Assembly: GCF_000424465.1 (NCBI RefSeq)
Contig: NZ_AUJY01000007.1
Coordinates: forward strand, 62,001-126,000
Reading direction: 5' to 3'
Length of the DNA stretch: 64,000 nt
DNA from: Butyrivibrio hungatei NK4A153
Lineage (GTDB): Bacteria; Bacillota; Clostridia; Lachnospirales; Lachnospiraceae
The translations under genes and the position numbers were made by a program. Position 1 is the stretch's first letter; each line of letters starts with the position of its first letter. This document shows positions 1-64,000 of this stretch, piece by piece. Below the pieces are notes generated by a model that was not told where the DNA came from, did not search any database, and saw nothing but the letters and a program-made list of their open reading frames with translations.

Positions 1-41
1 CCAAAGCGGATGACCATATGTCATAACTGATATTTCCACGC

Positions 42-584
42 TCATATGCTTATCCAAAACCTTTTTATTTTATCGCCATCAACATCGATGGTCTTCTCGT
101 ATACCCCGCCATTAGCAAGAATCGTTTTCTCGCTGGCATCATTTCCCTCGTCGCAGGTCACAAGCATCTTATTGATCCCGAGTTCTTTTGCCTTTAACTT
201 GTCCAGGCGTAACATTTCCTTGGCATAGCCTTTTCTACGCTCGGAAGGACGAACCGAATATCCGCAATGTCCACCCCAAGTACCAAGGATGGGATGATCA
301 ATATGATGACGAAGATCTATTACACCAACAATTCTGTTATCCTTCTTCCTTATTGCCAGATAAGTATGTGAAGGAACTGTCGTTCCTACTTCTTCACATG
401 TTTTTTCGTCTTTTCTAAGAAAACATATTCGGATTCATTCGTCAGCAGAACTACTTGAATCCAATGACATGCATCCAGCAAATTGATCTTCATTATCAGC
501 ATCTTTATCTATTATTTCCTGTCTGAACGCCCATAGATCCTCGGCATATTCCAGACTTGGTTCAACAAGTATGAGTTCATTCAT
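42..584 (-). pseudogene. Broken GNAT-family N-acetyltransferase
   Basis: Read on the minus strand from the ATG at 584, the product opens with MNELILVEPSLEYAEDLW and reaches a TGA at 435-437 after 49 codons. Past the stop the same frame continues with a typical GNAT core: VPSHTYLAIRKKDNRIVGV, then GYSVRPSERRKGYAKEML, the R/Q-x-x-G-x-G/A acetyl-CoA loop region, ending at TGA 42-44. The 435-390 stretch reads better in another frame, so either a nonsense codon or two compensating frameshifts broke the gene. Intact members of this group are about 175-185 residues and presumably acetylate a small molecule or peptide. It is the first of a run of damaged one-domain genes. Confidence 0.6.
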
Positions 585-590
585 AATTCT

Positions 591-836
591 TTATCTAAGC
601 TCCTCTATAAAATTCTGTATTCTCTGAGTCGCAATTTCATCCCGTGACAATTTACGCAACTCATCGCAAGTAACCCATTTGTAAGCAGATGTCTCGCCCT
701 CTTGAAGGATAATGCTATCTTTATCGACGTCCGTATTGCATAAATAATCTACATAATATGTCTTATGACCATAATGCAGAACTCGACCGATTTCCGTAAG
801 TTGCATGTCCTGCATCTCGTTTATTGTAAAATCCAA
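591..836 (-). pseudogene. 3' fragment of a Nudix hydrolase
   Basis: The 81 residues match the C-terminal half of Firmicute Nudix hydrolases: LTEIGRVLHYGHKTYYVDYL, then EGETSAYKWVTCDEL and a C-terminal helix RIQNFIEEL. The Nudix box itself (GX5EX7REUXEEXGU) is absent, and the reading frame upstream begins right after the TAG of the neighbouring phosphatase remnant at 849-851. The first codon is TTG with no convincing ribosome binding site. I infer a 5'-truncated, catalytically dead remnant. The family hydrolyses nucleoside diphosphates linked to another moiety. Confidence 0.6.
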
Positions 837-848
837 TCTAAGCCACCT

Positions 849-1165
849 CTATTTTTCAGCAACTACATAGTCACCATTTTTATAATTTCTCATCGATTTA
901 CTGATTCTAAATCCCGCCTTTTGCATCTCTTTAACCAAGGTATGCATATAAAATCCTTATTCCCAAATATTTCTATTGCAGTGTCCCGACTTCTAGGCAA
1001 GGTACTAACGTATACTCGTTTTAGATTAAAAACAGGAATATCATAAGACATCCGCATAATTGGTGCCTTGTCATACTGAGTACAAGCCTTATCAAACTCA
1101 CAGGAACTATACGTTCTTTCCCAGTCATAAGCAACTGGTCCATGTCGTATTATAATTACTTTCAA
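849..1165 (-). pseudogene. Histidine phosphatase with internal deletion
   Basis: The N-terminal part from the ATG at 1165 carries the RHG catalytic motif (MKVIIIRHGPVAYDWERTY) and VYVSTLPRSRDTA, typical of the histidine phosphatase (phosphoglycerate mutase) superfamily. Around 930-960 the frame shifts. In the next frame a segment reading YMHTLVKEMQKAGFRIS, ending VVAEK and TAG at 849-851, looks like the C-terminus of the same family, which normally lies about 90 residues further on. The second catalytic histidine region is missing. The simplest reading is one gene that lost its middle. The 5' part alone is open for 91 codons (890-1165). Confidence 0.55.
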
Positions 1166-1181
1166 ATATCAAAATCCCCCA

Positions 1182-1409
1182 CTATTTCACAAGCCATGAG
1201 CCTGTCTTCTTAGATCCGATTCTTTCAATCACGCCCTCGTCCAGCAATTCCTTCATTAACATTTGCACCGCTCTTCTAGATTTGTTCATCATCTCTGACA
1301 GTTCTGCTTGCGTCAATGAAGGATTTTCTTTAAGAAGCAGCAATAGATGTTCTCTATCCGAGATCATGCTTTTCTGCGCTTTATCAAAAGCGTAGTTGAG
1401 ATTCCACAA
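1182..1409 (-). pseudogene. Winged-helix DNA-binding fragment
   Basis: The 75 residues contain a winged helix-turn-helix: LKENPSLTQAELSEMMNKS, RRAVQMLMKELLDEGVIERIG, then a wing KKTGSWLVK. This looks like the C-terminal wHTH that follows an AlbA-type ATP-binding domain in many Firmicute regulators. That upstream domain is absent, and the frame opens only with a TTG at 1409. A 13-base inverted repeat (TTTTCTGCGCTTT at 1370-1382 and its complement at 1417-1429) overlaps the apparent start. It could still be a free-standing small regulator, but in this run of truncated genes a 3' remnant is more likely. Confidence 0.45.
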
Positions 1410-1441
1410 CGTAAGGAAAGCGCAGAAAAACTCTAGTTAAT

Positions 1442-2092
1442 TTATCTGCGCCTTTCATATCTTTTTTTTGCAATTGCAGTAAACTCTCCCGGAAGTTTCT
1501 CGTTCTCCCATGAAGGATGCTCATCAAAACGCTCCAAAGTAAATCCGCTCCCGATGATAGAATTGATGATCTCGCTGATTGTGTACTTCCTGTAATGGCA
1601 TTTAGGGATCTGCTTACGGATCTCCTCATCGTAAAATCTTGCGTGCGCCATCTCACCTTCAAAGATATCTGTTGAGAAATAACTCATGGTTGGCTGCTGC
1701 AGCCCAAGTATATCGGAAATCTTAGTAAATGGATGGAAGTCACTGCAGATCATCTTTCCACCGGGTTTAAGCAATCCGTTCATAACATTCATAAAAACAT
1801 CTATATCGTGGAAATAATGAAGGATTCCACCCTCCATAATGACAACATCAAAAAAGCCGGCATACTTGTCCATATCGATTTCCATGATATCACAAACTTC
1901 ATAGCCAATGTTTACGCCTGCAGCCTCAGCTGTTTCCATGGCATATTTCTTATTGGCTTCGGATATATCAAATACTGTAACCTCTGCTCCCAAAAGAGCC
2001 AGCGGAATTGCTTTCTTGCCGCAGGATCCGCAGATATTAGCTACCTTGACGCCTTCAAAAGAATCAAAGTAGTTCGCATACTGCTTTAGCAT
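1442..2092 (-). CDS. Class I SAM-dependent methyltransferase, probably 5'-truncated
   Basis: The protein has a Rossmann-type SAM-binding core: VKVANICGSCGKKAIPLALL (motif I), AEVTVFDISEANKKYA with the acidic SAM-ribose contact, VCDIMEID, FFDVVIMEGGILHYF and LLKPGGKMICSDFHPF. The substrate is not evident. The frame is open 5' of the ATG at 2092 for about 20 codons (ending NPRK just before the ATG) back to a TGA near 2150, but it contains no good start, and the expected N-terminal stretch of about 40 residues is missing. The ATG at 2092 has AGGA only a few bases away. I infer loss of the 5' end by the same process that damaged its neighbours; the core may still fold. Confidence 0.65.
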   Translation of the reverse strand: MLKQYANYFDSFEGVKVANICGSCGKKAIPLALLGAEVTVFDISEANKKYAMETAEAAGVNIGYEVCDIMEIDMDKYAGFFDVVIMEGGILHYFHDIDVFMNVMNGLLKPGGKMICSDFHPFTKISDILGLQQPTMSYFSTDIFEGEMAHARFYDEEIRKQIPKCHYRKYTISEIINSIIGSGFTLERFDEHPSWENEKLPGEFTAIAKKRYERRR

Positions 2093-2108
2093 CTTCCTGG
2101 GGTTTTCT

Positions 2109-2289
2109 TTATCCTTTGATGCTCTTTTCTCCGGAGTCCCAGCGGTTCATGTTCTTCTCACACTTCTCCAATCATCCAAAGTAGCTTGTTTTTACCAACT
2201 TCTGGAGAAATATGCTCCCATTTATCTTTGTACTTCTCTTGAAGCGCTTTCTGCATTTCAAGCATTTCGTTAATCCCAAAATCTGACAT
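2109..2289 (-). pseudogene. MazG-like pyrophosphohydrolase with internal deletion
   Basis: From the ATG at 2289 the reading MSDFGINEMLEMQKALQEKY, followed by KWEHISPEVGKNKLLWMIGE, matches the N-terminus of the small MazG-like nucleotide pyrophosphohydrolases of Firmicutes. It stops at a TGA soon after LLWMIGEV. In a second frame the segment EKNMNRWDSGEKSIKG with a TAA at 2109-2111 resembles the C-terminal tail of the same family. The central helices with the metal-binding EExxD motif are gone. As with the phosphatase at 849-1165, the two ends of one gene appear joined across an internal deletion. Confidence 0.5.
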
Positions 2290-2303
2290 TGTATTATCCC
2301 CTT

Positions 2304-2786
2304 TTATAATTTCAAAACTGCTATAATCTCTTCTCCATCCATATCACCAGTTTCAATAAATCCAAACGATGCATATAACTCCTTCGCAATTTGATTCTCC
2401 GGTTCATAAGATAGCCAGCAATATTCAGCCGGTCCACATGGATAGGTCTTAATAAAATCCAACGCTAGTTTTACTGCTTGCCTACCATATCCTTTGTGCT
2501 GATAATTCTTATCTATCATCAATCGCCACAAGTTATAATTACCTGTAGCAACATCTGGTGCATCTTCCCAATAATCATCCTTATCAAATCCAATCATCAA
2601 AAATCCTACCGGAATATCACCATCATAGATTCCAAAGGGATAAGCATAACCACTGGCTGTAATAGCTGTGTATGCTTCAATGATACTTATCTCGTTACTA
2701 GCTACAAACTCCCTTTGTGAATTATTGACAGATAGTTTTAAAATGTTCCATACATTTTTACCATTTATTTTTTCTAGCCTTAACAT
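2304..2786 (-). CDS. GNAT N-acetyltransferase (BltD/PaiA-like)
   Basis: An intact 160-residue GNAT. It has an N-terminal beta-alpha unit (LRLEKINGKNVWNILKL), a central strand with GIYDGDIPVGFLMIGFD, and the acetyl-CoA pyrophosphate loop in LMIDKNYQHKGYGRQAVKLAL (K-G-Y-G), then ENQIAKELYASFGFIETG, the usual motif B. The arrangement and the SVNNSQREFVASNEISI N-terminus recall the diamine/spermidine acetyltransferases BltD and PaiA of Bacillus, so a polyamine or small amine is a reasonable but unproven acceptor. It is one of two undamaged genes in the first 4 kb. The stop lies 14 bases from the MazG-like remnant. Confidence 0.8.
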   Translation of the reverse strand: MLRLEKINGKNVWNILKLSVNNSQREFVASNEISIIEAYTAITASGYAYPFGIYDGDIPVGFLMIGFDKDDYWEDAPDVATGNYNLWRLMIDKNYQHKGYGRQAVKLALDFIKTYPCGPAEYCWLSYEPENQIAKELYASFGFIETGDMDGEEIIAVLKL

Positions 2787-2965
2787 TTCTTGCTCCCAAT
2801 ATTTCCCTAATTATTCTTCGTTTCCAGCTAAATTATGAACACGTTATGAAATGCAAAGCACCTGAAAAACATTCTAACAAATAGCACATACCTAAACAAC
2901 AAAAACTGTAATACTGTCGCATATAAAGCAGGAGCTAAACCCATCTTTTTCCTCTGATATAAAAT

Positions 2966-3045
2966 AACGGAAGCGTGACACGCTCCCGTTACAATAACCA
3001 TACAAAAAAGCCGTAGCAAATGTATTGAATACATTCACTACGGCT
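2966..3045. terminator. Two hairpins, second a bidirectional terminator
   Basis: 2966-2990 is a 10-base imperfect stem (AACGG..AGCG against CGCT..CCGTT). 3009-3045 is a near-perfect 37-base palindrome starting AGCCGTAG and ending CTACGGCT, preceded by A6 and followed by CATTTT. It therefore fits an intrinsic terminator in both directions. No gene lies between it and 3330, so what it ends is unclear. The rest of 2787-3329 shows no convincing coding sequence. Confidence 0.5.
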
Positions 3046-3181
3046 CATTTTATGAACTGATTTATAGTTTGCTATTTACTCTAAAATAACACCATATTTT
3101 CAAAGTGTATTGTCATTTTATTGTCACTACACTTCCATACACCTCTCAAAACCTTGTAAATACTGGCTTTGCAGAAACGCT

Positions 3182-3198
3182 GGTATTATTCCAGCTCC
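3182..3198. repeat. 17-base direct repeat, left copy (right copy 4730-4746)
   Basis: GGTATTATTCCAGCTCC occurs exactly at 3182-3198 and again at 4730-4746 in the same orientation, about 1.55 kb apart. The segment between holds the P-loop gene and short remnants. On the minus strand both copies can be read as Gly-Ala-Gly-Ile-Ile-Pro, the right copy inside a 40-codon frame. So the repeat may be either a shared coding fragment from two damaged copies of one gene or a pair of attachment-like ends. Confidence 0.4.
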
Positions 3199-3329
3199 CT
3201 AACTTAACCTGTACCTTAAACATTTTTGTTAGGGTTCTCTGTTGCGATTTGACTTCATTTGGTTTCAGCTGTCCATATCACGTGGACTGTATCAGCTAAT
3301 GTTATCACGGGAGTGTTATCAACACCAAT

Positions 3330-3974
3330 CTAAACTAATCCTAGATGCTTCTCAACCAAAGAAACTGTTTCTTCTACGCTTCTTTTGGTGTCTCGCTCAA
3401 TCCAGAAATAGTTTCCTGACTTTATTTGCGCATATTTTTCTGCATTAAGCGAATATAGAGTTTCATTACAAGTTCTTTTCGCACTTTCAAAATCAGTCGC
3501 ACTGTGTATAAAGTCACTGAACCCCTGATGATCCGGTCTATTGCAATAATCGTCAACCAAATCGGTCGGTTCTTTGATCATAAAAACTACTCTCGATGGA
3601 TCTGACAATAAATCAGCCTGTTCTACTGTCAAATGGCAATCACAAATGACCTTTGCATTTTTAGAAAGCCTGATCAAATCCAACACCACAAAATCAAGTT
3701 GTTCGCGAGTATTAGCGATCAGCCAATTCCGATACTCTTCAACAGACCTTCCAAAGAATTCGTCAGCATCTGTAAAAGTCATATTCATAGCAGGCTGATG
3801 CTCAGCATTTGACAGCAACTGATGACTTGGGAACATCTCATCAATGTCATAAACTTGAATACCATATTTTTTTCCTAATGCTCTTGATACGGTAGTTTTT
3901 CCTCCGCATGGTGTTCCGGTGATAAAATATACGTTTTTTAAATACTCTTTAATTACATTATCTTGAAATATCAT
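3330..3974 (-). CDS. P-loop kinase-like protein
   Basis: This 214-residue protein has a clear Walker A in VYFITGTPCGGKTTVSRAL near residues 15-33 and a short beta strand with acidic residues (IQVYDIDEMF) where nucleoside/shikimate kinases place the substrate-binding DxD. VVLDLIRLSKNAKVICDCHL would be the Walker B-like strand, with the C-terminal helix ETVSLVEKHLGLV. It belongs to the broad AAA/adenylate-kinase-like ATP-binding group. The phosphoryl acceptor cannot be told. An ATG at 3974 with AGGAGC about seven bases upstream supports the start. It is intact although surrounded by remnants. Confidence 0.65.
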   Translation of the reverse strand: MIFQDNVIKEYLKNVYFITGTPCGGKTTVSRALGKKYGIQVYDIDEMFPSHQLLSNAEHQPAMNMTFTDADEFFGRSVEEYRNWLIANTREQLDFVVLDLIRLSKNAKVICDCHLTVEQADLLSDPSRVVFMIKEPTDLVDDYCNRPDHQGFSDFIHSATDFESAKRTCNETLYSLNAEKYAQIKSGNYFWIERDTKRSVEETVSLVEKHLGLV

Positions 3975-4150
3975 AATGCTCCTTTATTTATTAGTATGCT
4001 TTTTATGTACTTTATAAGCATGAAACTAATAATAAAGTCTCATGCTATCAGATATTTCTTAATCTCAAAAATGCCACCATAGTAGTATTCTCCCTTCATT
4101 ATCATTAAATAATATGTCTATTGTAGATAATCACTATCTAAATATAGATA

Positions 4151-4321
4151 TCACATTTCTCTTAAGCTTGCAATCTGATTCACCATATATTTGGCATAAT
4201 CCTTTGCATGATTAGCACTGATTACAGCTGAGTATTGAGCTGCTTTTGTACAATCAAATGCCTCATTCAATGCCTCTTTATATTCAATACTGTTTATCAG
4301 CAAAACAATTCTTATAAACAT
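4151..4321 (-). other. Possible small ORF or gene remnant (56 codons)
   Basis: A frame opens with an ATG at 4321 and ends with TGA at 4151-4153. The product has an amphipathic helical pattern (EYKEALNEAFDCTKAAQYSA, then HAKDYAKYMVNQIASLREM) that looks like real protein rather than random translation. No ribosome binding site or family could be assigned. It may be the 3' end of a lost gene. The flanking DNA (3975-4150 and 4322-4597) is AT-rich, without other credible frames. Confidence 0.25.
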
Positions 4322-4597
4322 ATTAAGACAGCGAATTGCTGTATATTATCATTTTCGCCGCTTGTATTCTTTCTATTGCCACCGTCTAGACAGCGATACT
4401 GTTAATAGTTACTTTTCCGCTGCTTAGAACCCCCCTCATGGCTCATTTATTGCAGCGGAATATTTATATTTTAGGTTTCCGATGCCACAAGACAGCCTCA
4501 TACTTCTTTTTCAACAGCGTGATTATTTAAAATGGGATTTTCGATGTCTGGAAGTTTCAACTCCTTCAAAAAACATCGGTATTTGAAAAAAGAAAGT

Positions 4598-4629
4598 TTT
4601 CGATGCCCCGCGAATGGGGGCATCGAAGA
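4598..4629. other. GC-rich hairpin
   Basis: TTTCGATGCCCC and GGGGCATCGAAGA form a stem of about eleven pairs around a short loop in otherwise AT-rich noncoding DNA. Further CGATG-containing words lie within the preceding 120 bases. Neither side has a strong T run, so it is not a clear terminator; the minus-strand side is followed by a broken T-rich stretch. Confidence 0.3.
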
Positions 4630-4650
4630 ATAATACTAAATAAGATAATT

Positions 4651-4773
4651 TTACTGATACTCCGGATTTACACTAACGCTATAGTAAACCCGCGATTTGT
4701 CTAATAATTTCGTCACCTGCAAACCACCCGGTATTATTCCAGCTCCATACAAAATATCATCTATGGATTTCAT
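4651..4773 (-). other. Possible 40-codon ORF containing the right 17-base repeat
   Basis: An ATG at 4773 opens a frame beginning MKSIDDILYGAGIIPG and ending VSVNPEYQ with TAA at 4651-4653. The GAGIIP hexapeptide is encoded by the repeat also present at 3182-3198. The start has no good ribosome binding site. I do not recognise the family; a remnant of a mobile-element gene is possible. Confidence 0.25.
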
Positions 4774-4809
4774 GATATCACTTTTTGTTAGCCATTGCTA
4801 ACATTTCTC

Positions 4810-4841
4810 AAAAAAACAAAGAGCTGCTTTGCAACTCTTTG
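4810..4841 (-). terminator. Intrinsic terminator after the Spx/ArsC-like gene
   Basis: On the minus strand, 30 bases after the stop at 4871, the arms CAAAGAG..TGC and GCA..CTCTTTG (4817-4841) form a strong stem followed by T7 (4816-4810). This closes the unit running from the HTH antitoxin through the kinase to the ArsC-like gene. Confidence 0.8.
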
Positions 4842-4870
4842 CTCGCTGATACGTAAAAGTATTATGCTGA

Positions 4871-5224
4871 TCACAAACATGCTGCTTTCCATGTTTCCTC
4901 TTTAAATCCCGGAATCACTTCAGTATCTGTAACAAGAAGCGGTCTCTTTACCAGCATTCCGTCAGATGACAAAACATCCAGCATCTCATCATCACTCATA
5001 TTCGGAATCTTTTTTGATAAATCCATCTCCCTATACAGAATTCCGCTTGTATTAAAGAACTTCTTGAGCGGAAGACCACTCTTTTCGTTAAGCTCTTTTA
5101 GCGTATTTTTATCAGGATGCTGTTCTTTTATATCAAGGCTCTCATACTTAATTCCATTATCATCCAACCACTTTAAAGCCTTCTTACATGTTGAACATCT
5201 TGAATAGCAATACACTTTTATCAT
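4871..5224 (-). CDS. ArsC/Spx-family protein
   Basis: This 117-residue thioredoxin-fold protein begins IKVYCYSRCSTCKKALKWL, with the CxxC redox pair (CSTC) characteristic of the ArsC/Spx/YusI family. It continues with a conserved second half (FFNTSGILYREMDLSKKIP, then DGMLVKRPLLV with the RP motif). The RP motif and length fit the Spx/MgsR/ArsC-like group rather than thioredoxins. Without an arsenic operon nearby, an oxidoreductase or RNA-polymerase-binding regulator is as plausible as arsenate reductase. It starts 28 bases after the kinase gene and is followed by a terminator, so it is likely co-transcribed with the toxin-antitoxin pair. Confidence 0.8.
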   Translation of the reverse strand: MIKVYCYSRCSTCKKALKWLDDNGIKYESLDIKEQHPDKNTLKELNEKSGLPLKKFFNTSGILYREMDLSKKIPNMSDDEMLDVLSSDGMLVKRPLLVTDTEVIPGFKEETWKAACL

Positions 5225-5252
5225 GACTCTTCCTCCGTAAATTCATAGCAGA

Positions 5253-6068
5253 CTATACAAATAAATAATTCATCTGACGCATTCTTTCATAGCAAATAAT
5301 TCTGACTCTATCAATTATTTCGTTGCTATAGCTATCACTCGGCACATTATCAAGAACCTCATCAACATCTCGCTTTATAAAATTAAATTCAATGTTTTGA
5401 CCATATAATTTTTCAGCAATTTCAAGTTGTTCAAAAAAATCATCGCAAAAAGTTTTTGGCCTAACAGAATTTATCATCTCATATATATCTCCGCCAATCG
5501 GATAATCCAACGTAGTGTCGGAAAGGAGCCCTGCGCCTTGATCAAATATCGGGCATAATCTGTATTCACCTCTGTCGTTTACCAGTACTGCTATATTATG
5601 CGTATGCCTATCCTCATTCAGGAAAAGAGAATCTATAGTTATCATTTTTGACATGTAAGCGCCAAATTTCTTTAATCCTGTCACTCTCTCTGTTTCTTCT
5701 ACCAAAGCTTTTAGTCTTTTTTCCTTATCGCTTATGGTATATATCATCGAGTTCAAACTTCTGCCATAGACATTTTTGAAAAGTCGCTCTAATGTAATAA
5801 GTTGCCACCTGTCCTTAAGGAAGTTTTTGCTTTTGACACCGTGAAAAACATTGCTCTTATATTTTATGTTTTCAAGATCATACAGCAAAAACTCCTCCTC
5901 ACTTAATGACGATTTCATGATTAGATGGGATATAACATACTCCGCTAATCCTTCATACCCGGTGTAATCAGCCTTATACCATTCATCACCATTTCTCCAT
6001 TTCAACTGATTGCCTTTTGAAGATTTATTATCTGTTTCAATTATTTCTTTTTCAAATAATTCAACCAT
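5253..6068 (-). CDS. HipA/HipT-like serine/threonine kinase toxin
   Basis: About 271 residues, shorter than full HipA (about 440). Visible kinase elements are a lysine in WYKADYTGYEGLAEY near residue 32, likely ATP-binding, the HipA-type catalytic loop NEDRHTHN at residues 151-158 (D153, N158) and the metal-binding IFDQG with D176. HipA toxins phosphorylate targets such as glutamyl- or tryptophanyl-tRNA synthetase. The small N-terminal HipA subdomain is absent here and seems to sit in the upstream antitoxin, as in the split HipBST systems. I chose the ATG at 6068, which has AAAGGT seven bases upstream and begins 4 bases after the antitoxin stop; an upstream TTG at 6083 overlaps it. Confidence 0.75.
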   Translation of the reverse strand: MVELFEKEIIETDNKSSKGNQLKWRNGDEWYKADYTGYEGLAEYVISHLIMKSSLSEEEFLLYDLENIKYKSNVFHGVKSKNFLKDRWQLITLERLFKNVYGRSLNSMIYTISDKEKRLKALVEETERVTGLKKFGAYMSKMITIDSLFLNEDRHTHNIAVLVNDRGEYRLCPIFDQGAGLLSDTTLDYPIGGDIYEMINSVRPKTFCDDFFEQLEIAEKLYGQNIEFNFIKRDVDEVLDNVPSDSYSNEIIDRVRIICYERMRQMNYLFV

Positions 6069-6072
6069 TGAA

Positions 6073-6618
6073 TTACCTTTCAATTACAATATGAAACTCA
6101 TCCTCTTCCATGCGACCTCCCGTCTTCTCAACTATCAAAAACGGATCGTAAAAAGGAATGTCATACTCTTTAAGCACAAGTTTCATTTTATCTCGTGATT
6201 TAGGAAAACATCTGGATTCCAAGAATTCTTCATAATCAGAAAAAGAAGGATGCTCATTTTTTCCAAAAGCCCGATACAGTAAATTATCTGTATAATTCCT
6301 GATATATACACGTTGTTCAATCTCATTAACATCGATAACTGTGCAAAGCATATCGCGATAATAATACTTTAGTCTAATCGGTGTTTTTCTCTCCGGCAAA
6401 GTATATTCCTGTTCAATTTGAGGCATACGCCTTAATATCTCGATAATCAGGACTATCGGGCCTCTTATCGGTTCATTAGCCGATTCCCATCTCTCTACAG
6501 TAGGTTTGGAAACACCAACAAAATCCGCAAATTGTTTCTGCGTAAGCTTTAGAATACTGCGGATATTCTTTACCTCAGCAGAATCTGTGTATTTGGGAGT
6601 TATATATTCTTTTACCAT
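6073..6618 (-). CDS. XRE antitoxin fused to a HipS-like domain
   Basis: The 181-residue protein has an XRE helix-turn-helix at about residues 15-60 (LTQKQFADFVGVSKPTVERW). A C-terminal half follows, from RLKYYYRDMLCTVIDVNEI through LESRCFPKSRDKMKLVLKEY and PFYDPFLIVEKTGGR. I read this half as resembling the N-terminal subdomain that HipA carries and that HipBST encodes as a separate HipS. It would thus repress its own promoter and contact the kinase. RBS AGAGGTGAT lies just before the ATG at 6618. Two palindromic operators lie directly upstream. The link of the C-terminal half to HipS is by motif pattern only. Confidence 0.7.
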   Translation of the reverse strand: MVKEYITPKYTDSAEVKNIRSILKLTQKQFADFVGVSKPTVERWESANEPIRGPIVLIIEILRRMPQIEQEYTLPERKTPIRLKYYYRDMLCTVIDVNEIEQRVYIRNYTDNLLYRAFGKNEHPSFSDYEEFLESRCFPKSRDKMKLVLKEYDIPFYDPFLIVEKTGGRMEEDEFHIVIER

Positions 6619-6640
6619 ATAATCACCTCTGATTATATTA

Positions 6641-6690
6641 AACCATCATTTTGATGGTTTTTCAAGACGCTTTTACCATCATTTTGATGG
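6641..6690 (-). promoter_or_regulatory. Paired palindromic operators of the toxin-antitoxin unit
   Basis: The 16-base palindrome ACCATCATTTTGATGG(T) occurs twice, at 6642-6658 and 6675-6690, with centres about 33 bases or three helical turns apart. Both lie within 75 bases upstream of the antitoxin ATG, and the second touches the stop of the neighbouring GNAT gene. Paired dyads bound by an XRE antitoxin are the normal autoregulatory arrangement for HipB-type systems. Confidence 0.7.
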
Positions 6691-6691
6691 C

Positions 6692-7339
6692 TTACACTTC
6701 TTCGCAAATATATATCCGTTTCTTTTTCGTCCAATCAAGGGCTTCTTTTTCATTGGCAAATTCTTTTCCGGTCGCAGAGTTGAACGCCTCAAGGTTAGTG
6801 ATCTTTGCCATTATCACGGGATTGTCGGGAAGCACTTCTCCCATATCGAGTTTTCGAAGTTCGTCTTCCTTGTTCATTCTTCTGACGTAGTCATCGTCTC
6901 TGACACAGTAGATATCATATTTTTTCTGAATTTCATAATAACTTGGAATCCTGTCTTTAGAAAAATCGCATATCTTTTCAAAGCCCATCCAAGAATATAT
7001 GGACTCATCAACAGGTAAAAGAAATATAAAAGGGATTTTCTCTCCCTTAAGAAGTTCAAATGTCTTTTCAAACACGCGGGTCATGTACCCTCTATGTCGC
7101 ATGCTCTTCTTGGTTGCAACCGCAACGACGTAATAACTTGAAACGACCGTTCCGCACAGATTTACAGAAAAAGGATTCAGGTGAAGCATCGATACGACTT
7201 CCCCACCCTCAAAGCTCACTATCATCCTGTTATCGAGGCACTTGTCAGAATAATAATAATCGACAAATTCTTTCGGATCGTCAAATGCCTCCTCGTAAAG
7301 TTTTCTTGTCCTCTCTTTTTCCGCATATTCTATTATCAT
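6692..7339 (-). CDS. GNAT N-acetyltransferase, Eis-like
   Basis: A 215-residue acetyltransferase with motif A spanning VVSSYYVVAVATKKSMRHRG and YMTRVFEKTFELL (acetyl-CoA loop R-H-R-G-Y), then SIYSWMGFEKICDFSK. The layout (short N-terminus, single GNAT domain, then a tail) recalls the first domain of Eis-like enhanced acetyltransferases. The chosen ATG at 7339 gives MIIEYAEKERTRKLYEEAF; a TTG at 7381 would add 14 residues and overlap the preceding gene. Overlap or near-contact with the DUF2156 gene at 7363 means the two are translated from one transcript. Confidence 0.7.
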   Translation of the reverse strand: MIIEYAEKERTRKLYEEAFDDPKEFVDYYYSDKCLDNRMIVSFEGGEVVSMLHLNPFSVNLCGTVVSSYYVVAVATKKSMRHRGYMTRVFEKTFELLKGEKIPFIFLLPVDESIYSWMGFEKICDFSKDRIPSYYEIQKKYDIYCVRDDDYVRRMNKEDELRKLDMGEVLPDNPVIMAKITNLEAFNSATGKEFANEKEALDWTKKKRIYICEEV

Positions 7340-7362
7340 AAATTCTTCTCTCACTTTTTCCG

Positions 7363-8289
7363 TCAGATGACCTTCTCGCAAACTCTGTATTTTCTGGCAT
7401 AGCCGATCGGATTGTAGCTTTCCTTGGCCTGCCTCAGTCCTTCGAGTCCCATGTCGTCTTCTCTGTTTACAAGTTCCGCATCTTCGAAAGCGTTTAAAAG
7501 AAATTGCTGATTGATCATCTGATATATTCCGGGGATTTCAGGATTTCCTTTTTCTACACTGATAACCGCCATCTTTTCCCGACTGTTATATGAACCGATG
7601 GAAAACGCCTCAAGAACTTCATCGATAAAAATACCGCCAATCCTGAAAGTAACTTTATCACAGTTTCTGAGTATATCTATAAGTCCGTCTTTTTCTGAAA
7701 TAAGGGTTTCTTTACTCTCCGCGCCCTCGGAAAGCCTTGTATCAACCCATTCTTTCATAAATTCTTCAAGGAAATATTCATCAACACAGCACATGGTCCT
7801 GTATTCCCATCTGCCTTCATATTCCTTCATAAATTTATTTATCAGATTTCTCTTCTTTTGGAACTTTTTTCCCGATAGATTTCTGAGCTCATCGGCGTCA
7901 TACAGATAATCCTTAAGATCACTCTCCTCTTCTATCGTGAAGTCGGGATTGCAAAGAAGTCCCAAAGCCCGCATCGCATCTTCATCAGCAAGATCGATCC
8001 TTAGCGGACGCTTAAGTTCCTCATTAAAATACTCCCTTAGAAGCTCAAAATACTTGTGAATCTCCTCTTCCCTGCAATAGGGCATTGCCGCGAAATATCC
8101 CTTGTCATCCTGCATCAATATGATCGCAGCCTCATCCTCAAGATATATTTGGGTATTATACAAGTCTTTCCAGAGATACGTATCAAGAACCGTACTGTCG
8201 CAGGTCTTGTTGTCTCTTAACGCGTATACCTCCGAAAGTTTTGCCGCTTCTTCAAATGTCGGTTTATGAAAATCAAGATTTTTTTCCAT
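7363..8289 (-). CDS. DUF2156-type lysyltransferase-like protein
   Basis: About 308 residues with the paired GNAT-like architecture of the DUF2156/phosphatidylglycerol lysyltransferase C-terminal domain: DNKTCDSTVLDTYLWKDLY, then KKFQKKRNLINKFMKEYEGR, LEEFMKEW, FSIGSYNSREKMAVISVEKG and the C-terminal NREDDMGLEGLRQAKESYNP. In MprF this fold transfers lysine from Lys-tRNA to lipid. Soluble versions without the flippase, as here, are common in Clostridia and their substrate is unknown. The ATG at 8289 has AAAGGT upstream; an in-frame ATG at 8307 is less well placed. It overlaps the next gene region by translational coupling. Confidence 0.75.
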   Translation of the reverse strand: MEKNLDFHKPTFEEAAKLSEVYALRDNKTCDSTVLDTYLWKDLYNTQIYLEDEAAIILMQDDKGYFAAMPYCREEEIHKYFELLREYFNEELKRPLRIDLADEDAMRALGLLCNPDFTIEEESDLKDYLYDADELRNLSGKKFQKKRNLINKFMKEYEGRWEYRTMCCVDEYFLEEFMKEWVDTRLSEGAESKETLISEKDGLIDILRNCDKVTFRIGGIFIDEVLEAFSIGSYNSREKMAVISVEKGNPEIPGIYQMINQQFLLNAFEDAELVNREDDMGLEGLRQAKESYNPIGYARKYRVCEKVI

Positions 8290-8316
8290 ATGACCTTTCC
8301 GTTCCACGCATGCGTA

Positions 8317-9699
8317 TTATAAATGTGCCGCAAGCTCCGCTCCGATATTGCTTTCCTTGATTCGATTCTTTTTGTACCACACATATCTAAGCCATGCGGT
8401 AAATCCACTCATTGACCAGACGATTCCGACAGACCACCAGATTCCCCAGAGTCCGATAAACGAAATCTGTGTCAGAAGAACCGGAACTATAAATCTGCCG
8501 ATAACCTCGACAATTCCGTTGAGCAGGGCAAAAAACGAATCTCCGAATCCGTTGAGTACACCTCTTACAACATATATCATTCCAAGCATAACATAAAAAT
8601 AGCTTGTTATTCTAAGCGCCATCGCTCCCATTGCGATAACGGCTTCATCTTCAACAAAGATTCTTATGATAGCCTCGCCAAAAAACTGCATTATCGGAAG
8701 CATAGCCGCTGAAAAAATTGCCATCAGCATCATGCTCTTTTTATAACCTGCAGTAATGCGGTCATTCTTACTTGCGCCATAATTCTGTCCCGTAAATGTT
8801 GAAAGTGCGGCGCCGAGTGTCTGATACGGCTGATGAATCAGCTGTTCAATCCTACTGGTTGCGGTAAATGCGGCAACAGCTACTTTTCCAAATGAATTAA
8901 CTACTCGCTGAAGTGCCATGCATGAGATTGCAATAAGCGAAAACTGCAGTGACAAAGGAATTCCCAGCTTCAACACTTTCATAGAAATATTCATATCAAC
9001 CTTAAGTTCATCACGCCTGATTTTGAAATACTCATTAAATTTCATGGCATAGATAAGACAACTGATTCCTGAGACAAGTTGTGCAATTACCGTAGCAACT
9101 CCCGCGCCGGCCACACTCATATGAAGTCCGCACACGAACAGCACATCAAGCGCTGTATTAAGAAGGCATGAAAAGATAAGGAAGTAAAGCGGCGTCTTTG
9201 AATCACCGAGCGCCCTAAGCATCGAAGATGCATAGTTATAAAGTGACACAAAAACAAGGCCGAGGCACATGATCCTAAGATATGCCACAGCATCTGCCAT
9301 TATCTCATCAGGCGTTGCAAGCATTTTTAAAATCGGTTCAGATAAAAGAAATGCAACTATACCGACGATAATCGGAAATACCAGCATAATATAACCTGTG
9401 TTGACAATGCAGCTTTTTATCTCATCAGTATCGCCTTTTCCAAAAAACTGAGATGTTATTATTCCTCCGCCACTTCCGATTCCGTTGCACATGGCAAAAA
9501 ACAGGAATGTTACAGATCCTGTCGCTCCGATTGCAGCAAGTGCATCAGCGCCGACAAATTGTCCCACGATAACAGAATCCACCAGATTGTACAGCTGCTG
9601 GAAAAGATTTCCTATAAGCATCGGTATCGAAAACCGGATGATCAAAGAAACCGGGCTTCCTTCGGTCATATTAATTACTGATGATCTTTGTGCTTTCAT
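8317..9699 (-). CDS. MATE family efflux transporter
   Basis: At 460 residues and about twelve predicted membrane helices this matches the MATE (NorM/DinF) family, which exports cationic drugs or metabolites in exchange for Na+ or H+. Family signatures are visible: IRFSIPMLIGNLFQQLYNL and DSVIVGQFVGADALAAIGAT at the N-terminus, GIGSGGGIITSQFFG, SMLRALGDSKTPL, and in the second half FTGQNYGASKNDRI and VVRGVLNGFGDS. It has an internal two-fold repeat as expected. The substrate is not predictable. It precedes the DUF2156 and GNAT genes on the same strand with a 27-base gap. Confidence 0.9.
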   Translation of the reverse strand: MKAQRSSVINMTEGSPVSLIIRFSIPMLIGNLFQQLYNLVDSVIVGQFVGADALAAIGATGSVTFLFFAMCNGIGSGGGIITSQFFGKGDTDEIKSCIVNTGYIMLVFPIIVGIVAFLLSEPILKMLATPDEIMADAVAYLRIMCLGLVFVSLYNYASSMLRALGDSKTPLYFLIFSCLLNTALDVLFVCGLHMSVAGAGVATVIAQLVSGISCLIYAMKFNEYFKIRRDELKVDMNISMKVLKLGIPLSLQFSLIAISCMALQRVVNSFGKVAVAAFTATSRIEQLIHQPYQTLGAALSTFTGQNYGASKNDRITAGYKKSMMLMAIFSAAMLPIMQFFGEAIIRIFVEDEAVIAMGAMALRITSYFYVMLGMIYVVRGVLNGFGDSFFALLNGIVEVIGRFIVPVLLTQISFIGLWGIWWSVGIVWSMSGFTAWLRYVWYKKNRIKESNIGAELAAHL

Positions 9700-9725
9700 T
9701 TCAAAACTTCCTTGTAATCAGAATA

Positions 9726-9748
9726 AAGAGTTGCCATACAACTCTTTG
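9726..9748 (-). terminator. Short hairpin upstream of the MATE gene
   Basis: AAAGAGTTG and CAACTCTTT flank a five-base loop. On the minus strand the stem is followed by a broken T run. It lies between the XRE-membrane gene ending at 9830 and the MATE start at 9699 and may end the upstream transcript. Confidence 0.45.
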
Positions 9749-9829
9749 CGCGCCTTATCCTACATAACCAAATAGAAATTATATGCCCGTATTTTTTTCA
9801 ATGCTTCTTATTTTCTGTTATGAAACATC

Positions 9830-10789
9830 TCAATTTTTGTCTTTTTCTTGCAAGTCGGACGCTGTTTTGCGCTTTCTGTACAATGTAAGCGTCTGGCAAA
9901 TAATCAGACAATACAGTGATATCCTTGTAAAAAAATCTCTTACTATATAAATTGAACACATTGTGACATCATCAATCGTATATTTATAATTTTCCATCAC
10001 GCCACGCCTTTCATTAAGCATCCAGTCAATATCATTATTCACAGCATTTATTATTCCCCATATCGAAGCAACCATAATGATATTTACCCATAATTTACGT
10101 TTTGAGCCTCGTATAAAAAAGAAATACACAGCAATTAACAGCATTATTGCAGGACAATATAAGGGTATATCACATTCAAGACATATCGAAATATATTCCC
10201 ATATACGATTTCTAAATGATCTGTTAAAAACCTCAAGCTGATTCCTAAAGTTGTAGCAAAACCAAAAGAAGCCATCGATTAAAAAAATCAAAAAATACGA
10301 AATCAAAACAATCCCGATTCTCTTTGGAGTCTGAATATCTTTTATCGCACAATATAAGCCATAAGAAAAAATTGCTATATATAACGCCTCTATTGTATAA
10401 CCAAAAACACTTCCAAAATCGAAAGTTCCATAATCAAACCTTTTAGGTCCCTGTATTCCATACCATTCCATTAGATACTGCATATGCTCTATAAACCGTA
10501 GCAAAACTATACTCATAAATAGAGCAATCGTAACGTTGTTAGCTACCTTACTTTCAATAACGGGACTCTTTTCCACAACTTCCGGCATATCCTCGTCGGA
10601 TAACAAACTATCGATACTAAGCCCCAGTATCCGGGCTATTCTCTTTGTCGTCACAAGATCCGGATAACGGTCGCCACGCTCCCAACGCGAGATTGACTGT
10701 CTCGTTACATATAATTGTTCTGCAAGAGCCTGTTGTGACAGCCCCTTTTCCTCTCTAGCTTTTTTCAGTCGCTCCCCAAACTCAACCAT
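9830..10789 (-). CDS. Membrane-anchored XRE transcriptional regulator (copy 1)
   Basis: Residues 5-60 form an XRE helix-turn-helix (FGERLKKAREEKGLSQQALA, LYVTRQSISRWERGDRYPDL). After a short linker, from about residue 90 on, there are five or six hydrophobic segments (NNVTIALFMSIVLLRFIEHM, IGIVLISYFLIFLIDGFFWF, YCPAIMLLIAVYFFF and others), ending in LYRKRKTASDLQEKDKN. It is a paralogue of 14349-15305 with the same tail, and the 75 bases covering the 3' end are almost identical in both. It begins 29 bases after the solute-binding lipoprotein gene, so the lipoprotein may feed a signal to it across the membrane. No ligand is known. Confidence 0.8.
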   Translation of the reverse strand: MVEFGERLKKAREEKGLSQQALAEQLYVTRQSISRWERGDRYPDLVTTKRIARILGLSIDSLLSDEDMPEVVEKSPVIESKVANNVTIALFMSIVLLRFIEHMQYLMEWYGIQGPKRFDYGTFDFGSVFGYTIEALYIAIFSYGLYCAIKDIQTPKRIGIVLISYFLIFLIDGFFWFCYNFRNQLEVFNRSFRNRIWEYISICLECDIPLYCPAIMLLIAVYFFFIRGSKRKLWVNIIMVASIWGIINAVNNDIDWMLNERRGVMENYKYTIDDVTMCSIYIVRDFFTRISLYCLIICQTLTLYRKRKTASDLQEKDKN

Positions 10790-10818
10790 TTTAAACTTTT
10801 TTATTCCTCATCTTTTAA

Positions 10819-13059
10819 TCAACTGTTTTCATTAAGATATGTTGTGACCCTGTTCTGAATAAGGTCTGCAACTTCCTCTGCTGTCTTTTGTCCGCCAAAA
10901 AATGCTGAAGTCTCCTCACTTACAATATCACAGATACTGCTGTCATTACATCCTTGCGTCTTGATAGAAAGAACATAATCATAAAACTTCTTTATCTCAT
11001 CCTGAGTAAGTGGCTTCATTTTTACTAGATCCTGTTTGGATTGGTCATAAGCATAAGCCATTCTGTCATCATCGCTTCTTTCCTTTAGAGCTTCCTGTAA
11101 TTGCTCTTCAAATATAGGTTTTACAGTAGAAAATTTATCAAAATCTCCGCGCTGCGAAAGAAGCATATTTCTAATTAAATCATATATCTCATCCTGGTGG
11201 CTCGTACTGCTGTTTACAGCAAAAGCATCCCCACGTATCACCGCTATATTATCGCCGCTGTTATTTGGCAAACCGACAAACTCAATATCATCATGAAATA
11301 CCATCTGCTTAAGCCTTACATAATCATCAATTCCATAAAATGTATGAATATCAAATAATGCTTCATCCGCCATATACTTATCGTCAATAAACAGATAATC
11401 TGCATCGGATCCTTTTAGTTCATCCGGAAACTTATTCATAAAATTCAAAAGATCGATAAATTCAGGTCCTTTAAAATTGCACTTTTTGTTTTTCCGATCA
11501 ATAAACTTATCTCCATAAAATGGCCAAATATATTCAAAAGATGATTTTTTTAATCCTCCGAAAGCAATACTGTAATCAGTGCCCATACTCTTTATAAGAT
11601 TGTCACAGTCCTGATATGTAAGAGATTTTTTTCCACCTGCAAACTTAGCCCTTACTATACTCGTTTCAAAATAGAACGAGGGCATAAATGAATAAGTATT
11701 GCCGTCAATCTTCACCATCTCAGCTATATTGGGAAGGATCTCTACATCCCCCAATGCTCCGTCTTTTTCAAAAGCAGGCGTCAGATCCATCAGTATTCCC
11801 TTATCGGCATAGTTCTTAAGCATATCTTCCGAAACACTGAAAATATCAGGAGCTTTTCCTGATAATATATCAAGCTCAAACTGCTTTTGCGGATCCTCAG
11901 GATATAATTCGCAATAGTCGACTATTTTTATCATATACTTATCGCTTGATCTGTTGAATTGCACAATCTGACCATTAGAGTTGGAATCAATCCCCCAAAC
12001 CGTTCCCAAAGTAATGATTGTCTTATCCACTACATCTTTTGGATTCACTTTGGTAAGTCTCACAAGCTCATCATAGTATCCTGAATCTGAACACAAACCG
12101 GCAATAAACTCATTATCGCTTAATGCTGTAGCCCTAATATCCGTCTGCCCACCCAATCCAACATTGGAATCGCTATAGTTAAGCAGCTTATCCAGTTTAG
12201 ATGTCTTCATGTCATATTTATATACTCCGCTACCATCAAGTGGTGAAACATATAGATTACTTCCACCATCCGTAAAGAAAGTATATTGTGATTCGCTTCC
12301 TAAACCTTCAGGATTTTTCACGACTTCCTTTGTATCAAGATTAACCATATCCGCTTCAGATTCATTTATGTAATATATCAGCAATTGATTATCTGACACC
12401 TTAACAAGATCGGAGATGGTTCCACTTGCTTTTAATTCTACAAGCTTTTCGAAACCGTTTTTCTCATCATAGGTATAAATCCCCTTTGTCGTATGACAGA
12501 TAAGACCATATTTTTCATGCCATGTAATCGCCATAACATCGGAACCTTCTTCGGAAGAATCTTTCGTAGCTTCTTTGGTAAGGTCCAACCTATACAGTTC
12601 TTTTCCTGATGCATCATACTTGATAAGATAATCTGTATCTTCCTCTGAGTCTTCAGATTCTATCCTTTCCAAGCACCTTATATAAACGTTTCCGTCATTA
12701 TCAAACGCAGCTGAAGATGTAAAGCATTTATTCTCTGATTTAATGTCAAAAGACTTGGCATCCGATCCATCCGGATTAAATGAAACGAATCTACACTTTC
12801 CATTATCTGTCTGAGCAATAACCTGTATTCTATCATCTTTCCTATCGATAACAGCGACTTCTTCGCCATCTTCAAGGATACCTTTTATATCTTCCTGTTT
12901 AAAAATATGCTCCTTATCAATCTTTTCTGCTTGAGCCAAAGCCTCTTTTCCTCCGGCCTTAACAATATCGTCTTTTTGGCCGCAGCCTGACGTTGTTATA
13001 CAAAATGTAAACGCCAGCATACCGCTTAGTACTCTTTTCAATATTTCTGTTTTCCTCAT
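10819..13059 (-). CDS. Large lipoprotein: propeller-like domain plus solute-binding domain
   Basis: 746 residues. The N-terminus is a lipoprotein signal (KRVLSGMLAFTFCITTSGC, lipidated Cys at 26). Residues about 50-370 show repeated strands such as YDEKNGFEKLVEL, NLYVSPLDGSGVYKYD and DNEFIAGLCSD, resembling a beta-propeller. From about 385 to 740 lies a family 1 extracellular solute-binding fold (FELDILSGKAPDIFSVSEDM, MKNYADKGILMDLTPAF, NTYSFMPSFYFETSIVRA). No ABC permease or ATPase is adjacent. With the membrane XRE gene downstream, a sensory role is as likely as uptake. Its promoter (13119-13147) is one of three matching promoters in this region. Confidence 0.75.
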   Translation of the reverse strand: MRKTEILKRVLSGMLAFTFCITTSGCGQKDDIVKAGGKEALAQAEKIDKEHIFKQEDIKGILEDGEEVAVIDRKDDRIQVIAQTDNGKCRFVSFNPDGSDAKSFDIKSENKCFTSSAAFDNDGNVYIRCLERIESEDSEEDTDYLIKYDASGKELYRLDLTKEATKDSSEEGSDVMAITWHEKYGLICHTTKGIYTYDEKNGFEKLVELKASGTISDLVKVSDNQLLIYYINESEADMVNLDTKEVVKNPEGLGSESQYTFFTDGGSNLYVSPLDGSGVYKYDMKTSKLDKLLNYSDSNVGLGGQTDIRATALSDNEFIAGLCSDSGYYDELVRLTKVNPKDVVDKTIITLGTVWGIDSNSNGQIVQFNRSSDKYMIKIVDYCELYPEDPQKQFELDILSGKAPDIFSVSEDMLKNYADKGILMDLTPAFEKDGALGDVEILPNIAEMVKIDGNTYSFMPSFYFETSIVRAKFAGGKKSLTYQDCDNLIKSMGTDYSIAFGGLKKSSFEYIWPFYGDKFIDRKNKKCNFKGPEFIDLLNFMNKFPDELKGSDADYLFIDDKYMADEALFDIHTFYGIDDYVRLKQMVFHDDIEFVGLPNNSGDNIAVIRGDAFAVNSSTSHQDEIYDLIRNMLLSQRGDFDKFSTVKPIFEEQLQEALKERSDDDRMAYAYDQSKQDLVKMKPLTQDEIKKFYDYVLSIKTQGCNDSSICDIVSEETSAFFGGQKTAEEVADLIQNRVTTYLNENS

Positions 13060-13118
13060 CTACTTTCCCCTTAATAATCTCTTTTTGTACCATCTGATTA
13101 CGCGTACGATGTTTCTTA

Positions 13119-13186
13119 AGTATCTCTTAACACCAAAAACATTACAAGAATTCGCATAAAAATAAGGTGCGCCAATATGGTGCACC
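13119..13186 (-). promoter_or_regulatory. Promoter A with upstream palindrome (lipoprotein gene)
   Basis: On the minus strand: -35 TTGTAA (13147-13142), 17-base spacer, -10 GATACT (13124-13119), about 60 bases before the ATG at 13059. Upstream of the -35, at 13166-13186, is a palindrome with arms GGTGCGCC and GGTGCACC around AATAT. Its centre is about 52 bases upstream of the -10 hexamer. The same arrangement recurs at 13868-13935 and 15363-15430. Confidence 0.65.
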
Positions 13187-13239
13187 CCAGTAAATATCTG
13201 CGTTTCAGTTATATATACTTGCTAAAACAAAAAATTCAT

Positions 13240-13524
13240 CTAAATAAATAACACATAGTAATGTGGCAGTATTATTTTCGCACCTGACACCCCATTCCTA
13301 TTGGCTATTAATTTGTATGCCTTATCGGGCGAATACTCTTTTATATAATTATTAAGTGAAACCGATGCCTTATTTCCAGCCTTCACCTCTATCGGTACTA
13401 CCTCTCCATCTTTTTCAATAAGAAACTCCAATTCATGCTCATCATCAGGTTTATAATAATGGAGATTATAGCCGCGTTTGATAAGACATTCAGATATTAT
13501 ATTTTCATAAATGCCACCTTTAGC
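13240..13524 (-). pseudogene. 3' remnant of a DUF4143 AAA-family ATPase
   Basis: Translation from codon GCT at 13524 reads KGGIYENIISECLIKRGYNL and then LEFLIEKDGEVVPIEVKAG, ending IILPHYYVLFI with the stop at 13240. This is the C-terminal nuclease-like DUF4143 part of the common Clostridial ATPases of about 400 residues. A TAG lies just upstream in frame, and the AAA domain with its Walker motifs is missing. An internal ATG (13431) could give at most 63 residues. I read it as a remnant; the 33-base repeats 5' of it may be what is left of the gene start. Confidence 0.6.
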
Positions 13525-13550
13525 ATTTCCCTAGTCTTCGTCAATATCAA

Positions 13551-13644
13551 TGCATAAAATCGGGGTGCTGTTTTATAGAAAATTGCATAAAATCGGGATG
13601 CTTTTTTCTTGAAAAATACATAAAATCGGGATGTCTATTTTTCT
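13551..13644. repeat. 33-base tandem repeat, three units
   Basis: Units begin at 13551, 13584 and 13617, exactly 33 bases apart, each with the core GCATAAAATCGGGATG (or one mismatch). On the minus strand they encode an 11-residue repeat of the form K-x-H-P-D-F-M-x-F-S-x. They lie immediately 5' of the DUF4143 remnant and overlap the last codons of the small membrane gene at 13635. In-frame repeats of this kind could be a decayed leader of the ATPase or a noncoding element. Confidence 0.7.
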
Positions 13645-13787
13645 TTTATACTCGCAAGAACATCATCGCTCATATCGTAACTATCCCCAATTACGAAAAA
13701 CACAAATAACCAGACAAACAAAAATACTCCCAAGAACAAATGATAAACACCTATAATATTTCCAAACAATAAAATCAATGCTGACAT
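13635..13787 (-). CDS. Small membrane protein (50 residues)
   Basis: An ATG at 13787 is preceded by an excellent RBS (GGAGGAATATAGGT). The product begins MSALILLFGNIIGVYHLFLG, continues hydrophobic through VFLFVWLFVFFVIG, and ends in an acidic/polar tail (DSYDMSDDVLASIKEK) with TAG at 13635-13637. That is one long or two short membrane helices. It has its own promoter of the same type as the solute-binding lipoprotein and the second XRE-membrane regulator, which argues that it is a real gene in the same regulon. No family recognised. Confidence 0.55.
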   Translation of the reverse strand: MSALILLFGNIIGVYHLFLGVFLFVWLFVFFVIGDSYDMSDDVLASIKEK

Positions 13788-13867
13788 ACCTATATTCCTC
13801 CCATGATTCTTCAAAAAAATATATTCAACATAAATTCTGCTTTTTAGCTTTCAAAGAAGTTATCTTC

Positions 13868-13935
13868 AGTATCTTTTTCAGCCGGGAATATTACAAGCAA
13901 CGCATCGGAAAATGGGCGCTCCAATATGGTGACAT
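13868..13935 (-). promoter_or_regulatory. Promoter C with upstream palindrome (small membrane gene)
   Basis: Minus strand: -35 TTGTAA (13896-13891), 17-base spacer, -10 GATACT (13873-13868), about 80 bases before the ATG at 13787. The upstream element at 13914-13935 (GGGCGCTCC, AATAT, GGTGACATG) is a decayed version of the palindrome seen at 13166 and 15408. Its centre is again about 52 bases from the -10. Confidence 0.6.
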
Positions 13936-14012
13936 GCGGTAAAATCAAGGTTTCAGCGTCACATTTTATGTTGCTTTTTCAAAAAAGGAATGGCACCTGC
14001 TTTTTTAAAAAG

Positions 14013-14055
14013 AAAACGCCACAGAAAATCCTCTTAGGAAATTCTGTGGCGTTTT
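14013..14055. terminator. Bidirectional intrinsic terminator
   Basis: AAAACGCCACAGAA (14013-14026) and its exact complement TTCTGTGGCGTTTT (14042-14055) form a 14-base perfect stem with A and T runs on the two sides. It begins one base after the stop of the XRE-membrane remnant at 14057 and would end minus-strand transcription from 15305. Confidence 0.85.
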
Positions 14056-14056
14056 C

Positions 14057-14260
14057 TCATTGCACCGTGGCTTCCACAAGCTGCTCTTCGCTGCTTAGAT
14101 CCATAGCCATTCTGCGCTTTCTGTACAAAGTGTATGTCTGATATATGACCAGAGCCGAAAATGCTATACCAAGCATAAAGCCGGCTATTATTTCATTTAC
14201 ATTCCCAACAGCCTCTCCAAGGGTAGCCGTTGAGTAATTCGCTGTATAAAACTTTTCCAT
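14057..14260 (-). pseudogene. 3' remnant of a third XRE-membrane regulator
   Basis: The 67 residues contain a membrane helix and tail (IIAGFMLGIAFSALVIYQTY, then LYRKRRMAMDL) that align with the C-termini of the two intact XRE-membrane proteins (for example VLIVYQSNVLYRKRLTAMKL). The HTH and other helices are missing, and the ATG at 14260 lacks an RBS. I infer a 3' fragment left by the duplication that produced the two complete copies. It might still be translated as a small membrane protein. Confidence 0.55.
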
Positions 14261-14297
14261 CTTAAATCTTTTGAAAAATGTGATAACAGTATCAAGT

Positions 14298-14372
14298 TAT
14301 ATGCCCGAATTTTTTTTGAATGCTTCTTATTTTCTGTTATGAAACATCTCAATTTTTGTCTTTTTCTTGCAA
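14298..14372. repeat. 75-base repeat shared by the 3' ends of both XRE-membrane genes
   Basis: The segment from TTATATGCCCG to TTTTTCTTGCAA at 14298-14372 is almost identical to 9780-9854. It covers the last codons (LQEKDKN) and about 50 bases past the stop in both places. Outside it the genes diverge strongly, which fits a duplication with later gene conversion at the 3' end. Confidence 0.75.
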
Positions 14373-15305
14373 TTTCATAGCTGTTAGTCTCTTCCTATAT
14401 AAAACATTCGACTGATAGACAATCAAAACAAATACCGCAATTCCAAGCACAAAATCTGCTGCTGTCTCTCTGGCAGTTGTTGTGACCATTGACGCTGCCG
14501 GGAAAAACATTCTCGCTTTGCTTATGTCATGGTACGTATTCAACATATTGCCGATTATACCGACAATTGAGATTACTGTGAACATATTTACCCATACTTT
14601 ACGATTATTTTCGCGTATAAAAAAGAAATATGATGCAAGCGCTCCAATTCCGCCCGGAACAGTAGCCCGCATAAGTTCAACCACTACTTTCCTAAGCCAC
14701 CGCATACTATCCGTGGCTCCGTCAATCATAGAAGCATAAAACGATCCAAAATAATCGATTACTATAATCCCATCAAGCAAAAACAATGTAATGAAATAGC
14801 TCATCATCATCACACCTATTTTTTTAGGTGTTAACGTATCTTTTATTGCGTGATATAAAGCAAATGAAAAAACAATGACATAAACTATATATCTCAGAAT
14901 AACAATTCTCTCATCAACGGAACCCTGCATATAGTTCATCGGCCTCGATTCAGACAAAGATTTAAATGACTGAATAAAAAATATCATTGCCCTCTCAGCT
15001 ATTTTTATAAAAAAAGATATAACTACAACGGCATATAGTGCAATTACCATATTATTTACCGCTTTATTTTCAACTACCGGATTTCTTTCCGCCACTTTAA
15101 CCATCTCCTTTCCGGACAGTAGAGTATCAAGGCTCACATCCAGAATCCGAGATAGATTTTTTGTTGTAACAAGATCGGGATAACGCTCTCCGCGTTCCCA
15201 ACGTGAAACTGATTGCCTACTCACAAACAATTGATCCGCAAGAGATTGCTGCGTCATCCCTTTCTTTTCTCTCGCTATTCTTAGTTGCTCGCCAAATTCT
15301 ACCAT
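14349..15305 (-). CDS. Membrane-anchored XRE transcriptional regulator (copy 2)
   Basis: 318 residues, paralogous to 9830-10789. The HTH (FGEQLRIAREKKGMTQQSLA, LFVSRQSVSRWERGERYPDL) is nearly the same, so both may bind the same operator. The membrane part differs more: NMVIALYAVVVISFFIKIAE, YIVYVIVFSFALYHAIK, IGVMMMSYFITLFLLDGIIV, VLGIAVFVLIVYQS. It has a separate promoter (15363-15391) with a perfect-armed palindrome upstream. Such membrane-bound one-component regulators sense lipid or cell-wall stress in other Firmicutes; the stimulus here is unknown. Confidence 0.8.
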   Translation of the reverse strand: MVEFGEQLRIAREKKGMTQQSLADQLFVSRQSVSRWERGERYPDLVTTKNLSRILDVSLDTLLSGKEMVKVAERNPVVENKAVNNMVIALYAVVVISFFIKIAERAMIFFIQSFKSLSESRPMNYMQGSVDERIVILRYIVYVIVFSFALYHAIKDTLTPKKIGVMMMSYFITLFLLDGIIVIDYFGSFYASMIDGATDSMRWLRKVVVELMRATVPGGIGALASYFFFIRENNRKVWVNMFTVISIVGIIGNMLNTYHDISKARMFFPAASMVTTTARETAADFVLGIAVFVLIVYQSNVLYRKRLTAMKLQEKDKN

Positions 15306-15362
15306 ATATAAAAAATTCCTTCCAAAAAATCTATATTCTCATCTGCGCAAGATGTTGAAATC

Positions 15363-15430
15363 AGTATCTCTTTTCCCATTATATTATACAAGCACCACCT
15401 GAAAAAAGGATGCACCTATATGGTGCATCC
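15363..15430 (-). promoter_or_regulatory. Promoter B with upstream palindrome (XRE-membrane copy 2)
   Basis: Minus strand: -35 TTGTAT (15391-15386), 17-base spacer, -10 GATACT (15368-15363), about 58 bases before the ATG at 15305. The palindrome at 15408-15430 has perfect 9-base arms GGATGCACC and GGTGCATCC around TATAT, centred 51 bases from the -10. It is the best copy of the shared element. Confidence 0.7.
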
Positions 15431-15475
15431 GGATAAATACTGCATTTGCAGCACATTCATAAGTTTAGTTCACTA

Positions 15476-17923
15476 TCAAATTCTTGGTCCAATAACCCCG
15501 TCCCCCAGGGTCATTTCTTCATCAAAAATATCTACATAACCTTTCAGCGAAAGAGCTTTTTGACGAAGTGTCTTGGAATGTCCCCAGACCAAAATGTGGG
15601 ATTTTCCTTTTCCGTTCTTGGCTTCCTGAATGAGATTGGCTGCGGCGCTGTTTCCGTCAAAGGCAACGACCATCGATGGTCTTCTCTCAAATATCTCATA
15701 GTTAAAGCTCTTGTAAATGCCCATTCCCTGAGTCTCCGTAGAAACCCGAATCCTGACATTATAAGAAAGAAGCATATCTTTTTCCTTCTCGGTGATCATG
15801 GCGGGAACAACCGCATATACAATGAAATTCTTCTTGTTGTTATCAAGAAGGTACTTTTCATATCCGGACAGCTTATGTCCTATGACAAAGCAGACTTCCT
15901 CAGGACTAAGCTTATCCATAAGGGCATCAAGCTGCGCAGCACCTTCCTTGGTAACTCTTGTAGCTCTGTTCTCTGTATTAAAGCTGCCTCCAAGAAGCAC
16001 GACCGGGAAATGTGACCAGGAAATTTCTCTTATGCGATCCTTGAGTTCTTTATTGGCATCGAGTAAAAGATCTTTTGAAGAAGGTCTCTTTTTCGATATC
16101 TTAACGGCTTTCATCTTCTCAAGAAGCACTTCTTCCATATCCCTGTCTTTTATAAGAGCATTGAACGCTTCTTTCTTGGCCGCGTAAGATGCTCTGCTTA
16201 TCTCTATTATATCTGTCTCCGCCTGTTTCATTAGGCTAATGTCGTTATCAGAAAGTCCCAGCATCTTAACAAGTGAAAGCTGCTCGTCCACCGAATTTGT
16301 TCCGTAAAGAGCCGCTCCGTCGGTTCCCTGAACACACTTAAGCCCCTGTTTCAGATATTGCTTCAAAGGGTGCTTATCAAGTGAATTAAGGTTATTAAGT
16401 CGTACATTACTCGTAAGCTGAAACTCAAGAACCACGCCGTTTTCCTTAAGCTGTTTAAGGACTTCTTTTCCCTTCTGAGACCTCGGGCTGTAGGTATATA
16501 GACCGTGTCCAAGTCTCATACGCGGCATCTGCTGTCCGGGAGCAAGTGATTCTCTTACACACTGTATGCTGTGCGAGATGTTATCTTTCTGGCTGTCGTT
16601 CTCTCCCGCATGAACTCTTATAACAAACGAAGGATCTTTGGCCGCGATCTTCACTATCTCTTTAAAAGCGGGCTTCAAAGTTATAATGTCATTTATCTCT
16701 TCTCCAACAAAGTCGCATCCCGCCACATACGGATCAAGTGCCGTTGCTTTCAGAACTTCGAGATTCTGCTCAAGATAATTTGCCGGAGTTACCGCATCTT
16801 TAATGATCGTAAGCGGTATCCTTCTCATAGCGGCAAGAAATCTGATCATGACTCCCGTCTCTCTGTGTATGCTCGGCATAACCTCGTGCACCTGCCTTAG
16901 CATATCGATCGACTCATATTTTTTTACAAGAGTCGTGTCGCTTATTTCTGCGTAGTAGATGCCCTGCCTTTTGTAGTTTCTTGCAATCCACAGGAGCTTA
17001 TCCTGAAAAAGAGTATTGTGACAGTATTCTTCCGTTTCTTTGTCCATCAACATCTTTTCCAAAGCTCTTTTCACATCTTCGTCGGGAATCTGGGAAACGC
17101 TGTGAATATCTATCTTTTCATCACATTCTTTTCCCTTGGTAAAGATATATCTGTAAATGTAAACCTTCTCAAGATTGGTAAAAACGGCCTGTCCGTCCTT
17201 GATAACGGCAAGAGAGCCTCTAATCTTAACAATGTTCAGCTCCGCGTCATTTAAGTTATTAAGGATAAGATCCGCAAAGTTGATAAAGGTGTTGTCATCT
17301 ATTTTTCTGTCAAGATATTTACCCTGAAGTTCTGATGAAGAGAACTGTCTTGCGACTTTCTCCCTGTTCTTGAGAACCTTGATCCACTGCTTCTCAGTGA
17401 GCTCGAGATTCAGTTTTTTTACATAATACAAAGGGTATCTAATCTGATGATAGATTCCGAGCGCGATAAGAATATCCGCAGGAAGGTTGCCGTTCATATG
17501 CGTATGAAGATCGGTCCTGAACTTAAGATTCTTGTTTATATAAGTCTTGAAAACAGTCTTGTTAAGGTCAAGCTGATAGTTCTTGGTCTGGCTCATCAGT
17601 GTCTTGGCGATCGCCGGAACCGAAGCCATGACTTCAACTCTTTTATCCGGAAAGATCTTGGCTATCTCTACATCACGCAAGCTGAATATATAGCTTTCTT
17701 CATTGTTTCCGTCAATAAAACAGGGAACCTCGCCCTTTGCAACAAGCATCCCATTCTCATCCTCAGAAAGAGTCAGTTTGCATATTGCGGCGAGGTTCCT
17801 TATAAGGTTTCCGGTGTGATGGTTTGGCGTTGAAAGCACATACCACATCCTATCAAGGTCTTTGTAAAGACTTACTATAATATCTTTTTCATCATCAAGA
17901 AAAAAACATGTAAAATAAGTCAT
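15476..17923 (-). CDS. Adenosine-deaminase-like protein with SLOG-like C-terminal domain
   Basis: 815 residues, over twice the length of ordinary adenosine deaminase. After an unassigned N-terminal domain (1-130) the metal-dependent deaminase set is complete: HTH at 140-142 (TDLHTHMNGNLPADI), HAGE at 438-441, GHG with H473 and GTDG with D535. A C-terminal Rossmann-like domain, about 637-790, has VVLLGGSFN, CFVIGHKLSGYEKYL and VYAVVPAMITEKE, resembling the SLOG/LOG nucleotide-sensing fold. A role in deaminating adenosine or a nucleotide signal and binding a nucleotide is inferred. It begins 5 bases after the lipoprotein gene. It is not adjacent to an RdrA-like ATPase, so it is not an evident RADAR locus. 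Confidence 0.7.
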   Translation of the reverse strand: MTYFTCFFLDDEKDIIVSLYKDLDRMWYVLSTPNHHTGNLIRNLAAICKLTLSEDENGMLVAKGEVPCFIDGNNEESYIFSLRDVEIAKIFPDKRVEVMASVPAIAKTLMSQTKNYQLDLNKTVFKTYINKNLKFRTDLHTHMNGNLPADILIALGIYHQIRYPLYYVKKLNLELTEKQWIKVLKNREKVARQFSSSELQGKYLDRKIDDNTFINFADLILNNLNDAELNIVKIRGSLAVIKDGQAVFTNLEKVYIYRYIFTKGKECDEKIDIHSVSQIPDEDVKRALEKMLMDKETEEYCHNTLFQDKLLWIARNYKRQGIYYAEISDTTLVKKYESIDMLRQVHEVMPSIHRETGVMIRFLAAMRRIPLTIIKDAVTPANYLEQNLEVLKATALDPYVAGCDFVGEEINDIITLKPAFKEIVKIAAKDPSFVIRVHAGENDSQKDNISHSIQCVRESLAPGQQMPRMRLGHGLYTYSPRSQKGKEVLKQLKENGVVLEFQLTSNVRLNNLNSLDKHPLKQYLKQGLKCVQGTDGAALYGTNSVDEQLSLVKMLGLSDNDISLMKQAETDIIEISRASYAAKKEAFNALIKDRDMEEVLLEKMKAVKISKKRPSSKDLLLDANKELKDRIREISWSHFPVVLLGGSFNTENRATRVTKEGAAQLDALMDKLSPEEVCFVIGHKLSGYEKYLLDNNKKNFIVYAVVPAMITEKEKDMLLSYNVRIRVSTETQGMGIYKSFNYEIFERRPSMVVAFDGNSAAANLIQEAKNGKGKSHILVWGHSKTLRQKALSLKGYVDIFDEEMTLGDGVIGPRI

Positions 17924-17928
17924 AAACG

Positions 17929-18663
17929 TTATCCTTCCTTCATGTGCTTCATAAGCTCATCAATCGTAAGCTCTTTTCCCGTCTGCTGCTCATAGATTTC
18001 GGTGAAAGAAAGTCCCTGGTCCGCAGGGTTAAGGTCAACGTCTTTGGTTTTGGCTTTCCATCTGTTGTCATCAGGAAGAAATGCATAAGCAATATTATGC
18101 TGTTCCCACTCGTAAGCCATGTCATCGGGAGTTCTGTATGACTCCATGTCTCTTCCGTGCACCTGATGCTCTTCTATCAGAGCCGAGCAGATGATCTTCA
18201 TATCCTCATTATTAGAAATCTTGTAGGAGTCAATTATCTTCCAGTTGTCCTTGGTATATACCGCGGAAAATTCCTCATTTCCATAGGTAAAAGCGTAATT
18301 TTTGCCTTTTCCGTCAACATCGTGAAGCTCGATATCGGAAGGGTCGCTTAAGATTCCGTCTTCTTCCAGATTTTCTTTTACTTCCTTAGCCTTCTCTACG
18401 CCTTTTTTAATCTTCTTTTTTGCCTCAGAGTCAGCATCGTTAAAGCCTTCTATCTCTATTCCGATACCAAATTCAGACTCAAGATAAGAGCTTGCATCGG
18501 AAACAAATCCGGTCATAACGTCAGAAACGGTTGCTAGTCCCGAAGAGATATCTTCCGTCTCCTCAAACTGCGAAAGAAAATCTCCGCATCCTACAAAGCA
18601 CATCACCATAACAAGCACAAGTGCCAGGATTATTATTTTGTAATTATAATTTTTTCTACCCAT
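17929..18663 (-). CDS. Lipoprotein of unknown function
   Basis: 244 residues. The N-terminus (KIIILALVLVMVMCFVGC) is a lipoprotein signal with the modified Cys at position 26. The mature part starts with acidic, helical sequence (EETEDISSGLATVSDVMTG, then AKKKIKKGVEKAKEVKENL). A compact alpha/beta stretch follows (GKGKNYAFTYGNEEFSAVY, KDNWKIIDSYKISNNEDM), and the end is EIYEQQTGKELTIDELM. No known family. It is the first gene of a two-gene unit with the deaminase-SLOG protein. The promoter -10 TATAAT lies only seven bases before the ATG, so the message may be leaderless. Confidence 0.65.
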   Translation of the reverse strand: MGRKNYNYKIIILALVLVMVMCFVGCGDFLSQFEETEDISSGLATVSDVMTGFVSDASSYLESEFGIGIEIEGFNDADSEAKKKIKKGVEKAKEVKENLEEDGILSDPSDIELHDVDGKGKNYAFTYGNEEFSAVYTKDNWKIIDSYKISNNEDMKIICSALIEEHQVHGRDMESYRTPDDMAYEWEQHNIAYAFLPDDNRWKAKTKDVDLNPADQGLSFTEIYEQQTGKELTIDELMKHMKEG

Positions 18664-18669
18664 ACCGTA

Positions 18670-18698
18670 ATTATAAGGGTTCAGGTCAAAAAGGTCAA
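18670..18698 (-). promoter_or_regulatory. Promoter of the lipoprotein-deaminase unit
   Basis: Minus strand: -35 TTGACC (18698-18693), 17-base spacer, -10 TATAAT (18675-18670). Expected initiation falls at or next to the ATG at 18663. A second TTGACC lies inside the spacer. Confidence 0.7.
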
Positions 18699-18719
18699 AA
18701 AAGTTAACAAACTACATCT

Positions 18720-18748
18720 TTGACACTATTATGTTTATGGTGTATTTT
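18720..18748 (+). promoter_or_regulatory. Promoter of mgsA
   Basis: Plus strand: -35 TTGACA (18720-18725), 17-base spacer, -10 TATTTT (18743-18748), followed by a leader of about 40 bases with AAGGAGGAG before the ATG at 18796. It diverges from the lipoprotein promoter within 50 bases. Confidence 0.7.
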
Positions 18749-18795
18749 GGAAAAAAGAGATAAAGAAATAACGCTCAAATTAAGGAGGAGTTTTC

Positions 18796-19272
18796 ATGTC
18801 AGATACAATTACACTTACAATTCCAAAGCAGAAATCAATTGCACTTATCGCTCATGACGGCAAAAAGCCTGAGCTTATCAAATGGTGCAAAGATAATGCC
18901 GAGACATTAAAAAAGCATTTTCTCTGCGGCACAGGTACAACGGCAAGAATGATCACAGATGCCACAAATCTTCCTGTACGCGGATATAATTCAGGCCCTC
19001 TTGGCGGCGATCAGCAGATCGGTGCAAAGATCGTAGAAGGAAAGATCAATTTCGTAGTATTCTTCTCAGATCCTCTCACAGCAGCACCTCACGATCCCGA
19101 CGTTAAGGCTCTTATGAGAATCGCACAGGTATACGATATTCCTTTTGCAAACAACAAGGCTACGGCTGATTTCCTTCTCCACTCAAGTTTTATGGATGAA
19201 GAGTATGACCACGATGTAATAAACTTCAAGCAGAATATTGCACAGCGCGCTGAGACACTCCCGAATGAATGA
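18796..19272 (+). CDS. mgsA: Methylglyoxal synthase
   Basis: 158 residues, typical MgsA length. The enzyme converts dihydroxyacetone phosphate to methylglyoxal and phosphate, a bypass of lower glycolysis under phosphate limitation or sugar stress. Family residues are visible: ALIAHDGKK (the active-site His), FLCGTGTTARMI and GYNSGPLGGDQQIGAKI with the catalytic Asp of GGDQQIG. FVVFFSDPLTAAPHDPDVKA includes the second conserved Asp and His. An ideal RBS (AAGGAGGAG) precedes the ATG. It is the only plus-strand gene between 15 and 25 kb and is probably monocistronic. Confidence 0.95.
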   Translation: MSDTITLTIPKQKSIALIAHDGKKPELIKWCKDNAETLKKHFLCGTGTTARMITDATNLPVRGYNSGPLGGDQQIGAKIVEGKINFVVFFSDPLTAAPHDPDVKALMRIAQVYDIPFANNKATADFLLHSSFMDEEYDHDVINFKQNIAQRAETLPNE

Positions 19273-19425
19273 TGTGATTCTTTAACCGATAGGTTATGCG
19301 AGAAGGTCAAGGTATCAGTATATAAGGTGCATTTTCACAGTGAGTATTGTTCGTTGACATTCAAGGCATATAAAGACGGAGTAATTTCCTTCATTTCAGT
19401 ATTTCTCAGCATTTACTTAAATCTC

Positions 19426-20001
19426 TTAAAGAATATCCTGCACTAAGCTATGTTTGCCGTTATTTGATTCGTAGACGAAAATTTCGCAGTTCTTGGGGCG
19501 TGGGCGCCAGATGTAGCCGCGCTTGGCGTTTTCGAAGTAGCCGCGAATGGGGCGAATGATTCCGCCGTGGCAGACAACGAGTACGTTTTCGTAGTCTTTT
19601 TGCTCAAGTTCTGTGAGGAAAGATTTGGTGCGATCGACCATTTCTTTTATAGTCTCCACTCCTGACGGAGCCGGAAAAATTTCAGGGAGCGTCCAATACG
19701 CTGTCATGGGAAGTGCTACTTTGTAGTAATTTACTCCGTCATACTTTCCAAAATCCGCTTCAATTATGCGCTCATCGGTTATTATATTTGAAGTATCTAT
19801 GTCACCGATAATTGATGCCGTCTGCACCGCTCTTATAAGTGGGCTTGCGTATACTGCGTCAAACTTAACATCACCGACTTTAGCCTTGGTTGCGCGTGCC
19901 TGCTCCATTCCGGTCTCATTGAGAGGAATATCAATTCTTCCCTGCATCAGTTCTTTTTTGTTATAGTCAGTCTGCCCGTGTCTTGTAACGTATATCTTCA
20001 T
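19426..20001 (-). CDS. Histidine phosphatase family protein
   Basis: 191 residues with the phosphoglycerate-mutase-like core: KIYVTRHGQTDYNKKELMQG (RHG with the phosphorylated His), DIPLNETGMEQA, AVYASPLIRAVQTASII and, near the C-terminus, VLVVCHGGIIRPI with the second catalytic His. Members dephosphorylate small molecules (PhoE, CobC, GpmB) or proteins. Nothing nearby tells the substrate. It follows rsgA on the minus strand with an 80-base gap. The 150 bases between it and mgsA hold nothing recognisable. Confidence 0.85.
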   Translation of the reverse strand: MKIYVTRHGQTDYNKKELMQGRIDIPLNETGMEQARATKAKVGDVKFDAVYASPLIRAVQTASIIGDIDTSNIITDERIIEADFGKYDGVNYYKVALPMTAYWTLPEIFPAPSGVETIKEMVDRTKSFLTELEQKDYENVLVVCHGGIIRPIRGYFENAKRGYIWRPRPKNCEIFVYESNNGKHSLVQDIL

Positions 20002-20080
20002 CTGTATTCCTCATCTAAAGCTTATCTTGCACGTTTTCCTCTCTAATGGAAAAACGCATATCATATTGCATTTATTCAAG

Positions 20081-20998
20081 TCAGCGCCTTGCCTTCTTGC
20101 TGTAATCGGGTCTGGCGTTTTTAAGATCTTCGTATATTATCTTATAATTCTCGTAGCGAACTGCAGAAATCTTGCCTTCGCTAAGCGCATTCTTTACACC
20201 ACAGTCAGGTTCTGCGATATGCGAGCAGCCACCGAATCTGCACTCGGGTTCAAACTCCTCGAATTCAGGATAGTACTGCATAAGATTGTCTGTCGTGACG
20301 TCATTTAAGTTAAGCGACGTAAATCCGGGAGTATCAAAGAGATATGTCTCATCTTCGCCCTCTGAAAGCTCACTTACGAAAAAGAGCTCCGAATGTCTCG
20401 TCGTATTTTTTCCCCTGTCTATCTTACGGCTTAGCTCACCTGTCTGCATAAGCGCATCAGGTACAAGTTTGTTTAAAAGAGATGACTTACCGACTCCGCT
20501 CGGTCCCGCGAGAGTTGTAGTCTTGCCGCGAAGGAGCTCTTTTAACTCATCAAGTCCCTTGTCCTCTTTGACACTTATGAAAAGGACTTTATATCCACAC
20601 TTCTCGTAGGCGTTATAAAGTTCCTGTTGTTCTTCCTTCGTCGCAATATCCTGCTTGTTGAAACAGATTATGACGGGGAGATTCTGCTGTCTCATCATGA
20701 TAAGAAAACGATCAAGCAGATTGTAATTGGGATCGGGCTTAACTATGGCAAACAAAATAACCGCCTGATCCACATTGGCAACAGGCGGTCTTAAAAGCCG
20801 GTTCTTGCGGGGAAGTATCTCTGTGATATTCCCCTTTTTATTCTCTTCGTCGATAATGTCTATCATGACATTATCTCCAACCAGCGGTTTTACATTATCT
20901 TTTCTGAAGATGCCCTTTGCTTTACATTCATAGATTCTCGCGTCATGAGTTTCTATGTAGTAAAAGCCGGCAATTCCTTTAATTATCTTTCCCTGCAT
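20081..20998 (-). CDS. rsgA: Ribosome small-subunit-dependent GTPase A
   Basis: 305 residues of the circularly permuted GTPase RsgA (YjeQ/CpgA), which checks late 30S assembly. An OB fold at the N-terminus (GKIIKGIAGFYYIET, KPLVGDNVMIDI) precedes permuted G motifs: CFNKQDIA (G4), then LAGPSGVGKSSLLNKL (G1) and LFDTPGFTSL (G3). The Zn-binding CRFGGCSHIAEPDC motif comes near the C-terminus. It overlaps the PASTA kinase gene by one base, as in the conserved Firmicute order phosphatase, kinase, rsgA. Confidence 0.95.
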   Translation of the reverse strand: MQGKIIKGIAGFYYIETHDARIYECKAKGIFRKDNVKPLVGDNVMIDIIDEENKKGNITEILPRKNRLLRPPVANVDQAVILFAIVKPDPNYNLLDRFLIMMRQQNLPVIICFNKQDIATKEEQQELYNAYEKCGYKVLFISVKEDKGLDELKELLRGKTTTLAGPSGVGKSSLLNKLVPDALMQTGELSRKIDRGKNTTRHSELFFVSELSEGEDETYLFDTPGFTSLNLNDVTTDNLMQYYPEFEEFEPECRFGGCSHIAEPDCGVKNALSEGKISAVRYENYKIIYEDLKNARPDYSKKARR

Positions 20999-23031
20999 TA
21001 ATGGGTCTCCTGTGTAAACTGAGCTCGCAATTGAACATCAACCCGTTCCGGAACAAAGCCTGCATCGGGTTCTGCCGCAGGTACGGATACATAATATGTA
21101 TAACTTACAACTCCCGTGGGTGTTTTAATTCCGGCGATTTCAACAGGATACGGGAATGAAGTTGTATCAAACTCGCGAAGTACCGTACCTTCCGAGGAAG
21201 TAATGGTTATATGCACCTTATCTCCGGGATTATAAGGATATTTTCCGCCTTCAGGTGCAGGTAAACTCTCTTTAAAGGAATATGAAATTTCACCGGGTCC
21301 TGTAGATACCTCTATGTGCACAACAGTTCCTTCCTTGACCTTCTTTCCGGCTTCGGGAATCTGTCTGCAAACCTTATCCATAAGTTTAGGATCGGAATTC
21401 TTCACATCCTTGGCTGTTCCAAGTTCAAGTCCTGCTTCTACCAACACAGCCATAGCTTCATCTGTCTCAAGTCCTACAAGATCCGGAACTTCTATCTCAC
21501 CTTCCATTGAAGAAGCATCAGATGATGCATCTGCTTTTCCCTTATATTTTGAACCGTTACTTACATACACAGTGATCGTAGAGCCTTTATCAAGCTTCTC
21601 ACCGGCCGCAGGTGATGTTGATACAACGGTATTGTTGGGCTGTGTGTTATCTTTATCGGCTTCTTTTTTTACCTTATAGCCTCTGTCATCTTCAAGCAAT
21701 GACTTTGCCTCTGCATATGTCTTTCCAACTACATCGGGAACTTTTCCCTTGTCGCTGTCCTCAGCTGTAACCTTAGCATCACTTGCACCGGAAGAACCTT
21801 CGTTAGAATCAATCGTTCCGAAAAGTCCGATTCCTCTGGCAACAAGCAAGACAACAACAAGAGCAACTATCACCGCCATCACAATGGCTATTGAAGATGT
21901 GATTCTCTCAATCTTACCATCTTCCTGCATTGTTCCTCTGCGTCTTCTGTCATGCTCTTCGCGGTAATAATAATCTTCCTCTTCTTCATCGGCATCGTCG
22001 TCTTCATAATCTCTGCCGTATTTTCTTATTTCTCTATCATAATCGTCATAGTCATCCTGTTCATATTCTCTGACTACATCGCGTTTGAGCCTCATCTGCT
22101 CAGGTTCAGGCATACGTGGATCTCTATTCTTCACATGCCTCACCTCCTCATCGGACGCAACTCTGGTTACGCCGTCCTCATCAGGATCTACCATGGATAC
22201 AAAATCCTTGTCAGGTGTAATAAGTGACTTCTTAAGGTCCTGAATAAGCTCAGCTGCATTCTGATATCTTCTGTCAGGACTCTTTTGACAACATTTAAGA
22301 ACAATCTTTTCCACACTGATAGGAATTTCTTCATTAAAGTCCGTCGGTGTGGGAAGTTCCTCCTGAATATGCTTAATAGCTATTGCAACGGTAGTGTCCC
22401 CGTTAAAAGGAACTCTTCCGGTAAGCATCTCAAAAAGCGTGATACCAAGTGAGTAAATATCACTCTTGGCATCGCTGTATCCGCCTCTTGCCTGCTCGGG
22501 AGAAGTATAATGCACCGATCCCATAACATTGGAGGTGATGGTGTTACTTGTAGCTGCTTTTGCAATACCAAAGTCGGTAACCTTAACCTTACCGTCTTTG
22601 GAGATCATAATGTTCTGAGGCTTGATATCTCTGTGAATAATATTGTTATTATGTGCAGCCTCAAGACCCATGGCAACCTGTATGGCAATGCTGACAGCCT
22701 CTTTTACAGAGAGTCTGACCTTTTTCTCAATATATTTTTTGAGAGTGATTCCGTCTACAAGTTCCATGACGATATAGTTGATACCGTCCTCGTCACCAAC
22801 ATCATATACGTTTACAATGTTAGGATGCATAAGCCCCGCTGTTGACTGCGCCTCAACACGAAACTTTGCTACAAAATTCTCGTTCTCGGAAAATTCCTGT
22901 TTCAGTATTTTTACCGCAACAAGACGATTAAGTTTATGATCTTTTGCTTTATAAACATCGGACATTCCGCCGGTGCCGATCTTTTCAAGCACCTCGTAGC
23001 GATCTCCGATCACCATACCTATTTTAATCAT
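20998..23031 (-). CDS. prkC: PASTA-domain Ser/Thr protein kinase
   Basis: 677 residues. Cytoplasmic kinase domain at 10-270, with the glycine loop IGTGGMSDVYKA, VAVKILK (K41), HRDIKPQN (D135) and DFG at 153-155. An unusually acidic/basic linker with runs of D, E, R and Y spans 300-375 and one membrane helix about 380-400. Two PASTA repeats follow (about 430-495 and 513-577, each starting V-P-D-L/V-V-G), then a C-terminal beta-rich domain. PASTA repeats bind muropeptides; the kinase governs division, cell-wall growth and germination in Firmicutes. It overlaps the PP2C gene by 8 bases and rsgA by one. Confidence 0.95.
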   Translation of the reverse strand: MIKIGMVIGDRYEVLEKIGTGGMSDVYKAKDHKLNRLVAVKILKQEFSENENFVAKFRVEAQSTAGLMHPNIVNVYDVGDEDGINYIVMELVDGITLKKYIEKKVRLSVKEAVSIAIQVAMGLEAAHNNNIIHRDIKPQNIMISKDGKVKVTDFGIAKAATSNTITSNVMGSVHYTSPEQARGGYSDAKSDIYSLGITLFEMLTGRVPFNGDTTVAIAIKHIQEELPTPTDFNEEIPISVEKIVLKCCQKSPDRRYQNAAELIQDLKKSLITPDKDFVSMVDPDEDGVTRVASDEEVRHVKNRDPRMPEPEQMRLKRDVVREYEQDDYDDYDREIRKYGRDYEDDDADEEEEDYYYREEHDRRRRGTMQEDGKIERITSSIAIVMAVIVALVVVLLVARGIGLFGTIDSNEGSSGASDAKVTAEDSDKGKVPDVVGKTYAEAKSLLEDDRGYKVKKEADKDNTQPNNTVVSTSPAAGEKLDKGSTITVYVSNGSKYKGKADASSDASSMEGEIEVPDLVGLETDEAMAVLVEAGLELGTAKDVKNSDPKLMDKVCRQIPEAGKKVKEGTVVHIEVSTGPGEISYSFKESLPAPEGGKYPYNPGDKVHITITSSEGTVLREFDTTSFPYPVEIAGIKTPTGVVSYTYYVSVPAAEPDAGFVPERVDVQLRAQFTQETH

Positions 23032-23785
23032 TCAGTCCTCCATCGCGAGTGGGTTCATCGGCAAAGGGTTCTATCAGGATAACTGCTATATTATCCTTGC
23101 CTCCGTTATTATTTGCCGCGACAACCAGCTTCTGGGCCTTCTCAATAATGTCTCGCTGACCGCTGACAATCATGCGGATTTCTTCATCTTCAAGCATATT
23201 CGTGAGACCGTCCGAACACATAAGGACGATATCCCCTCGATTAAGTTCCACTGTAAAAAAATCGATGTCTACAGTTTCCGTGGCACCGATTGCCCTCGTG
23301 ATAATATTTTTATCAAGATGTGTCCGAGCAGTTTCTCTATCAATTCCGCCCATTCTGACCATCTCTTCCACAAGGGAATGGTCTCTTGTTATCTGGGTGA
23401 TTTTATCATTGATGACGTAGAGCCTGCTGTCACCGACATTCGCTACTTGCAAATACCTGCCGATAACCGTACATGCGACAACCGTTGTTCCCATACCAAA
23501 GAGCGACGGGTTTTCTGCCGCTTTTTCTCTAAGGTTGCGATTCGCTATCTTAATCGCGTTCTCCAGAATTTTAACAGGACTCTGTTCAAAAGACTTCTCT
23601 ATCTCTTCTACCATTGTGTCAACCGTATACCTGGACGCATAGTCACCTGCATTGTGACCTCCCATGCCGTCCGCAACAATAAACACATTGGAAAGATTAC
23701 CGATTTTTCTGTCTGAGGAAAAGATATAATCCTGATTAAGCTTTCGCTTCTTTCCAATATCCGTCACGGAAAAAGTCTTCAACAA
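23024..23785 (-). CDS. prpC: PP2C-type Ser/Thr protein phosphatase
   Basis: About 253 residues. It is the metal-dependent phosphatase that reverses PrkC phosphorylation. Motifs are GKKRKLNQDYIF (Asp metal ligand region), NVFIVADGMGGHNAGDYASR (DGMGGH), VANVGDSRLYVI, DHSLVEEMVRMG, MCSDGLTNMLED and GGKDNIAVILI (last Asp). The best start is a TTG at 23785 preceded by GGAGG at eight bases, which gives the usual N-terminus (LLKTFSVTDIG); an ATG at 23827 has no RBS and would add 14 residues. It is the first gene of the phosphatase-kinase-rsgA operon. Confidence 0.9.
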   Translation of the reverse strand: MLKTFSVTDIGKKRKLNQDYIFSSDRKIGNLSNVFIVADGMGGHNAGDYASRYTVDTMVEEIEKSFEQSPVKILENAIKIANRNLREKAAENPSLFGMGTTVVACTVIGRYLQVANVGDSRLYVINDKITQITRDHSLVEEMVRMGGIDRETARTHLDKNIITRAIGATETVDIDFFTVELNRGDIVLMCSDGLTNMLEDEEIRMIVSGQRDIIEKAQKLVVAANNNGGKDNIAVILIEPFADEPTRDGGLND

Positions 23786-23943
23786 ACCAACATCCTCCAC
23801 AAACCCTTTTTCATCATACACACACAAAATAAGCAGGTACTACACTTTCTCCTCCAAAAGCTTCCTGCAAAGTAGTTTACAGGCGCTATAAACATCCCTG
23901 CTCATTTCACTCCTAATTATAACCAACTTTATAGTCTTTAGCA

Positions 23944-23972
23944 ATTATAAGTGTTTGATATTGTATTTGCAA
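23944..23972 (-). promoter_or_regulatory. Promoter of the prpC-prkC-rsgA operon
   Basis: Minus strand: -35 TTGCAA (23972-23967), 17-base spacer, -10 TATAAT (23949-23944), about 160 bases upstream of the chosen prpC start. The long leader between has no evident riboswitch. Confidence 0.6.
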
Positions 23973-24038
23973 TCTTTTCATATTTTAGTCATCAAATGCC
24001 TTTATATCCCCATTTTTATGTATCGACCGCGATCACTT

Positions 24039-24317
24039 TTACATTGCCATCGCAAGAAATGCCAAAATATATATCGCTATAACCGATACCGTCGCAAATA
24101 TATCAAATATACCTAAGATCTTTACAGTCTTGTCGCCTTTTCCCAATGAACGTCCCACAAAAAAGAACACAAAGCCAAAAAATGCAAAAAACATTGTAAT
24201 TGAATTGATTGCTCTTATAAAGTTTGAGTCCTCAAAAGCATATAAAAAGATAAAATTCAAAACTGCCGATACTATCGGTACTATCTCCACTATTGTTGCT
24301 ATCTTTTTCTTGTCCAT
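24039..24317 (-). CDS. Small membrane protein (three helices)
   Basis: 92 residues with three hydrophobic segments: IATIVEIVPIVSAVLNFIF, AINSITMFFAFFGFVFFF and IFDIFATVSVIAIYILAFLA. They are separated by short charged loops (VGRSLGKGDKTVKI). No family recognised. It has a reasonable ATG at 24317 and stands alone between the prpC promoter region and a nitroreductase gene, in an insert within the conserved rlmN-prpC junction. Confidence 0.55.
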   Translation of the reverse strand: MDKKKIATIVEIVPIVSAVLNFIFLYAFEDSNFIRAINSITMFFAFFGFVFFFVGRSLGKGDKTVKILGIFDIFATVSVIAIYILAFLAMAM

Positions 24318-24466
24318 TCCCCTGTTATCATGGTCATCCGAAAATGACCATTACTCCTTTCCTTTTCTTTCCAATCACTTGAATTCTATTCTAACTCATA
24401 ATCGGAATTTTTTTAAGTTTCGATATTTCGTTTCCCAGTGTTTTCAAGCGTTTCCAAGCAACAGTA

Positions 24467-25120
24467 TCAGATCTTTTTCCCCGAACCGATCTCAAAGTGG
24501 CACTTTACGATACCGATATCCACCTTGCTGAAAGGGCCGCCATTGTCAATAAATTCAACTTTTTCACCATCTGCAAGTTTTATCACGAACTTCTGCTGAT
24601 TTATTGCAGTGGGAGCCAAAAGAGCCATCTCAACGCCTTGATTAAACCAATCCGGACGCTCACCTGCTGCCTCAACCACCTGCTCAAAAGTCTTGGATTT
24701 TCTAACTTTCCCCTGATCCTTGCCATAACCTATTGCGATAGCTATAACAAGTTTTTCATCGGGAGCAACTTCGGCGGATATGGTCTTATGATTAAAGCCC
24801 CCTGTCCAGCATGTGTTAAGTCCTAAACTCTGCGCAAAAAGAACCAGTTTCTCGCCATAGTAACCAATCTTTTGTTCCAGGTCATCCGAAGCTCTGCCGA
24901 CACATGCGACAACGCTCGGTGCCGAACCAAGTCCCCTTGCTCTGTTTACCAGATTAGTATATGTTCTTCCCGCATCTTCAATAAACTGCAAATGAAGTCC
25001 GCTCTCAGCATTGAGCTCACTCACTTTGGCTCTGAGCTGTATGATTTTCTCCGGCTCGATCATCTGCGGCTTATAACTTCTAACCGAATGTCTGGCCTTG
25101 ATTGCTTCGATTTCTGTCAT
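24467..25120 (-). CDS. Nitroreductase family protein
   Basis: 217 residues in the flavin-dependent nitroreductase fold. The FMN phosphate-binding N-terminus is visible (EIEAIKARHSVRSYKP), as are LHLQFIEDAGRTYTN, the helix GYYGEKLVLFAQSLGLNTCW with the CWTGG region and the C-terminal VEMALLAPTAINQQKFVI (A-P-S/T-x-x-N-x-Q). It resembles the type in which the two halves of the nitroreductase motif are in permuted order, the TM1586-like group. Substrate unknown. Its ATG overlaps the stop of the next upstream gene (ATGA at 25117-25120), so the two are coupled. Confidence 0.85.
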   Translation of the reverse strand: MTEIEAIKARHSVRSYKPQMIEPEKIIQLRAKVSELNAESGLHLQFIEDAGRTYTNLVNRARGLGSAPSVVACVGRASDDLEQKIGYYGEKLVLFAQSLGLNTCWTGGFNHKTISAEVAPDEKLVIAIAIGYGKDQGKVRKSKTFEQVVEAAGERPDWFNQGVEMALLAPTAINQQKFVIKLADGEKVEFIDNGGPFSKVDIGIVKCHFEIGSGKKI

Positions 25121-25458
25121 ATTTTTTCTCCTTCCAGATATGAAATGGTCTTCCCATGTCTCTTTGCATATTCAATCTCAGATCTTGTGCTGTCTCCGAT
25201 ATAACCTCCGACATTTATCACAAAAATCTCATCAGCCATATCTATCTTTCTCTTATGCATATCATCAAGCATTTCTTTTGTCTTTGTAAGCGTTCCCTCG
25301 TCCATGCTCTCCCAGACTTCTTTATCACCTGAATGACCAAAAAGCCCTACGCTGATAACGATTTTTCCATCCAATGTCAGTTTCTTCTGAGCTTCCATAA
25401 ACTCGTTCTTAAAACGTGTGCTGCCGCATAATGTGACTACTTTGTAGTTTCCGACCAT
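25117..25458 (-). CDS. Nucleoside 2-deoxyribosyltransferase-like (DUF4406) protein
   Basis: About 113 residues. VVTLCGSTRFKNEFMEAQKK at the start, GLFGHSGDKEVW, MLDDMHKRKIDMADEIFVIN and GYIGDSTRSEIEYAKRHGK fit the nucleoside 2-deoxyribosyltransferase-like fold (SLOG-related Rossmann), which hydrolyses or exchanges N-glycosidic bonds or only binds nucleotides. The ATG at 25458 has GGGAG nine bases upstream; a longer frame to 25515 lacks an RBS. Co-transcribed with the nitroreductase through an ATGA overlap. Confidence 0.75.
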   Translation of the reverse strand: MVGNYKVVTLCGSTRFKNEFMEAQKKLTLDGKIVISVGLFGHSGDKEVWESMDEGTLTKTKEMLDDMHKRKIDMADEIFVINVGGYIGDSTRSEIEYAKRHGKTISYLEGEKI

Positions 25459-25713
25459 TGATAAACACTCCCATTGTGTATTTTTCTTATCTCTATTTAT
25501 TCTTGAATATAACATTCAGATATTTTATGAACAAGGTAATTTTTATATTTATTTTATACTTTTTCTCTTCATATACAAAACGCTTCCGTCGATAATAAAA
25601 ATAAGAAATGGGTAAGTATTCGCTCATTGTATTTGAAACGGATGTCAGCACTGATACGCTCTATGTTTTATGACAATTTACCGGAGCGTTTTTTACAAGG
25701 AGGTAAAAAGAAT

Positions 25714-26586
25714 ATGTCAGGAATTAACAGTATTTCCTCATCCGGAGGAAACTCAGAAATCAATAAAACTTCTTATACAAATAAAAGCAATCAGGCAAGC
25801 TCAGCGAAAAATACTCAGTCGTCTAAAGTTGAAACCAAGTCATGGAGCCCTATCGATACCAAAAGTTCGCTTGTTCCATCTATGACCGATTACGGCATGA
25901 CTATCGGCAACGTTGAGCTTTCAGACAAGGCTAAAGATTACCTTGATAAACTCAAAGCCAAATATCACAACATGGAATTCATCACCGTCAGCAAGGATAT
26001 GAAGGCGCAGGTTCAGCAGAATGCTGCGGCATACGGCAATGCCAACAAGATGGTAGTTCTCATAGATGAAGAAAAGCTTGAGCGCATGGCCACAGACGAA
26101 GCCTTCCGCAATAAGTACGAAGGAATCATCGCTTCATCGCAGGCCAAAATGATGCAGGCAAAGATGGGACTTACAAGCAGCGGCGCAAATATAAAGAATT
26201 TCGGAATGTCCGTCGACTCAAACGGCAAAGAGAGTTTCTTCGCTACAGTAAGCGATTCTCTCGATCTGCAGAAAAAACGCCTTGAGAAAAAGGCTGCCGA
26301 AAAGAAAGCGGAAAAAGCCAAAGAAAAGAAAGCAGCTGAAAAAGAAGCCCGTGAAGAGCGTATTCAGAAAGCAAAAGAGAAAAAAGCCGAAAAAGCAGAA
26401 GCTGATAAGGCTGAATCAGACAATGATATTAATGAAATTGATGATGAAAATTTCGTTATGTTTGAGGCCGATTCAATGGAAGAACTTTTATCTAAAGTTC
26501 AGACATACGCTTACAACAGTTCATCAAACAAGATTAAGTCTACTTCCGAGCGCATGGTTGGAACCACAATAGATTTCAAGGGATAA
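25714..26586 (+). CDS. DUF6033-like protein with charged repeat region
   Basis: 290 residues from the ATG at 25714, chosen because AAGGAGGT sits ten bases upstream; an upstream in-frame ATG at 25627 has none. The N-terminus is Ser/Asn-rich (SGINSISSSGGNSEINKTS) and lacks a signal peptide. The middle, about 75-190, is a folded-looking domain (ELSDKAKDYLDKLKAKY, MEFITVSKDMKAQVQQNAAA, NKMVVLIDEEKLERMA). Then an Ala/Lys/Glu-rich coiled stretch of about 45 residues, and a short C-terminal segment with FEADSMEELL. I associate it with the DUF6033 proteins of Lachnospiraceae; function unknown. Confidence 0.7.
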   Translation: MSGINSISSSGGNSEINKTSYTNKSNQASSAKNTQSSKVETKSWSPIDTKSSLVPSMTDYGMTIGNVELSDKAKDYLDKLKAKYHNMEFITVSKDMKAQVQQNAAAYGNANKMVVLIDEEKLERMATDEAFRNKYEGIIASSQAKMMQAKMGLTSSGANIKNFGMSVDSNGKESFFATVSDSLDLQKKRLEKKAAEKKAEKAKEKKAAEKEAREERIQKAKEKKAEKAEADKAESDNDINEIDDENFVMFEADSMEELLSKVQTYAYNSSSNKIKSTSERMVGTTIDFKG

Positions 26587-26616
26587 GCGCATCCTGCGGA
26601 ACATTTTAGTACGATA

Positions 26617-26667
26617 AAAGTGCAGCTGTCAGAGAATGATAAACTCTAACATCTGCACTTATCTTTT
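26617..26667 (+). terminator. Terminator after the DUF6033-like gene
   Basis: AAGTGCAG (26618-26625) and CTGCACTT (26653-26660) with an inner pairing (GTCAGAG against CTCTAAC) form a stem followed by ATCTTTTT. It lies 31 bases past the stop at 26586. On the other strand it could also serve rlmN, which ends at 26694. Confidence 0.8.
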
Positions 26668-26693
26668 TATGGTCCATTAAAACATAACTCCTA

Positions 26694-27761
26694 TTAAGAC
26701 TTCTTCTCGCCCACATAGCGTCTTCTGAGCTGGCCGCAGGCTCCGTCTATGTCCCTGCCCATCTCTCTACGAATCGTCGCATTTATTCTGTTCTTTTCAA
26801 GCTTATCCTTGAACTTAACCGCATGAGAACGATCGGTAGGTTTGAAATCTCTTTCTTTTATCGGATTCACGGGAATCAAGTTTACAACACAGTTAAGTCC
26901 GGACAAAAGCTTTGACAATTCGGCTGCATCTTCATCAGAATCGTTAACTCCCGCAACAAGCGAGTACTCAAAAGTAAGCTGTCTTCCGGTCTTGTCAAAA
27001 TAGGTCTTGCAAGCATTCAGCACTTCATGAATCTCATACTTATTTGCGATAGGCATGAGCTCTTTTCGCTTGTCATTATTTGATGCGTGAAGAGAAAGCG
27101 CCAGATTTATAGACAATTTCTTTTCCGCAAGTTCTAAGATCTTAGGCACGATACCGCATGTGGATACCGTAAGATTGCGCTGTCCGAGGTTCATTCCGTG
27201 CTCATCGGAAAGAAGCTCGATGAACTTAAGAAGATTATCATAGTTATCAAGCGGCTCTCCGCTACCCATGACAACGACTCTGGATATCTTTTCCCCTGTG
27301 TAACATGCTATAGCATATATCTGATCAAGTATCTCCGATGGCAAAAGATTCCTCACAACGCCGTCAATTGTCGACGCGCAGAACCTGCATCCCATCCTGC
27401 ATCCAACCTGCGAAGATACGCAGACACTGTTACCGAATTTGTATTTCATGAAAACGCTCTCGATAACGTTGCCGTCATAAAGTCCAAAAAGGAATTTTTT
27501 CGTACCGTCGATCTGTGATTCCTGCACCTGAACAACTTCAAGACTTGTATAGCTACACTTCTGATCGAGCTTTTCTTTGAGCGACTTTGGGATGTTCTTC
27601 ATCTCGTCGTAGTTTCTTGCTCTCTTGACATGCATCCAGTCATAGAGCTGTTTTGCCCTAAATGCAGGCTCACCGATTTCCTTGATGAAAGCCGTAAGTT
27701 CATCGAAGTTTAGGGATTTTATGTCTATTCTATTATCTTTTCCTAAAATGTAATCGTCCAT
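26694..27761 (-). CDS. rlmN: 23S rRNA/tRNA A2503-A37 methyltransferase
   Basis: About 355 residues of radical SAM RlmN, which methylates C2 of adenine 2503 in 23S rRNA and adenine 37 in some tRNAs. The cluster-binding CxxxCxxC is in GCRMGCRFCASTIDGVVRNL. GGEPL-like VVMGSGEPLDNYDN, SVNLALSLHA-type INLALSLHASNNDKRKELMP and the second catalytic Cys in DIDGACGQLRRR are all present. I chose the ATG at 27761 (MDDYILGK); an in-frame ATG at 27773 is also possible. The conserved neighbours rsmB and prpC lie on either side but are separated from it by inserts. Confidence 0.95.
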   Translation of the reverse strand: MDDYILGKDNRIDIKSLNFDELTAFIKEIGEPAFRAKQLYDWMHVKRARNYDEMKNIPKSLKEKLDQKCSYTSLEVVQVQESQIDGTKKFLFGLYDGNVIESVFMKYKFGNSVCVSSQVGCRMGCRFCASTIDGVVRNLLPSEILDQIYAIACYTGEKISRVVVMGSGEPLDNYDNLLKFIELLSDEHGMNLGQRNLTVSTCGIVPKILELAEKKLSINLALSLHASNNDKRKELMPIANKYEIHEVLNACKTYFDKTGRQLTFEYSLVAGVNDSDEDAAELSKLLSGLNCVVNLIPVNPIKERDFKPTDRSHAVKFKDKLEKNRINATIRREMGRDIDGACGQLRRRYVGEKKS

Positions 27762-27771
27762 AATTCTTTCC

Positions 27772-27801
27772 ATTGACTATCAAACATTCGTTCTATATAA
27801 T
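27772..27801 (+). promoter_or_regulatory. Promoter of the small toxin transcript
   Basis: Plus strand: -35 TTGACT (27772-27777), 18-base spacer, -10 TATAAT (27796-27801). Initiation near 27808-27812 would start the RNA at the left arm of the long inverted repeat (GGTGCTACC). It overlaps the rlmN start region on the other strand. Confidence 0.6.
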
Positions 27802-27811
27802 CTTATTTTGG

Positions 27812-28095
27812 TGCTACCAGTAATTACGGTAGGCGGTTAGTCCTTCAATCGGAGGACTGTGACCTCCGTTAATCATAGAAATCTCTCATGAGAAATCTTT
27901 GTTGGAGGAACTTGCGTATGCTCACCATCACTGACCTTATCGCAGTGCTTGCGCTGTGTGCGACTTTTTATAGTCTTGGTTATATGCATGGAAAGCATGA
28001 TTCCAAGACACAAAAATAACCGCCTGGCCTGAGAAACTAAGCGGTTATCACAACGTTTATTCATCTTGGGACTAACCGTCTACCGGTAGCACCTT
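27812..28095. repeat. Inverted repeat bracketing the small toxin locus
   Basis: The left arm (GGTGCTACC, nine bases, GGTAGGCGGTTAGTCC; about 27810-27843) pairs with the right arm (GGACTAACCGTCTACC followed by GGTAGCACC; 28071-28095). Only one mismatch occurs apart from the looped nine bases. The arms sit at the predicted 5' end of the plus-strand toxin RNA and at its 3' end, and the right arm is also the 5' end of the predicted antisense RNA. A further local hairpin, CGGAGG..CCTCCG, lies at about 27850-27868 before the toxin RBS. Confidence 0.7.
27918..28019 (+). CDS. Small membrane toxin candidate (type I TA, 33 residues)
   Basis: The 33-residue product begins MLTITDLIAVLALCATFYSL and ends in a charged tail (GYMHGKHDSKTQK). 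One membrane helix followed by a basic tail is the pattern of TxpA/BsrG/Fst-type toxins and the putative holin-like toxins of Firmicutes. TTGGAGGAA precedes the ATG by about seven bases. The leader contains hairpins that could hide the RBS. A convergent antisense RNA candidate overlaps the 3' end, and the predicted mRNA ends pair with each other. I recognise the pattern, not a specific family member. Confidence 0.5.
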   Translation: MLTITDLIAVLALCATFYSLGYMHGKHDSKTQK

Positions 28096-28096
28096 T
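28010..28096 (-). ncRNA. Candidate antisense RNA antitoxin
   Basis: A minus-strand -10 TATAAT (28108-28103) places initiation at about 28096, exactly where the right inverted-repeat arm begins. No good -35 at 16-18 bases is visible. Transcription leftward meets a terminator: ATAACCGC and GCGGTTAT (28015-28047) with a T5 run at 28016-28012. The RNA of about 85 bases would be complementary to the 3' untranslated part and last codons of the toxin message, as in txpA/RatA. Confidence 0.4.
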
Positions 28097-28145
28097 TCTT
28101 TTATTATACTACCATCAACTTATAGCATCGTCAAACAATTCTTCT

Positions 28146-28961
28146 CTACTCCTGGCATAACACCTCACCTCTGCAAACTCTGCGGTTTCTGAGTATCAAT
28201 CCCAGCACCAGTATAAACGCCAAAGGAATAATACCGCTTACAGGATTCATAAATATATCATAAGTCTTATTTAATTTAAATTTCCCTACAGGCACAAAGA
28301 TAAGCGAATATGAAAGTTCCTCGGTCATATGCAATAAATACGCAGGAATAAATGATATAGTAGCTCTTCTTACTTCAACAAACAGCGGTGTCCACATAAG
28401 CATAATCACGATTCCCGAAAGTATTGTTTTTAATTTCATATTGCCATCCAGTCCGACAAAGTAAAGATAATACGGGATATGCCAGCATCCCCAGATAAGT
28501 CCTGTTGAAAGATATATCAAATAATCGTTCCACTCTGTTTTTTCAAAAAAAGGAACCATATTGCCGCGCCAGGTTATTTCTTCTACAAGGTTCTTGAGAA
28601 CAGCCCCGGCCACAACAACACCTACAAGCGATCTGTCAAATCCTCCAACTATAGTCTGATTAAACTGATATGCTGTTCTTGTACATACAATTGAAATCAA
28701 CGGAAAAATAAGAAGTGAAATAGCATAGATTTTTGCATTCCGGCCAAAGTTCATTTTGAACCCAACAGGCTCGAAGTACCCCTTATTGGTCAATCTGATG
28801 ATCACAGATATAAGAAGCGGAAGTATTAACCATATCAGCATTCCCAAAGACTGCCCTTCAGGCTGCTCTGTCAGTACCATATCTACAGCTCTTCCTATAA
28901 AACCTGATGCCAAAGTAAAAACAGAAAAAACAACGATTACAAGCTTATCTCTTTTCTTCAT
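28146..28961 (-). CDS. CPBP-family intramembrane metalloprotease (CAAX-like)
   Basis: 271 residues and about seven to eight membrane helices. The glutamate motif VVAGAVLKNLVEEITWRGNM (EExxxR) and the second motif WGCWHIPYYLYF (W-x-x-x-H) mark the type II CAAX prenyl protease / bacteriocin-processing (Abi, CPBP) family related to Rce1. Bacterial members process or give immunity to peptides, or release membrane-bound regulators; the substrate here is unknown. The adjacent PadR remnant and small toxin do not settle it. Confidence 0.85.
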   Translation of the reverse strand: MKKRDKLVIVVFSVFTLASGFIGRAVDMVLTEQPEGQSLGMLIWLILPLLISVIIRLTNKGYFEPVGFKMNFGRNAKIYAISLLIFPLISIVCTRTAYQFNQTIVGGFDRSLVGVVVAGAVLKNLVEEITWRGNMVPFFEKTEWNDYLIYLSTGLIWGCWHIPYYLYFVGLDGNMKLKTILSGIVIMLMWTPLFVEVRRATISFIPAYLLHMTEELSYSLIFVPVGKFKLNKTYDIFMNPVSGIIPLAFILVLGLILRNRRVCRGEVLCQE

Positions 28962-28989
28962 TATTCAATCCACCTTCCGCCTTATTATG

Positions 28990-29290
28990 TCATTTCAGTA
29001 ACTTCTTTGCCTTGGTACACCACTTGAGATACGTCTCGCATGTATCTATCCCGAAAGTAACCGTGAGATAGAAATTTATATGATATTTTTCATCTATTAC
29101 TTTTTCAAGCTTCTCCTTATATATCCTAAGAATCTGCAATTCATCTTTTACCTGATTCTCAAAAACTTCAATATTGCGTATTGTTACAGCCTTATCTTCC
29201 CCGCCGCCAAAATAGATTTTTAAAAGCGTCTCGTACTTAAGGTCATTGCTTGCACTTTCTTCCTTATGAGATGCATTTTCCTTTTTCGGC
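28990..29290 (-). pseudogene. PadR-family regulator, 3' remnant
   Basis: On the minus strand an open stretch of about 100 codons ends at TGA 28990-28992. It reads YETLLKIYFGGGEDKAVTIR, EVFENQVKDELQILRIYKEK and YHINFYLTVTFGIDTCETYL with a final KWCTKAKKLLK. That is the pattern of the PadR C-terminal dimerisation helices (Vir_act_alpha_C), including the phrase LTVTFGIDTCETYLKWC. A TAG precedes it, no start exists, and the winged-helix part is missing. I infer a decayed PadR gene, possibly once the regulator of the neighbouring CPBP gene. 29291-29361 holds nothing recognisable. Confidence 0.6.
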
Positions 29291-29361
29291 TTCTATATGA
29301 AGTTGCGGCAAATGAAGCCGGCCAGGACTGATCCTGTAAACCGACACTTTAATTATCTTTT

Positions 29362-30777
29362 TTATTTCACTACTCTTTTAAGTTTTGCAATAAAGAAACC
29401 GTCTGTTCCGAATTCTCCGGGAAGAAGCTGTATAAAGCCCTTCTTTGCGGTGTCTTTTATGTTGTACTTATCGTTTTCTGTAATGTACTTTGGAAGCACA
29501 TCTGTGATATCCACGGGTTCAAACGGAAGCTCGGTGCAGATTCTTTTTACCATCTGCTCATTCTCGGCCTTGTTCACCGTACATGTGGAATACATAAGCG
29601 TTCCGCCGACTTTGACATAGTCCCAGCAAGCCTTAACTATGTCCCACTGAAGTTTTGTCAGTTCATCAAGTTTAGCTTTTTTAATATTTTGCTTGATATC
29701 GCTCTTTCTACCTATGATTCCAAGTCCGGAGCATGGAACGTCGAGATAGAGATAATCGGCGTTTCTCTTCATATTATCATCATGGATCTTGGCATCGACA
29801 ACCTCTATTGTGATATTATCAAGCCCAAGTCTTGCAGCATTCTCAGCAATAAGCTCCTTTTTTGCCGTAGAAACGTCTCGTGAAAAAACTTTTCCGTCTG
29901 CGCCGACTTTCTGCGCCGCATGCATGCTCTTTCCACCGGGAGCGGCACAAACATCAATAACCGTGTGTCCTTTCAAAGGATTCGCGATTTCTGTAAGGAG
30001 CATGGAACTTACGTCCTGAACCGCAAATTTTCCTTCCGCATATCCCGGAAGATATCTGATATTGTCGGTCTTTTCAAGTTCAAGTGCATATGGCAGGATC
30101 GGATTTTCTTTTACAACAACTCCCGCTTCTTCGAGTTCTTTTTTCAGCTTGAGCGCAGCAGCTTTCGCAGCTTCCGTATCCGATAAGCCGTTATCCGTGT
30201 CAGCTTTGCCCGCTGTACATCTGATAACCGTCGGGCGCGGCTCGAGGAAAAACTTAAGCATTCCTTCCGTCCTCTCAAAGCCGTACTCCGTAAGCCACAT
30301 CTTGCACAACCATGAAGGCTGCGAATAAACTACGGACAGATAATCAACTCCCCCGTTCTCATTTTTGTCCGGATATGAAATATTTTCTTTATTCCTTGAA
30401 ATGTTCCTAAGAACGCCGTTGACAAAGCCTTTCAGCCCCGCGAACTTATGCTTTTGCGCAAGTTTTACCGCCTCGTTGCAAGCAGCGCTGTCGGGAATGT
30501 TATCCATGAACATTATCTGATACGTTCCCATTCTTATCAGACTTCTTATCAGAGGCTGCATCTTTTTTACCTCTGTCTTGGAAAAAGAATCTATAACGTA
30601 GTCTATCTGTATATTTCTCTCAAGGCAGCCCTCCACCACTCTTTTAATAAATGCTTTGTCTCTTGTTTCAAGATAATCGTATTTTTCAAGTGCATCCTTT
30701 AAAAGCGTAGTTTTCCTGCCGCCATCCTTGTCGTACTCCATCAGGATGTTAAGTACTATCTCCCTAATATTCACCAT
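29362..30777 (-). CDS. rsmB: 16S rRNA m5C967 methyltransferase
   Basis: 471 residues. The N-terminal NusB-like RNA-binding domain (VLNILMEYDKDGGRKTTLLK, KRVVEGCLERNIQIDYVID, AACNEAVKLAQKHK, GFVNGVLRNI) is followed by the Sun/RsmB methyltransferase domain: TVIDVCAAPGGKSMHAAQKV (SAM motif I), YLYLDVPCSGLGIIGRKSDI with the catalytic PCSGLG Cys, and LMYSTCTVNKAENEQMV with the second Cys. It methylates cytosine 967 of 16S rRNA. In Firmicutes it normally sits between fmt and rlmN; here inserts separate it from both. Confidence 0.95.
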   Translation of the reverse strand: MVNIREIVLNILMEYDKDGGRKTTLLKDALEKYDYLETRDKAFIKRVVEGCLERNIQIDYVIDSFSKTEVKKMQPLIRSLIRMGTYQIMFMDNIPDSAACNEAVKLAQKHKFAGLKGFVNGVLRNISRNKENISYPDKNENGGVDYLSVVYSQPSWLCKMWLTEYGFERTEGMLKFFLEPRPTVIRCTAGKADTDNGLSDTEAAKAAALKLKKELEEAGVVVKENPILPYALELEKTDNIRYLPGYAEGKFAVQDVSSMLLTEIANPLKGHTVIDVCAAPGGKSMHAAQKVGADGKVFSRDVSTAKKELIAENAARLGLDNITIEVVDAKIHDDNMKRNADYLYLDVPCSGLGIIGRKSDIKQNIKKAKLDELTKLQWDIVKACWDYVKVGGTLMYSTCTVNKAENEQMVKRICTELPFEPVDITDVLPKYITENDKYNIKDTAKKGFIQLLPGEFGTDGFFIAKLKRVVK

Positions 30778-30780
30778 AGA

Positions 30781-31563
30781 TCAGTGCCTCTCATTTTTAT
30801 TTTCGTATTTTTCGCAGAACCTTGCTGAAAAAGAAGGTTCTTCCCCCGCGATATTAAGATGAGTAATGTCTCCCATTCCTATTGTTCTGAACGATCCTAT
30901 CCCCTTCTCACGCTCTTCGGAAGCTACGATCGTAACCGAAGTCGGCGCAAGTGCAATGAACTGAAACAGAACAAAAGGTGAGACATTCCATAGATATGAC
31001 AGAAGAACAGACGTAATGCCATAATGGCAGAAAAAAGCTATAACTTTGTCATTACTCTTATTTACCTTAAATATCAGCCCGTCTTTCTCATAACCCTGCT
31101 TACGCAAAAAATCATCAAAAGACGAAACCACATAATCATACACCTTACACATATCGCTGTATATAACAGGTTCGGCATTTCTCCACGCATCCTTGTCAAA
31201 AAGCTCCGGATGAGCGCCATAATACGACGGAAGCATATCCCACAAAATCCTCGTCTCGTATTTGCCTGTCGCAGGATCTGTCTTAAGCTCGGTTTTATAA
31301 GCCTGCCTTGCACTCTCTGAAAGATTCGGATCGAACTGAGCCGGGAACTCTTTTAACCAGTCATAAGTAACCGCCTCTTTTCCTAGTGCCTTAAGCGAAT
31401 ACTCCGCAGTTTTCTGCGCCCTTCCAAGAGGCGACATATATATCTCATCGATGTTGTAATTCTTTATGTACCCGGCAAGGAACTGCGCCTCTCTCTGCCC
31501 CTTCTCGGTGAGCCCGTCAATCTCATAGTCCGGATCACCGTGCCTAATAAATATCAGTTTCAT
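30781..31563 (-). CDS. Histidine phosphatase family protein
   Basis: About 260 residues starting at the ATG at 31563, which has AAGGA at a good distance; a longer frame to 31629 does not. MKLIFIRHGDPDYEIDGL gives the RHG motif, YMSPLGRAQKTAEYSL the conserved second arginine region, and VIAFFCHYGITSVLLSYLW the late catalytic His (normally C-H-G). The last motif reads CHYG instead of CHGG, a minor departure. The long middle insert (about 100 residues) is usual for the Lachnospiraceae members of this family. The gene ends three bases before rsmB starts, so the two may be co-transcribed. Confidence 0.8.
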   Translation of the reverse strand: MKLIFIRHGDPDYEIDGLTEKGQREAQFLAGYIKNYNIDEIYMSPLGRAQKTAEYSLKALGKEAVTYDWLKEFPAQFDPNLSESARQAYKTELKTDPATGKYETRILWDMLPSYYGAHPELFDKDAWRNAEPVIYSDMCKVYDYVVSSFDDFLRKQGYEKDGLIFKVNKSNDKVIAFFCHYGITSVLLSYLWNVSPFVLFQFIALAPTSVTIVASEEREKGIGSFRTIGMGDITHLNIAGEEPSFSARFCEKYENKNERH

Positions 31564-31720
31564 TTCTCTTTCCTTCATCAAAAAAATTAGCTTTCGCCAT
31601 GTAATTATTATATATCCAAAACGGCTCACGGTGGGCTCTTATTAAGAATCCCGCTTTACAAATCCCGTCTCATTTTTCTCGACTTTCAAAAAACTTTTAT
31701 TGTTTCTCAATAAAAAAATA

Positions 31721-31749
31721 TTGCAAATCAAAAAAGAACGTGTTATAAA
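31721..31749 (+). promoter_or_regulatory. Promoter of the DUF2975-HTH-DUF4153 unit
   Basis: Plus strand: -35 TTGCAA (31721-31726), 17-base spacer, -10 TATAAA (31744-31749), about 40 bases before the RBS TTGGAGGA and the ATG at 31790. Confidence 0.6.
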
Positions 31750-31789
31750 AAAATTATACAAGTACTTGGTGAAACAATTGGAGGATAAC

Positions 31790-32266
31790 ATGGATAGTAG
31801 ATTAAATAATTTCGTTAAAGCCATCTTGGATCTTTGCTTTTATTTCGGGCTTGTGGTCATTGTCACAGTTCCTTTTTTCCTAAAGCATGCAGTTAAGCTG
31901 GCAGTCTACACTTTAGGTGAAAGCACAGAATACAGTGCGATCAACGATCACTTCGGATACGCGCTGGTTTCTATCATGATCGCAGGCAGTGCTGCTCTTC
32001 TCATTTTGTACGAACTTCGAAAGATGATGAAAACAGTAACCGATGACAACTGTTTTGTTGATGCGAATGTAAAAAGCCTGTACCGCATGGGAACTTACGC
32101 TTTTATCATAACAGGGATCAAACTTCTTAGATGTTTCGTATACTTCACCCCGGCAGCAGTGGTTATCGCAGGTGTATTTCTTTTCGCCGGACTGTTCAGT
32201 AAAGTCTTGGCAAGGGTCTTTGACAGGGCCGTGAGATACAAGCAGGAAAACGATTTAACCATTTAA
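31790..32266 (+). CDS. DUF2975 family membrane protein
   Basis: 158 residues with four membrane helices: ILDLCFYFGLVVIVTVPFFL, FGYALVSIMIAGSAALLILY, TYAFIITGIKLLRCFVY and AAVVIAGVFLFAGLFSKVLA. In between, DDNCFVDANVKSLYRMGTY is the phrase typical of DUF2975. The start is the ATG at 31790 with TTGGAGGA upstream. DUF2975 genes are regularly paired with a small XRE protein of the YozG type, as here; the pair probably acts as a membrane-tethered regulator. Confidence 0.85.
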   Translation: MDSRLNNFVKAILDLCFYFGLVVIVTVPFFLKHAVKLAVYTLGESTEYSAINDHFGYALVSIMIAGSAALLILYELRKMMKTVTDDNCFVDANVKSLYRMGTYAFIITGIKLLRCFVYFTPAAVVIAGVFLFAGLFSKVLARVFDRAVRYKQENDLTI

Positions 32267-32282
32267 CAGGGCAGGTGAGAAT

Positions 32283-32495
32283 ATGATTGTAATTAACTTA
32301 GATGTAATGATGGCAAAGAGAAAAATGGGACTGACCGAGCTCGCCGGCAAAGTCGGTATCACCCTGGCTAATCTTTCTATCCTAAAAAACAATAAGGCGA
32401 AGGCCGTCAGGCTCGAGACCCTTGATGCAATTTGTAAAGCTTTGGATTGTCAACCGGGAGATATCCTTGAATACGTTGACTCTCAGGAGGAATAA
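32283..32495 (+). CDS. YozG-like XRE transcriptional regulator
   Basis: 70 residues, essentially one XRE helix-turn-helix: VNLDVMMAKRKMGLTELAGKV-type N-terminus, GITLANLSILKNNKAKAVRL as the recognition part, and LDAICKALDCQPGDILEYV. This matches the compact YozG family that always accompanies a DUF2975 membrane protein. GGTGAG precedes the ATG. It ends 4 bases before the start of the DUF4153 gene, so the three genes form one transcription unit. Confidence 0.85.
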   Translation: MIVINLDVMMAKRKMGLTELAGKVGITLANLSILKNNKAKAVRLETLDAICKALDCQPGDILEYVDSQEE

Positions 32496-32499
32496 AAGT

Positions 32500-34095
32500 A
32501 TGGAAACACAAAATAATCAGATGCCGCAGAATAACAATAACGGATATGAATATAATGGACAAACAGGCAATTACACCCCTGTCGGAGCCATGCAACAGCC
32601 CGTAAACCATTTTGCGATTCAAGCTGCTGCCGTTCAAAAAGAAAGCGCTGAACATTTTAAAAAATACGGAATATTATCCGCTATATTCGGCTTAATATAC
32701 AGCATCTGTCTGTATAATAACCACTCAAGCATAACATACCCCGTATTTATGCTCTGCGCTCTGATAATACTCAAACTTGTAAGGGGAAAAGACGGCCTCT
32801 CACTGATAGCCGACTGTAACGGAAAAAAAGGACTCGGAATCTTTTACGTAGTTTCTCTGATGCTTCTTTCCGTACACAGATGCCTTACAACCAGTTTCAC
32901 ATTGGCTTTTTGGGAAAGAACCGCTATCTTCATGCTGTTCTTCAGCTACATAATCTATCTTTATGTAGACACGACAGGATTCAGTATCGGCGAGTGGCTC
33001 ATAGGTCTTTTTTCAACCGTCATAAAACCTTTTGAGCACTTTTCACGCCCGTTCTCAGACTTTGTTGCACATGTCAAGCTCAAGAACAACGATGTTGACA
33101 CAAGTGAGAAAAAGAAAACTATCCGTGCGGTACTCATCGGAATTGCCATCGCAGTGCCTATGCTTCTTGTGATTGTTCCTCTCCTTTGCTCTGCGGATAT
33201 GGTTTTTAAAGATGTACTGACAACCATAAATATCGATTTCAGCATCACTGAAGAAATATATCATACGATAATGATGGTCTTTACTGCAGTTTTTGTCTTC
33301 TGGAGTTCGTATACCATCATCACTTCGATGATTGCAAAAGAACTGAAGATAAAGATCAATGACCTCGGCACAAAGAATCCTGTAATTGCCATTACATTCA
33401 CAGGCATCATCGGCGCTGTTTATGTTCTGTTCTGTATTATTCAGCTTCTTTATCTTTTTAGCGGAAGCGTCGCTCTTCCCGAAGGATATACTTATGCAGA
33501 ATATGCGCACGAAGGTTTCTACCAGCTTTTGACCGTTTGTATCATTAACATCGTTATGGTATCGGTCTGCCAGACCTTTTTCAAAGAATCAAAGGTACTT
33601 ACAGCCCTGCTTACAGCCATAGCCGGATGCACATATATAATGATCGCATCTTCAGCAATGAGAATGGTACTCTACATCGGTGTTTATCACCTGACATTCC
33701 TAAGACTTTTCGTACTCTGGTTCCTTGCCGTACTGTGCTTCTGGCTCGCCTTTCTTATTGCAAGCATGTACATCAAAAACTTCCCTGTATTCAGAGCCGG
33801 AATGGTGACGATAACAATTGCGTTTTTGATATTTATCTACAGTAATCCGGAATACAGGATTGCCAAATACGACATTGAAGCGACAGGCCCGTCAATAAAC
33901 GTGCAGTCTCCCGACGCCTCATATATAAAGTGGTTTCTTTCTTACGATGCGGTTCCGGCGCTTGAAGGAAATGAAGTCTTAATATATGACTACAAGGACG
34001 GCCGCAAAGATTACAAATTTGATGATGAGAAAAAATATACGGGACTTAGAAGATTCAATTTTTCGTATCATATTGCGCAGAAGTATCTGAAATAA
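32500..34095 (+). CDS. DUF4153/DUF4173-like membrane protein
   Basis: 531 residues from the ATG at 32500, which has CAGGAGGAA upstream. An N-terminal Asn/Gln-rich soluble tail (about 60 residues, METQNNQMPQNNNN...) precedes roughly ten to twelve membrane helices, for example LLVIVPLLCSADMVFKDVLT, FTGIIGAVYVLFCIIQLLYL and LFVLWFLAVLCFWLAFLIAS. The motif YLFSGSVALPEGYTYAEYAH with EGFYQLL is the hallmark of DUF4173/DUF4153. A soluble C-terminus ends with YLK. Function unknown; members are often controlled by the adjacent HTH pair. Confidence 0.8.
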   Translation: METQNNQMPQNNNNGYEYNGQTGNYTPVGAMQQPVNHFAIQAAAVQKESAEHFKKYGILSAIFGLIYSICLYNNHSSITYPVFMLCALIILKLVRGKDGLSLIADCNGKKGLGIFYVVSLMLLSVHRCLTTSFTLAFWERTAIFMLFFSYIIYLYVDTTGFSIGEWLIGLFSTVIKPFEHFSRPFSDFVAHVKLKNNDVDTSEKKKTIRAVLIGIAIAVPMLLVIVPLLCSADMVFKDVLTTINIDFSITEEIYHTIMMVFTAVFVFWSSYTIITSMIAKELKIKINDLGTKNPVIAITFTGIIGAVYVLFCIIQLLYLFSGSVALPEGYTYAEYAHEGFYQLLTVCIINIVMVSVCQTFFKESKVLTALLTAIAGCTYIMIASSAMRMVLYIGVYHLTFLRLFVLWFLAVLCFWLAFLIASMYIKNFPVFRAGMVTITIAFLIFIYSNPEYRIAKYDIEATGPSINVQSPDASYIKWFLSYDAVPALEGNEVLIYDYKDGRKDYKFDDEKKYTGLRRFNFSYHIAQKYLK

Positions 34096-34099
34096 ACTT

Positions 34100-34136
34100 T
34101 TCAGGCGGACACCTTTACGTGCCCGCCTGAATTTTT
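34100..34136. terminator. Bidirectional terminator between converging genes
   Basis: TTCAGGCGG..CAC (from 34100) pairs with GTG..CCGCCTGAA (to 34131) and is followed by ATTTTT. It lies between the DUF4153 stop at 34095 and the phosphopantetheinyl transferase stop at 34135. Confidence 0.85.
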
Positions 34137-34818
34137 ACAAAGAAATTTCTTTATACGATACTTCCATATACATTTCCGGAATCCCAGCCTCCTTCGAACA
34201 AACACAGAGACTGTAATTCCCTTCAAATTCATATCTCATAAAATGATATTCACCGGATTCTTCGCCATTTTCGCAAAGCTTATACTCTCCGTCTATTTTT
34301 ACGATTCCAAACTCATCAAGCGGCTTGTAAAGTCCCATCCCGATACATTTTATGTACGCCTCTTTAAGACTCCACATGTCATAAAAGAGCTTTCTCTTTG
34401 CATCATCCGAATCCGAAGCTCTTTTAAGCGCATCTTTTTCTTCCTGTGAAAAAAATCTTTCGGCTATATCAAGTCCTCCGCTCTTATGCTCCTGCACATC
34501 GATTCCGACAGGACTACCGGCGACCGCGCATACCACATAGTCTCCCGAATGTGAGATATTGAAATGAACACCTCTTTTTCCGACTACATGAGGCTTTCCG
34601 TACTTATTCTTTTCCACTCTTATCTCATCTAAAGAAATTCCAAACGCCTTAGTTATCGCATATTTGGATAAAAGAATTCCTGCGAGAGCTCTTTTTTTAT
34701 CCTCAATGAAATGAAATCTCATTATCCTGTCTTTCTGCTCAGGATCTATCTTGGACAAAGCGCATTCAAATTCAGCATCACTTAATTCATTTAGCGCATT
34801 TATAACATATACCTGCAT
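34135..34818 (-). CDS. 4'-phosphopantetheinyl transferase (Sfp-like)
   Basis: 227 residues. Sfp-family transferases move phosphopantetheine from CoA to a serine of carrier proteins in fatty acid, polyketide or nonribosomal peptide synthesis. Visible signatures are VHFNISHSGDYVVCAVAG (CoA and substrate region), VGIDVQEHKSGGLDIAERFF with the Mg-binding G-I-D, and MWSLKEAYIKCIGMGLYKPL (W-S-x-K-E-A-x-x-K). No synthetase cluster lies in the window, so it may serve distant genes or AcpP. It follows the ABC exporter genes on the minus strand with a 6-base gap. Confidence 0.9.
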   Translation of the reverse strand: MQVYVINALNELSDAEFECALSKIDPEQKDRIMRFHFIEDKKRALAGILLSKYAITKAFGISLDEIRVEKNKYGKPHVVGKRGVHFNISHSGDYVVCAVAGSPVGIDVQEHKSGGLDIAERFFSQEEKDALKRASDSDDAKRKLFYDMWSLKEAYIKCIGMGLYKPLDEFGIVKIDGEYKLCENGEESGEYHFMRYEFEGNYSLCVCSKEAGIPEMYMEVSYKEISL

Positions 34819-34824
34819 ATGCGA

Positions 34825-36576
34825 TCACCATTCAGACAAGTACTCCGCTTGCTTTTCTCCCTCGATTATCTTTTTGATCTTTCTTGTAAAGACTGCTCTT
34901 ACAAGGAAACAGATCAAGTTTAATATAACAAACATATAGACAATCGTAAAACCTGAAACCTGAAACGGCATGTAATCGCCTGTTGCAAATGACGTATTTA
35001 TCTGTATTTTTCTCGCCGCATATATGCAAATCGGAATCGATAGGAAAAAGATTATATTCGATACGATCAGGTACGGATCAAGAAGTATACTGTTTATCTT
35101 CTTATTGTCATATCCAAGCAGGTCAAAAATCAGGATGCTCTCCGTGTTTCCGGACAGTCCTATAAATATCGCAAGGAAGATAAGCAGGCACCCTGTTGCA
35201 ACGCCGATGCTCTGGTTTATTATCGCGCTCGCTTTGTTGGAAGTCTGATCTCTTGAAAGCGCCTCCATCTTATCTTCATAGAGAGTGCTTGCGCTCTCAT
35301 CCAATGAAGCATTTGACCAAACACCGTTGTATGCTGCATTATCAACATCCATTAACGCGGCAAGTTTTTCTTTTGAAATGTACATGCTCTTTATGCCGGC
35401 ATTTCTTGCGAGATTCGTCGCTTCGATTTCAACTGCTCTTCCATTAACCTCGATACTTAATTTGTCTCCAACTTTAATGCCATAGTTCTCGGCAAGTTCA
35501 GGATTAAGAACAACGCCCGGTTCGTTTGAAAGGTCGATTTTATTGTGCTTTTTATCATATAGGGAAAAGAGCTCATTATTGCTGTCGGTGCCTATGATGT
35601 TGTAGGATATCTTTTCGCCGTCATGATCGATTGCTGCATTATATCTGAGATAATACGAAATATCACCGGCGCTGTCAGGTGGTACTGTATCTGTGTTTCC
35701 TTCATCTGCAGTACTTTCCTCGACATTTCTTACCTCATCATACTCAGTCACATAGCTGTATTCTCTTCCTTCGCGCTGCGATCCCATAATCTCTCTGCTA
35801 CTTAGAAGAAGTGATACGCTAAGAACAAACATGATTCCAAACGTAACAATCGCAGTGACAAGAAGCAATAACTCACTTATATTCTTCAAAGTAAGCTTGT
35901 ACTTATATCCTCCTTTCATCTTGAAAAAGCCGATGAATTTCTCGACAAATCCGGGTTTACCCGCTGAGCTGTCAGCTTTTTTCATAAGGAGTGCGGCTTC
36001 CTTATTAGCGGATAATGCATATGCAATAAGAGTCACGATATCTATAAACGACGCCCATGCAAATGGATAAATGAAATCCGAAAAGCTTATACCCTTTGAA
36101 AGCGATTCAACCATGTAGGTCTTCTTATATGCAGAAATAAGTATGCTTGAGCCGAAAAAGCCGACAAAAGCTCCGATCATAGCAGTGATCCAAGACACTA
36201 CGGTCAATAAATTGAAAGTCTGTATTGCTATATCCCAGGTTGTAAATCCAAGCGACTGCAAAAGTCCCATCTTTGCCTGATTCTTCTTTATGGTATTTGT
36301 CAAAAAAAGAAATAGTATCAAAAGAAATACAGCGATCATCGCAGATGACATATTTCGAATCAGAACTTTATTGATTTCAAGCGCGTTAATAAACTTGAGC
36401 TCGTTCTCGGCAAGAGCCGATTGATCAAGTTTTCTGTATATATTTAAGTTTTTATCAACAGAAAAGTGAACAAAGTAATGTAGAAAGGATGTACCGATCA
36501 AAAACAACGACAAAATCGCCATCATTGTTTTTTTTGCCAAAAAATCTTTTTTAATATGCTTATATAATAATTTCAT
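34825..36576 (-). CDS. ABC transporter permease, FtsX-like
   Basis: About 583 residues with the MacB/FtsX plan: a first membrane helix near the N-terminus (KTMMAILSLFLIGTSFLHYF), helices around 70-170 including ITAMIGAFVGFFGSSILISA, and a large extracytoplasmic domain (about 270-450). Then come three C-terminal helices: SIGVATGCLLIFLAIFIG, YLIVSNIIFFLSIPICIYAA and GFTIVYMFVILNLICFLVRA. Such permeases export lipids, peptides or drugs, or signal to histidine kinases. I use the ATG at 36576 (MKLLYKH, GGGGGA upstream); the 36594 ATG lacks an RBS. It pairs with the ATPase ending at 36582. Confidence 0.85.
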   Translation of the reverse strand: MKLLYKHIKKDFLAKKTMMAILSLFLIGTSFLHYFVHFSVDKNLNIYRKLDQSALAENELKFINALEINKVLIRNMSSAMIAVFLLILFLFLTNTIKKNQAKMGLLQSLGFTTWDIAIQTFNLLTVVSWITAMIGAFVGFFGSSILISAYKKTYMVESLSKGISFSDFIYPFAWASFIDIVTLIAYALSANKEAALLMKKADSSAGKPGFVEKFIGFFKMKGGYKYKLTLKNISELLLLVTAIVTFGIMFVLSVSLLLSSREIMGSQREGREYSYVTEYDEVRNVEESTADEGNTDTVPPDSAGDISYYLRYNAAIDHDGEKISYNIIGTDSNNELFSLYDKKHNKIDLSNEPGVVLNPELAENYGIKVGDKLSIEVNGRAVEIEATNLARNAGIKSMYISKEKLAALMDVDNAAYNGVWSNASLDESASTLYEDKMEALSRDQTSNKASAIINQSIGVATGCLLIFLAIFIGLSGNTESILIFDLLGYDNKKINSILLDPYLIVSNIIFFLSIPICIYAARKIQINTSFATGDYMPFQVSGFTIVYMFVILNLICFLVRAVFTRKIKKIIEGEKQAEYLSEW

Positions 36577-36581
36577 TGTGC

Positions 36582-37304
36582 TCAAATCCCCCATGCCATC
36601 GCGTCAGGCTCAATGATCTCATCGTTCATATAATCGTTTATGATATTTCCGTCTTCGAGCACCAGCACCCTGTCGGCTGTCTTTGCTATTTCTCTGTTAT
36701 GTGTGGTAAAAAAGATCGTCGTTCCGAATTTCTTTTTTATCTCATGAAGGAGCTTAACGATATTGATGCTGTTATCCTTATCAAGCGCTCCCGTTGCTTC
36801 ATCGCAGAACAAGATCTCAGGATTTTTTGCAACAGCTCTTGCAATGCATACTCTCTGTTGTTCGCCTCCCGAAAGCTTATATGGGTACTCGTCAAGATAC
36901 TTATCTATTCCAAGAAGTGCGCTTAGTTTCTCAATTTCACTCATATCAGTTTTATCATGTTCATAAACATCTCTTTTCTCCGCTCCAAGGAAAATATTCT
37001 CTCTTACAGTGAGATTCGGAAGAAGCATATAGTGCTGGAAAACAAAGCCTATCTTGTCTCTTCTTAAGTTTGCTATCTCTCCCTTTGAAAATCGGGTAAT
37101 ATTTTTTCCGTTATAAAAAACTTCTCCGCTTGAAGGCGTAAGAATCGTTGAAAGAACATTTAAAAGTGTCGACTTTCCGGAGCCGCTATGCCCCAAAACC
37201 GCGATAAAATGGCCTTTTTCAACAGAAAGACTGACTTCGTTAAGTACATTTCGTTCGTCAAATTTCTTTGTTACTGATTTTGCTTCAAGAATTACGCTTC
37301 CCAT
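36582..37304 (-). CDS. ABC transporter ATP-binding protein
   Basis: About 240 residues, the LolD/MacB-type ATPase subunit. Walker A LGHSGSGKSTLL, Q-loop FVFQHYMLLPNLTV, signature LSGGEQQRVCIARA, Walker B EILFCDEATGALD (D-E-A-T) and the switch His in TIFFTTHNREIAK. The start at 37304 has AGAGGAGA six bases upstream; a longer frame to 37343 lacks one. Together with the FtsX-like permease it makes a complete exporter or mechanotransmission complex. It lies just downstream of the flavodoxin/ferredoxin gene. Confidence 0.9.
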   Translation of the reverse strand: MGSVILEAKSVTKKFDERNVLNEVSLSVEKGHFIAVLGHSGSGKSTLLNVLSTILTPSSGEVFYNGKNITRFSKGEIANLRRDKIGFVFQHYMLLPNLTVRENIFLGAEKRDVYEHDKTDMSEIEKLSALLGIDKYLDEYPYKLSGGEQQRVCIARAVAKNPEILFCDEATGALDKDNSINIVKLLHEIKKKFGTTIFFTTHNREIAKTADRVLVLEDGNIINDYMNDEIIEPDAMAWGI

Positions 37305-37376
37305 GACTGTCTCCTCTTTTCCTACTGCTGTCTTTTGTTTCATTAGTGTTGCTGTCTCAATAACATGTTTCTACTT

Positions 37377-38144
37377 TTAGCCGACGTTGAACTTCTCAAA
37401 TGTAGTCTGCTCAACAACCCTGTTTCCCAGAAGTGTAATTGCCTGCGCAGGGCAATGACTGATACATCTGTAGCACATGGTGCACTTGCCCTGCGGCACC
37501 GGTTTACCGCCTGATTGCTGCACAAGATTGTCCATTGGACATTCATTGACGCAAAGTCCACATCCCACGCATGCATCACTTATTTTTAATTTATCCGAAT
37601 ACTTTAAAGTCTTTCCGTAAAACCACAAGCGCTGGCCGAACAAACCTGCAATATGATCGCAAAATCCAAGTCCCTCTTTCGGGTACTTTCCGCTCTTGAT
37701 CTTCGCTACCCATGCTTCAATCTTTTCATCAGCCAGTTTAACTATCTTCTTATTTGCCTCTTCTGTCTTTTTCAAGAGCTTGCTGTCACAAACAGAATCA
37801 GGCATCTTGATCTGCAATCCGCCTGTCACCGTAGCTCCGTAAATCTTAAACAATCTTGCGGTGCAACCTGTACCGTCGCCGCTAAAAGCACCCATGGTAT
37901 TTATGCAAAAGATTCTTTTACCTTCCCAAATGGTGCTGTTATTCCTGATAAAATCTCTCACCATAAGCGGTGCATTGGAAAATTGCGTAGGATAGCCCAC
38001 AACAATATCCGTCTCATTTTTAATTTTTTCAATAACTTGTGGATTTTCAATTGGAAAAGTCCTGCCGTTTTCATCAAGTAACTGCACAAACTTTTCCACA
38101 CAGTGCTTAGAATTGCCTGTTCCGCTTAGATATAAGCCAATCAT
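37377..38144 (-). CDS. EFR1-type flavodoxin/ferredoxin fusion protein
   Basis: 255 residues from the ATG at 38144, preceded by GGGAGGTAGG; a longer frame to 38219 is not needed. The N-terminal flavodoxin part has the FMN-phosphate loop IGLYLSGTGNSKHCV, followed by YPTQFSNAPLMVRDFI and INTMGAFSGDGTG. The C-terminus holds two 4Fe-4S clusters: CVGCGLCVNECPMDNL and CTMCYRCISHCPAQAI. This is the EFRO1/EFR1 family of electron-transfer proteins common in anaerobic Clostridia. Partner unknown. It is spaced 70 bases from the ABC genes and may or may not share their transcript. Confidence 0.85.
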   Translation of the reverse strand: MIGLYLSGTGNSKHCVEKFVQLLDENGRTFPIENPQVIEKIKNETDIVVGYPTQFSNAPLMVRDFIRNNSTIWEGKRIFCINTMGAFSGDGTGCTARLFKIYGATVTGGLQIKMPDSVCDSKLLKKTEEANKKIVKLADEKIEAWVAKIKSGKYPKEGLGFCDHIAGLFGQRLWFYGKTLKYSDKLKISDACVGCGLCVNECPMDNLVQQSGGKPVPQGKCTMCYRCISHCPAQAITLLGNRVVEQTTFEKFNVG

Positions 38145-38221
38145 TCCCCCTACCTCCCTGTTAAAACAACATAAAATATATTTTAGCAGGGTAACGTAGT
38201 GAATTGCAACTCTTTCCATTC

Positions 38222-38255
38222 AAAAAGAGTGCTATCTCGCACTAAGATAACACTC
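38222..38255 (-). terminator. Terminator after the TIGR04076-like gene
   Basis: GAGTG..TATCT and AGATA..CACTC (38227-38255) form a stem on the minus strand followed by T5 (38226-38222), 11 bases past the stop at 38266. Confidence 0.7.
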
Positions 38256-38265
38256 CTCGTATACT

Positions 38266-38520
38266 TTACTCAACACTCTCTATCATAAATTTGACCGTCT
38301 CACCGCAGTCTGTGCACTGGTAAGGACCCGGTCTGAGATTTCCGCCTCTTCTGAAAGCATAGACAAAGGGATAAATTGCATTCATCGCAACCATGCACAC
38401 ATTGTCGCTCTTCTCTTTATCAAGCAGACTTCCTTCGAAGCAGATCACATCACCCTCTTTATACTTTGGGCAATGGCTCTCGATCACGGTAACTTTTACT
38501 TTATTATCTGTATAATTCAT
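38266..38520 (-). CDS. TIGR04076-like small protein
   Basis: 84 residues: KVKVTVIESHCPKYKEGDVI, CMVAMNAIYPFVYAFRRGG and PGPYQCTDCGETVKFMIE. The opening V-x-V-T-V-x-x-x-x-G/C-x-x-x-x-x-G-D, the central A-I-Y-P-F-V-Y-x-F and the C-terminal C-x-x-C are the marks of the TIGR04076 family found in Clostridia, of unknown function and possibly metal-binding. Single gene between the Zn-peptidase terminator and its own terminator. Confidence 0.75.
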   Translation of the reverse strand: MNYTDNKVKVTVIESHCPKYKEGDVICFEGSLLDKEKSDNVCMVAMNAIYPFVYAFRRGGNLRPGPYQCTDCGETVKFMIESVE

Positions 38521-38607
38521 GTCTGTTCCTCCCGGTTAATATTTAGATAATATATAAAAAATCACCATGGCAAATCTGCTTTATACCGATCTGCCATAGT
38601 ACTAATA

Positions 38608-38631
38608 TAAAAACATTTCGCTCGCGAAATG
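38608..38631 (-). terminator. Terminator downstream of the Zn-peptidase gene
   Basis: The stem CATTTCG-CGAAATG (38614-38631) is followed on the minus strand by TTTTTATA. A second GC-rich inverted repeat, CGCTCGCG / CGCGAGCG, overlaps it at 38619-38644. Confidence 0.7.
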
Positions 38632-38692
38632 CTAGCGCGCGAGCGGTAATGCGACGCAATTATATACCATTCCGCAAGCTGCGCATACAATA

Positions 38693-39409
38693 TCAGTCTC
38701 TCCTTCTGCCGTTCAAGAGAACAAGTCTTAAGAGCTGTACTACTGCTGCCGCTGCGCTTGCAACATATGTCATTGCAGCCGCGGAAAGGACTTTTCTTGA
38801 GTCCTTAACTTCCTCGTATCCGAGAATTCCGTACTCTTCAAGCATTACAAGTGCTCTGTGAGAAGCATCAAATTCTACGGGAAGTGTCACAAGCTGGAAC
38901 AAAACAGCTAATGAAAATACCCATATTCCTATTGTGATAAGCGGAGAAAAGCTTACCAACATACCAAGGAAAATAAGTGGGATTCCTGCCTTTGAGCCGA
39001 TATTGGCAGCAGGAACTATAGCTGTCCTTATCTTAAGAGGTACGTAGCCGTAATAATGCTGGCAAACGTGGCCGCACTCATGCGCAGCAACGCCTATTGC
39101 CGCAACACTCGGAGAATTGTATGTCGCATCCGAAAGACGGATAACTTTCGCCTTCGGATCGTAATGATCTGTAAGATTACCACTGACGTGCTGTATCATA
39201 ACATCGGTGATCCCGTTTCTTCTAAGTATCTCAGCAGCAACCTGTGCTCCTGTCATGTTACACATACTGCGGATTCTCTCATATTTTTTGTATACGGATG
39301 AAACCCTGTGGCTTGCGATAAGACACAATATGCCCATTATTATCACAAGAAAATACATTGGATCAAATCCGTATCCATACATCACTCTGCTTCCATAACC
39401 GTAACCCAT
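38693..39409 (-). CDS. Membrane neutral zinc metallopeptidase (YugP-like)
   Basis: 238 residues. Short Gly/Tyr-rich N-terminus (MGYGYGSRVMYGYGFDPMYF), membrane helix FLVIIMGILCLIAS, zinc-binding AIGVAAHECGHVCQHYYGYV (HExxH-type H-E-C-G-H), then helices IPLIFLGMLVSFSPLITIGI and VFSLAVLFQLVTLPVEFDAS. FDASHRALVML with a C-terminal helix completes the PF04298 family (YugP). In Firmicutes this gene commonly sits next to fmt and def, as here (131 bases from fmt). Its protein substrate is unknown. Confidence 0.9.
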   Translation of the reverse strand: MGYGYGSRVMYGYGFDPMYFLVIIMGILCLIASHRVSSVYKKYERIRSMCNMTGAQVAAEILRRNGITDVMIQHVSGNLTDHYDPKAKVIRLSDATYNSPSVAAIGVAAHECGHVCQHYYGYVPLKIRTAIVPAANIGSKAGIPLIFLGMLVSFSPLITIGIWVFSLAVLFQLVTLPVEFDASHRALVMLEEYGILGYEEVKDSRKVLSAAAMTYVASAAAAVVQLLRLVLLNGRRRD

Positions 39410-39539
39410 TTAACTCACCTCCGATTCCGGTATACCATCATCCTATCACTATGCATTGCATCTACTACAGTAACAATCTGCCGTCTACCATAAATGCTTT
39501 GCTCAGATCATATAGACTAATTCTTATTAAATCATATTA

Positions 39540-40511
39540 TCAACGCATCTGGAAACTTGTCCCGATCTCTACTTTATTTCCAAGCAAAAAATCTTTCACA
39601 AGCATCCTCTTTTTACCTTCAAGCTGAACTTCCTTTAAAACCAAAGTTCCCTTTCCCGTTGCAACGCCGATAACTTCTTTTGTGACAAAAGAAACTGTTC
39701 CGGGCTCAGCATTCTTCATAACTTCGGCATTTCCCGCAATTTCTTTTACATTCTTATCATCAATAGCGTCAGCGGTCCAAATCTTGAGCATCTTGCCTTC
39801 AAGACGGGTATAAGCACTTGGCCAAGGATTAAGCCCTCTTACAAGATTCCTTATATCCACAGCGTTCTTATTAAAGTCTATTTTTCCCATGTTCTTGGAG
39901 AGTTTCCCACACTTCGTAGCAAGCTCTTCATCCTGCGGAACAGGTGTAAGCTCGCCTCGCTCTATCTTGGGAAGCGCCTCTACGATAAGCTCCGCGCCAA
40001 GTTCCGACAACTTATCAAACAGACCGCCACCCGTTTCATTGTCGCCAATAGGTATTTCCCTCTGAAGGAGAATATCGCCTGTGTCCATGCCTGCTGCCAT
40101 CTGCATGATCGTGACGCCCGTTGTTTTCTCGCCGTCAATAATTGCCTGCTGGATAGGCGCAGCTCCTCTATACTTGGGAAGAAGCGATGCATGAATATTG
40201 ACGCATCCAAACTTTGGAATATCAAGTATTTCCTGTGAAAGAATCTGTCCAAAAGCTGCAACAACGTATATGTCAGCCTCATAGTTTTTTAAATAAGCAA
40301 CATTTTCGGGAAGCTTTATTCTTTCAGGCTGAAACACAGGGAAACCATGTTTCAGAGCACATGCCTTAACATCCGAAACCTGAAGTTCGCCGCTTCTGCC
40401 CTTTGGCTTATCGGGCTGTGTAACAACCAGAGTTATCTCATGCCCCGCTTCTGCTATTTTTTCCAAAGCGCTCGCCGCAAAATCAGGCGTACCCATAAAA
40501 ATTATTTTCAT
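39540..40511 (-). CDS. fmt: Methionyl-tRNA formyltransferase
   Basis: 323 residues. Uses 10-formyltetrahydrofolate to formylate initiator Met-tRNA. MKIIFMGTPDFAASALEKI and VTQPDKPKGR at the N-terminus, the catalytic FGCVNIHASLLPKYRGAAPI (Asn, His, SLLP loop), QMAAGMDTGDILLQ with the active Asp, and the C-terminal OB-like tRNA-binding domain (VRGLNPWPSAYTRLEGKMLK). It starts 2 bases after the def stop, forming the classical def-fmt pair. Confidence 0.97.
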   Translation of the reverse strand: MKIIFMGTPDFAASALEKIAEAGHEITLVVTQPDKPKGRSGELQVSDVKACALKHGFPVFQPERIKLPENVAYLKNYEADIYVVAAFGQILSQEILDIPKFGCVNIHASLLPKYRGAAPIQQAIIDGEKTTGVTIMQMAAGMDTGDILLQREIPIGDNETGGGLFDKLSELGAELIVEALPKIERGELTPVPQDEELATKCGKLSKNMGKIDFNKNAVDIRNLVRGLNPWPSAYTRLEGKMLKIWTADAIDDKNVKEIAGNAEVMKNAEPGTVSFVTKEVIGVATGKGTLVLKEVQLEGKKRMLVKDFLLGNKVEIGTSFQMR

Positions 40512-40513
40512 AT

Positions 40514-41008
40514 TTACGCATCCTCATTTTCAGCCATGAGATCTTCGTTATCTACAAGCTCGCCCTCAACTTTTTCAACATACATATGTCCGTCAAGGTG
40601 ATCGTTCTCGTGAAGAATCGCTCTTGCAAGAAGTTCCTCGCCCTCTATAACAAATTCTTCGCCTTCAAGATTGATTGCCTTAGCCTTTACATAATTAGGT
40701 CTTGTGACAATTCCTGATTTTCCGGGAAGTGAAAGGCATCCCTCATATCCCGTCTGCTCTCCGCTTGTCTCAAGTATCTCGGGATTGATAAATACTATCG
40801 GTGAATCACCCTCAGGAGATACATCTATAACAAATACTCTTTTAAGTATTCCAACCTGCGGAGCGGCAAGTCCTACACCGTTTGCATCATACATGGTGTC
40901 GATCATGTCCTGCACAAGCTCTTTTATCCTGGGCGTGATCTCTTTTACTTCTTTACAACGGCTCTCAAGTACATTGTCGCCGTATTCTCTTATAGTTCTA
41001 AGTGCCAT
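40514..41008 (-). CDS. def: Peptide deformylase
   Basis: 164 residues. Removes the formyl group from nascent N-terminal methionine. The three motifs are present: GVGLAAPQVG, EGCLSLPG with the metal-binding Cys, and ARAILHENDHLDGHMYV with HExxH. The protein runs to a short acidic tail (LMAENEDA). It immediately precedes fmt on the minus strand and has RBS GAGGAGAC before the ATG at 41008. Confidence 0.97.
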   Translation of the reverse strand: MALRTIREYGDNVLESRCKEVKEITPRIKELVQDMIDTMYDANGVGLAAPQVGILKRVFVIDVSPEGDSPIVFINPEILETSGEQTGYEGCLSLPGKSGIVTRPNYVKAKAINLEGEEFVIEGEELLARAILHENDHLDGHMYVEKVEGELVDNEDLMAENEDA

Positions 41009-41129
41009 TTCGGTCTCCTCTTACACGTTTATTAGAAAAACAACTATAGACGATTGTCTAATATTTTAGTTTCATCATGTTATTATAAAACGCACCCACA
41101 CTATTATCAAATCATTTTAATATCGGCCA

Positions 41130-41927
41130 TTATAACATAGTTTCTTTCAACATCCGTCTTATTCCTTTAATATCAAGAGGATTTCCTGTTGTTTCATATG
41201 TAAACAGCAGATTCTTCCCGGGATATATTCCGTTATCCCTGTAAATATCCATCTTACATAAAGTATCTTTTCTATAGCTCTCATCATCCATAAAGCCAAA
41301 GTGTTCAAGATATACAACTTCTCCCGTTCTCTTTTTAAGCAAAGTAAAATCCGGATACTTTATCTTTCCATCTCTTAGCCTAACCGGACACTCGTAATGA
41401 TACGGAATCCCCATTTCAAAAAGCATATCTGCGATTATAGCTTCAGATTTAGACCTGACTTTTTCTCCTCTTCTCGTGTCATATATTTTATTTTCAATTT
41501 TATATGGATTTGTCTTAAATGTCTTAGACTGCCATTCTTCAGCAATTTGATCATCCAACGGGATATATGATGTAACAAGATTTTGTCTTTCTTCAGATAG
41601 GTCTTCATATGCGGTTTCAGATTGTTTTTTTTGATAGCTTGCAAGCATTTTCTCAAGCATTTTCAATTCGTCCGCAGCAGATTTAAGAAAATGCTTATTG
41701 TAGTCTTTTTGTGCCAAAAGCCTTATCATGCACATTTGCTCGTTCTTGGGCAGATACTCTCCGCTTGTATCCCGTTCTTTACTTACTTTATAATACCGTA
41801 TTCTCCCGTTACTCCTACTGGTTCGTAATCTCCCTTTCGGAAAAGAGCCTTTCTCCTTCTCTGCGCGCCTTATTACACGCTTCAGAAACGCGATACGATT
41901 GTTTACACTTTCAATAATGGTATTCAT
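41130..41927 (-). CDS. PD-(D/E)XK-nuclease-like protein
   Basis: About 265 residues. The C-terminal half has a restriction-fold pattern: KVRSKSEAIIADMLFEMGI (first Glu), YHYECPVRLRDGKIKYPDFT (P-D motif Asp), VVYLEHFGFMDDESYRKDTL, then LLFTYETTGNPLD. The N-terminal half is charged and helical (NNRIAFLKRVIRRAEKEKGS, with LAQKDYNKHFLKSAADELKM). Such stand-alone proteins are widespread in gut Firmicutes and of unknown role. I start it at the ATG 41927 as related proteins begin MNTIIES-like. The frame stays open to 42119 through a Lys/Arg-rich heptad repeat encoded by the 21-base repeats, so a longer product cannot be excluded. Confidence 0.65.
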   Translation of the reverse strand: MNTIIESVNNRIAFLKRVIRRAEKEKGSFPKGRLRTSRSNGRIRYYKVSKERDTSGEYLPKNEQMCMIRLLAQKDYNKHFLKSAADELKMLEKMLASYQKKQSETAYEDLSEERQNLVTSYIPLDDQIAEEWQSKTFKTNPYKIENKIYDTRRGEKVRSKSEAIIADMLFEMGIPYHYECPVRLRDGKIKYPDFTLLKKRTGEVVYLEHFGFMDDESYRKDTLCKMDIYRDNGIYPGKNLLFTYETTGNPLDIKGIRRMLKETML

Positions 41928-41970
41928 TTTTCTTTTGATAATCTCCTTTATTATTTGCTTATTGAGTCTA

Positions 41971-42054
41971 CTTTTGGTTTTGCACTTTTTACTTCTGTGT
42001 TTGTACTGCCCGCTTCTGTTTTTGTACTGCCTGCTTCTGTTTTTGTACTGCCTG
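41971..42054. repeat. 21-base tandem repeat, three good units and one degenerate
   Basis: Units beginning CTTCTG at 41992, 42013 and 42034 (core TTTTTGTACTGCC) are in exact 21-base register; 41971-41991 is a weaker fourth copy. They lie in frame just upstream of the nuclease-like gene and would encode seven-residue R-Q-Y-K-N-R-S repeats if translated. Confidence 0.8.
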
Positions 42055-42096
42055 CTTCCATGGAAGACTTTCCGCGCATTGTAAAAAATACAAAAA

Positions 42097-42288
42097 GTGA
42101 CTAATTCGATCGTTTTCATGTTCCTTAGTCACATTTTCCGCTAAAATCTGCGCTTTTGGAACCTTCAATACCGGAAAAGGTGAGAGAATTTTGACTATAT
42201 CAAATGTTATGAAACATATTAGTCACTACACTCTTATATACTCAAGAAAAAACGTGACTAAATCGATATATTTTTTACGTATTAGTCA
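42097..42288. promoter_or_regulatory. Array of five TTAGTCAC/GTGACTAA motifs
   Basis: GTGACTAA occurs at 42097-42104 and 42254-42261, TTAGTCAC at 42125-42132 and 42219-42226, and TTAGTCA at 42282-42288. The two GTGACTAA copies are followed by the same extension, (A/T)TCGAT, so two head-to-head pairs are formed. The array lies upstream of the nuclease-like gene. It fits a cluster of binding sites for a dimeric regulator or recombinase. 42302-42609 shows no convincing gene apart from a doubtful 81-codon frame. Confidence 0.5.
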
Positions 42289-42609
42289 AAAAATGGATTT
42301 TTCACGAAGACTGCGCTATAGAGCGCGTTCGTAGCATCTTGCAGAACACTCCGCAAGCACTGCAAGCAGCGCCATAGAGTATAATCGACGCGACGGAACC
42401 AACCGCCGCGATTGAGTAATAGTACTGCTGTCCCCCAATATCTCGCCCTTTTAAGAAGAGTAAATTGTCATTCTGCAAAGCAGAGGAATGAGCTGTACCG
42501 AGCGATACGGCAATTGCCGACAACAATGCAGAAAACACTTCAGCCAAGTAATAAAGTCGACTTATTTGGTGACAGCAACACTATTTTATATATAATTTTA
42601 TATATAGTA

Positions 42610-44868
42610 TCAGAACCCATTTACCGGGTCAAAATCAAACTGAACCGATATAGTCTTAAGCCTGCCGGAATCCTGCAGATCTTTTATGTATTTCTCAAGT
42701 ACATCTTTCAGAATGATCAGGCCGTCATAGTCATCAAGCTTAACGTACACAGCGATCCTGTACACATCGTTGATCCTGCCGATTGTGGCAAGCGCCGGCC
42801 CGATAAATACAGCATTTTGAATATGCTGTTGCTCCATAAGAGCTCGGAGCCTATTTGAAAAAGCCATTCCCTCTTCTTCATCCCTACTCTGGATCTGAAC
42901 CGACATCATATGAGAGATCGGAGGATATCTCAAAATGTCCCTATATGCGATTTCTTCGGCATAGAAGGCATCGTAATCCTGCTTTGCCGCCGTCTGAATG
43001 CTGTAGTGGTCGGGCTGATAGCTCTGAATAACTACGTTTCCTGCCCTGTCTCCTCTTCCTGCTCTTCCTGCGGCCTGCGTAAGAAGCTGGAAAGTCCTCT
43101 CACTTGCTCTGTAATCCGAAGCATAGAGCGACATATCCGCGGCTAGCACGCCTACAAGCGTAACATTGGGAAAATCGTGTCCTTTGACTATCATCTGCGT
43201 TCCCACGAGGACATCCGCTTCCTTATTTGCAAATGCAGACAAAATCTTCTCATAACTTCCTTTTGTCCTCGTTGTATCAGCGTCCATTCGAAGGACTCTC
43301 GCATCAGGCCAGAACTTTTTGACCTCATCCTCAATCTGCTGTGTTCCTGCCCTAAACGAAGACACGAACTTGGATCCGCACTTGGGACATATCTTCTTTA
43401 CAGGCTCCTCATATCCGCAGTAGTGGCAGACAAGCCTGCCGCCCCTGTGCTCCGACAAAGACACATCGCAGTGAGGGCATTTAAACACATGACCACAAGA
43501 CCTGCAGGAAACAAATCCCGCAAGCCCTCGCCTGTTGATAAAGAGCATCGCCTGCTCGCCTTTTTTTATTCTGTCATCCAGAAGTTCCTGCAATCTCAGG
43601 GAAAAAATAGATCTGTTACCTTTTCTGAGTTCTTCTCTAAGATCCGCTATCTCAACGGTAGGAAGCGTTCCTCCCGTTAGTCTCTTAGTTAGTTCAAAAA
43701 GCTCGTACTCTCCGCTTTTTGCTTTGTAATATGCTTCAAGAGAAGGTGTTGCACTTCCGAGCACCACACAGGCGCCGTCCGGAACGAGCCTTGCAAGCTC
43801 TATCGCGGTCTCTCTTGCATGATATTTGGGCATCGTCTCACTCTTATAGGTAGTCTCATGCTCCTCATCGATTATGATGATTCCCGTATTGGGGAACGGG
43901 GTAAAAAGAGCCGATCTGGGACCTATTATTATATCTATATCCCCTGTTCTTGCTCTCTCCATCTGATCAAACTTTTCGCCCGGAGACATAGAGGAATTTA
44001 CCACAGATACCCTGTCTCCAAAATGCCTGTAAAAGCGCATAAGTGTCTGATATGTAAGTGCTATCTCAGGAATAAGGACTATCGCCTGTTTTCCCTTTTT
44101 TACAATCTCATCTATAAGCGCTATATAAACTTCAGTCTTTCCGCTTCCGGTTATGCCGTGAATCAAGTAAGTCTTTCGTTTACCCTCATCGTAATCTCTT
44201 ATAACACTGTCAACAATGTTCTGCTGTTCGTCGCTTAGAGTCTTTTTCCCATACCTTGTGGTTTCTGCAGCAACAGGATTTCTATAGTATTCTTCACTGT
44301 CTATCCTGATGATTCCTTTATCCGAAAGGCTCTTTAATGTTGCAGAAGTGACATTCAGCTTACTTGTCACAAGTTCATAAGGGATCCTGTCTTCGGGATT
44401 ATCGAGAAGTTCCCTGATGATTCTCTCCCTTGCCGTCTGCTTCTTTCTCACACATTCGTAGTAATACTCGGTCGCATCACGCTGGGATATTCTGAGCGAA
44501 ACATATTTGTGAACCTGCCTGTTCTGCTTTTTTCCCGAAGGAATAACCGTACGGAGAGCCGCATTCATGGTTGAACCGTAATGTCTTTTCATCCAGGCCG
44601 CGAGCTTCATTGAAAGGTCTTCAGCCGAAACGGTATCTCCGGCTATATCAATGATTTCTTTTATCCTGTCCACTTCCCACTGAGGCTCGTCGGTAAGTTC
44701 GACAACATAGCCTTTCCTGACATTGTTGCCTCGCCCAAAAGGAATGTTCACCGGACTTCCTACATCCACCTTGCCGATAAGCCTGTCCGGAATACGGTAC
44801 TGAAATGGTCTGTCAACCTTCTCATGCGATATGTCTACTATTACATTAGCGTATATAAACTCGGCCAC
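42610..44868 (-). CDS. priA: Primosomal replication-restart helicase PriA
   Basis: 752 residues. The N-terminal DNA-binding part (FIYANVIVDISHEKVDRPFQ, GYVVELTDEPQWE) precedes a superfamily 2 helicase: LIHGITGSGKTEVYIALIDE (Walker A), IIIDEEHETTYKSE (DEEH box), VLGSATPSLEAYY. The primosome-specific zinc fingers follow: CRSCGHVFKCPHCDVSLSEH and CHYCGYEEPVKKICPKCGS. Then VLVGTQMIVKGHDFPNVTLV and QLLTQAAGRAGRGDRAGNV. It reloads the replisome at stalled forks. It heads the conserved priA-def-fmt order, but the nuclease-like gene and repeats are inserted between it and def. Confidence 0.97.
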   Translation of the reverse strand: MAEFIYANVIVDISHEKVDRPFQYRIPDRLIGKVDVGSPVNIPFGRGNNVRKGYVVELTDEPQWEVDRIKEIIDIAGDTVSAEDLSMKLAAWMKRHYGSTMNAALRTVIPSGKKQNRQVHKYVSLRISQRDATEYYYECVRKKQTARERIIRELLDNPEDRIPYELVTSKLNVTSATLKSLSDKGIIRIDSEEYYRNPVAAETTRYGKKTLSDEQQNIVDSVIRDYDEGKRKTYLIHGITGSGKTEVYIALIDEIVKKGKQAIVLIPEIALTYQTLMRFYRHFGDRVSVVNSSMSPGEKFDQMERARTGDIDIIIGPRSALFTPFPNTGIIIIDEEHETTYKSETMPKYHARETAIELARLVPDGACVVLGSATPSLEAYYKAKSGEYELFELTKRLTGGTLPTVEIADLREELRKGNRSIFSLRLQELLDDRIKKGEQAMLFINRRGLAGFVSCRSCGHVFKCPHCDVSLSEHRGGRLVCHYCGYEEPVKKICPKCGSKFVSSFRAGTQQIEDEVKKFWPDARVLRMDADTTRTKGSYEKILSAFANKEADVLVGTQMIVKGHDFPNVTLVGVLAADMSLYASDYRASERTFQLLTQAAGRAGRGDRAGNVVIQSYQPDHYSIQTAAKQDYDAFYAEEIAYRDILRYPPISHMMSVQIQSRDEEEGMAFSNRLRALMEQQHIQNAVFIGPALATIGRINDVYRIAVYVKLDDYDGLIILKDVLEKYIKDLQDSGRLKTISVQFDFDPVNGF

Positions 44869-44886
44869 AGCCCCTCCTTCATGCGC

Positions 44887-44940
44887 AATTTATTTGATAG
44901 GTACTATCAAATAAATTAGTTTAATGAATTAAACTAATTT
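44887..44940. other. Two overlapping AT-rich hairpins between murE and priA
   Basis: AATTTATTTGATAG and its exact complement (44887-44917) make a 14-base stem with a three-base loop. AAATTAGTTTA and its complement (44913-44940) make the second. They share bases 44913-44917, so only one can form fully at a time. The murE stop codon (44940-44942) touches the second stem; priA starts 18 bases past the first. Confidence 0.7.
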
Positions 44941-46424
44941 TATTTCTCATCCAATATCTCCTGAATTAATTCTCTTTCATCCATGTGATATTTTACACCT
45001 TTTATTTCCTGATAATCCTCATGTCCTTTTCCGGCAAGAACAATGATATCTCCCTTCTCGCCGTTCTCGATAACGTAGCGGATTGCTTCTTTTCTGTCGG
45101 TTATCTTGATATATTTGCCATCAGTCTTCTTCATACCTGTCTCGATGTCATCGATGATGGCTTCAGGCTCTTCAAATCTCGGGTTATCAGATGTAATAAC
45201 TGTAAAGTCTGCATACTTTCCGCTTACTTCACCCATCTCAAAGCGTCTGTATCTGCTTCTGTTTCCGCCGCATCCAAAGAGACAGATAAGTCTGTTAGGA
45301 TGATAATCCTTGAGCGTTGTCAAAAGACTCTTGAGCGCCATTGCATTGTGCGCGTAATCTATCATAAGAGTAAAGTCATCGGAAACCTTTACCATCTCAA
45401 TTCTTCCTTTTACCTTGGCCTCTTTGAGAGCAGGTGCGATTTCCTCAGGTGTGCAATCAAAATGTCTCGCAACAGCGATAGCGCAAAGCGCGTTATAAAC
45501 ACTGAACTTACCGGGAGTTCTTATCTCGGCGTGCATGTTTATAAGTCCGTCTGTGTCAAAGAAGACGCCAAGCTGACCCGGCTTATGGATATATGCAAGA
45601 TTTATTGCTCTTATATCCGCACCCTCAGAGAATCCGTATGTCTCAACTTCGCAGGTATGACCTTCAAGAATATCATCTGTATGCACATCATCGGCATTGC
45701 AGATACCTACTTTACACTGTTTGAACAAAAGACCTTTGCAATGCATATAGTCTTCAAAATCCTTGTGCTCGTTTGGTCCGATATGATCCGGTTCAATATT
45801 TGTAAAGATACCCATATCAAAAACAAAGCCCTGACTTCTGTGAAGCATAAGTCCCTGAGATGAAACTTCCATAACAACACTGTCGCAGCCTGCTTCTACC
45901 ATTTTTGACATATAATACTGAAGCATATATGACTCAGGTGTAGTATTCTCGGCATGTATATGCTCATCACCGATGATAACTTCGATTGTTCCGATAAGAC
46001 CTACCTTGTGGCCTGCGTTCTGAAGCATATCTCTTATAAGATATGTAGTTGTTGTCTTTCCCTTCGTTCCTGTTATTCCTATTGTCTTAAGCTTCTTTGC
46101 GGGATGTCCGAAGTAAGCCGCAGAAATAAATGCCATCGCATATCTTGTATCTTCCACATGAACAACAGGCATTTCACATCCTTCGGGAAGTTCTACATCA
46201 TGGCAGACAACGATAGCTCCGGCCTTTTTCTCGGAAGCCTCTGCCGCACAGGAATGTCCGTCAAAATTTGCGCCCTGAATACATAAGAATAAAGAACCTT
46301 CCGCAATCTTTCTGTTGTCATTTACCACATCTTTAATCTCTACAGACGCGGGATCAACGGTCTTATCTGTGTTTCCGGCAGTTACAGTAAATGTAAGTCC
46401 CTCTAATAATTCACTTAAAAGCAT
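44940..46424 (-). CDS. murE: UDP-MurNAc-tripeptide synthetase
   Basis: About 494 residues. Adds the third amino acid to UDP-N-acetylmuramoyl-L-Ala-D-Glu. The ATP loop is GITGTKGKTTTTYLIRDML; EVSSQGLMLHRSQGF, FTNIEPDHIGPNEH and DYAHNAMALKSLL are conserved Mur ligase motifs. VITSDNPRFEEPEAII carries DNPR, the signature for meso-diaminopimelate rather than lysine, so a DAP-type peptidoglycan is predicted. The start is the ATG at 46424 with GGAGG seven bases upstream. It precedes priA by 70 bases that contain overlapping hairpins. Confidence 0.95.
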   Translation of the reverse strand: MLLSELLEGLTFTVTAGNTDKTVDPASVEIKDVVNDNRKIAEGSLFLCIQGANFDGHSCAAEASEKKAGAIVVCHDVELPEGCEMPVVHVEDTRYAMAFISAAYFGHPAKKLKTIGITGTKGKTTTTYLIRDMLQNAGHKVGLIGTIEVIIGDEHIHAENTTPESYMLQYYMSKMVEAGCDSVVMEVSSQGLMLHRSQGFVFDMGIFTNIEPDHIGPNEHKDFEDYMHCKGLLFKQCKVGICNADDVHTDDILEGHTCEVETYGFSEGADIRAINLAYIHKPGQLGVFFDTDGLINMHAEIRTPGKFSVYNALCAIAVARHFDCTPEEIAPALKEAKVKGRIEMVKVSDDFTLMIDYAHNAMALKSLLTTLKDYHPNRLICLFGCGGNRSRYRRFEMGEVSGKYADFTVITSDNPRFEEPEAIIDDIETGMKKTDGKYIKITDRKEAIRYVIENGEKGDIIVLAGKGHEDYQEIKGVKYHMDERELIQEILDEK

Positions 46425-46572
46425 ATTCAATCCTCCGTTTACTTTTATTAAAATTATCTCTAAAATAAGAAAGTTTAATTATCGAATTTAGCTCAAAAAG
46501 ATTAATTCTAATTTTTTATATTTTCGACACAATTTATTCATAATTTTAGTATATGATTAATAACATAGAAGT

Positions 46573-46740
46573 GAGTTGTTAATTCAACTCGCTATCTCCC
46601 CCTCATAAGAAACCGCAAACACACGCTTCGCGTGTGTTTTTGTGGTTTATGCGGAACACTTGCTGAGGTCTTATCGAAGCTAGTGTGTGCTATGGGATAT
46701 ACTTAACGAGGTTCCTCACGAGTTTAGTATATATCCCATA
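46573..46740. other. Intergenic hairpin cluster between recJ and murE
   Basis: The 330-base gap 46431-46759 has no credible gene but three structures: GAGTTG..CAACTC at 46573-46590, a strong stem with arms AAACACACG/CGTGTGTTT extended by AAACC/GGTTT at 46610-46647, and a long stem with arms TATGGGATATACT and AGTATATATCCCATA at 46691-46740. The middle one may terminate recJ. The word TGCGGAAC occurs at both 46650 and 46741, bracketing the third hairpin. Confidence 0.5.
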
Positions 46741-46759
46741 TGCGGAACTTTTTAATAAA

Positions 46760-48583
46760 TTATGTGAAGTCATTCATAATTATCTGAATACTTTCTCTTC
46801 CCTGATACGTATTTATATCAGGCTGATACGCGATACTGACTTTCATTGTTCCGTCAGTTGATCCGCTGTACAGATTTTCCACATTACTCTCACCATATTT
46901 ATCCTTGAGGAAATTATGCCATCTTTCCATATCACCAAAGAACAACATGTCATATAACTTACCGCCTTCATCGGTGACTCTGTATTTACCGCAATTTTTA
47001 TTCTTGCCCATAATACGTCCCGATAAAAGAGATACGTCTCTTTGTGCAAATAAAGGCTTTGAATTGCCGGTTCCGAACGGCTCCAATATAGAAAACTCTT
47101 TTACAAGATCCATATCGATATATTTAAGCGGCATGACCATATCAAGATGCAATACGGGAACAAAGTCCTCCTCGGTAAGATCGCAATTCTCATTGAGCTT
47201 CGTTCTGAGGATCTCTATATTCTCTTCGGGAAGAGAAAGCCCGGCCGCCATCTTATGGCCTCCAAACTTGGTAAAAAGCTCCTTACAGCGAGATAATTCC
47301 TCGTACATATCGTAGCTTTCGATAGAACGTCCGGATCCCTTCGCACCGCCATCTGCCGCCTTTGTGAGGACTATTGTGGGTCTGTAATACTTTTCCTTTA
47401 TCTTACCTGCAATAATTCCCGCAATCGACTCATGAACTTCAGGAAGGTACAGAACGATCACCTTGGGCATTCCGCCCTTTTCGATTTCCTGCTCAACAAA
47501 CGTAACCGCCTCATCAACTCCGTTTTTGGTCATATCCTTTCTGCTGTCGTTAAGGCTCTTCAAATCCCCTGCAATCTTGGCTGCCTCAGCGGCATCATCC
47601 TCAAGGAAAAGAGAAAGCGCCCTTGTTGCAAGATCAAGTCTTCCCGTTGCGTTAAGGCACGGTCCTATAACGAATCCGTAATTATATCCGGTCATATGAT
47701 ATGCATCAAGACCGTTTACGTCTATAAGAGCTTTTAAGCCCTTATTATCCGTTTTTGGAATGCGTTTAAGTGATTCCCTAACTATTACTCTGTTTTCGTC
47801 CTTAAGCTCCATTACGTCGCACACAGTGGCTATACCGGCAAAGATAAGCTTCTGGAAAAAGAATTCCTCTCTTTCCTCCTCTGAAGGTCCTTCTTCTTTG
47901 CTAAGCTCAGACATTGCTTCAAGGAACTTATACGCAACAACAGCTCCACAGATTTCTTTAAACGGATATTCTCCTTCAGATCTCTTGGGATCAATCACGG
48001 CATCAGCCGGAGGAAGTATCTCCGTTTTGTTTTCATCATCGTCCATCTCAAAAGGAACTTCGTGATGATCGGTAACAACAACAGTCATTCCCTTTTCCTT
48101 TGCGTGCTCAATCTGCTCCGCTGCGGCGATTCCGTTGTCACAGGTAATTATGGTATCAATTCCCGCTTCATAAGCCTCATCAACAAGTTTGACGCTCAGA
48201 CCGTAGCCATCTTTTATCCTGTCCGGAAGAACACAATCAACATCAGCTCCAAAAAGCTTTAAGCCGGATACCAGTATGTATGAAGAGCATATTCCGTCAA
48301 CATCGTAGTCGCCGATAACTCTTATGCTCTTATTATCGCGTATCTTATCGAGGATAATCCTTGCACCCTGCTCCATGTCCTTCATCAAAAAAGGATCGTG
48401 GAGAAAAGAGATATCCCCGTTTATATAGGTCTTAACCGCTTCCTCGTTACACTGAATATTTTCTTTTGTCCTGTCTGTGATAAGCCTGTTGGCTATCAGT
48501 CTCGCAGTTATGTTTTTTATGGAGAATTCGCGGGCCAGCCCGTCAAAATCCGCCTTCTTATTTGCTATCATCCATTTTGCCAT
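46760..48583 (-). CDS. recJ: Single-stranded-DNA-specific exonuclease RecJ
   Basis: 607 residues. DHH-superfamily 5'-3' exonuclease acting in recombination and mismatch repair. Motifs are IRVIGDYDVDGICSSYILVS (first Asp pair), TIITCDNGIAAAEQI, VVVTDHHEVPF (DHH) and VIDPKRSEGEYPFKEICGA. DHHA1 features HESIAGIIAGKIKEKYYRPT and GSGRSIESYDMYEEL with FGGHKMAAGLSL come later, then an OB-like C-terminal domain (MPLKYIDMDLVKEFSILEPF). The gene starts 160 bases downstream of the secDF stop and belongs to the recJ-secDF-scf neighbourhood typical of Clostridia. Confidence 0.95.
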   Translation of the reverse strand: MAKWMIANKKADFDGLAREFSIKNITARLIANRLITDRTKENIQCNEEAVKTYINGDISFLHDPFLMKDMEQGARIILDKIRDNKSIRVIGDYDVDGICSSYILVSGLKLFGADVDCVLPDRIKDGYGLSVKLVDEAYEAGIDTIITCDNGIAAAEQIEHAKEKGMTVVVTDHHEVPFEMDDDENKTEILPPADAVIDPKRSEGEYPFKEICGAVVAYKFLEAMSELSKEEGPSEEEREEFFFQKLIFAGIATVCDVMELKDENRVIVRESLKRIPKTDNKGLKALIDVNGLDAYHMTGYNYGFVIGPCLNATGRLDLATRALSLFLEDDAAEAAKIAGDLKSLNDSRKDMTKNGVDEAVTFVEQEIEKGGMPKVIVLYLPEVHESIAGIIAGKIKEKYYRPTIVLTKAADGGAKGSGRSIESYDMYEELSRCKELFTKFGGHKMAAGLSLPEENIEILRTKLNENCDLTEEDFVPVLHLDMVMPLKYIDMDLVKEFSILEPFGTGNSKPLFAQRDVSLLSGRIMGKNKNCGKYRVTDEGGKLYDMLFFGDMERWHNFLKDKYGESNVENLYSGSTDGTMKVSIAYQPDINTYQGRESIQIIMNDFT

Positions 48584-48677
48584 ATCAAACTCCGTATATA
48601 TATATTAAAAAAGGCTTATGAGTTGGTAATAAATGCTGTGAAAAAAGGTAATACTACCCCCTAAGCCCGGTGAACTT

Positions 48678-48718
48678 AAAAACGCCGTCTTGGGTGTAAA
48701 ACTACACCAAAGACGGCG
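48678..48718 (-). terminator. Terminator of secDF
   Basis: AACGCCGTCT..GGTGTA and TACACC..AGACGGCG (48681-48718) form a strong stem; on the minus strand it is followed by a T5 run. It lies 25 bases after the secDF stop. Confidence 0.85.
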
Positions 48719-48742
48719 CCCTTATTTATTATACATCAGCAA

Positions 48743-51034
48743 TTACTTTTTAGCTGCCTTTTTGACCTTTGTCTTAAGATCATACCATACAGGTGATGCG
48801 ATGCAGATTGAAGAATATGTACCGCAGATCACACCAACCATAAGAGGAAGTGCAAATGCCTTAATATCGGCCACACCAAAGATATAAAGAGCAAGTACTG
48901 TGAAGAATGTTGTCAAAGATGTAAACAAGCTTCGTGTGATTGTCTGAGACACACTCTTATTAACAAGTTCGCCAAGCTCTTTCTTATTGGTTGCATTGTG
49001 CTGGTTCTCACGGATACGGTCAAATGTAACAATCGTATCGTTAATTGAATAACCGATAATGGTAAGAACTACAGCAATGAATGTTGTTCCTACAGCATAT
49101 CTTGAAATTGCATAGGCAACAACAACGACAAGTGCATCATGTGCGAGTGCGATTATAGCAGCCGCACCAAATTTAATATCCTTAAATCTGATCCAGATGT
49201 AGATAAGCATAAGTATAAGAGCAATAACAAGTGACTTAACCGCATCTACTCTCATCTCACCACTGATGGTTGAGCTGATCGTCTCGGCAGCAATGTTGTC
49301 ATTGCTTACGCCATACTTCTCTTCCATCATCTTATCAAATGCTTCTCTCTGATCTACAGTAAGTGTACCTGTCTTAAATACAATCTGATTTGTTCCTTCT
49401 ACAGCCTGAGGAAGGACTTCCTTAGCACCTGTAACTTCTTTGATCTGAGGAACTATGTCAGACTCTACTGTAGCAAAATCATATGCCTTATCAAATGTAA
49501 CGGTTGTAGATGTACCACCTACAAAGTCAAGGCTGTAATTGAATGCTCCCTTTCCCTGTGAAGCATTAACTATCATAAATACTACTCCGACTGCAACAAC
49601 AGCGCATGAAATAGCATAGAATATCTTTCTCTTCTGTACGAAAGGCTTTGTTGAAACTGTTTTAGCCTTGCCGTAGAATACAGGATTCTGAATACCAAGT
49701 CCGAAGAAGATTGAAGTAATCGCTCTTGTAACAACAAGTGCCGTGAACATTGAAAGGATGATACCAAGGATAAGTGTCTCTGCAAATCCCTTAATTGATC
49801 CTGTTCCTCCGACTCTAAGAACTATGGCAATAATAAGTGTTGTAATATTTCCGTCGAGGATTGATGAAAGAGCTTTGTTATAACCGTTCTTTCTCGCATC
49901 ATCAACAGCTTTTCCGACTGCAATCTCTTCTCTTATTCTCGCAAATACAAGAACGTTTGCGTCAACCGCCATACCGATTGAAAGAATGATACCTGCAATT
50001 CCGGGAAGTGTAAGCGTCATCTCGAATGCTGAAAGCAGGAATACGATAAGTCCGCAGTAGAATCCGAGAGCAAGTGTAGCTGAAAGACCGAGTATTCTGA
50101 AGAATACGATCATAAATACCGCAATAAGTGCGAATCCGACAGCTGCTGCGATCAAACTTGTTCTGATAGCATTTGAACCAAGCTGTGCTCCGACAACATT
50201 TGAACGAAGTTCCTGAAGCTGAAGCTTAAGCGATCCGACTCTGATATTTGTTGCAACCCTATCAGCCTCTTCAAATGTAAATCCACCGCTGATAACACTC
50301 TTTCCGTCAAGGATTTCAGCCTTAACAGAAGGAACGCTTATGAATCTTCCGTCATAGTAGATTGCAATAGTATCCTGATTGTTGTTAAATGCTTTTTTGG
50401 TTGCTTCTGCGAAAGCTTCTCCGCCCTCTTTAGTAAACTCAAGCGATACTACAGGCTCCTGCTTACCATACTCATCATTCTGTCCGACTACCTGAGAAGA
50501 TGCAACCTGATCACCCGAAAGAACAATCGATCCGTCCGCAAGAAGCTCATCTATTGACTTATTGAGCTGATATCCGGGCGTAACACCTTCTTCAAGTTTC
50601 ATATTACCGTTTTCATCGGTAGTAAAACCACTGTGATATGTGTAATTCTCATTGCCGTCCTTATCAAGATGGCTGATGAAGTAAAGATTACCGGGCTGAC
50701 CAAGTTCCGAAAGAATCTTGTTTGCATCGGAAGCTCCGGGAATCTCGATGTTGATTCTGTTGCTACCCTCCTGATAAACCTGTGCCTCTGTGCTATACTG
50801 ATCGACACGCTGCTGAAGCTTGAAGATTGTATCGCTCATATCTTCCTTGCTGGGATTCTCATCACCAACAACTTCGTAAGTGATGCTGACACCACCTGCA
50901 AGGTCAAGTCCAAGGTCAATACTTGACAATGATCCGGATTTGTCTGCACCCAATCCGTATGCTGCTGAGTAACCAATTCCAACCAAAAGAGCAAGCATAA
51001 GGATCAAAGCAGGAATCCACTTTAACTTTTTCAT
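48743..51034 (-). CDS. secDF: Fused protein translocase subunits SecD-SecF
   Basis: 763 residues. SecD and SecF are joined in one chain, as in many Firmicutes; they use the proton gradient to help complete protein export. The SecD half has an N-terminal helix (WIPALILMLALLVGIGYSAA), LGLDLAGGVSITYEVVGDEN, the P1 head domain and VGAQLGSNAIRTSLIAAAVG with GIAGIILSIGMAVDANVLVF. The SecF half starts near residue 460 (FVQKRKIFYAISCAVVAVGV), then NYSLDFVGGTSTTVTF and TIIGYSINDTIVTFDRIREN. Export and cross-linked-peptide genes follow upstream (scfB, scfA). Confidence 0.95.
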   Translation of the reverse strand: MKKLKWIPALILMLALLVGIGYSAAYGLGADKSGSLSSIDLGLDLAGGVSITYEVVGDENPSKEDMSDTIFKLQQRVDQYSTEAQVYQEGSNRINIEIPGASDANKILSELGQPGNLYFISHLDKDGNENYTYHSGFTTDENGNMKLEEGVTPGYQLNKSIDELLADGSIVLSGDQVASSQVVGQNDEYGKQEPVVSLEFTKEGGEAFAEATKKAFNNNQDTIAIYYDGRFISVPSVKAEILDGKSVISGGFTFEEADRVATNIRVGSLKLQLQELRSNVVGAQLGSNAIRTSLIAAAVGFALIAVFMIVFFRILGLSATLALGFYCGLIVFLLSAFEMTLTLPGIAGIILSIGMAVDANVLVFARIREEIAVGKAVDDARKNGYNKALSSILDGNITTLIIAIVLRVGGTGSIKGFAETLILGIILSMFTALVVTRAITSIFFGLGIQNPVFYGKAKTVSTKPFVQKRKIFYAISCAVVAVGVVFMIVNASQGKGAFNYSLDFVGGTSTTVTFDKAYDFATVESDIVPQIKEVTGAKEVLPQAVEGTNQIVFKTGTLTVDQREAFDKMMEEKYGVSNDNIAAETISSTISGEMRVDAVKSLVIALILMLIYIWIRFKDIKFGAAAIIALAHDALVVVVAYAISRYAVGTTFIAVVLTIIGYSINDTIVTFDRIRENQHNATNKKELGELVNKSVSQTITRSLFTSLTTFFTVLALYIFGVADIKAFALPLMVGVICGTYSSICIASPVWYDLKTKVKKAAKK

Positions 51035-51060
51035 TATACAGTTCCTCCCATGAATTTTTC

Positions 51061-52491
51061 TTATTCGGCCAACGCCGCTTTAATCATAATCGCACACTCT
51101 ATACGTTTTCTCTGAAGCTCACAACCATGCTTGTAAGTTGCATTGATATCTCCGTTGAAATTGTATGCGTTAGCAGCACAACCACCGCTGCAATAATATC
51201 TTGCAAAGCATTTCTGACATTCGGGTCTTGAATAAACATTGCTCTTCTTGAACATGTCCCTTATGTCGGGTCTGGTTATTCCATCGAAAACGTTACCCAT
51301 GATAAAGTCTTCGTTACCAACGAACTGGTGGCAGGGGTAAAGGTCTCCCCAAGGTGTTACACCAAGGTACTCACATCCCGATCCGCAACCTGACAATCTC
51401 TTGGCAACACAAGGGCCGCCCTCAAGATCTATGTTAAAGTGGAAGAAATTAAATCCTTTTCCTTCCTTGTGTTTCTCAATATAATACTTTGCAAGTTTGT
51501 CGTACTCTTCACAGATGATCGGAATATCCTCATCCTTAAATGCGTACCAATCTTCAGGCGAAGCAACTACAGGCTCTACGGATATCTGCTTAAATCCAAG
51601 CTCTGCAAGATGCTTAACATCTTCCGAGAAATCAAGATTGGCATGAGTAAATGTTCCTCGAACGAAGTATCTGAGCTGGTGACGGCTCTCCGCAACCTTC
51701 TGATACTTGGGAACAATGTCATCATAGCAACCCTGTCCGCCTGCTCTGGGACGCATGGAGTCATTGACTTCCTTTCGTCCGTCGATGGAAAGGACTATAT
51801 TACCCATCTCCTTATTAACAAACTTAAGTATCTCATCATTTAAAAGAGTTCCGTTTGTTGTGATAGTGAAACGGAAATTCTTGTCATATTCTTTTTCAAT
51901 TGAGCGTCCGTACTCAACGAGCTTCTTGACAACTTCCCAGTTCATAAGGGGTTCGCCGCCAAAGAAATCGACCTCGAGGTTCTTTCTTCCGCCTGAATTC
52001 TTTACAAGGAAATCAAGCGCAGCCTTTCCGACCTCTTCGCTCATAAGCGCTCTTCTACCGTGATACTCACCTTCATCCGCAAAGCAGTATTTACATCTCA
52101 AATTGCAGTCGTGAGCCACATTCAGGCAAAGTGCCTTAACAACGGTTTCTCTGTTCTGAAAATCATCCACATATCCTTCATACACATCATCCGTAAAAAG
52201 AACCTGTGCCGCTCTCAGTTCAAGAATCTCTTCGATTCCCTCTTTTATATCCTCGGTTGAATATTTAGATGCCAGATCTGTTTTTGCCAGGACACCTTTA
52301 TACAACCTGTCAAGTTCGCCCGTAATAACCGTAGTCTGACCTTCGGGTGCCGCTGCGGTACCGTATGTTCTCTTAAGCTTATCCTCAATGATCTTGACAA
52401 GGTCAAAAACTACATCGTCAACAACATGTACCGATCCGCTATTAACATCCAGAACAATATTATACCCATTGTTCTTATATGCGTGAATCAT
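51061..52491 (-). CDS. scfB: SCIFF peptide radical SAM maturase
   Basis: 476 residues. Radical SAM/SPASM enzyme that makes thioether links between cysteines and acceptor residues of the SCIFF peptide. The first part (1-110) is a peptide-recognition region. The SAM cluster motif CNLRCKYC has Cys at 129, 133 and 136. LEVDFFGGEPLMNWEVV follows, and the SPASM domain carries many Cys: CVAKRLSGCGSGCEYLGVTP, YPCHQF, CQKCFARYYCSGGCAANAYN and a final CELQRKRIEC for auxiliary clusters. Its substrate scfA is 77 bases upstream, with a strong hairpin between them. Confidence 0.95.
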   Translation of the reverse strand: MIHAYKNNGYNIVLDVNSGSVHVVDDVVFDLVKIIEDKLKRTYGTAAAPEGQTTVITGELDRLYKGVLAKTDLASKYSTEDIKEGIEEILELRAAQVLFTDDVYEGYVDDFQNRETVVKALCLNVAHDCNLRCKYCFADEGEYHGRRALMSEEVGKAALDFLVKNSGGRKNLEVDFFGGEPLMNWEVVKKLVEYGRSIEKEYDKNFRFTITTNGTLLNDEILKFVNKEMGNIVLSIDGRKEVNDSMRPRAGGQGCYDDIVPKYQKVAESRHQLRYFVRGTFTHANLDFSEDVKHLAELGFKQISVEPVVASPEDWYAFKDEDIPIICEEYDKLAKYYIEKHKEGKGFNFFHFNIDLEGGPCVAKRLSGCGSGCEYLGVTPWGDLYPCHQFVGNEDFIMGNVFDGITRPDIRDMFKKSNVYSRPECQKCFARYYCSGGCAANAYNFNGDINATYKHGCELQRKRIECAIMIKAALAE

Positions 52492-52514
52492 AATATCTCC
52501 TGTAACCTACATAC

Positions 52515-52544
52515 GGCGGGCAGCGACCATGGCCGCTGCCCGCC
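52515..52544. other. Strong hairpin between scfA and scfB
   Basis: GGCGGGCAGCG (52515-52525) and CGCTGCCCGCC (52534-52544) form an 11-base GC-rich stem with an eight-base loop. It lies between the scfA stop (52569) and the scfB start (52491). On the minus strand no T run follows, so it looks more like an RNA-stabilising or partial read-through structure than a full terminator. Confidence 0.7.
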
Positions 52545-52568
52545 TAATTTTACTTTAATTAAACAATA

Positions 52569-52715
52569 TTATTTGCTAAGCTGCTCACAGCTCTGATTTC
52601 CAACTGTGCATGATGTCTTGCATGCTGACTGGCATGATGTCTGGCACTCACCGCATCCGCCCTTCTTCATTGATTCTTTAAGATTTCTTGTAATCAAAGA
52701 CTTAACGTGCTTCAT
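52569..52715 (-). CDS. scfA: SCIFF six-cysteine peptide precursor
   Basis: 48 residues. A Lys/Arg-rich leader (MKHVKSLITRNLKESMKKGG) precedes the core with six cysteines at 21, 24, 28, 32, 36 and 43 in a stretch of 25 residues. This is the six-cysteines-in-forty-five (SCIFF) ribosomal peptide nearly universal in Clostridia, modified by the adjacent scfB. RBS AGGAGGAAA is next to the ATG at 52715. Function of the mature peptide is unknown. Confidence 0.95.
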   Translation of the reverse strand: MKHVKSLITRNLKESMKKGGCGECQTSCQSACKTSCTVGNQSCEQLSK

Positions 52716-52801
52716 CGATTTTCCTCCTACTGATTGCCTCAAAATACTTATAGTTTCTGAGCCTTATACATCGACTCAGTATATCATATATTTCTGAAAT
52801 A

Positions 52802-54082
52802 TTAAAGTGTTTCTTTTTGTTCCTTCGATAGTTCGCAGTTGACTGTCATAAGCACTTTCGTGATCCTGTTTCTCTTGATACCGCGCGCTGTAAGCGTTAT
52901 TCCGCTGTCAAGAGTGACCGTCTCCCCGTAGCTCGGAAGCCTGTCAAGATTCTCTATCATCAGACCGCCGATAGAATCGTAATCTTCTGATGAAAGATCG
53001 GTTCCGAGAGCATCATTGATATCTGCGAGCTTCATATTTCCTTCCACAAGGTATTTCATACCGCCTACATTCTTTATTAGCTCGGCTTCATCCGAATCAT
53101 ACTCATCTCTGATCTCGCCGACTATCTCCTCAAGAAGATCTTCAAGCGTTATCATTCCCACAGTAGATCCATATTCCGAAAGGACAAAGGCTACGCTTCG
53201 TGTCTTTTCTCTCATTTCCACAAGAAGGTCCGATGTCTTCTTGTATTCATATGTGTAATAGGCCTTTCTGATGTGGTCTTTTACCTTGAAATTCTCTTTA
53301 TCCTTGATAAGAATGAGATCTTTTACATTTATAAGACCAATGATATTATCCTGATCGTTTCCGTCATACACAGGAATTCTTGTGTACATATCCTCTTTGA
53401 ATACGCGCATCACCTCTGTATAATCGGCATCCGAACTCACACAGCTCATATCAATCCTGGGAATCATTATGTCTTTTGCAAGCGCATCGCTGAAATCAAA
53501 AAGGTTAAAGATAATCTTCTTCTCATCACTTTCGATAACGCCGTCCTCATGGCTTACATCAACATACGTCTTAAGCTCATTTTCGGTCACCTTCTGTTGC
53601 TTGTTGGTATCAATCCTGAAGATCTTAAGTAATGCAGTCGCTATCCCATTGATAACAAAGCTGAACGGAACCATAAGGATCATAACGGTCTCTATGAGCG
53701 GTTCATACAAAAGAGCCATGTTCTCCGCATATGCCTTGGCTATTGTTTTCGGAATAATCTCACCAAATATTAGAACTACCAAAGTAAGCGCTCCGGTTCC
53801 GAGCCCTATGTAAAGATTGCCCCACATATCCGTGACAAACACTGTCATAAGCGCAGAAGCACTCAAGTTTACAATATTGTTTCCGATAAGGATCGCAGAA
53901 AGCATCTTCTGCGGGTCGTCATATATAGCAAGGATCCGTCCCGCCTTTTTATTCCCATCATCTGCAAGAGCCTTGATTCTGACTCTGTTGATCGTCATGT
54001 AAGCTGTCTCCGCGGATGAAAAAAATGCAGACAACAGAACCAATAATACCAAGGTGATTATTCTGACTAAGTGGGTGTCCAA
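52802..54082 (-). CDS. CNNM/CorC-type membrane protein (hemolysin family)
   Basis: 426 residues. The N-terminal DUF21/CNNM membrane domain has about four helices: IITLVLLVLLSAFFSSAETA, ILIGNNIVNLSASALMTVFV, LYIGLGTGALTLVVLIFGEI and ETVMILMVPFSFVINGIATA. Two CBS domains follow (about 200-330, with IMIPRIDMSCVSSDADYTEV and VLSEYGSTVGMITLEDLLEE), then a CorC_HlyC transporter-associated domain. Homologues export Mg or other divalent ions, or sense them. The start codon is TTG with GGAGG upstream. It lies 40 bases from hisS. Confidence 0.9.
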   Translation of the reverse strand: MDTHLVRIITLVLLVLLSAFFSSAETAYMTINRVRIKALADDGNKKAGRILAIYDDPQKMLSAILIGNNIVNLSASALMTVFVTDMWGNLYIGLGTGALTLVVLIFGEIIPKTIAKAYAENMALLYEPLIETVMILMVPFSFVINGIATALLKIFRIDTNKQQKVTENELKTYVDVSHEDGVIESDEKKIIFNLFDFSDALAKDIMIPRIDMSCVSSDADYTEVMRVFKEDMYTRIPVYDGNDQDNIIGLINVKDLILIKDKENFKVKDHIRKAYYTYEYKKTSDLLVEMREKTRSVAFVLSEYGSTVGMITLEDLLEEIVGEIRDEYDSDEAELIKNVGGMKYLVEGNMKLADINDALGTDLSSEDYDSIGGLMIENLDRLPSYGETVTLDSGITLTARGIKRNRITKVLMTVNCELSKEQKETL

Positions 54083-54122
54083 TCACATTCCTCCTCTAAG
54101 AACCCGGGCCGCTCTGCCTGTC

Positions 54123-55388
54123 TTATTCAAGCGGCTTGTCATAAAAGTCCCTGAACTCCTCATATCCCTGCTCTGTAAGGCTCTGCTTCTGGAACTTCTT
54201 GTTCTTATTCATACGTACAACAAGAACCTGCTTTCCTTCCGCTCTCTCCTTCTGCGCTTCGGATATGATCTCCGCAAGTCTGTCGCCCTTTATACCCTTT
54301 TCGATAAGGAAAGCAACTTTTGTGCTCGCGCCGGGAATCTTGAATCCTTCGTCCATCATTATCATGATGATTCTCTCAAATCCGATTGAGAAGCCGCAAG
54401 CAGGTGTATCCTGTCCAAGGAACTTTCCTACCATCTTGTCGTATCTTCCGCCACCACCGCAGCTTCCGCCGTACTGAGGCATGGATACTTCGAAGATTGT
54501 TCCCGTATAATACGACATTCCTCTTACAAGCGTGGGATCGAATACCATCTCAAACTGTGCCGACTTTGTCTTCTCAACACTGTCGATGATCTCGGTAAGA
54601 CCTTCACTGACCTCAGCGTCAAGATTATCACTGATCTTGTCTGCAACGGCCTTAAGAGCATCAATTCCACTCTTTCCGCTTATAAGTTCAAAAAGCTCGA
54701 TATACTTATTTACAGAATCGGCATCATAACCGTCCTTAATAAGCTCTTCCTTTACTCCGTCAAGTCCGATCTTATCCATCTTATCAAGTGTGATGAATAC
54801 GTCATCGTACTTCTCCTCAGGGAATCCGCTGTATGCAGCCATTGCCTTGAGAATCCTTCTGTCATTGATACGGATCTTAAAATCCTTGAATCCGAGATTT
54901 CCGAGCGTTGTGGTTGTCGCAAGAATAAGCTCTATCTCAGCAAGATTTGAAGGCTCTCCCAATATATCAATATCGCACTGCATGAACTGACGGTATCTTC
55001 CCTTCTGAGGTCTGTCGGCTCTCCATACATTTCCCATCTGAAGTGCCTTAAAAGGAGCCGGAAGCTCATTTGCATGATTTGCATAAAAACGAACAAGAGG
55101 AACCGTAAGGTCATAGCGAAGTCCTGAATCCGTAAGGTCGTTCTCTTCCTTCGCCGTAGCCAGGTTAAGCTTTTCTCCTCTCTTCATTACCTTGAATATA
55201 AGCTTCTCGTTCTCTCCGCCCTGCTTACTGTTGAGGTTTGCAAGTGACTCAACACAAGGTGTCTCTATAGATGTGAAGCCAAATTCAGCATATGTCTTCT
55301 TAATAATACCTATACAATAGTCTCTAAGTTGCATCTCGGAAGGAAGAATGTCCTTCATTCCGGTAACCGGTTTCTTTATCAGTGCCAT
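54123..55388 (-). CDS. hisS: Histidyl-tRNA synthetase
   Basis: 421 residues. Class II synthetase. Motif 1 region is FGFTSIETPCVESLANL, motif 2 is LRYDLTVPLVRFYANHANEL with QMGNVWRADRPQKGRYRQFM, the histidine-specific region is VRGMSYYTGTIFEVSMPQYG, and motif 3 is GGGRYDKMVGKFLG with CGFSIGFERIIMIMM. The C-terminal anticodon-binding domain runs to DFYDKPLE. It stands alone in its operon position before the CNNM/CorC gene. Start at the ATG at 55388. Confidence 0.96.
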   Translation of the reverse strand: MALIKKPVTGMKDILPSEMQLRDYCIGIIKKTYAEFGFTSIETPCVESLANLNSKQGGENEKLIFKVMKRGEKLNLATAKEENDLTDSGLRYDLTVPLVRFYANHANELPAPFKALQMGNVWRADRPQKGRYRQFMQCDIDILGEPSNLAEIELILATTTTLGNLGFKDFKIRINDRRILKAMAAYSGFPEEKYDDVFITLDKMDKIGLDGVKEELIKDGYDADSVNKYIELFELISGKSGIDALKAVADKISDNLDAEVSEGLTEIIDSVEKTKSAQFEMVFDPTLVRGMSYYTGTIFEVSMPQYGGSCGGGGRYDKMVGKFLGQDTPACGFSIGFERIIMIMMDEGFKIPGASTKVAFLIEKGIKGDRLAEIISEAQKERAEGKQVLVVRMNKNKKFQKQSLTEQGYEEFRDFYDKPLE

Positions 55389-55476
55389 ACTTTACCATCC
55401 TTAAATTATAATCAAGCATAAATTTTACACTCACTAAGCCCCCATTGCAAGGAAATACTGATCAAGTAAGTTCCCC

Positions 55477-57429
55477 TCAATTATTATTCTGCAGGAACTC
55501 AATGAACTGGTCCCTTGGCATAGGTCTTGCATAGAAAAAGCCCTGAATATGGTCGCATCCAAGCCTGATTATCTGCTTTGCCTGCTCTCCGGTCTCAACT
55601 CCCTCAGCCACTATTTCTTTTCCGAGGCTCTTAATTATCTTTATCATATTATACATGATCATGTATGAATTCTCTGATTCAAAGGCCGCCTGAACGGTAC
55701 TCTTATCAAGTTTAAAGATCTTGACCGGCATATCGGCAAGTCTTGAAAAATTCGAATATCCCGTTCCGAAATCATCCATGGAAAAAGTGATTCCCGAACT
55801 CATAAGTTTGCTGATATTCTGATCGATCACGGATGTAACATCTTTATCCCAAGTCTCCGTTATCTCAAGATTTATCCTCGAAGGTCCTATATTATACGCT
55901 TTCAGAATTTTAAGAATACTCTCTGCAAGATTGGTCTGAATGCAATCGACAACGGAAAGATTGACTTCGACATATTCGAGGCCGTAACTTACCGCCTTCG
56001 TAGTTGCCAGCATCTCACATACAGATGAAAGTACAAATCTGTCAATTCCAAGAACCGTTCCGTTCTTCTCAGCTATCGGCATAAATACAGCAGGAGAAAT
56101 ATAGCCCGCCCTCGGGTCCTTGAGCCTTATAAGTGCCTCACATGAAGAAAACTTTCCGGTAACAGGCGAATAGATAGGCTGATAATAAACTTCAAGCAAA
56201 CCGTTATCAAGAGCATGGCGCACAAGATTTCCGATCTTTTTATCATATTCGATATGCTTAAGATTAAGGTCCGACACCCTGAGCACATATTTACTGTTCC
56301 TCGAAAGTGCCTTGTACATCATATTGCTTATCTCATCAAACCGCTCTATCGTTTTGAAATCATCCGGAAATCCTATCGCGCTTGTACTTACATCAAAGCC
56401 AACTTCCAAATCTCTTAATTTAAAAGGCTCTTTAAACCTCGCCTTTATGGCATCCGAAAGCTTGTCGATATCCTCCGAATTTGATTTTACATCAGGGATG
56501 AGCAGGGCAAAAAAGCCGTCTCTTGGAAAAAATACTTCCGCTCCGAAACAGGACTTTTTCAAAAACTCGGTCATCTGCCTCAAAAGATCGGAAGCCGCTT
56601 CCACCGACTCACTTCCGATTGTTATGGGAAGTTTATCCACTCTTATTTCCATGAGTGTGAACGTCTTCTTTTGTAGAAGTTTTGTATATACTGCGAAATT
56701 CAGGGCATTTTTTGTACCGACTCCGGACATCCTGTCCACAAATTCACTCGGATTCTGGAAAGTAAAGACGCACAGCAAAAGAGAAATCGCAACGCTGAAC
56801 TCGAACACAGTCCCCGTCCTGAATATGATCCTCATGGGAACTCCAAGGAGCATCAGAATGTAGTACGTATAGATAGCCATCGTTTTTTCGCTCGCCAGAA
56901 CTCTTCCGTATTTGATCATCAGATATGACGCAAAGATAAGATACAGAACTATTCCGATACTTACAAGAATCTCATTTGGGAAAAAATAGATAATCTCACC
57001 GTTATGATCGAAGTAATAGAAAAAGTCGGTAAAATATCCCAACATCAAAATAAGGATTGTAAACACCGTCGGCAATATTATGACAAGCTTTTTCCACAAC
57101 TTGTTTAATTGCATACCAAAAATAGCCATCAGATACAGGATGGAAAAGAATGCAACAAGATACGACATCACTTTTTCCACCATGACCACAAGGCAATTCA
57201 TTTCGTAAGTCAGGCAATCTTTCATCCACCTGTTGTTCACCCACAGAATATGAATTAATCCCATCACATTAAGAATCGTTCCGACTATGATCAATACGCC
57301 AAAGATACGACTCTGCTTTCCGTAAGAGAACTCTTCCGAAGAATATATGATTATGATAACTGCCATCAGCACAAGTGCCGATATCGATAAGCAAGCATCA
57401 TAGCTGTTCGGATCGGTTAAAAATCCCAT
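55477..57429 (-). CDS. Membrane GGDEF-EAL protein with active-looking EAL domain
   Basis: About 650 residues. N-terminal seven or eight membrane helices (about 10-235: LSISALVLMAVIIIIYSS, LVIILPTVFTILILMLGYF, IFRTGTVFEFSVAISLLLCV). A degenerate GGDEF domain (about 240-400) reads RDGFF where GGDEF is expected. The EAL domain keeps catalytic motifs: YYQPIYSPVTGKFSSCEALI (EAL), NLEITE, SMDDFGTGYSNFS (DDFGTG), FKLDKS and EIVAEGVE (E-G-V-E). It should cleave cyclic di-GMP. Its ATG at 57429 shares one base with the stop of the following paralogue, so the two are coupled. Confidence 0.9.
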   Translation of the reverse strand: MGFLTDPNSYDACLSISALVLMAVIIIIYSSEEFSYGKQSRIFGVLIIVGTILNVMGLIHILWVNNRWMKDCLTYEMNCLVVMVEKVMSYLVAFFSILYLMAIFGMQLNKLWKKLVIILPTVFTILILMLGYFTDFFYYFDHNGEIIYFFPNEILVSIGIVLYLIFASYLMIKYGRVLASEKTMAIYTYYILMLLGVPMRIIFRTGTVFEFSVAISLLLCVFTFQNPSEFVDRMSGVGTKNALNFAVYTKLLQKKTFTLMEIRVDKLPITIGSESVEAASDLLRQMTEFLKKSCFGAEVFFPRDGFFALLIPDVKSNSEDIDKLSDAIKARFKEPFKLRDLEVGFDVSTSAIGFPDDFKTIERFDEISNMMYKALSRNSKYVLRVSDLNLKHIEYDKKIGNLVRHALDNGLLEVYYQPIYSPVTGKFSSCEALIRLKDPRAGYISPAVFMPIAEKNGTVLGIDRFVLSSVCEMLATTKAVSYGLEYVEVNLSVVDCIQTNLAESILKILKAYNIGPSRINLEITETWDKDVTSVIDQNISKLMSSGITFSMDDFGTGYSNFSRLADMPVKIFKLDKSTVQAAFESENSYMIMYNMIKIIKSLGKEIVAEGVETGEQAKQIIRLGCDHIQGFFYARPMPRDQFIEFLQNNN

Positions 57430-59384
57430 CAATACCCCTTTTCAAAATACTCATCAATCCTGTTCACGTATGAACTGTCATTTACCGGTTTTCCCATGTA
57501 GTTACCTATAAGATAATCGCACCCGATTTCTTCCGCTATATCCTTGTCCTCAGCTGTATCCACTCCTGAAGCACACACAAACAGACTGATATCGTGGAAC
57601 ATATTGACCAGCCCGCTTATAACGTTCATCATCCGCTTTGATTTCCCCGCCATTTTGATCAGGCTCTTTGCAAAATTTATCTGAACCACCGGAAGCGAGA
57701 TTATTCTCTCGATATTTCCGTATCCGTTTCCGTATTCGTCAACTATAATATTGACATTGATATCACCGAGCATCTTAAGATTTCTTTCAGCCACATTATT
57801 CATTGTTGTTATCGCTGTCTCTGTGAGCTTTAAGCTGATCCAAGATCCTTCAACTTTTTCTTCTTTGAGAAGTGCCTTAAACCACCTTAAAAAATCTGTT
57901 CTTGATATTCCCGCCTGTGACATCGGGATAATAGCTCTGTACTTACCGTTCTTATCTCCGGCATTCCAAAAAGACAACACTCTCAGAGTATTTTTTAAAA
58001 CATACTCATCGATGTCGATAATAGTCTGAGTAGATCCGGTATCTTCTATATACTTTCTTACCTCAACCTCTCTCTCGTTATCGTCATATATATAGCAGAC
58101 CGCTTCGGCCGTGTAATCGATCCTGTAAATTTTGGAAAGAATAGGTCTGAATTTAACGATTGCCTTTTTCTCGGCAATATTTTTCTTTGCAAGTACTTCA
58201 TAGTCATACGCGCCAAGCTTTTTCTTGAAATCTATCTTATCAATATCGATCACGGCATCTGACCACTGTGCCACATCATCGCTTATAAGCTCAACTTTCG
58301 ACATAAGCTCCGCAAGATTGCCATACCTGTCGGGATAGCTCATCATAAAGCAATGGCACTCGGCCTTTATGGTCATATCCATATAATTCCAGGGTTCACG
58401 GATTCTGGTCGCAATCTTATACATAAGAGACTCGGCTCTTTTTTTATCATTTGTATTTACTGATATCGCAAAGATATTATCACTGTATCTGTAAACATAT
58501 GTGACAATATTCAGCTCTCTGCTTCCCACTTTTTTAAGATAACCGGCAATTGTCTTGATAACGCCGTCAGCCTGATTATTACCGATCTCGGAGCTAAGGG
58601 CTCTTACATTGTCTATTGTCACAAAAACTATATAATGCGGAGTTTTCTTTTTTATCTTAAGACCAAGTGACTCGAAAAAGGCTCTTCTGTTAAGGACATT
58701 TATCCTTCCGTCCACCATTTCACCCGGATTCTGAAGAGTTATAAATACCAGGGTTATACTGATCGTGCTGAGGAAATTTTCTATAAGAAGCTGCGGATAG
58801 CGGTACTGCAGATAGATTCCCAAAGCAACAAAACCAACATGAGTAAGAATGATCACCTTGGTCTTTAATCTCATCAGATTGCTGTATTTCAGCGTCAAAG
58901 TAACTCCATACACAATGTAATAAAAAGCGATCAGATAAAATCCGACTATGAGACTGCCTCTAAAATATATTCCCTTTTCGTCATATCCAAACAAAAGCGG
59001 GCTGAACCAGTTCATTATGACCGTTATGATTCCCATGACATAGCCGAGATACACAACAAAGAAGCCCTTAACGGATTTCGTGTCATAAAAAATATCAAGA
59101 ACAGCCATTATGTACAACAGATAGCAAAGTCCCGATCCCAGATGCGCAAGAAAATAAAAACTTCCGCAGACCATCTCCGCATAGTGATACCATGCTCCCT
59201 CATACGGATTCATCTGCAGGAAAGTCTCTATTCTCTCAAAAAGAGTTGACATAAATACAGCAAAAAGAAGCAGCGAATAAACTTTCTCTCTCGATGACGG
59301 AACTCTTTTTCTGGACAGAGAGATTATTCCAATCGTTGCCAGTATACATAACGCACATGTGTCAAAGTAAAAATTGTATTGCAT
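57429..59384 (-). CDS. Membrane GGDEF-EAL paralogue with degenerate catalytic motifs
   Basis: About 651 residues with the same layout as the downstream gene. N-terminal helices about 8-220 (YFDTCALCILATIGIISLS, LGSGLCYLLYIMAVLDIFY, IITVIMNWFSPLLFGYD). A GGDEF-like domain follows in which the signature reads YSDNI. The C-terminal EAL fold lacks the catalytic set: the region of DDFGTG is DEYGNG, and EGVET is SGVDT, with no EAL at the start of the domain. It may bind c-di-GMP or regulate its partner. The ATG at 59384 has GGAG upstream; earlier in-frame codons lack one. Confidence 0.85.
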   Translation of the reverse strand: MQYNFYFDTCALCILATIGIISLSRKRVPSSREKVYSLLLFAVFMSTLFERIETFLQMNPYEGAWYHYAEMVCGSFYFLAHLGSGLCYLLYIMAVLDIFYDTKSVKGFFVVYLGYVMGIITVIMNWFSPLLFGYDEKGIYFRGSLIVGFYLIAFYYIVYGVTLTLKYSNLMRLKTKVIILTHVGFVALGIYLQYRYPQLLIENFLSTISITLVFITLQNPGEMVDGRINVLNRRAFFESLGLKIKKKTPHYIVFVTIDNVRALSSEIGNNQADGVIKTIAGYLKKVGSRELNIVTYVYRYSDNIFAISVNTNDKKRAESLMYKIATRIREPWNYMDMTIKAECHCFMMSYPDRYGNLAELMSKVELISDDVAQWSDAVIDIDKIDFKKKLGAYDYEVLAKKNIAEKKAIVKFRPILSKIYRIDYTAEAVCYIYDDNEREVEVRKYIEDTGSTQTIIDIDEYVLKNTLRVLSFWNAGDKNGKYRAIIPMSQAGISRTDFLRWFKALLKEEKVEGSWISLKLTETAITTMNNVAERNLKMLGDINVNIIVDEYGNGYGNIERIISLPVVQINFAKSLIKMAGKSKRMMNVISGLVNMFHDISLFVCASGVDTAEDKDIAEEIGCDYLIGNYMGKPVNDSSYVNRIDEYFEKGY

Positions 59385-59474
59385 GGAAAACTCCGTAGCT
59401 TCTATTTTTAGATAAACACAACAGATAATATTATTATACGTCAAATCGTAATATTTTCATACGATATACAATAA

Positions 59475-60638
59475 TTAGCCAAATTTCTTCATGTAATATG
59501 AACCCGTCTGAGTGATAAGCCCCTTTCCGCACATATCAAACAACTCCTTAAGAAGGTCCGGAACAGCGATATCTATGCCAACCATGCTAAGCTTGTCAGC
59601 TATGTAGGAAAAAGAAACAGGCACAGCGTCAAGCAGATCAAGAATCGCTTTTTCTATATGCGATGCACAGGCTCCGCTCCGGTCTTCATCAAAGCTGTGC
59701 GGATCCGCCAAAGAATCTTTTCTGTAATTCCATGACGCAAGTCTTTCTATCACGTCATCAACATCAAGCACAACTCCCGCCCCCTGACATATAAGGCGGT
59801 TACATCCGTCACTTAGCCTGTCCGTGACTCTTCCCGGTACCGCAAGAACCTCTCTTCCCTGCTCAAGCGCAGTATCTACAGTTATCTGCGTTCCCGAATG
59901 AAGTCTTGCTTCCACAACCACAACAATGTCGGACAATGCGCTTATTATCCTGTTCCTCATAGGGAAAAAAGATGCTTTGGGCATAGTTCCCGGCGCATAC
60001 TCCGAAATAATTCCTCCGTTTAGTGAAAGTTCCTCGTAAATTTCCCTGTTTTCATCGGGATAGCATATATCCGCGCCGCACCCTACAACAGCATAGGATT
60101 TTCCTCCGGCGCACAATGCCGCTTTCTGACTTACGCCGTCAACGCCCTTTGCCATTCCGCTTATAACCTTAACTCCCGCAAGCGCCAATCCTCTACCGAG
60201 CTGCCTTGCCATGTACCTGCCGTACTCTGAGCAAAGCCTCGCCCCTATTATTGCAACCGACGGACTGTCGTCTCCCGGAAGTTCCCCTTTTACATAGATA
60301 GCAAAAGGTGGATTCGGGATATTCTTTAGCTTCTCGGGAAAACGCGGATCAATCCTTGATATAAACTTTATGTCGCTCTCTGCAAGTTTCTTTTTCTCCT
60401 TAGCAAAATCCCAAGTGTATCTTGTATCCAAGACCGCCGAAACCTGCTTCGGTCTTAAAAGTTTCTTAAGCTCCGCCTCTCCCATCTCATATATTTCCCT
60501 GCATGTCCTTCCTCCGCATAAGAGTCTGTCAGCAGAGACATTTCCTATGCCCGGAGTTGAAAAAAGCCAGTGAGCATAGTCATTTTCCGTTATATTCTCT
60601 GATTTATTTTCTGATACTTGTGCTTTTGCTGTCTGCAT
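59475..60638 (-). CDS. dprA: DNA-processing protein DprA
   Basis: About 387 residues. DprA loads RecA on incoming single-stranded DNA during natural transformation. A short N-terminal HhH-like domain (HWLFSTPGIGNVSADRLLCG) is followed by the Rossmann core: VAIIGARLCSEYGRYMARQL, VISGMAKGVDGVSQKAAL, AVVGCGADICYPDENREIYE, IISEYAPGT, FPMRNRIISALSDIVVVVEA and SGTQITVDTALEQGREVLAV. A winged-helix tail ends in LITQTGSYYMKKF. The ATG at 60638 has AGGAGGAAGG upstream and overlaps the stop of the ComM-like gene. Confidence 0.93.
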   Translation of the reverse strand: MQTAKAQVSENKSENITENDYAHWLFSTPGIGNVSADRLLCGGRTCREIYEMGEAELKKLLRPKQVSAVLDTRYTWDFAKEKKKLAESDIKFISRIDPRFPEKLKNIPNPPFAIYVKGELPGDDSPSVAIIGARLCSEYGRYMARQLGRGLALAGVKVISGMAKGVDGVSQKAALCAGGKSYAVVGCGADICYPDENREIYEELSLNGGIISEYAPGTMPKASFFPMRNRIISALSDIVVVVEARLHSGTQITVDTALEQGREVLAVPGRVTDRLSDGCNRLICQGAGVVLDVDDVIERLASWNYRKDSLADPHSFDEDRSGACASHIEKAILDLLDAVPVSFSYIADKLSMVGIDIAVPDLLKELFDMCGKGLITQTGSYYMKKFG

Positions 60639-62206
60639 CAGCCTTCCTCCTGTCTCCAATATTTTCCGTCTGTCATCCTGTAGCTGACAGCCTCCATCAG
60701 ATGTATCTCTTTTATCATCTCCTCGCCTTCCAGATCGGCTATTGTCCGCGCAAGCCTGAGAACCTTATGATAGGCTCTGGCGCTCAGATCCATGGAACAA
60801 AAAGTCTTTTCCAAAAAAGCTCTCTCCCTCATACCAAGCTTGCAATATTTTCTTATATCCGCAGGCGTCATCTCGGAATTGAACTTGAGGCTCGTTCCCC
60901 TAAACCTCTCTTCCTGTTTCTTCCTTGCCAAAAGAACTCTTTCTCTCATGGTCTTACTTGATTCATTACAGGTATCGCTCTTCCCCGAAAGCTCCCTGAT
61001 ATCGACTTTGGGTGCTTCTATGCAGATATCGATCCTGTCCAATATCGGCCCCGATATTCTGCCAAGGTACCTTCGAATCTCATTTGATGTGCACTTGCAT
61101 TTATTCCTGTCGGGATAATACCCGCACGGACAAGGATTCAGCGCCCCTATAAGTTGAAAGTCCGCAGGGTACATGAAAGTTCCTCTGTTTCGCACGATAT
61201 GAACCTTTCTGTCCTCAATTGGTTGCCTTAGCATATCAAGTTTTGTTCTGGGGAATTCAGGCATTTCATCCAGAAAGAGAATGCCTCTGTGTGCCAAAGA
61301 AATAGCACCGGGTCTTGGAATCGTACCGCCTCCGACAAGCGATGCTTCGGTTATAAGGTGATGCGGACTAACAAACGGCCTCTTTGTTATAAGCGCCTTG
61401 TTCTCGCCCATCATTCCGGCAACCGAATAGATTGTTGAAACTTCAATACTTTCTTCAAGAGAAAGACACGGAAGTATCGTAGGAATGCGCTTTGCAACCA
61501 TACTCTTTCCCGAACCCGGAGGTCCTACGATCAAAATATGATGAAAGCCAGCCGCCGCTACCATCGCCGCTCTCTTAACGGCTGATTGCCCGTTGATATC
61601 TGCAAAATCCATGCCTTCACTACTTTCTTCATCTTCAGAAAAAATCTTATCAAGGTTAACCCTTGTTGGCTCTATAAGCCCATCCCTTTCTCTTTCGGGC
61701 GTCGAAAGATACATGATAACTTCTTGAAGCGATGATACTCCGACAATCTTCATCCCGCTTACCACAGCACCTTCTCTGGCATTTTTGATAGGAAGGATAA
61801 CTGTCTTGTATCCTGCTTCTTTTGCCTTTGTAACTATGGGGAGAACCCCTTTTACTTCTTTAATATCTCCGTCAAGTCCGACTTCGCCGAGCACGACCGT
61901 ATCATCGGCACATCCCGGGCCGACCTCTCCTATTGCCTCCAATATTCCGACGGCAAGCGGAAGATCTACCACAACGCCTTCTTTCTTGATATCTGCCGGG
62001 GACAGATTGACGGTTATCTTTGATGCGGGAATCTTTATACCGGCGTTTCTTAAGGCAACTTTTACTCTGTCACCTGCCTCTCTGACATCGCCGCTCATGA
62101 ATCCCACCATGTTGAATCCGGGAAGCCCGGAAGATACATCCACTTCGATCTGCATCAGATAAGAAATAATTCCTCTGACGCCACCGGATGTAATAGAACT
62201 GTACAT
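60638..62206 (-). CDS. comM: YifB/ComM-family AAA protein
   Basis: About 522 residues starting at the ATG at 62206 (MYSSITSGGVRG, RBS AGAGGAAA). N-terminal S5/Lon-like domain (FNMVGFMSGDVREAGDRVKV, ITVNLSPADIKKEGVVVDLP), then the Mg-chelatase-type AAA core: HHILIVGPPGSGKSMVAKRI (Walker A), HRGILFLDEMPEFPRTKLDM (Walker B) and LNPCPCGYYPDRNKCKCTSN. C-terminal helices LSARAYHKVLRLARTIADLE. In Haemophilus ComM is a branch-migration helicase that extends heteroduplex in transformation. It sits in one operon with dprA. Confidence 0.93.
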   Translation of the reverse strand: MYSSITSGGVRGIISYLMQIEVDVSSGLPGFNMVGFMSGDVREAGDRVKVALRNAGIKIPASKITVNLSPADIKKEGVVVDLPLAVGILEAIGEVGPGCADDTVVLGEVGLDGDIKEVKGVLPIVTKAKEAGYKTVILPIKNAREGAVVSGMKIVGVSSLQEVIMYLSTPERERDGLIEPTRVNLDKIFSEDEESSEGMDFADINGQSAVKRAAMVAAAGFHHILIVGPPGSGKSMVAKRIPTILPCLSLEESIEVSTIYSVAGMMGENKALITKRPFVSPHHLITEASLVGGGTIPRPGAISLAHRGILFLDEMPEFPRTKLDMLRQPIEDRKVHIVRNRGTFMYPADFQLIGALNPCPCGYYPDRNKCKCTSNEIRRYLGRISGPILDRIDICIEAPKVDIRELSGKSDTCNESSKTMRERVLLARKKQEERFRGTSLKFNSEMTPADIRKYCKLGMRERAFLEKTFCSMDLSARAYHKVLRLARTIADLEGEEMIKEIHLMEAVSYRMTDGKYWRQEEG

Positions 62207-62370
62207 TTTTCCTCTTTTCCGATATGAGCATAAACAAAAATAGGAAATTATACGCACAACGACCTGCTGATTATACAGCAGGCCGTTCTATAAAGTCTTT
62301 AAGATTTTCTTAGTATTTCCTTAAGATTTTATGTAGTTGATTTTATCTTAACTTTTTGCCCCGACAATTA

Positions 62371-63432
62371 TTATCTGAGCATTTTGTTCTGCATTGTCTC
62401 AGGATCCTGAGCAAACTGAAGGGCAGCTTCTCTTGTGATCTTCTGCTGCCTGTACAGCTCAATGATAGCCTCATCCATGGTTATCATTCCCTGTTTCCTG
62501 TATGTCTGCATGTATGTAATGAGCTGATGATTCTTACCCTCACGAATAAGGTTTCTCACAGCGCTGTTTACATGAAGAACTTCAAATGCCGCAAGTCTTG
62601 ATGATCCGTCAGCCGCAGGAAGAAGCTGCTGTGAAATAACTGCTTCAAGCACGCTCGCAAGCTGTATTCTCACCTGTTGCTGCTGATGAGAAGGAAATAC
62701 ATCTATTAGTCTGTCCACCGTATTAGACGATCCGATCGTATGAACGGTAGAAAGAACGAGATGTCCCGTCTCCGCTGCCGTAATAGCTGTACTTATGGTC
62801 TCAAGATCTCTCATCTCTCCGACAAGGATAACATCGGGATCTTCTCGAAGTGCCGCTCTCAAAGCATTGGCATATGAATTCGAATCGGTTCCTATTTCTC
62901 TCTGATTGACTATCGATAATCTGTGCTGATAAGTAAACTCTATGGGATCCTCAAGTGTAATTACATGCGCTTCCCTGTTGTTATTTATCATGTCGATAAT
63001 GGAAGCAAGTGTTGTAGACTTACCGCTTCCCGTAGGTCCCGTAACAAGCACAAGACCTCTTTTTTTCTTATAAAGATCAATAACAGTCTCAGGTATGCCA
63101 AGGCTCTCCGCTGTGGGAATCTCTGTTGCAACAACTCTGAAAGCCATCGCTATGGAGCCTCTTTGCTTAAAGATATTAAGTCTGAATCTGCCAACTCCCA
63201 TGATAGCGAAGGACAAGTCGTGTTGACCGTTCTCCTCGAGCATCTGCTTCTGTTTATCATTTGTAACTTCATGTGCGATTTCCTGAGTGTCGCTCGGCAT
63301 CATCTTGCCATAGCTTTCCATGGCTATAAGTTTGCCGTTAAGTCTCATCTTAGGCGGCACACCGACAGTAATATGAACGTCCGAAGCGCCTTTTAACTTT
63401 GCTTCCTTCAGGATTTCTTCAATTTTAGACAT
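62371..63432 (-). CDS. pilT: PilT-like type IV pilus retraction ATPase
   Basis: 353 residues. Signature motifs of the PilT branch of GspE/VirB11 ATPases are GVPPKMRLNGKLIAM at the N-terminus, LVLVTGPTGSGKSTTLASII (Walker A), HVITLEDPIEFTYQHRLSIV (Asp box), DVILVGEMRDLETISTAITA (Walker B-like) and AAETGHLVLSTVHTIG (His box). The C-terminal phrase LLPAADGSSRLAAFEVL is also characteristic. It powers pilus retraction for twitching and DNA uptake. It lies near dprA and comM, fitting a competence or pilus function. No pilin or assembly ATPase is in the window. Confidence 0.93.
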   Translation of the reverse strand: MSKIEEILKEAKLKGASDVHITVGVPPKMRLNGKLIAMESYGKMMPSDTQEIAHEVTNDKQKQMLEENGQHDLSFAIMGVGRFRLNIFKQRGSIAMAFRVVATEIPTAESLGIPETVIDLYKKKRGLVLVTGPTGSGKSTTLASIIDMINNNREAHVITLEDPIEFTYQHRLSIVNQREIGTDSNSYANALRAALREDPDVILVGEMRDLETISTAITAAETGHLVLSTVHTIGSSNTVDRLIDVFPSHQQQQVRIQLASVLEAVISQQLLPAADGSSRLAAFEVLHVNSAVRNLIREGKNHQLITYMQTYRKQGMITMDEAIIELYRQQKITREAALQFAQDPETMQNKMLR

Positions 63433-63511
63433 ATACTTCCATCCCTGTTCTGATAAATTCTATTTGTATGTGTCGCAAGTACAGCTATACACCACAGCAT
63501 AATCCGCACTT

Positions 63512-64000
63512 TCACACATACTCAGGCTCTTCCACGACAATACCGAGGCCTTTGACTTTGGACAGATCCATCATATATCTGTTATCCATAGTCTTCATAA
63601 TATCTATAATCTCAATATCACCGTATGCCCTTCTATTCGAAAGGTCGATAATGCTGTTATCCTTAAAACTCAAAACAGTCGGACGCAGGAAATCAAGATC
63701 GTTAGTCTTGATAACCAGAGCTTTTTCACCGGTGTTAAGCTCAACGCTGACTCCCGGAACAAGAATGTTTATGGAATCAACAAGTGCCTGAACCACTCTC
63801 GGGTCAAAAACATCACTTCTCTGCATCATCCTTCTGATAACAAGAACTTCGGAAATAGGCGCATCATCTACTCTCGCAGCCGTTTCCTTATCAAATATTC
63901 CCGCAACTATAAGAATCCTTGCAGATAAAAGAGTCTTGGAAATGTCCACATCATTTCCTTTTCTGTAGTCAAGAAGTACTTTTCTTGCCTGATTACATGC
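63512..64000 (-). CDS. 3' end of an unidentified gene; partial
   Basis: The open frame runs from the stop at 63512 past the window edge, so the gene starts beyond 64000. The visible 160 residues read ACNQARKVLLDYRKGNDVDI, LLSARILIVAGIFDKETAAR, VQALVDSINILVPGVSVELN, VIKTNDLDFLRPTVLSFKDN and YMMDLSKVKGLGIVVEEPEY. This resembles the C-terminal part of HD-GYP-type proteins of Lachnospiraceae, which would fit the cyclic-di-GMP genes nearby, but the catalytic part is not in view, so the assignment is weak. Internal GTG at 63949 is not a likely start. Confidence 0.4.
   Translation of the reverse strand, partial: ACNQARKVLLDYRKGNDVDISKTLLSARILIVAGIFDKETAARVDDAPISEVLVIRRMMQRSDVFDPRVVQALVDSINILVPGVSVELNTGEKALVIKTNDLDFLRPTVLSFKDNSIIDLSNRRAYGDIEIIDIMKTMDNRYMMDLSKVKGLGIVVEEPEYV

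Follow-up and report, generated by a model that had tools for sequence, protein, structure and literature searches.

The locus

An 815-residue open reading frame of Butyrivibrio hungatei NK4A153 joins an adenosine-deaminase-type barrel to two further domains and lies just behind the gene for a putative lipoprotein, and the question that this arrangement raises is what such a deaminase does, and whether the lipoprotein has any part in it. The window, meaning the whole stretch of 64,000 nucleotides that was analysed (contig NZ_AUJY01000007.1, positions 62,001 to 126,000), carries the following features at this locus, numbered from its first nucleotide.

15408..15430, minus strand: terminator-like hairpin 3' of the deaminase gene (sequence scan)
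15476..17923, minus strand: deaminase-SLOG protein, whole open reading frame (815 aa, ATG start)
15524..16012, minus strand: predicted C-terminal SLOG-like Rossmann domain, residues 638-800 (AF2, Foldseek)
16142..17521, minus strand: adenosine-deaminase-type barrel, residues 135-594 (Pfam A_deaminase, Foldseek, invariant catalytic residues)
17522..17923, minus strand: N-terminal beta-rich domain, residues 1-134, of no known family
17929..18663, minus strand: 244-aa lipoprotein open reading frame, upstream neighbour of the deaminase gene
18670..18698, minus strand: promoter-like site 5' of the lipoprotein gene (11/12 matches)

Both reading frames and the 5-nt gap between them (17924-17928, lipoprotein gene first) were verified as originally described, and the HTH (H140/H142), HAGE (H438-E441), GHG (G472-G474) and GTDG (G533-G536) motifs each lie where they had been placed. 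The 815-residue frame is confirmed to be far beyond chance, because 39 aligned relatives are 49-78% identical to it and its closest relative is 96% identical. A total of 88 long relatives were collected, including the window's own; with L105 (a split frame), L081 (cut by a contig end) and L008 (a fragment) excluded, 40 of the remaining 85 make up the alignment used throughout. A ribosome-site-like AAGGAAGG falls within the final codons of the lipoprotein gene, and it is plausible from the flanking signals that the two genes share one transcript in the window, in a scan that returned 12 promoter-like sites there versus 8.3 in shuffled sequences and 6 terminator-like hairpins versus 3.3. An Rfam scan of the window gave no match above the gathering scores.

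The deaminase barrel

The Pfam A_deaminase model matches the protein at E 7.6e-17, scoring 61.8 bits where the cut-off is 27, across residues 314-565 only, and a large insertion in the barrel separates the HTH motif from the start of this match. Sequence matches in the PDB all belong to the adenosine deaminase family (best E 3.8e-8 with the single sequence and 3.2e-9 with a profile), and Foldseek against the PDB likewise pairs the barrel with adenosine deaminases (best E 3.5e-10), the exceptions among the matches listed being an engineered hydrolase and a COG1816 amidohydrolase. The protein thus has the barrel fold of the superfamily together with its HxH, HxxE, H and D metal and catalytic set; H140, H142, H438, E441, H473 and D535 are invariant in all 40 aligned members. 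In these features it resembles canonical adenosine deaminase, but it is about 2.5 times longer and scores far under the cut-off of the NCBIfam adenosine deaminase model TIGR01430 (56.9 against 216.55 bits).

The original prediction credited the protein with the full deaminase set. This holds for the metal-site and catalytic residues and fails at two substrate-recognition positions, where the aspartates of mouse adenosine deaminase are replaced throughout the alignment: D19 by Asn in 39 members and Ser in one, and D296 by Gly in all 40. In nine comparison reading frames of the adenosine deaminase family, which are those surviving a motif filter from 28 loci and not an unbiased sample, the D19 position is never Asn or Ser and the D296 position never Gly, with Asn at the latter in five. 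TaqCad1, which converts ATP to ITP and has only weak activity on adenosine, is likewise substituted at both positions; putting both aspartates back did not bring adenosine deamination back, and therefore the two positions do not by themselves determine the substrate (PMC12669630). The Asn/Gly pair seen here differs from the Gly/Asn pair of TaqCad1.

The flanking domains

The three-part layout put forward earlier, with the deaminase between an N-terminal and a C-terminal domain, is borne out. Residues 1-134 match nothing in Pfam below E 0.07 and no PDB sequence below E 0.35, and the model is confident there (block pLDDT 86-94 across residues 1-110). The C-terminal part, modelled as residues 622-800 (pLDDT 91.9, pTM 0.90), is predicted to fold like a SLOG domain, as had been proposed from its motifs; 16 of the best 50 Foldseek matches listed reach a probability of at least 0.75, every one of them a DprA, molybdenum-cofactor carrier or TRPM protein (best E against SLOG-like folds 0.022). 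In the 40-row alignment 37 of its 163 columns are invariant, the invariant residues occupy the loops that follow predicted strands (GGSFN, G..GYE, VP, RVS, DGN), and the conservation of both flanking domains comes close to that of the barrel.

The likeness to the SLOG superfamily (DprA, LOG/molybdenum-cofactor carrier, TRPM MHR1-2, ThsA) thus lies in the predicted fold and the conserved post-strand loops, with no detectable sequence relation. No Pfam or PDB sequence match to SLOG was found for the C-terminal domain, and neither flanking domain has a Pfam match under E 0.07. With hhalign, its shallow alignment (Neff 2.2) gave probabilities of 0.5 and 0.6 percent against the DprA and LDcluster4 alignments, below eight control families; the top row, at 12.5%, was a control, the family of the neighbouring lipoprotein. 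GGxGT is the motif of LOG-type glycosidases, and it is absent from residues 638-800. G242 matches the domain over 60 residues (E 3.4e-4). Among SLOG domains with known ligands, that of TRPM2 binds ADP-ribose and that of ThsA binds cADPR isomers.

Comparison with gated deaminases

Cad1, the CARF-fused deaminase of type III CRISPR systems (PDB 8z3k, 9mmw, 9of1), similarly combines an adenosine deaminase barrel with a Rossmann-like nucleotide-sensor domain and matches the present protein structurally (E 1.7e-8, rmsd 4.7). Its sensor is an N-terminal CARF domain, whereas the candidate sensor here is the C-terminal predicted SLOG-like fold, and the present protein has an additional N-terminal beta domain. 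RdrB (PMC9994260) is likewise large, extended at its N-terminus and with its core split by an insertion, and deaminates triphosphorylated but not mono- or unphosphorylated substrates; the His/Glu spacing is alike (H152, H154, H498, E501 and H530 there; H140, H142, H438, E441 and H473 here). The description of RdrB that was consulted does not mention a SLOG-like part, and RdrB is absent from the best 50 structural matches listed for our protein.

It is reasonable to postulate, at a probability of roughly four in ten, that the protein is a stand-alone deaminase of adenine nucleotides whose activity is gated by a SLOG ligand. The barrel would hydrolytically deaminate an adenine nucleotide (ATP, dATP, ADP or AMP, not free adenosine) to the corresponding inosine nucleotide, the C-terminal domain would bind a small nucleotide ligand, and the ligand-bound domain may switch or tune the deaminase by analogy with CARF in Cad1. 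In favour of this reading are the invariant metal-site and catalytic residues, the substitution of both recognition positions as in TaqCad1, the substrate preference of RdrB, the matches of the family to the CARF_ADA defence model, the SLOG-like predicted fold with its conserved loops, and the near-core, genus-clustered distribution without constant neighbours. Against it, it may be said that the SLOG assignment is one of fold alone and that the D19 and D296 positions are not by themselves substrate-setting.

Distribution and a possible salvage role

The family is near-core in the genus, with one long copy in each of 39 of 47 good genomes, and across the order it is found in 38 of 392 genomes, spread over 8 of 174 genera. 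On the gene tree, sequences with the same genus label tend to group together, and the gene is probably mostly vertically inherited in Butyrivibrio and related Lachnospirales; neither Butyrivibrio (3 label changes) nor Pseudobutyrivibrio (2) forms a single clade, and therefore some transfer is possible.

Such a distribution would also suit an ordinary purine-salvage deaminase acting on adenosine, N6-substituted adenosine or adenine, its extra domains serving folding, oligomerisation or mild feedback. The Pfam and PDB matches point the same way, and strong canonical adenosine deaminase genes (PF00962 at E 1e-60 or better, weaker adenosine-deaminase-like genes being excluded) are rarer in good carrier genomes (3/39) than in good non-carriers (4/8, p 0.011), a scarcity that salvage, too, would explain and that speaks against the gated deaminase. 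This test was, however, picked post hoc, ignores kinship, includes three genes with flagged stops (G613, G633, G638) and omits the weaker genes found in many carriers, the window's genome included; across all genomes of the genus the counts are 5/58 against 5/21 (p 0.12). The low NCBIfam score, the nearly fixed replacement of both adenosine-recognition aspartates and the conservation of the extra domains argue against salvage, which we consider rather unlikely. Somewhat more speculative is a specific form of the gated deaminase, namely a metabolic ATP-to-ITP (or dATP-to-dITP) switch responding to an ADP-ribose-like ligand, near-core and non-mobile, that would be a housekeeping counterpart of Cad1 and RdrB.

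Defence and mobility

The original prediction also raised a defence role. By analogy with RdrB, Cad1 and the SLOG domain of ThsA, a SLOG ligand made during infection could trigger runaway conversion of ATP to ITP, and CARF_ADA is the sole defence family to match more than two of the 40 members (28, at E up to 10). In the window's protein the PADLOC CARF_ADA match covers residues 310-563, the barrel only; no N-terminal CARF was matched, residues 1-134 matching no family. The PADLOC set, which presumably includes an RdrB model, gave no RdrB match among the 40 members, and by Pfam the SIR2-type NADase domain that ThsA of Thoeris carries is absent, a deaminase domain standing instead. Cad1 is an accessory gene, whereas the present gene is near-core with no CRISPR link found through Csm1, which is above cut-off in none of 79 genomes of the genus (16 have weaker matches, the window's genome not among them).

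A near-core gene in one long copy, on a tree that clusters by genus, speaks against defence. Nor do the neighbours suggest it. RADAR has its partner RdrA; here, as had been stated, none appears, with no match for the immediate neighbours on either side and none among the matches listed for six neighbours (25 of 37 for the kinase, all for the others). The gene lies near a phosphatase/PASTA-kinase/RsgA group of housekeeping appearance, and no neighbour is constant, the most frequent neighbour clusters reaching 15 of 88 loci in a rough count (the loci include short ones, and two genomes or more entered twice through two collections, L002/L068 and L003/L098). Carriage by mobile or viral elements was rejected: the phage matches listed (all four records) and the plasmid matches listed (20 of 23 records) extend over no more than 25% of the protein, in the barrel only, at 26-30% identity, and the C-terminal domain has no match in the plasmid collection and no relative confirmed in viral_contigs. 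PHROGs did not match the protein. Against viral structures the C-terminal domain found nothing below E 0.015, the best named SLOG-like match being a DUF2493 phage protein (probability 0.93, E 0.074). An antiphage effector of the RADAR or Cad1 kind is, on this evidence, improbable.

A slightly poorer case can be made for a metal-dependent hydrolase of this superfamily whose substrate is not an adenine compound, its SLOG domain binding the product or a cofactor. The loss of both purine/ribose-recognition aspartates would suit it, as would a weak Pfam Amidohydro_1 match (E 0.025); the uniformly adenosine-deaminase-type PDB sequence matches and the near-uniform Foldseek matches among those listed speak against it.

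The lipoprotein

The 244-aa product carries LVMVMCFVGC, which we take to be lipobox-like, and nothing in Pfam matches it below E 0.07. The original prediction coupled it to the deaminase and proposed a survey of whether it always lies adjacent; it does not. Both genes occur in 49 of 79 genomes of the genus and are adjacent in only 6; in the other 43 they lie apart, 34 times on different contigs, where adjacency could have gone unseen in a few cases. The lipoprotein is a neighbour through local gene order only, usually lying elsewhere, and was rejected as a partner. One functional pair, for which the short spacing, the possible shared transcript and those six genomes could be cited, is hardly tenable, given the adjacency counts and the occurrence of the lipoprotein alone in 6 genomes and of the deaminase alone in 9. 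A lipoprotein unconserved beside the deaminase had been named, jointly with a C-terminal domain aligning to a known nonspecific family, as the mark of a salvage enzyme beside a chance neighbour; the former is found, and the latter is not, the domain matching no sequence family.

Implications

For the SLOG-gated nucleotide deaminase that we favour, the role is probably nucleotide-pool control rather than phage defence; pool control or a stress response would be the likely setting for the proposed mechanism. To our knowledge, sensor-gated nucleotide deaminases are known only from phage defence, as CARF-ADA and as RADAR with its separate partner. If our reading is correct, the protein would be a conserved, partnerless and near-core member of these enzymes with a different sensor fold, and major bacteria of the rumen and gut would be using the same deaminase-sensor wiring in their normal physiology. 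The regulation of the adenine pool by SLOG ligands outside immunity would then become testable.

Results

We could establish for the deaminase-SLOG protein its layout, predicted fold, catalytic set and conservation, and for its gene a near-core standing in the genus without constant neighbours. The whole 815-aa protein, modelled with AlphaFold2 from a 40-row alignment (A2), gave a mean pLDDT of 85.4 and a pTM of 0.85.

Domain layout (identity, mean pairwise over the 40-row alignment A1; invariant columns counted in A1)
Residues about 1-134: N-terminal beta-rich domain; identity 0.65, invariant columns 23/134
Residues 135-594: barrel with extra helices; identity 0.72, invariant columns 152/460
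Residues 595-637: variable linker; identity 0.43, invariant columns 0/43
Residues 638-800: Rossmann-like C-terminal domain; identity 0.63, invariant columns 37/163

Given these identities and invariant columns, both flanking domains are, on sequence comparison, under constraint.

Pfam, a PDB sequence search and Foldseek concur on membership of the adenosine-deaminase superfamily, and Cad1 (8z3k, E 1.7e-8) is present among the structural matches listed by Foldseek. The full deaminase set of the original prediction holds for the metal and catalytic residues, with H140, H142, H438, E441, H473 and D535 identical in 40/40 aligned members, but not for the positions with which mouse ADA recognises adenosine: that of Asp19 is Asn in 39 members and Ser in one, and that of Asp296 is Gly in all 40. 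In nine comparison ADA-family ORFs these positions hold Asp (7), Glu (1) or Gly (1), and Asp (4) or Asn (5), respectively. Both are likewise substituted in TaqCad1, although by Gly and Asn rather than Asn (Ser) and Gly; this enzyme is described as deaminating adenosine weakly and converting ATP to ITP, and restoration of both Asp residues as failing to rescue adenosine activity (PMC12669630). Cad1 is reported to convert ATP to ITP with cAn as activator (PMC11645235), and RdrB (H152, H154, H498, E501, H530; three insertions) to deaminate triphosphorylated substrates and not mono- or unphosphorylated ones (PMC9994260). In light of this behaviour a nucleotide would, by analogy, be the better guess for the substrate (roughly 0.6).

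The C-terminal domain alone was modelled confidently (pLDDT 91.9, pTM 0.90), and its best PDB fold matches include the following.

H. pylori DprA, 4ljl: probability 1.00, TM 0.57 by query
Molybdenum-cofactor carrier protein, 6y01: probability 1.00, TM 0.62 by query
TRPM4, 6bqr: probability 0.99, TM 0.51 by query

Probability is at least 0.75 for 16 of the 50 matches listed, all of them DprA, molybdenum-cofactor carrier (which we take to be a SLOG member) or TRPM, every E-value listed being at least 0.02. The resemblance to SLOG thus stands in the predicted fold but not in sequence, where no Pfam, PDB-sequence or profile-profile match backs it, the alignment used being shallow; we regard a SLOG fold as probable on the model. 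SLOG is named for Smf/DprA and LOG, and the MHR1-2 region of TRPM is described as such a domain, which in zebrafish TRPM2 binds ADP-ribose (PMC13143021). Invariant residues concentrate in loops following predicted strands (GGSFN, G-GYE, VP, RVS, DGN), as would be expected for a ligand site. A SLOG domain is C-terminal in ThsA also, where it is reported to bind cADPR isomers and control the NADase (PMC10022894).

Genes at the locus
18663-17929, minus strand: 244-aa lipoprotein ORF, 5 nt before the deaminase-SLOG ORF
17923-15476, minus strand: 815-aa deaminase-SLOG ORF, followed by a terminator-like hairpin
18796-19272, divergent from the lipoprotein gene: gene with an MGS domain (Pfam)

A signal scan placed a promoter-like site upstream of the lipoprotein gene, promoter- and terminator-like signals in the window exceeding the shuffled background only modestly. 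Beyond the MGS-domain gene lies an ordinary housekeeping group (histidine phosphatase, RsgA, PASTA Ser/Thr kinase, PP2C phosphatase); PADLOC PD-T4-6 matches of the kinase were attributed to its kinase domain and not taken as defence. Two Cro/CI-type HTH regulators lie near each other at 9830-10789 (319 aa) and 14349-15305 (318 aa), the latter apparently membrane-spanning as judged from sequence.

The spacing of 5 nt was confirmed, as was the placing of the lipoprotein outside known families, the Pfam scan giving no match. However, the proposed coupling of the two genes did not survive the neighbourhood survey: the lipoprotein, itself conserved in 55/79 genus genomes, is immediately upstream in only 6 of the 49 genomes with both, 1.4-7.6 kb away in 5 (downstream in 2), more than 300 kb away on the same contig in 4 and on a different contig in 34. 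Fragmented assemblies could hide a few adjacent pairs, but on long contigs the separation is real (1.1 Mb in G599). The lipoprotein adjoins an MGS-type gene at five loci (L032, L033, L036, L040, L047) and not at L052 or L097; we infer that it is native to this spot and that the deaminase-SLOG gene came to lie there.

Among relatives, a gene that we take to be NUDIX-hydrolase-like lies 1-2 genes upstream on the same strand in 15/88 loci (e.g. L051, L055, L061, L080). Of the neighbours that might bear on nucleotide chemistry it is the commonest. Three Butyrivibrio loci (L049, L059, L062) have directly upstream a gene that is presumably HD-domain nucleotidase-like.

Within the genus the deaminase-SLOG gene is carried by 58/79 genomes (39/47 of good quality), and a second full-length copy was found in none of the 79; G621 and G640 have an extra short match limited to the barrel and G655 an extra partial one. 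It lies in pieces on two contigs in G645 and G671, and G648 has a fragment only. Usually intact elsewhere, it is split over three ORFs in the B. fibrisolvens 16/4 draft (L105:8001-10460); stops flagged inside the match in G655, G643 and G639 could be a break or merely the natural end. Order-level carriage (E 1e-12) is 38/392 genomes, in 8/174 genera and two families. The family-level sample has the long protein in 8/200 genomes, the window's own included, the other 42 matches spanning barrel parts only, mostly in ADA-sized frames. In a phylum sample containing few genera known as carriers, the C-domain profile found 2/398, both in the genus to which the window belongs; a further, weak match in another family (L113, G242:C20; E 3.4e-4, 60 residues, 292-aa frame) is possibly due to chance.

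The best 80 of 110 relatives in the genome contig scan are chiefly Butyrivibrio, Pseudobutyrivibrio, Lachnospira, Acetitomaculum and unclassified Lachnospiraceae. Genus labels on the 40-row tree, of which 18 rows carry none, require 8 changes, the minimum possible, versus 12.3 in shuffles; but Butyrivibrio (3 changes) and Pseudobutyrivibrio (2) are each split over more than one clade, and the rows that diverge deepest have long branches. This fits mostly vertical inheritance without proving it.

Discussion

Plain purine salvage is a serious rival explanation of the protein, favoured by the gene's anticorrelation with strong canonical ADA genes, a weak and post hoc signal. Many carriers also have divergent ADA-like genes, as does the window's genome:

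L120:3863-4825 (G000:C9): second ADA-family gene, 320 aa, divergent, with altered motifs DLHNHFVLGG, HVGE, QHG and NSDD

About 1.8 kb upstream of it lies a presumably GMP-synthase-like gene. The antiphage defence role originally suggested is less likely, because the gene is near-core in the genus, mobile and viral copies were looked for and none found, and Csm1 was above cut-off in no genus genome.

We found no description of this architecture in the portion of the literature covered on SLOG with (adenosine) deaminases or on adenosine deaminase in Butyrivibrio; Burroughs et al. 2015, the foundational SLOG survey that PMC13143021 cites, may list it. In the best-supported model the protein would be an adenine-nucleotide deaminase that works without a partner and senses a nucleotide through its C-terminal domain. 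The barrel would act on an adenine nucleotide, and the sensor domain, by its ligand, would gate the deaminase, a step to which we give even odds; the role of such a protein in these organisms may then be homeostatic.
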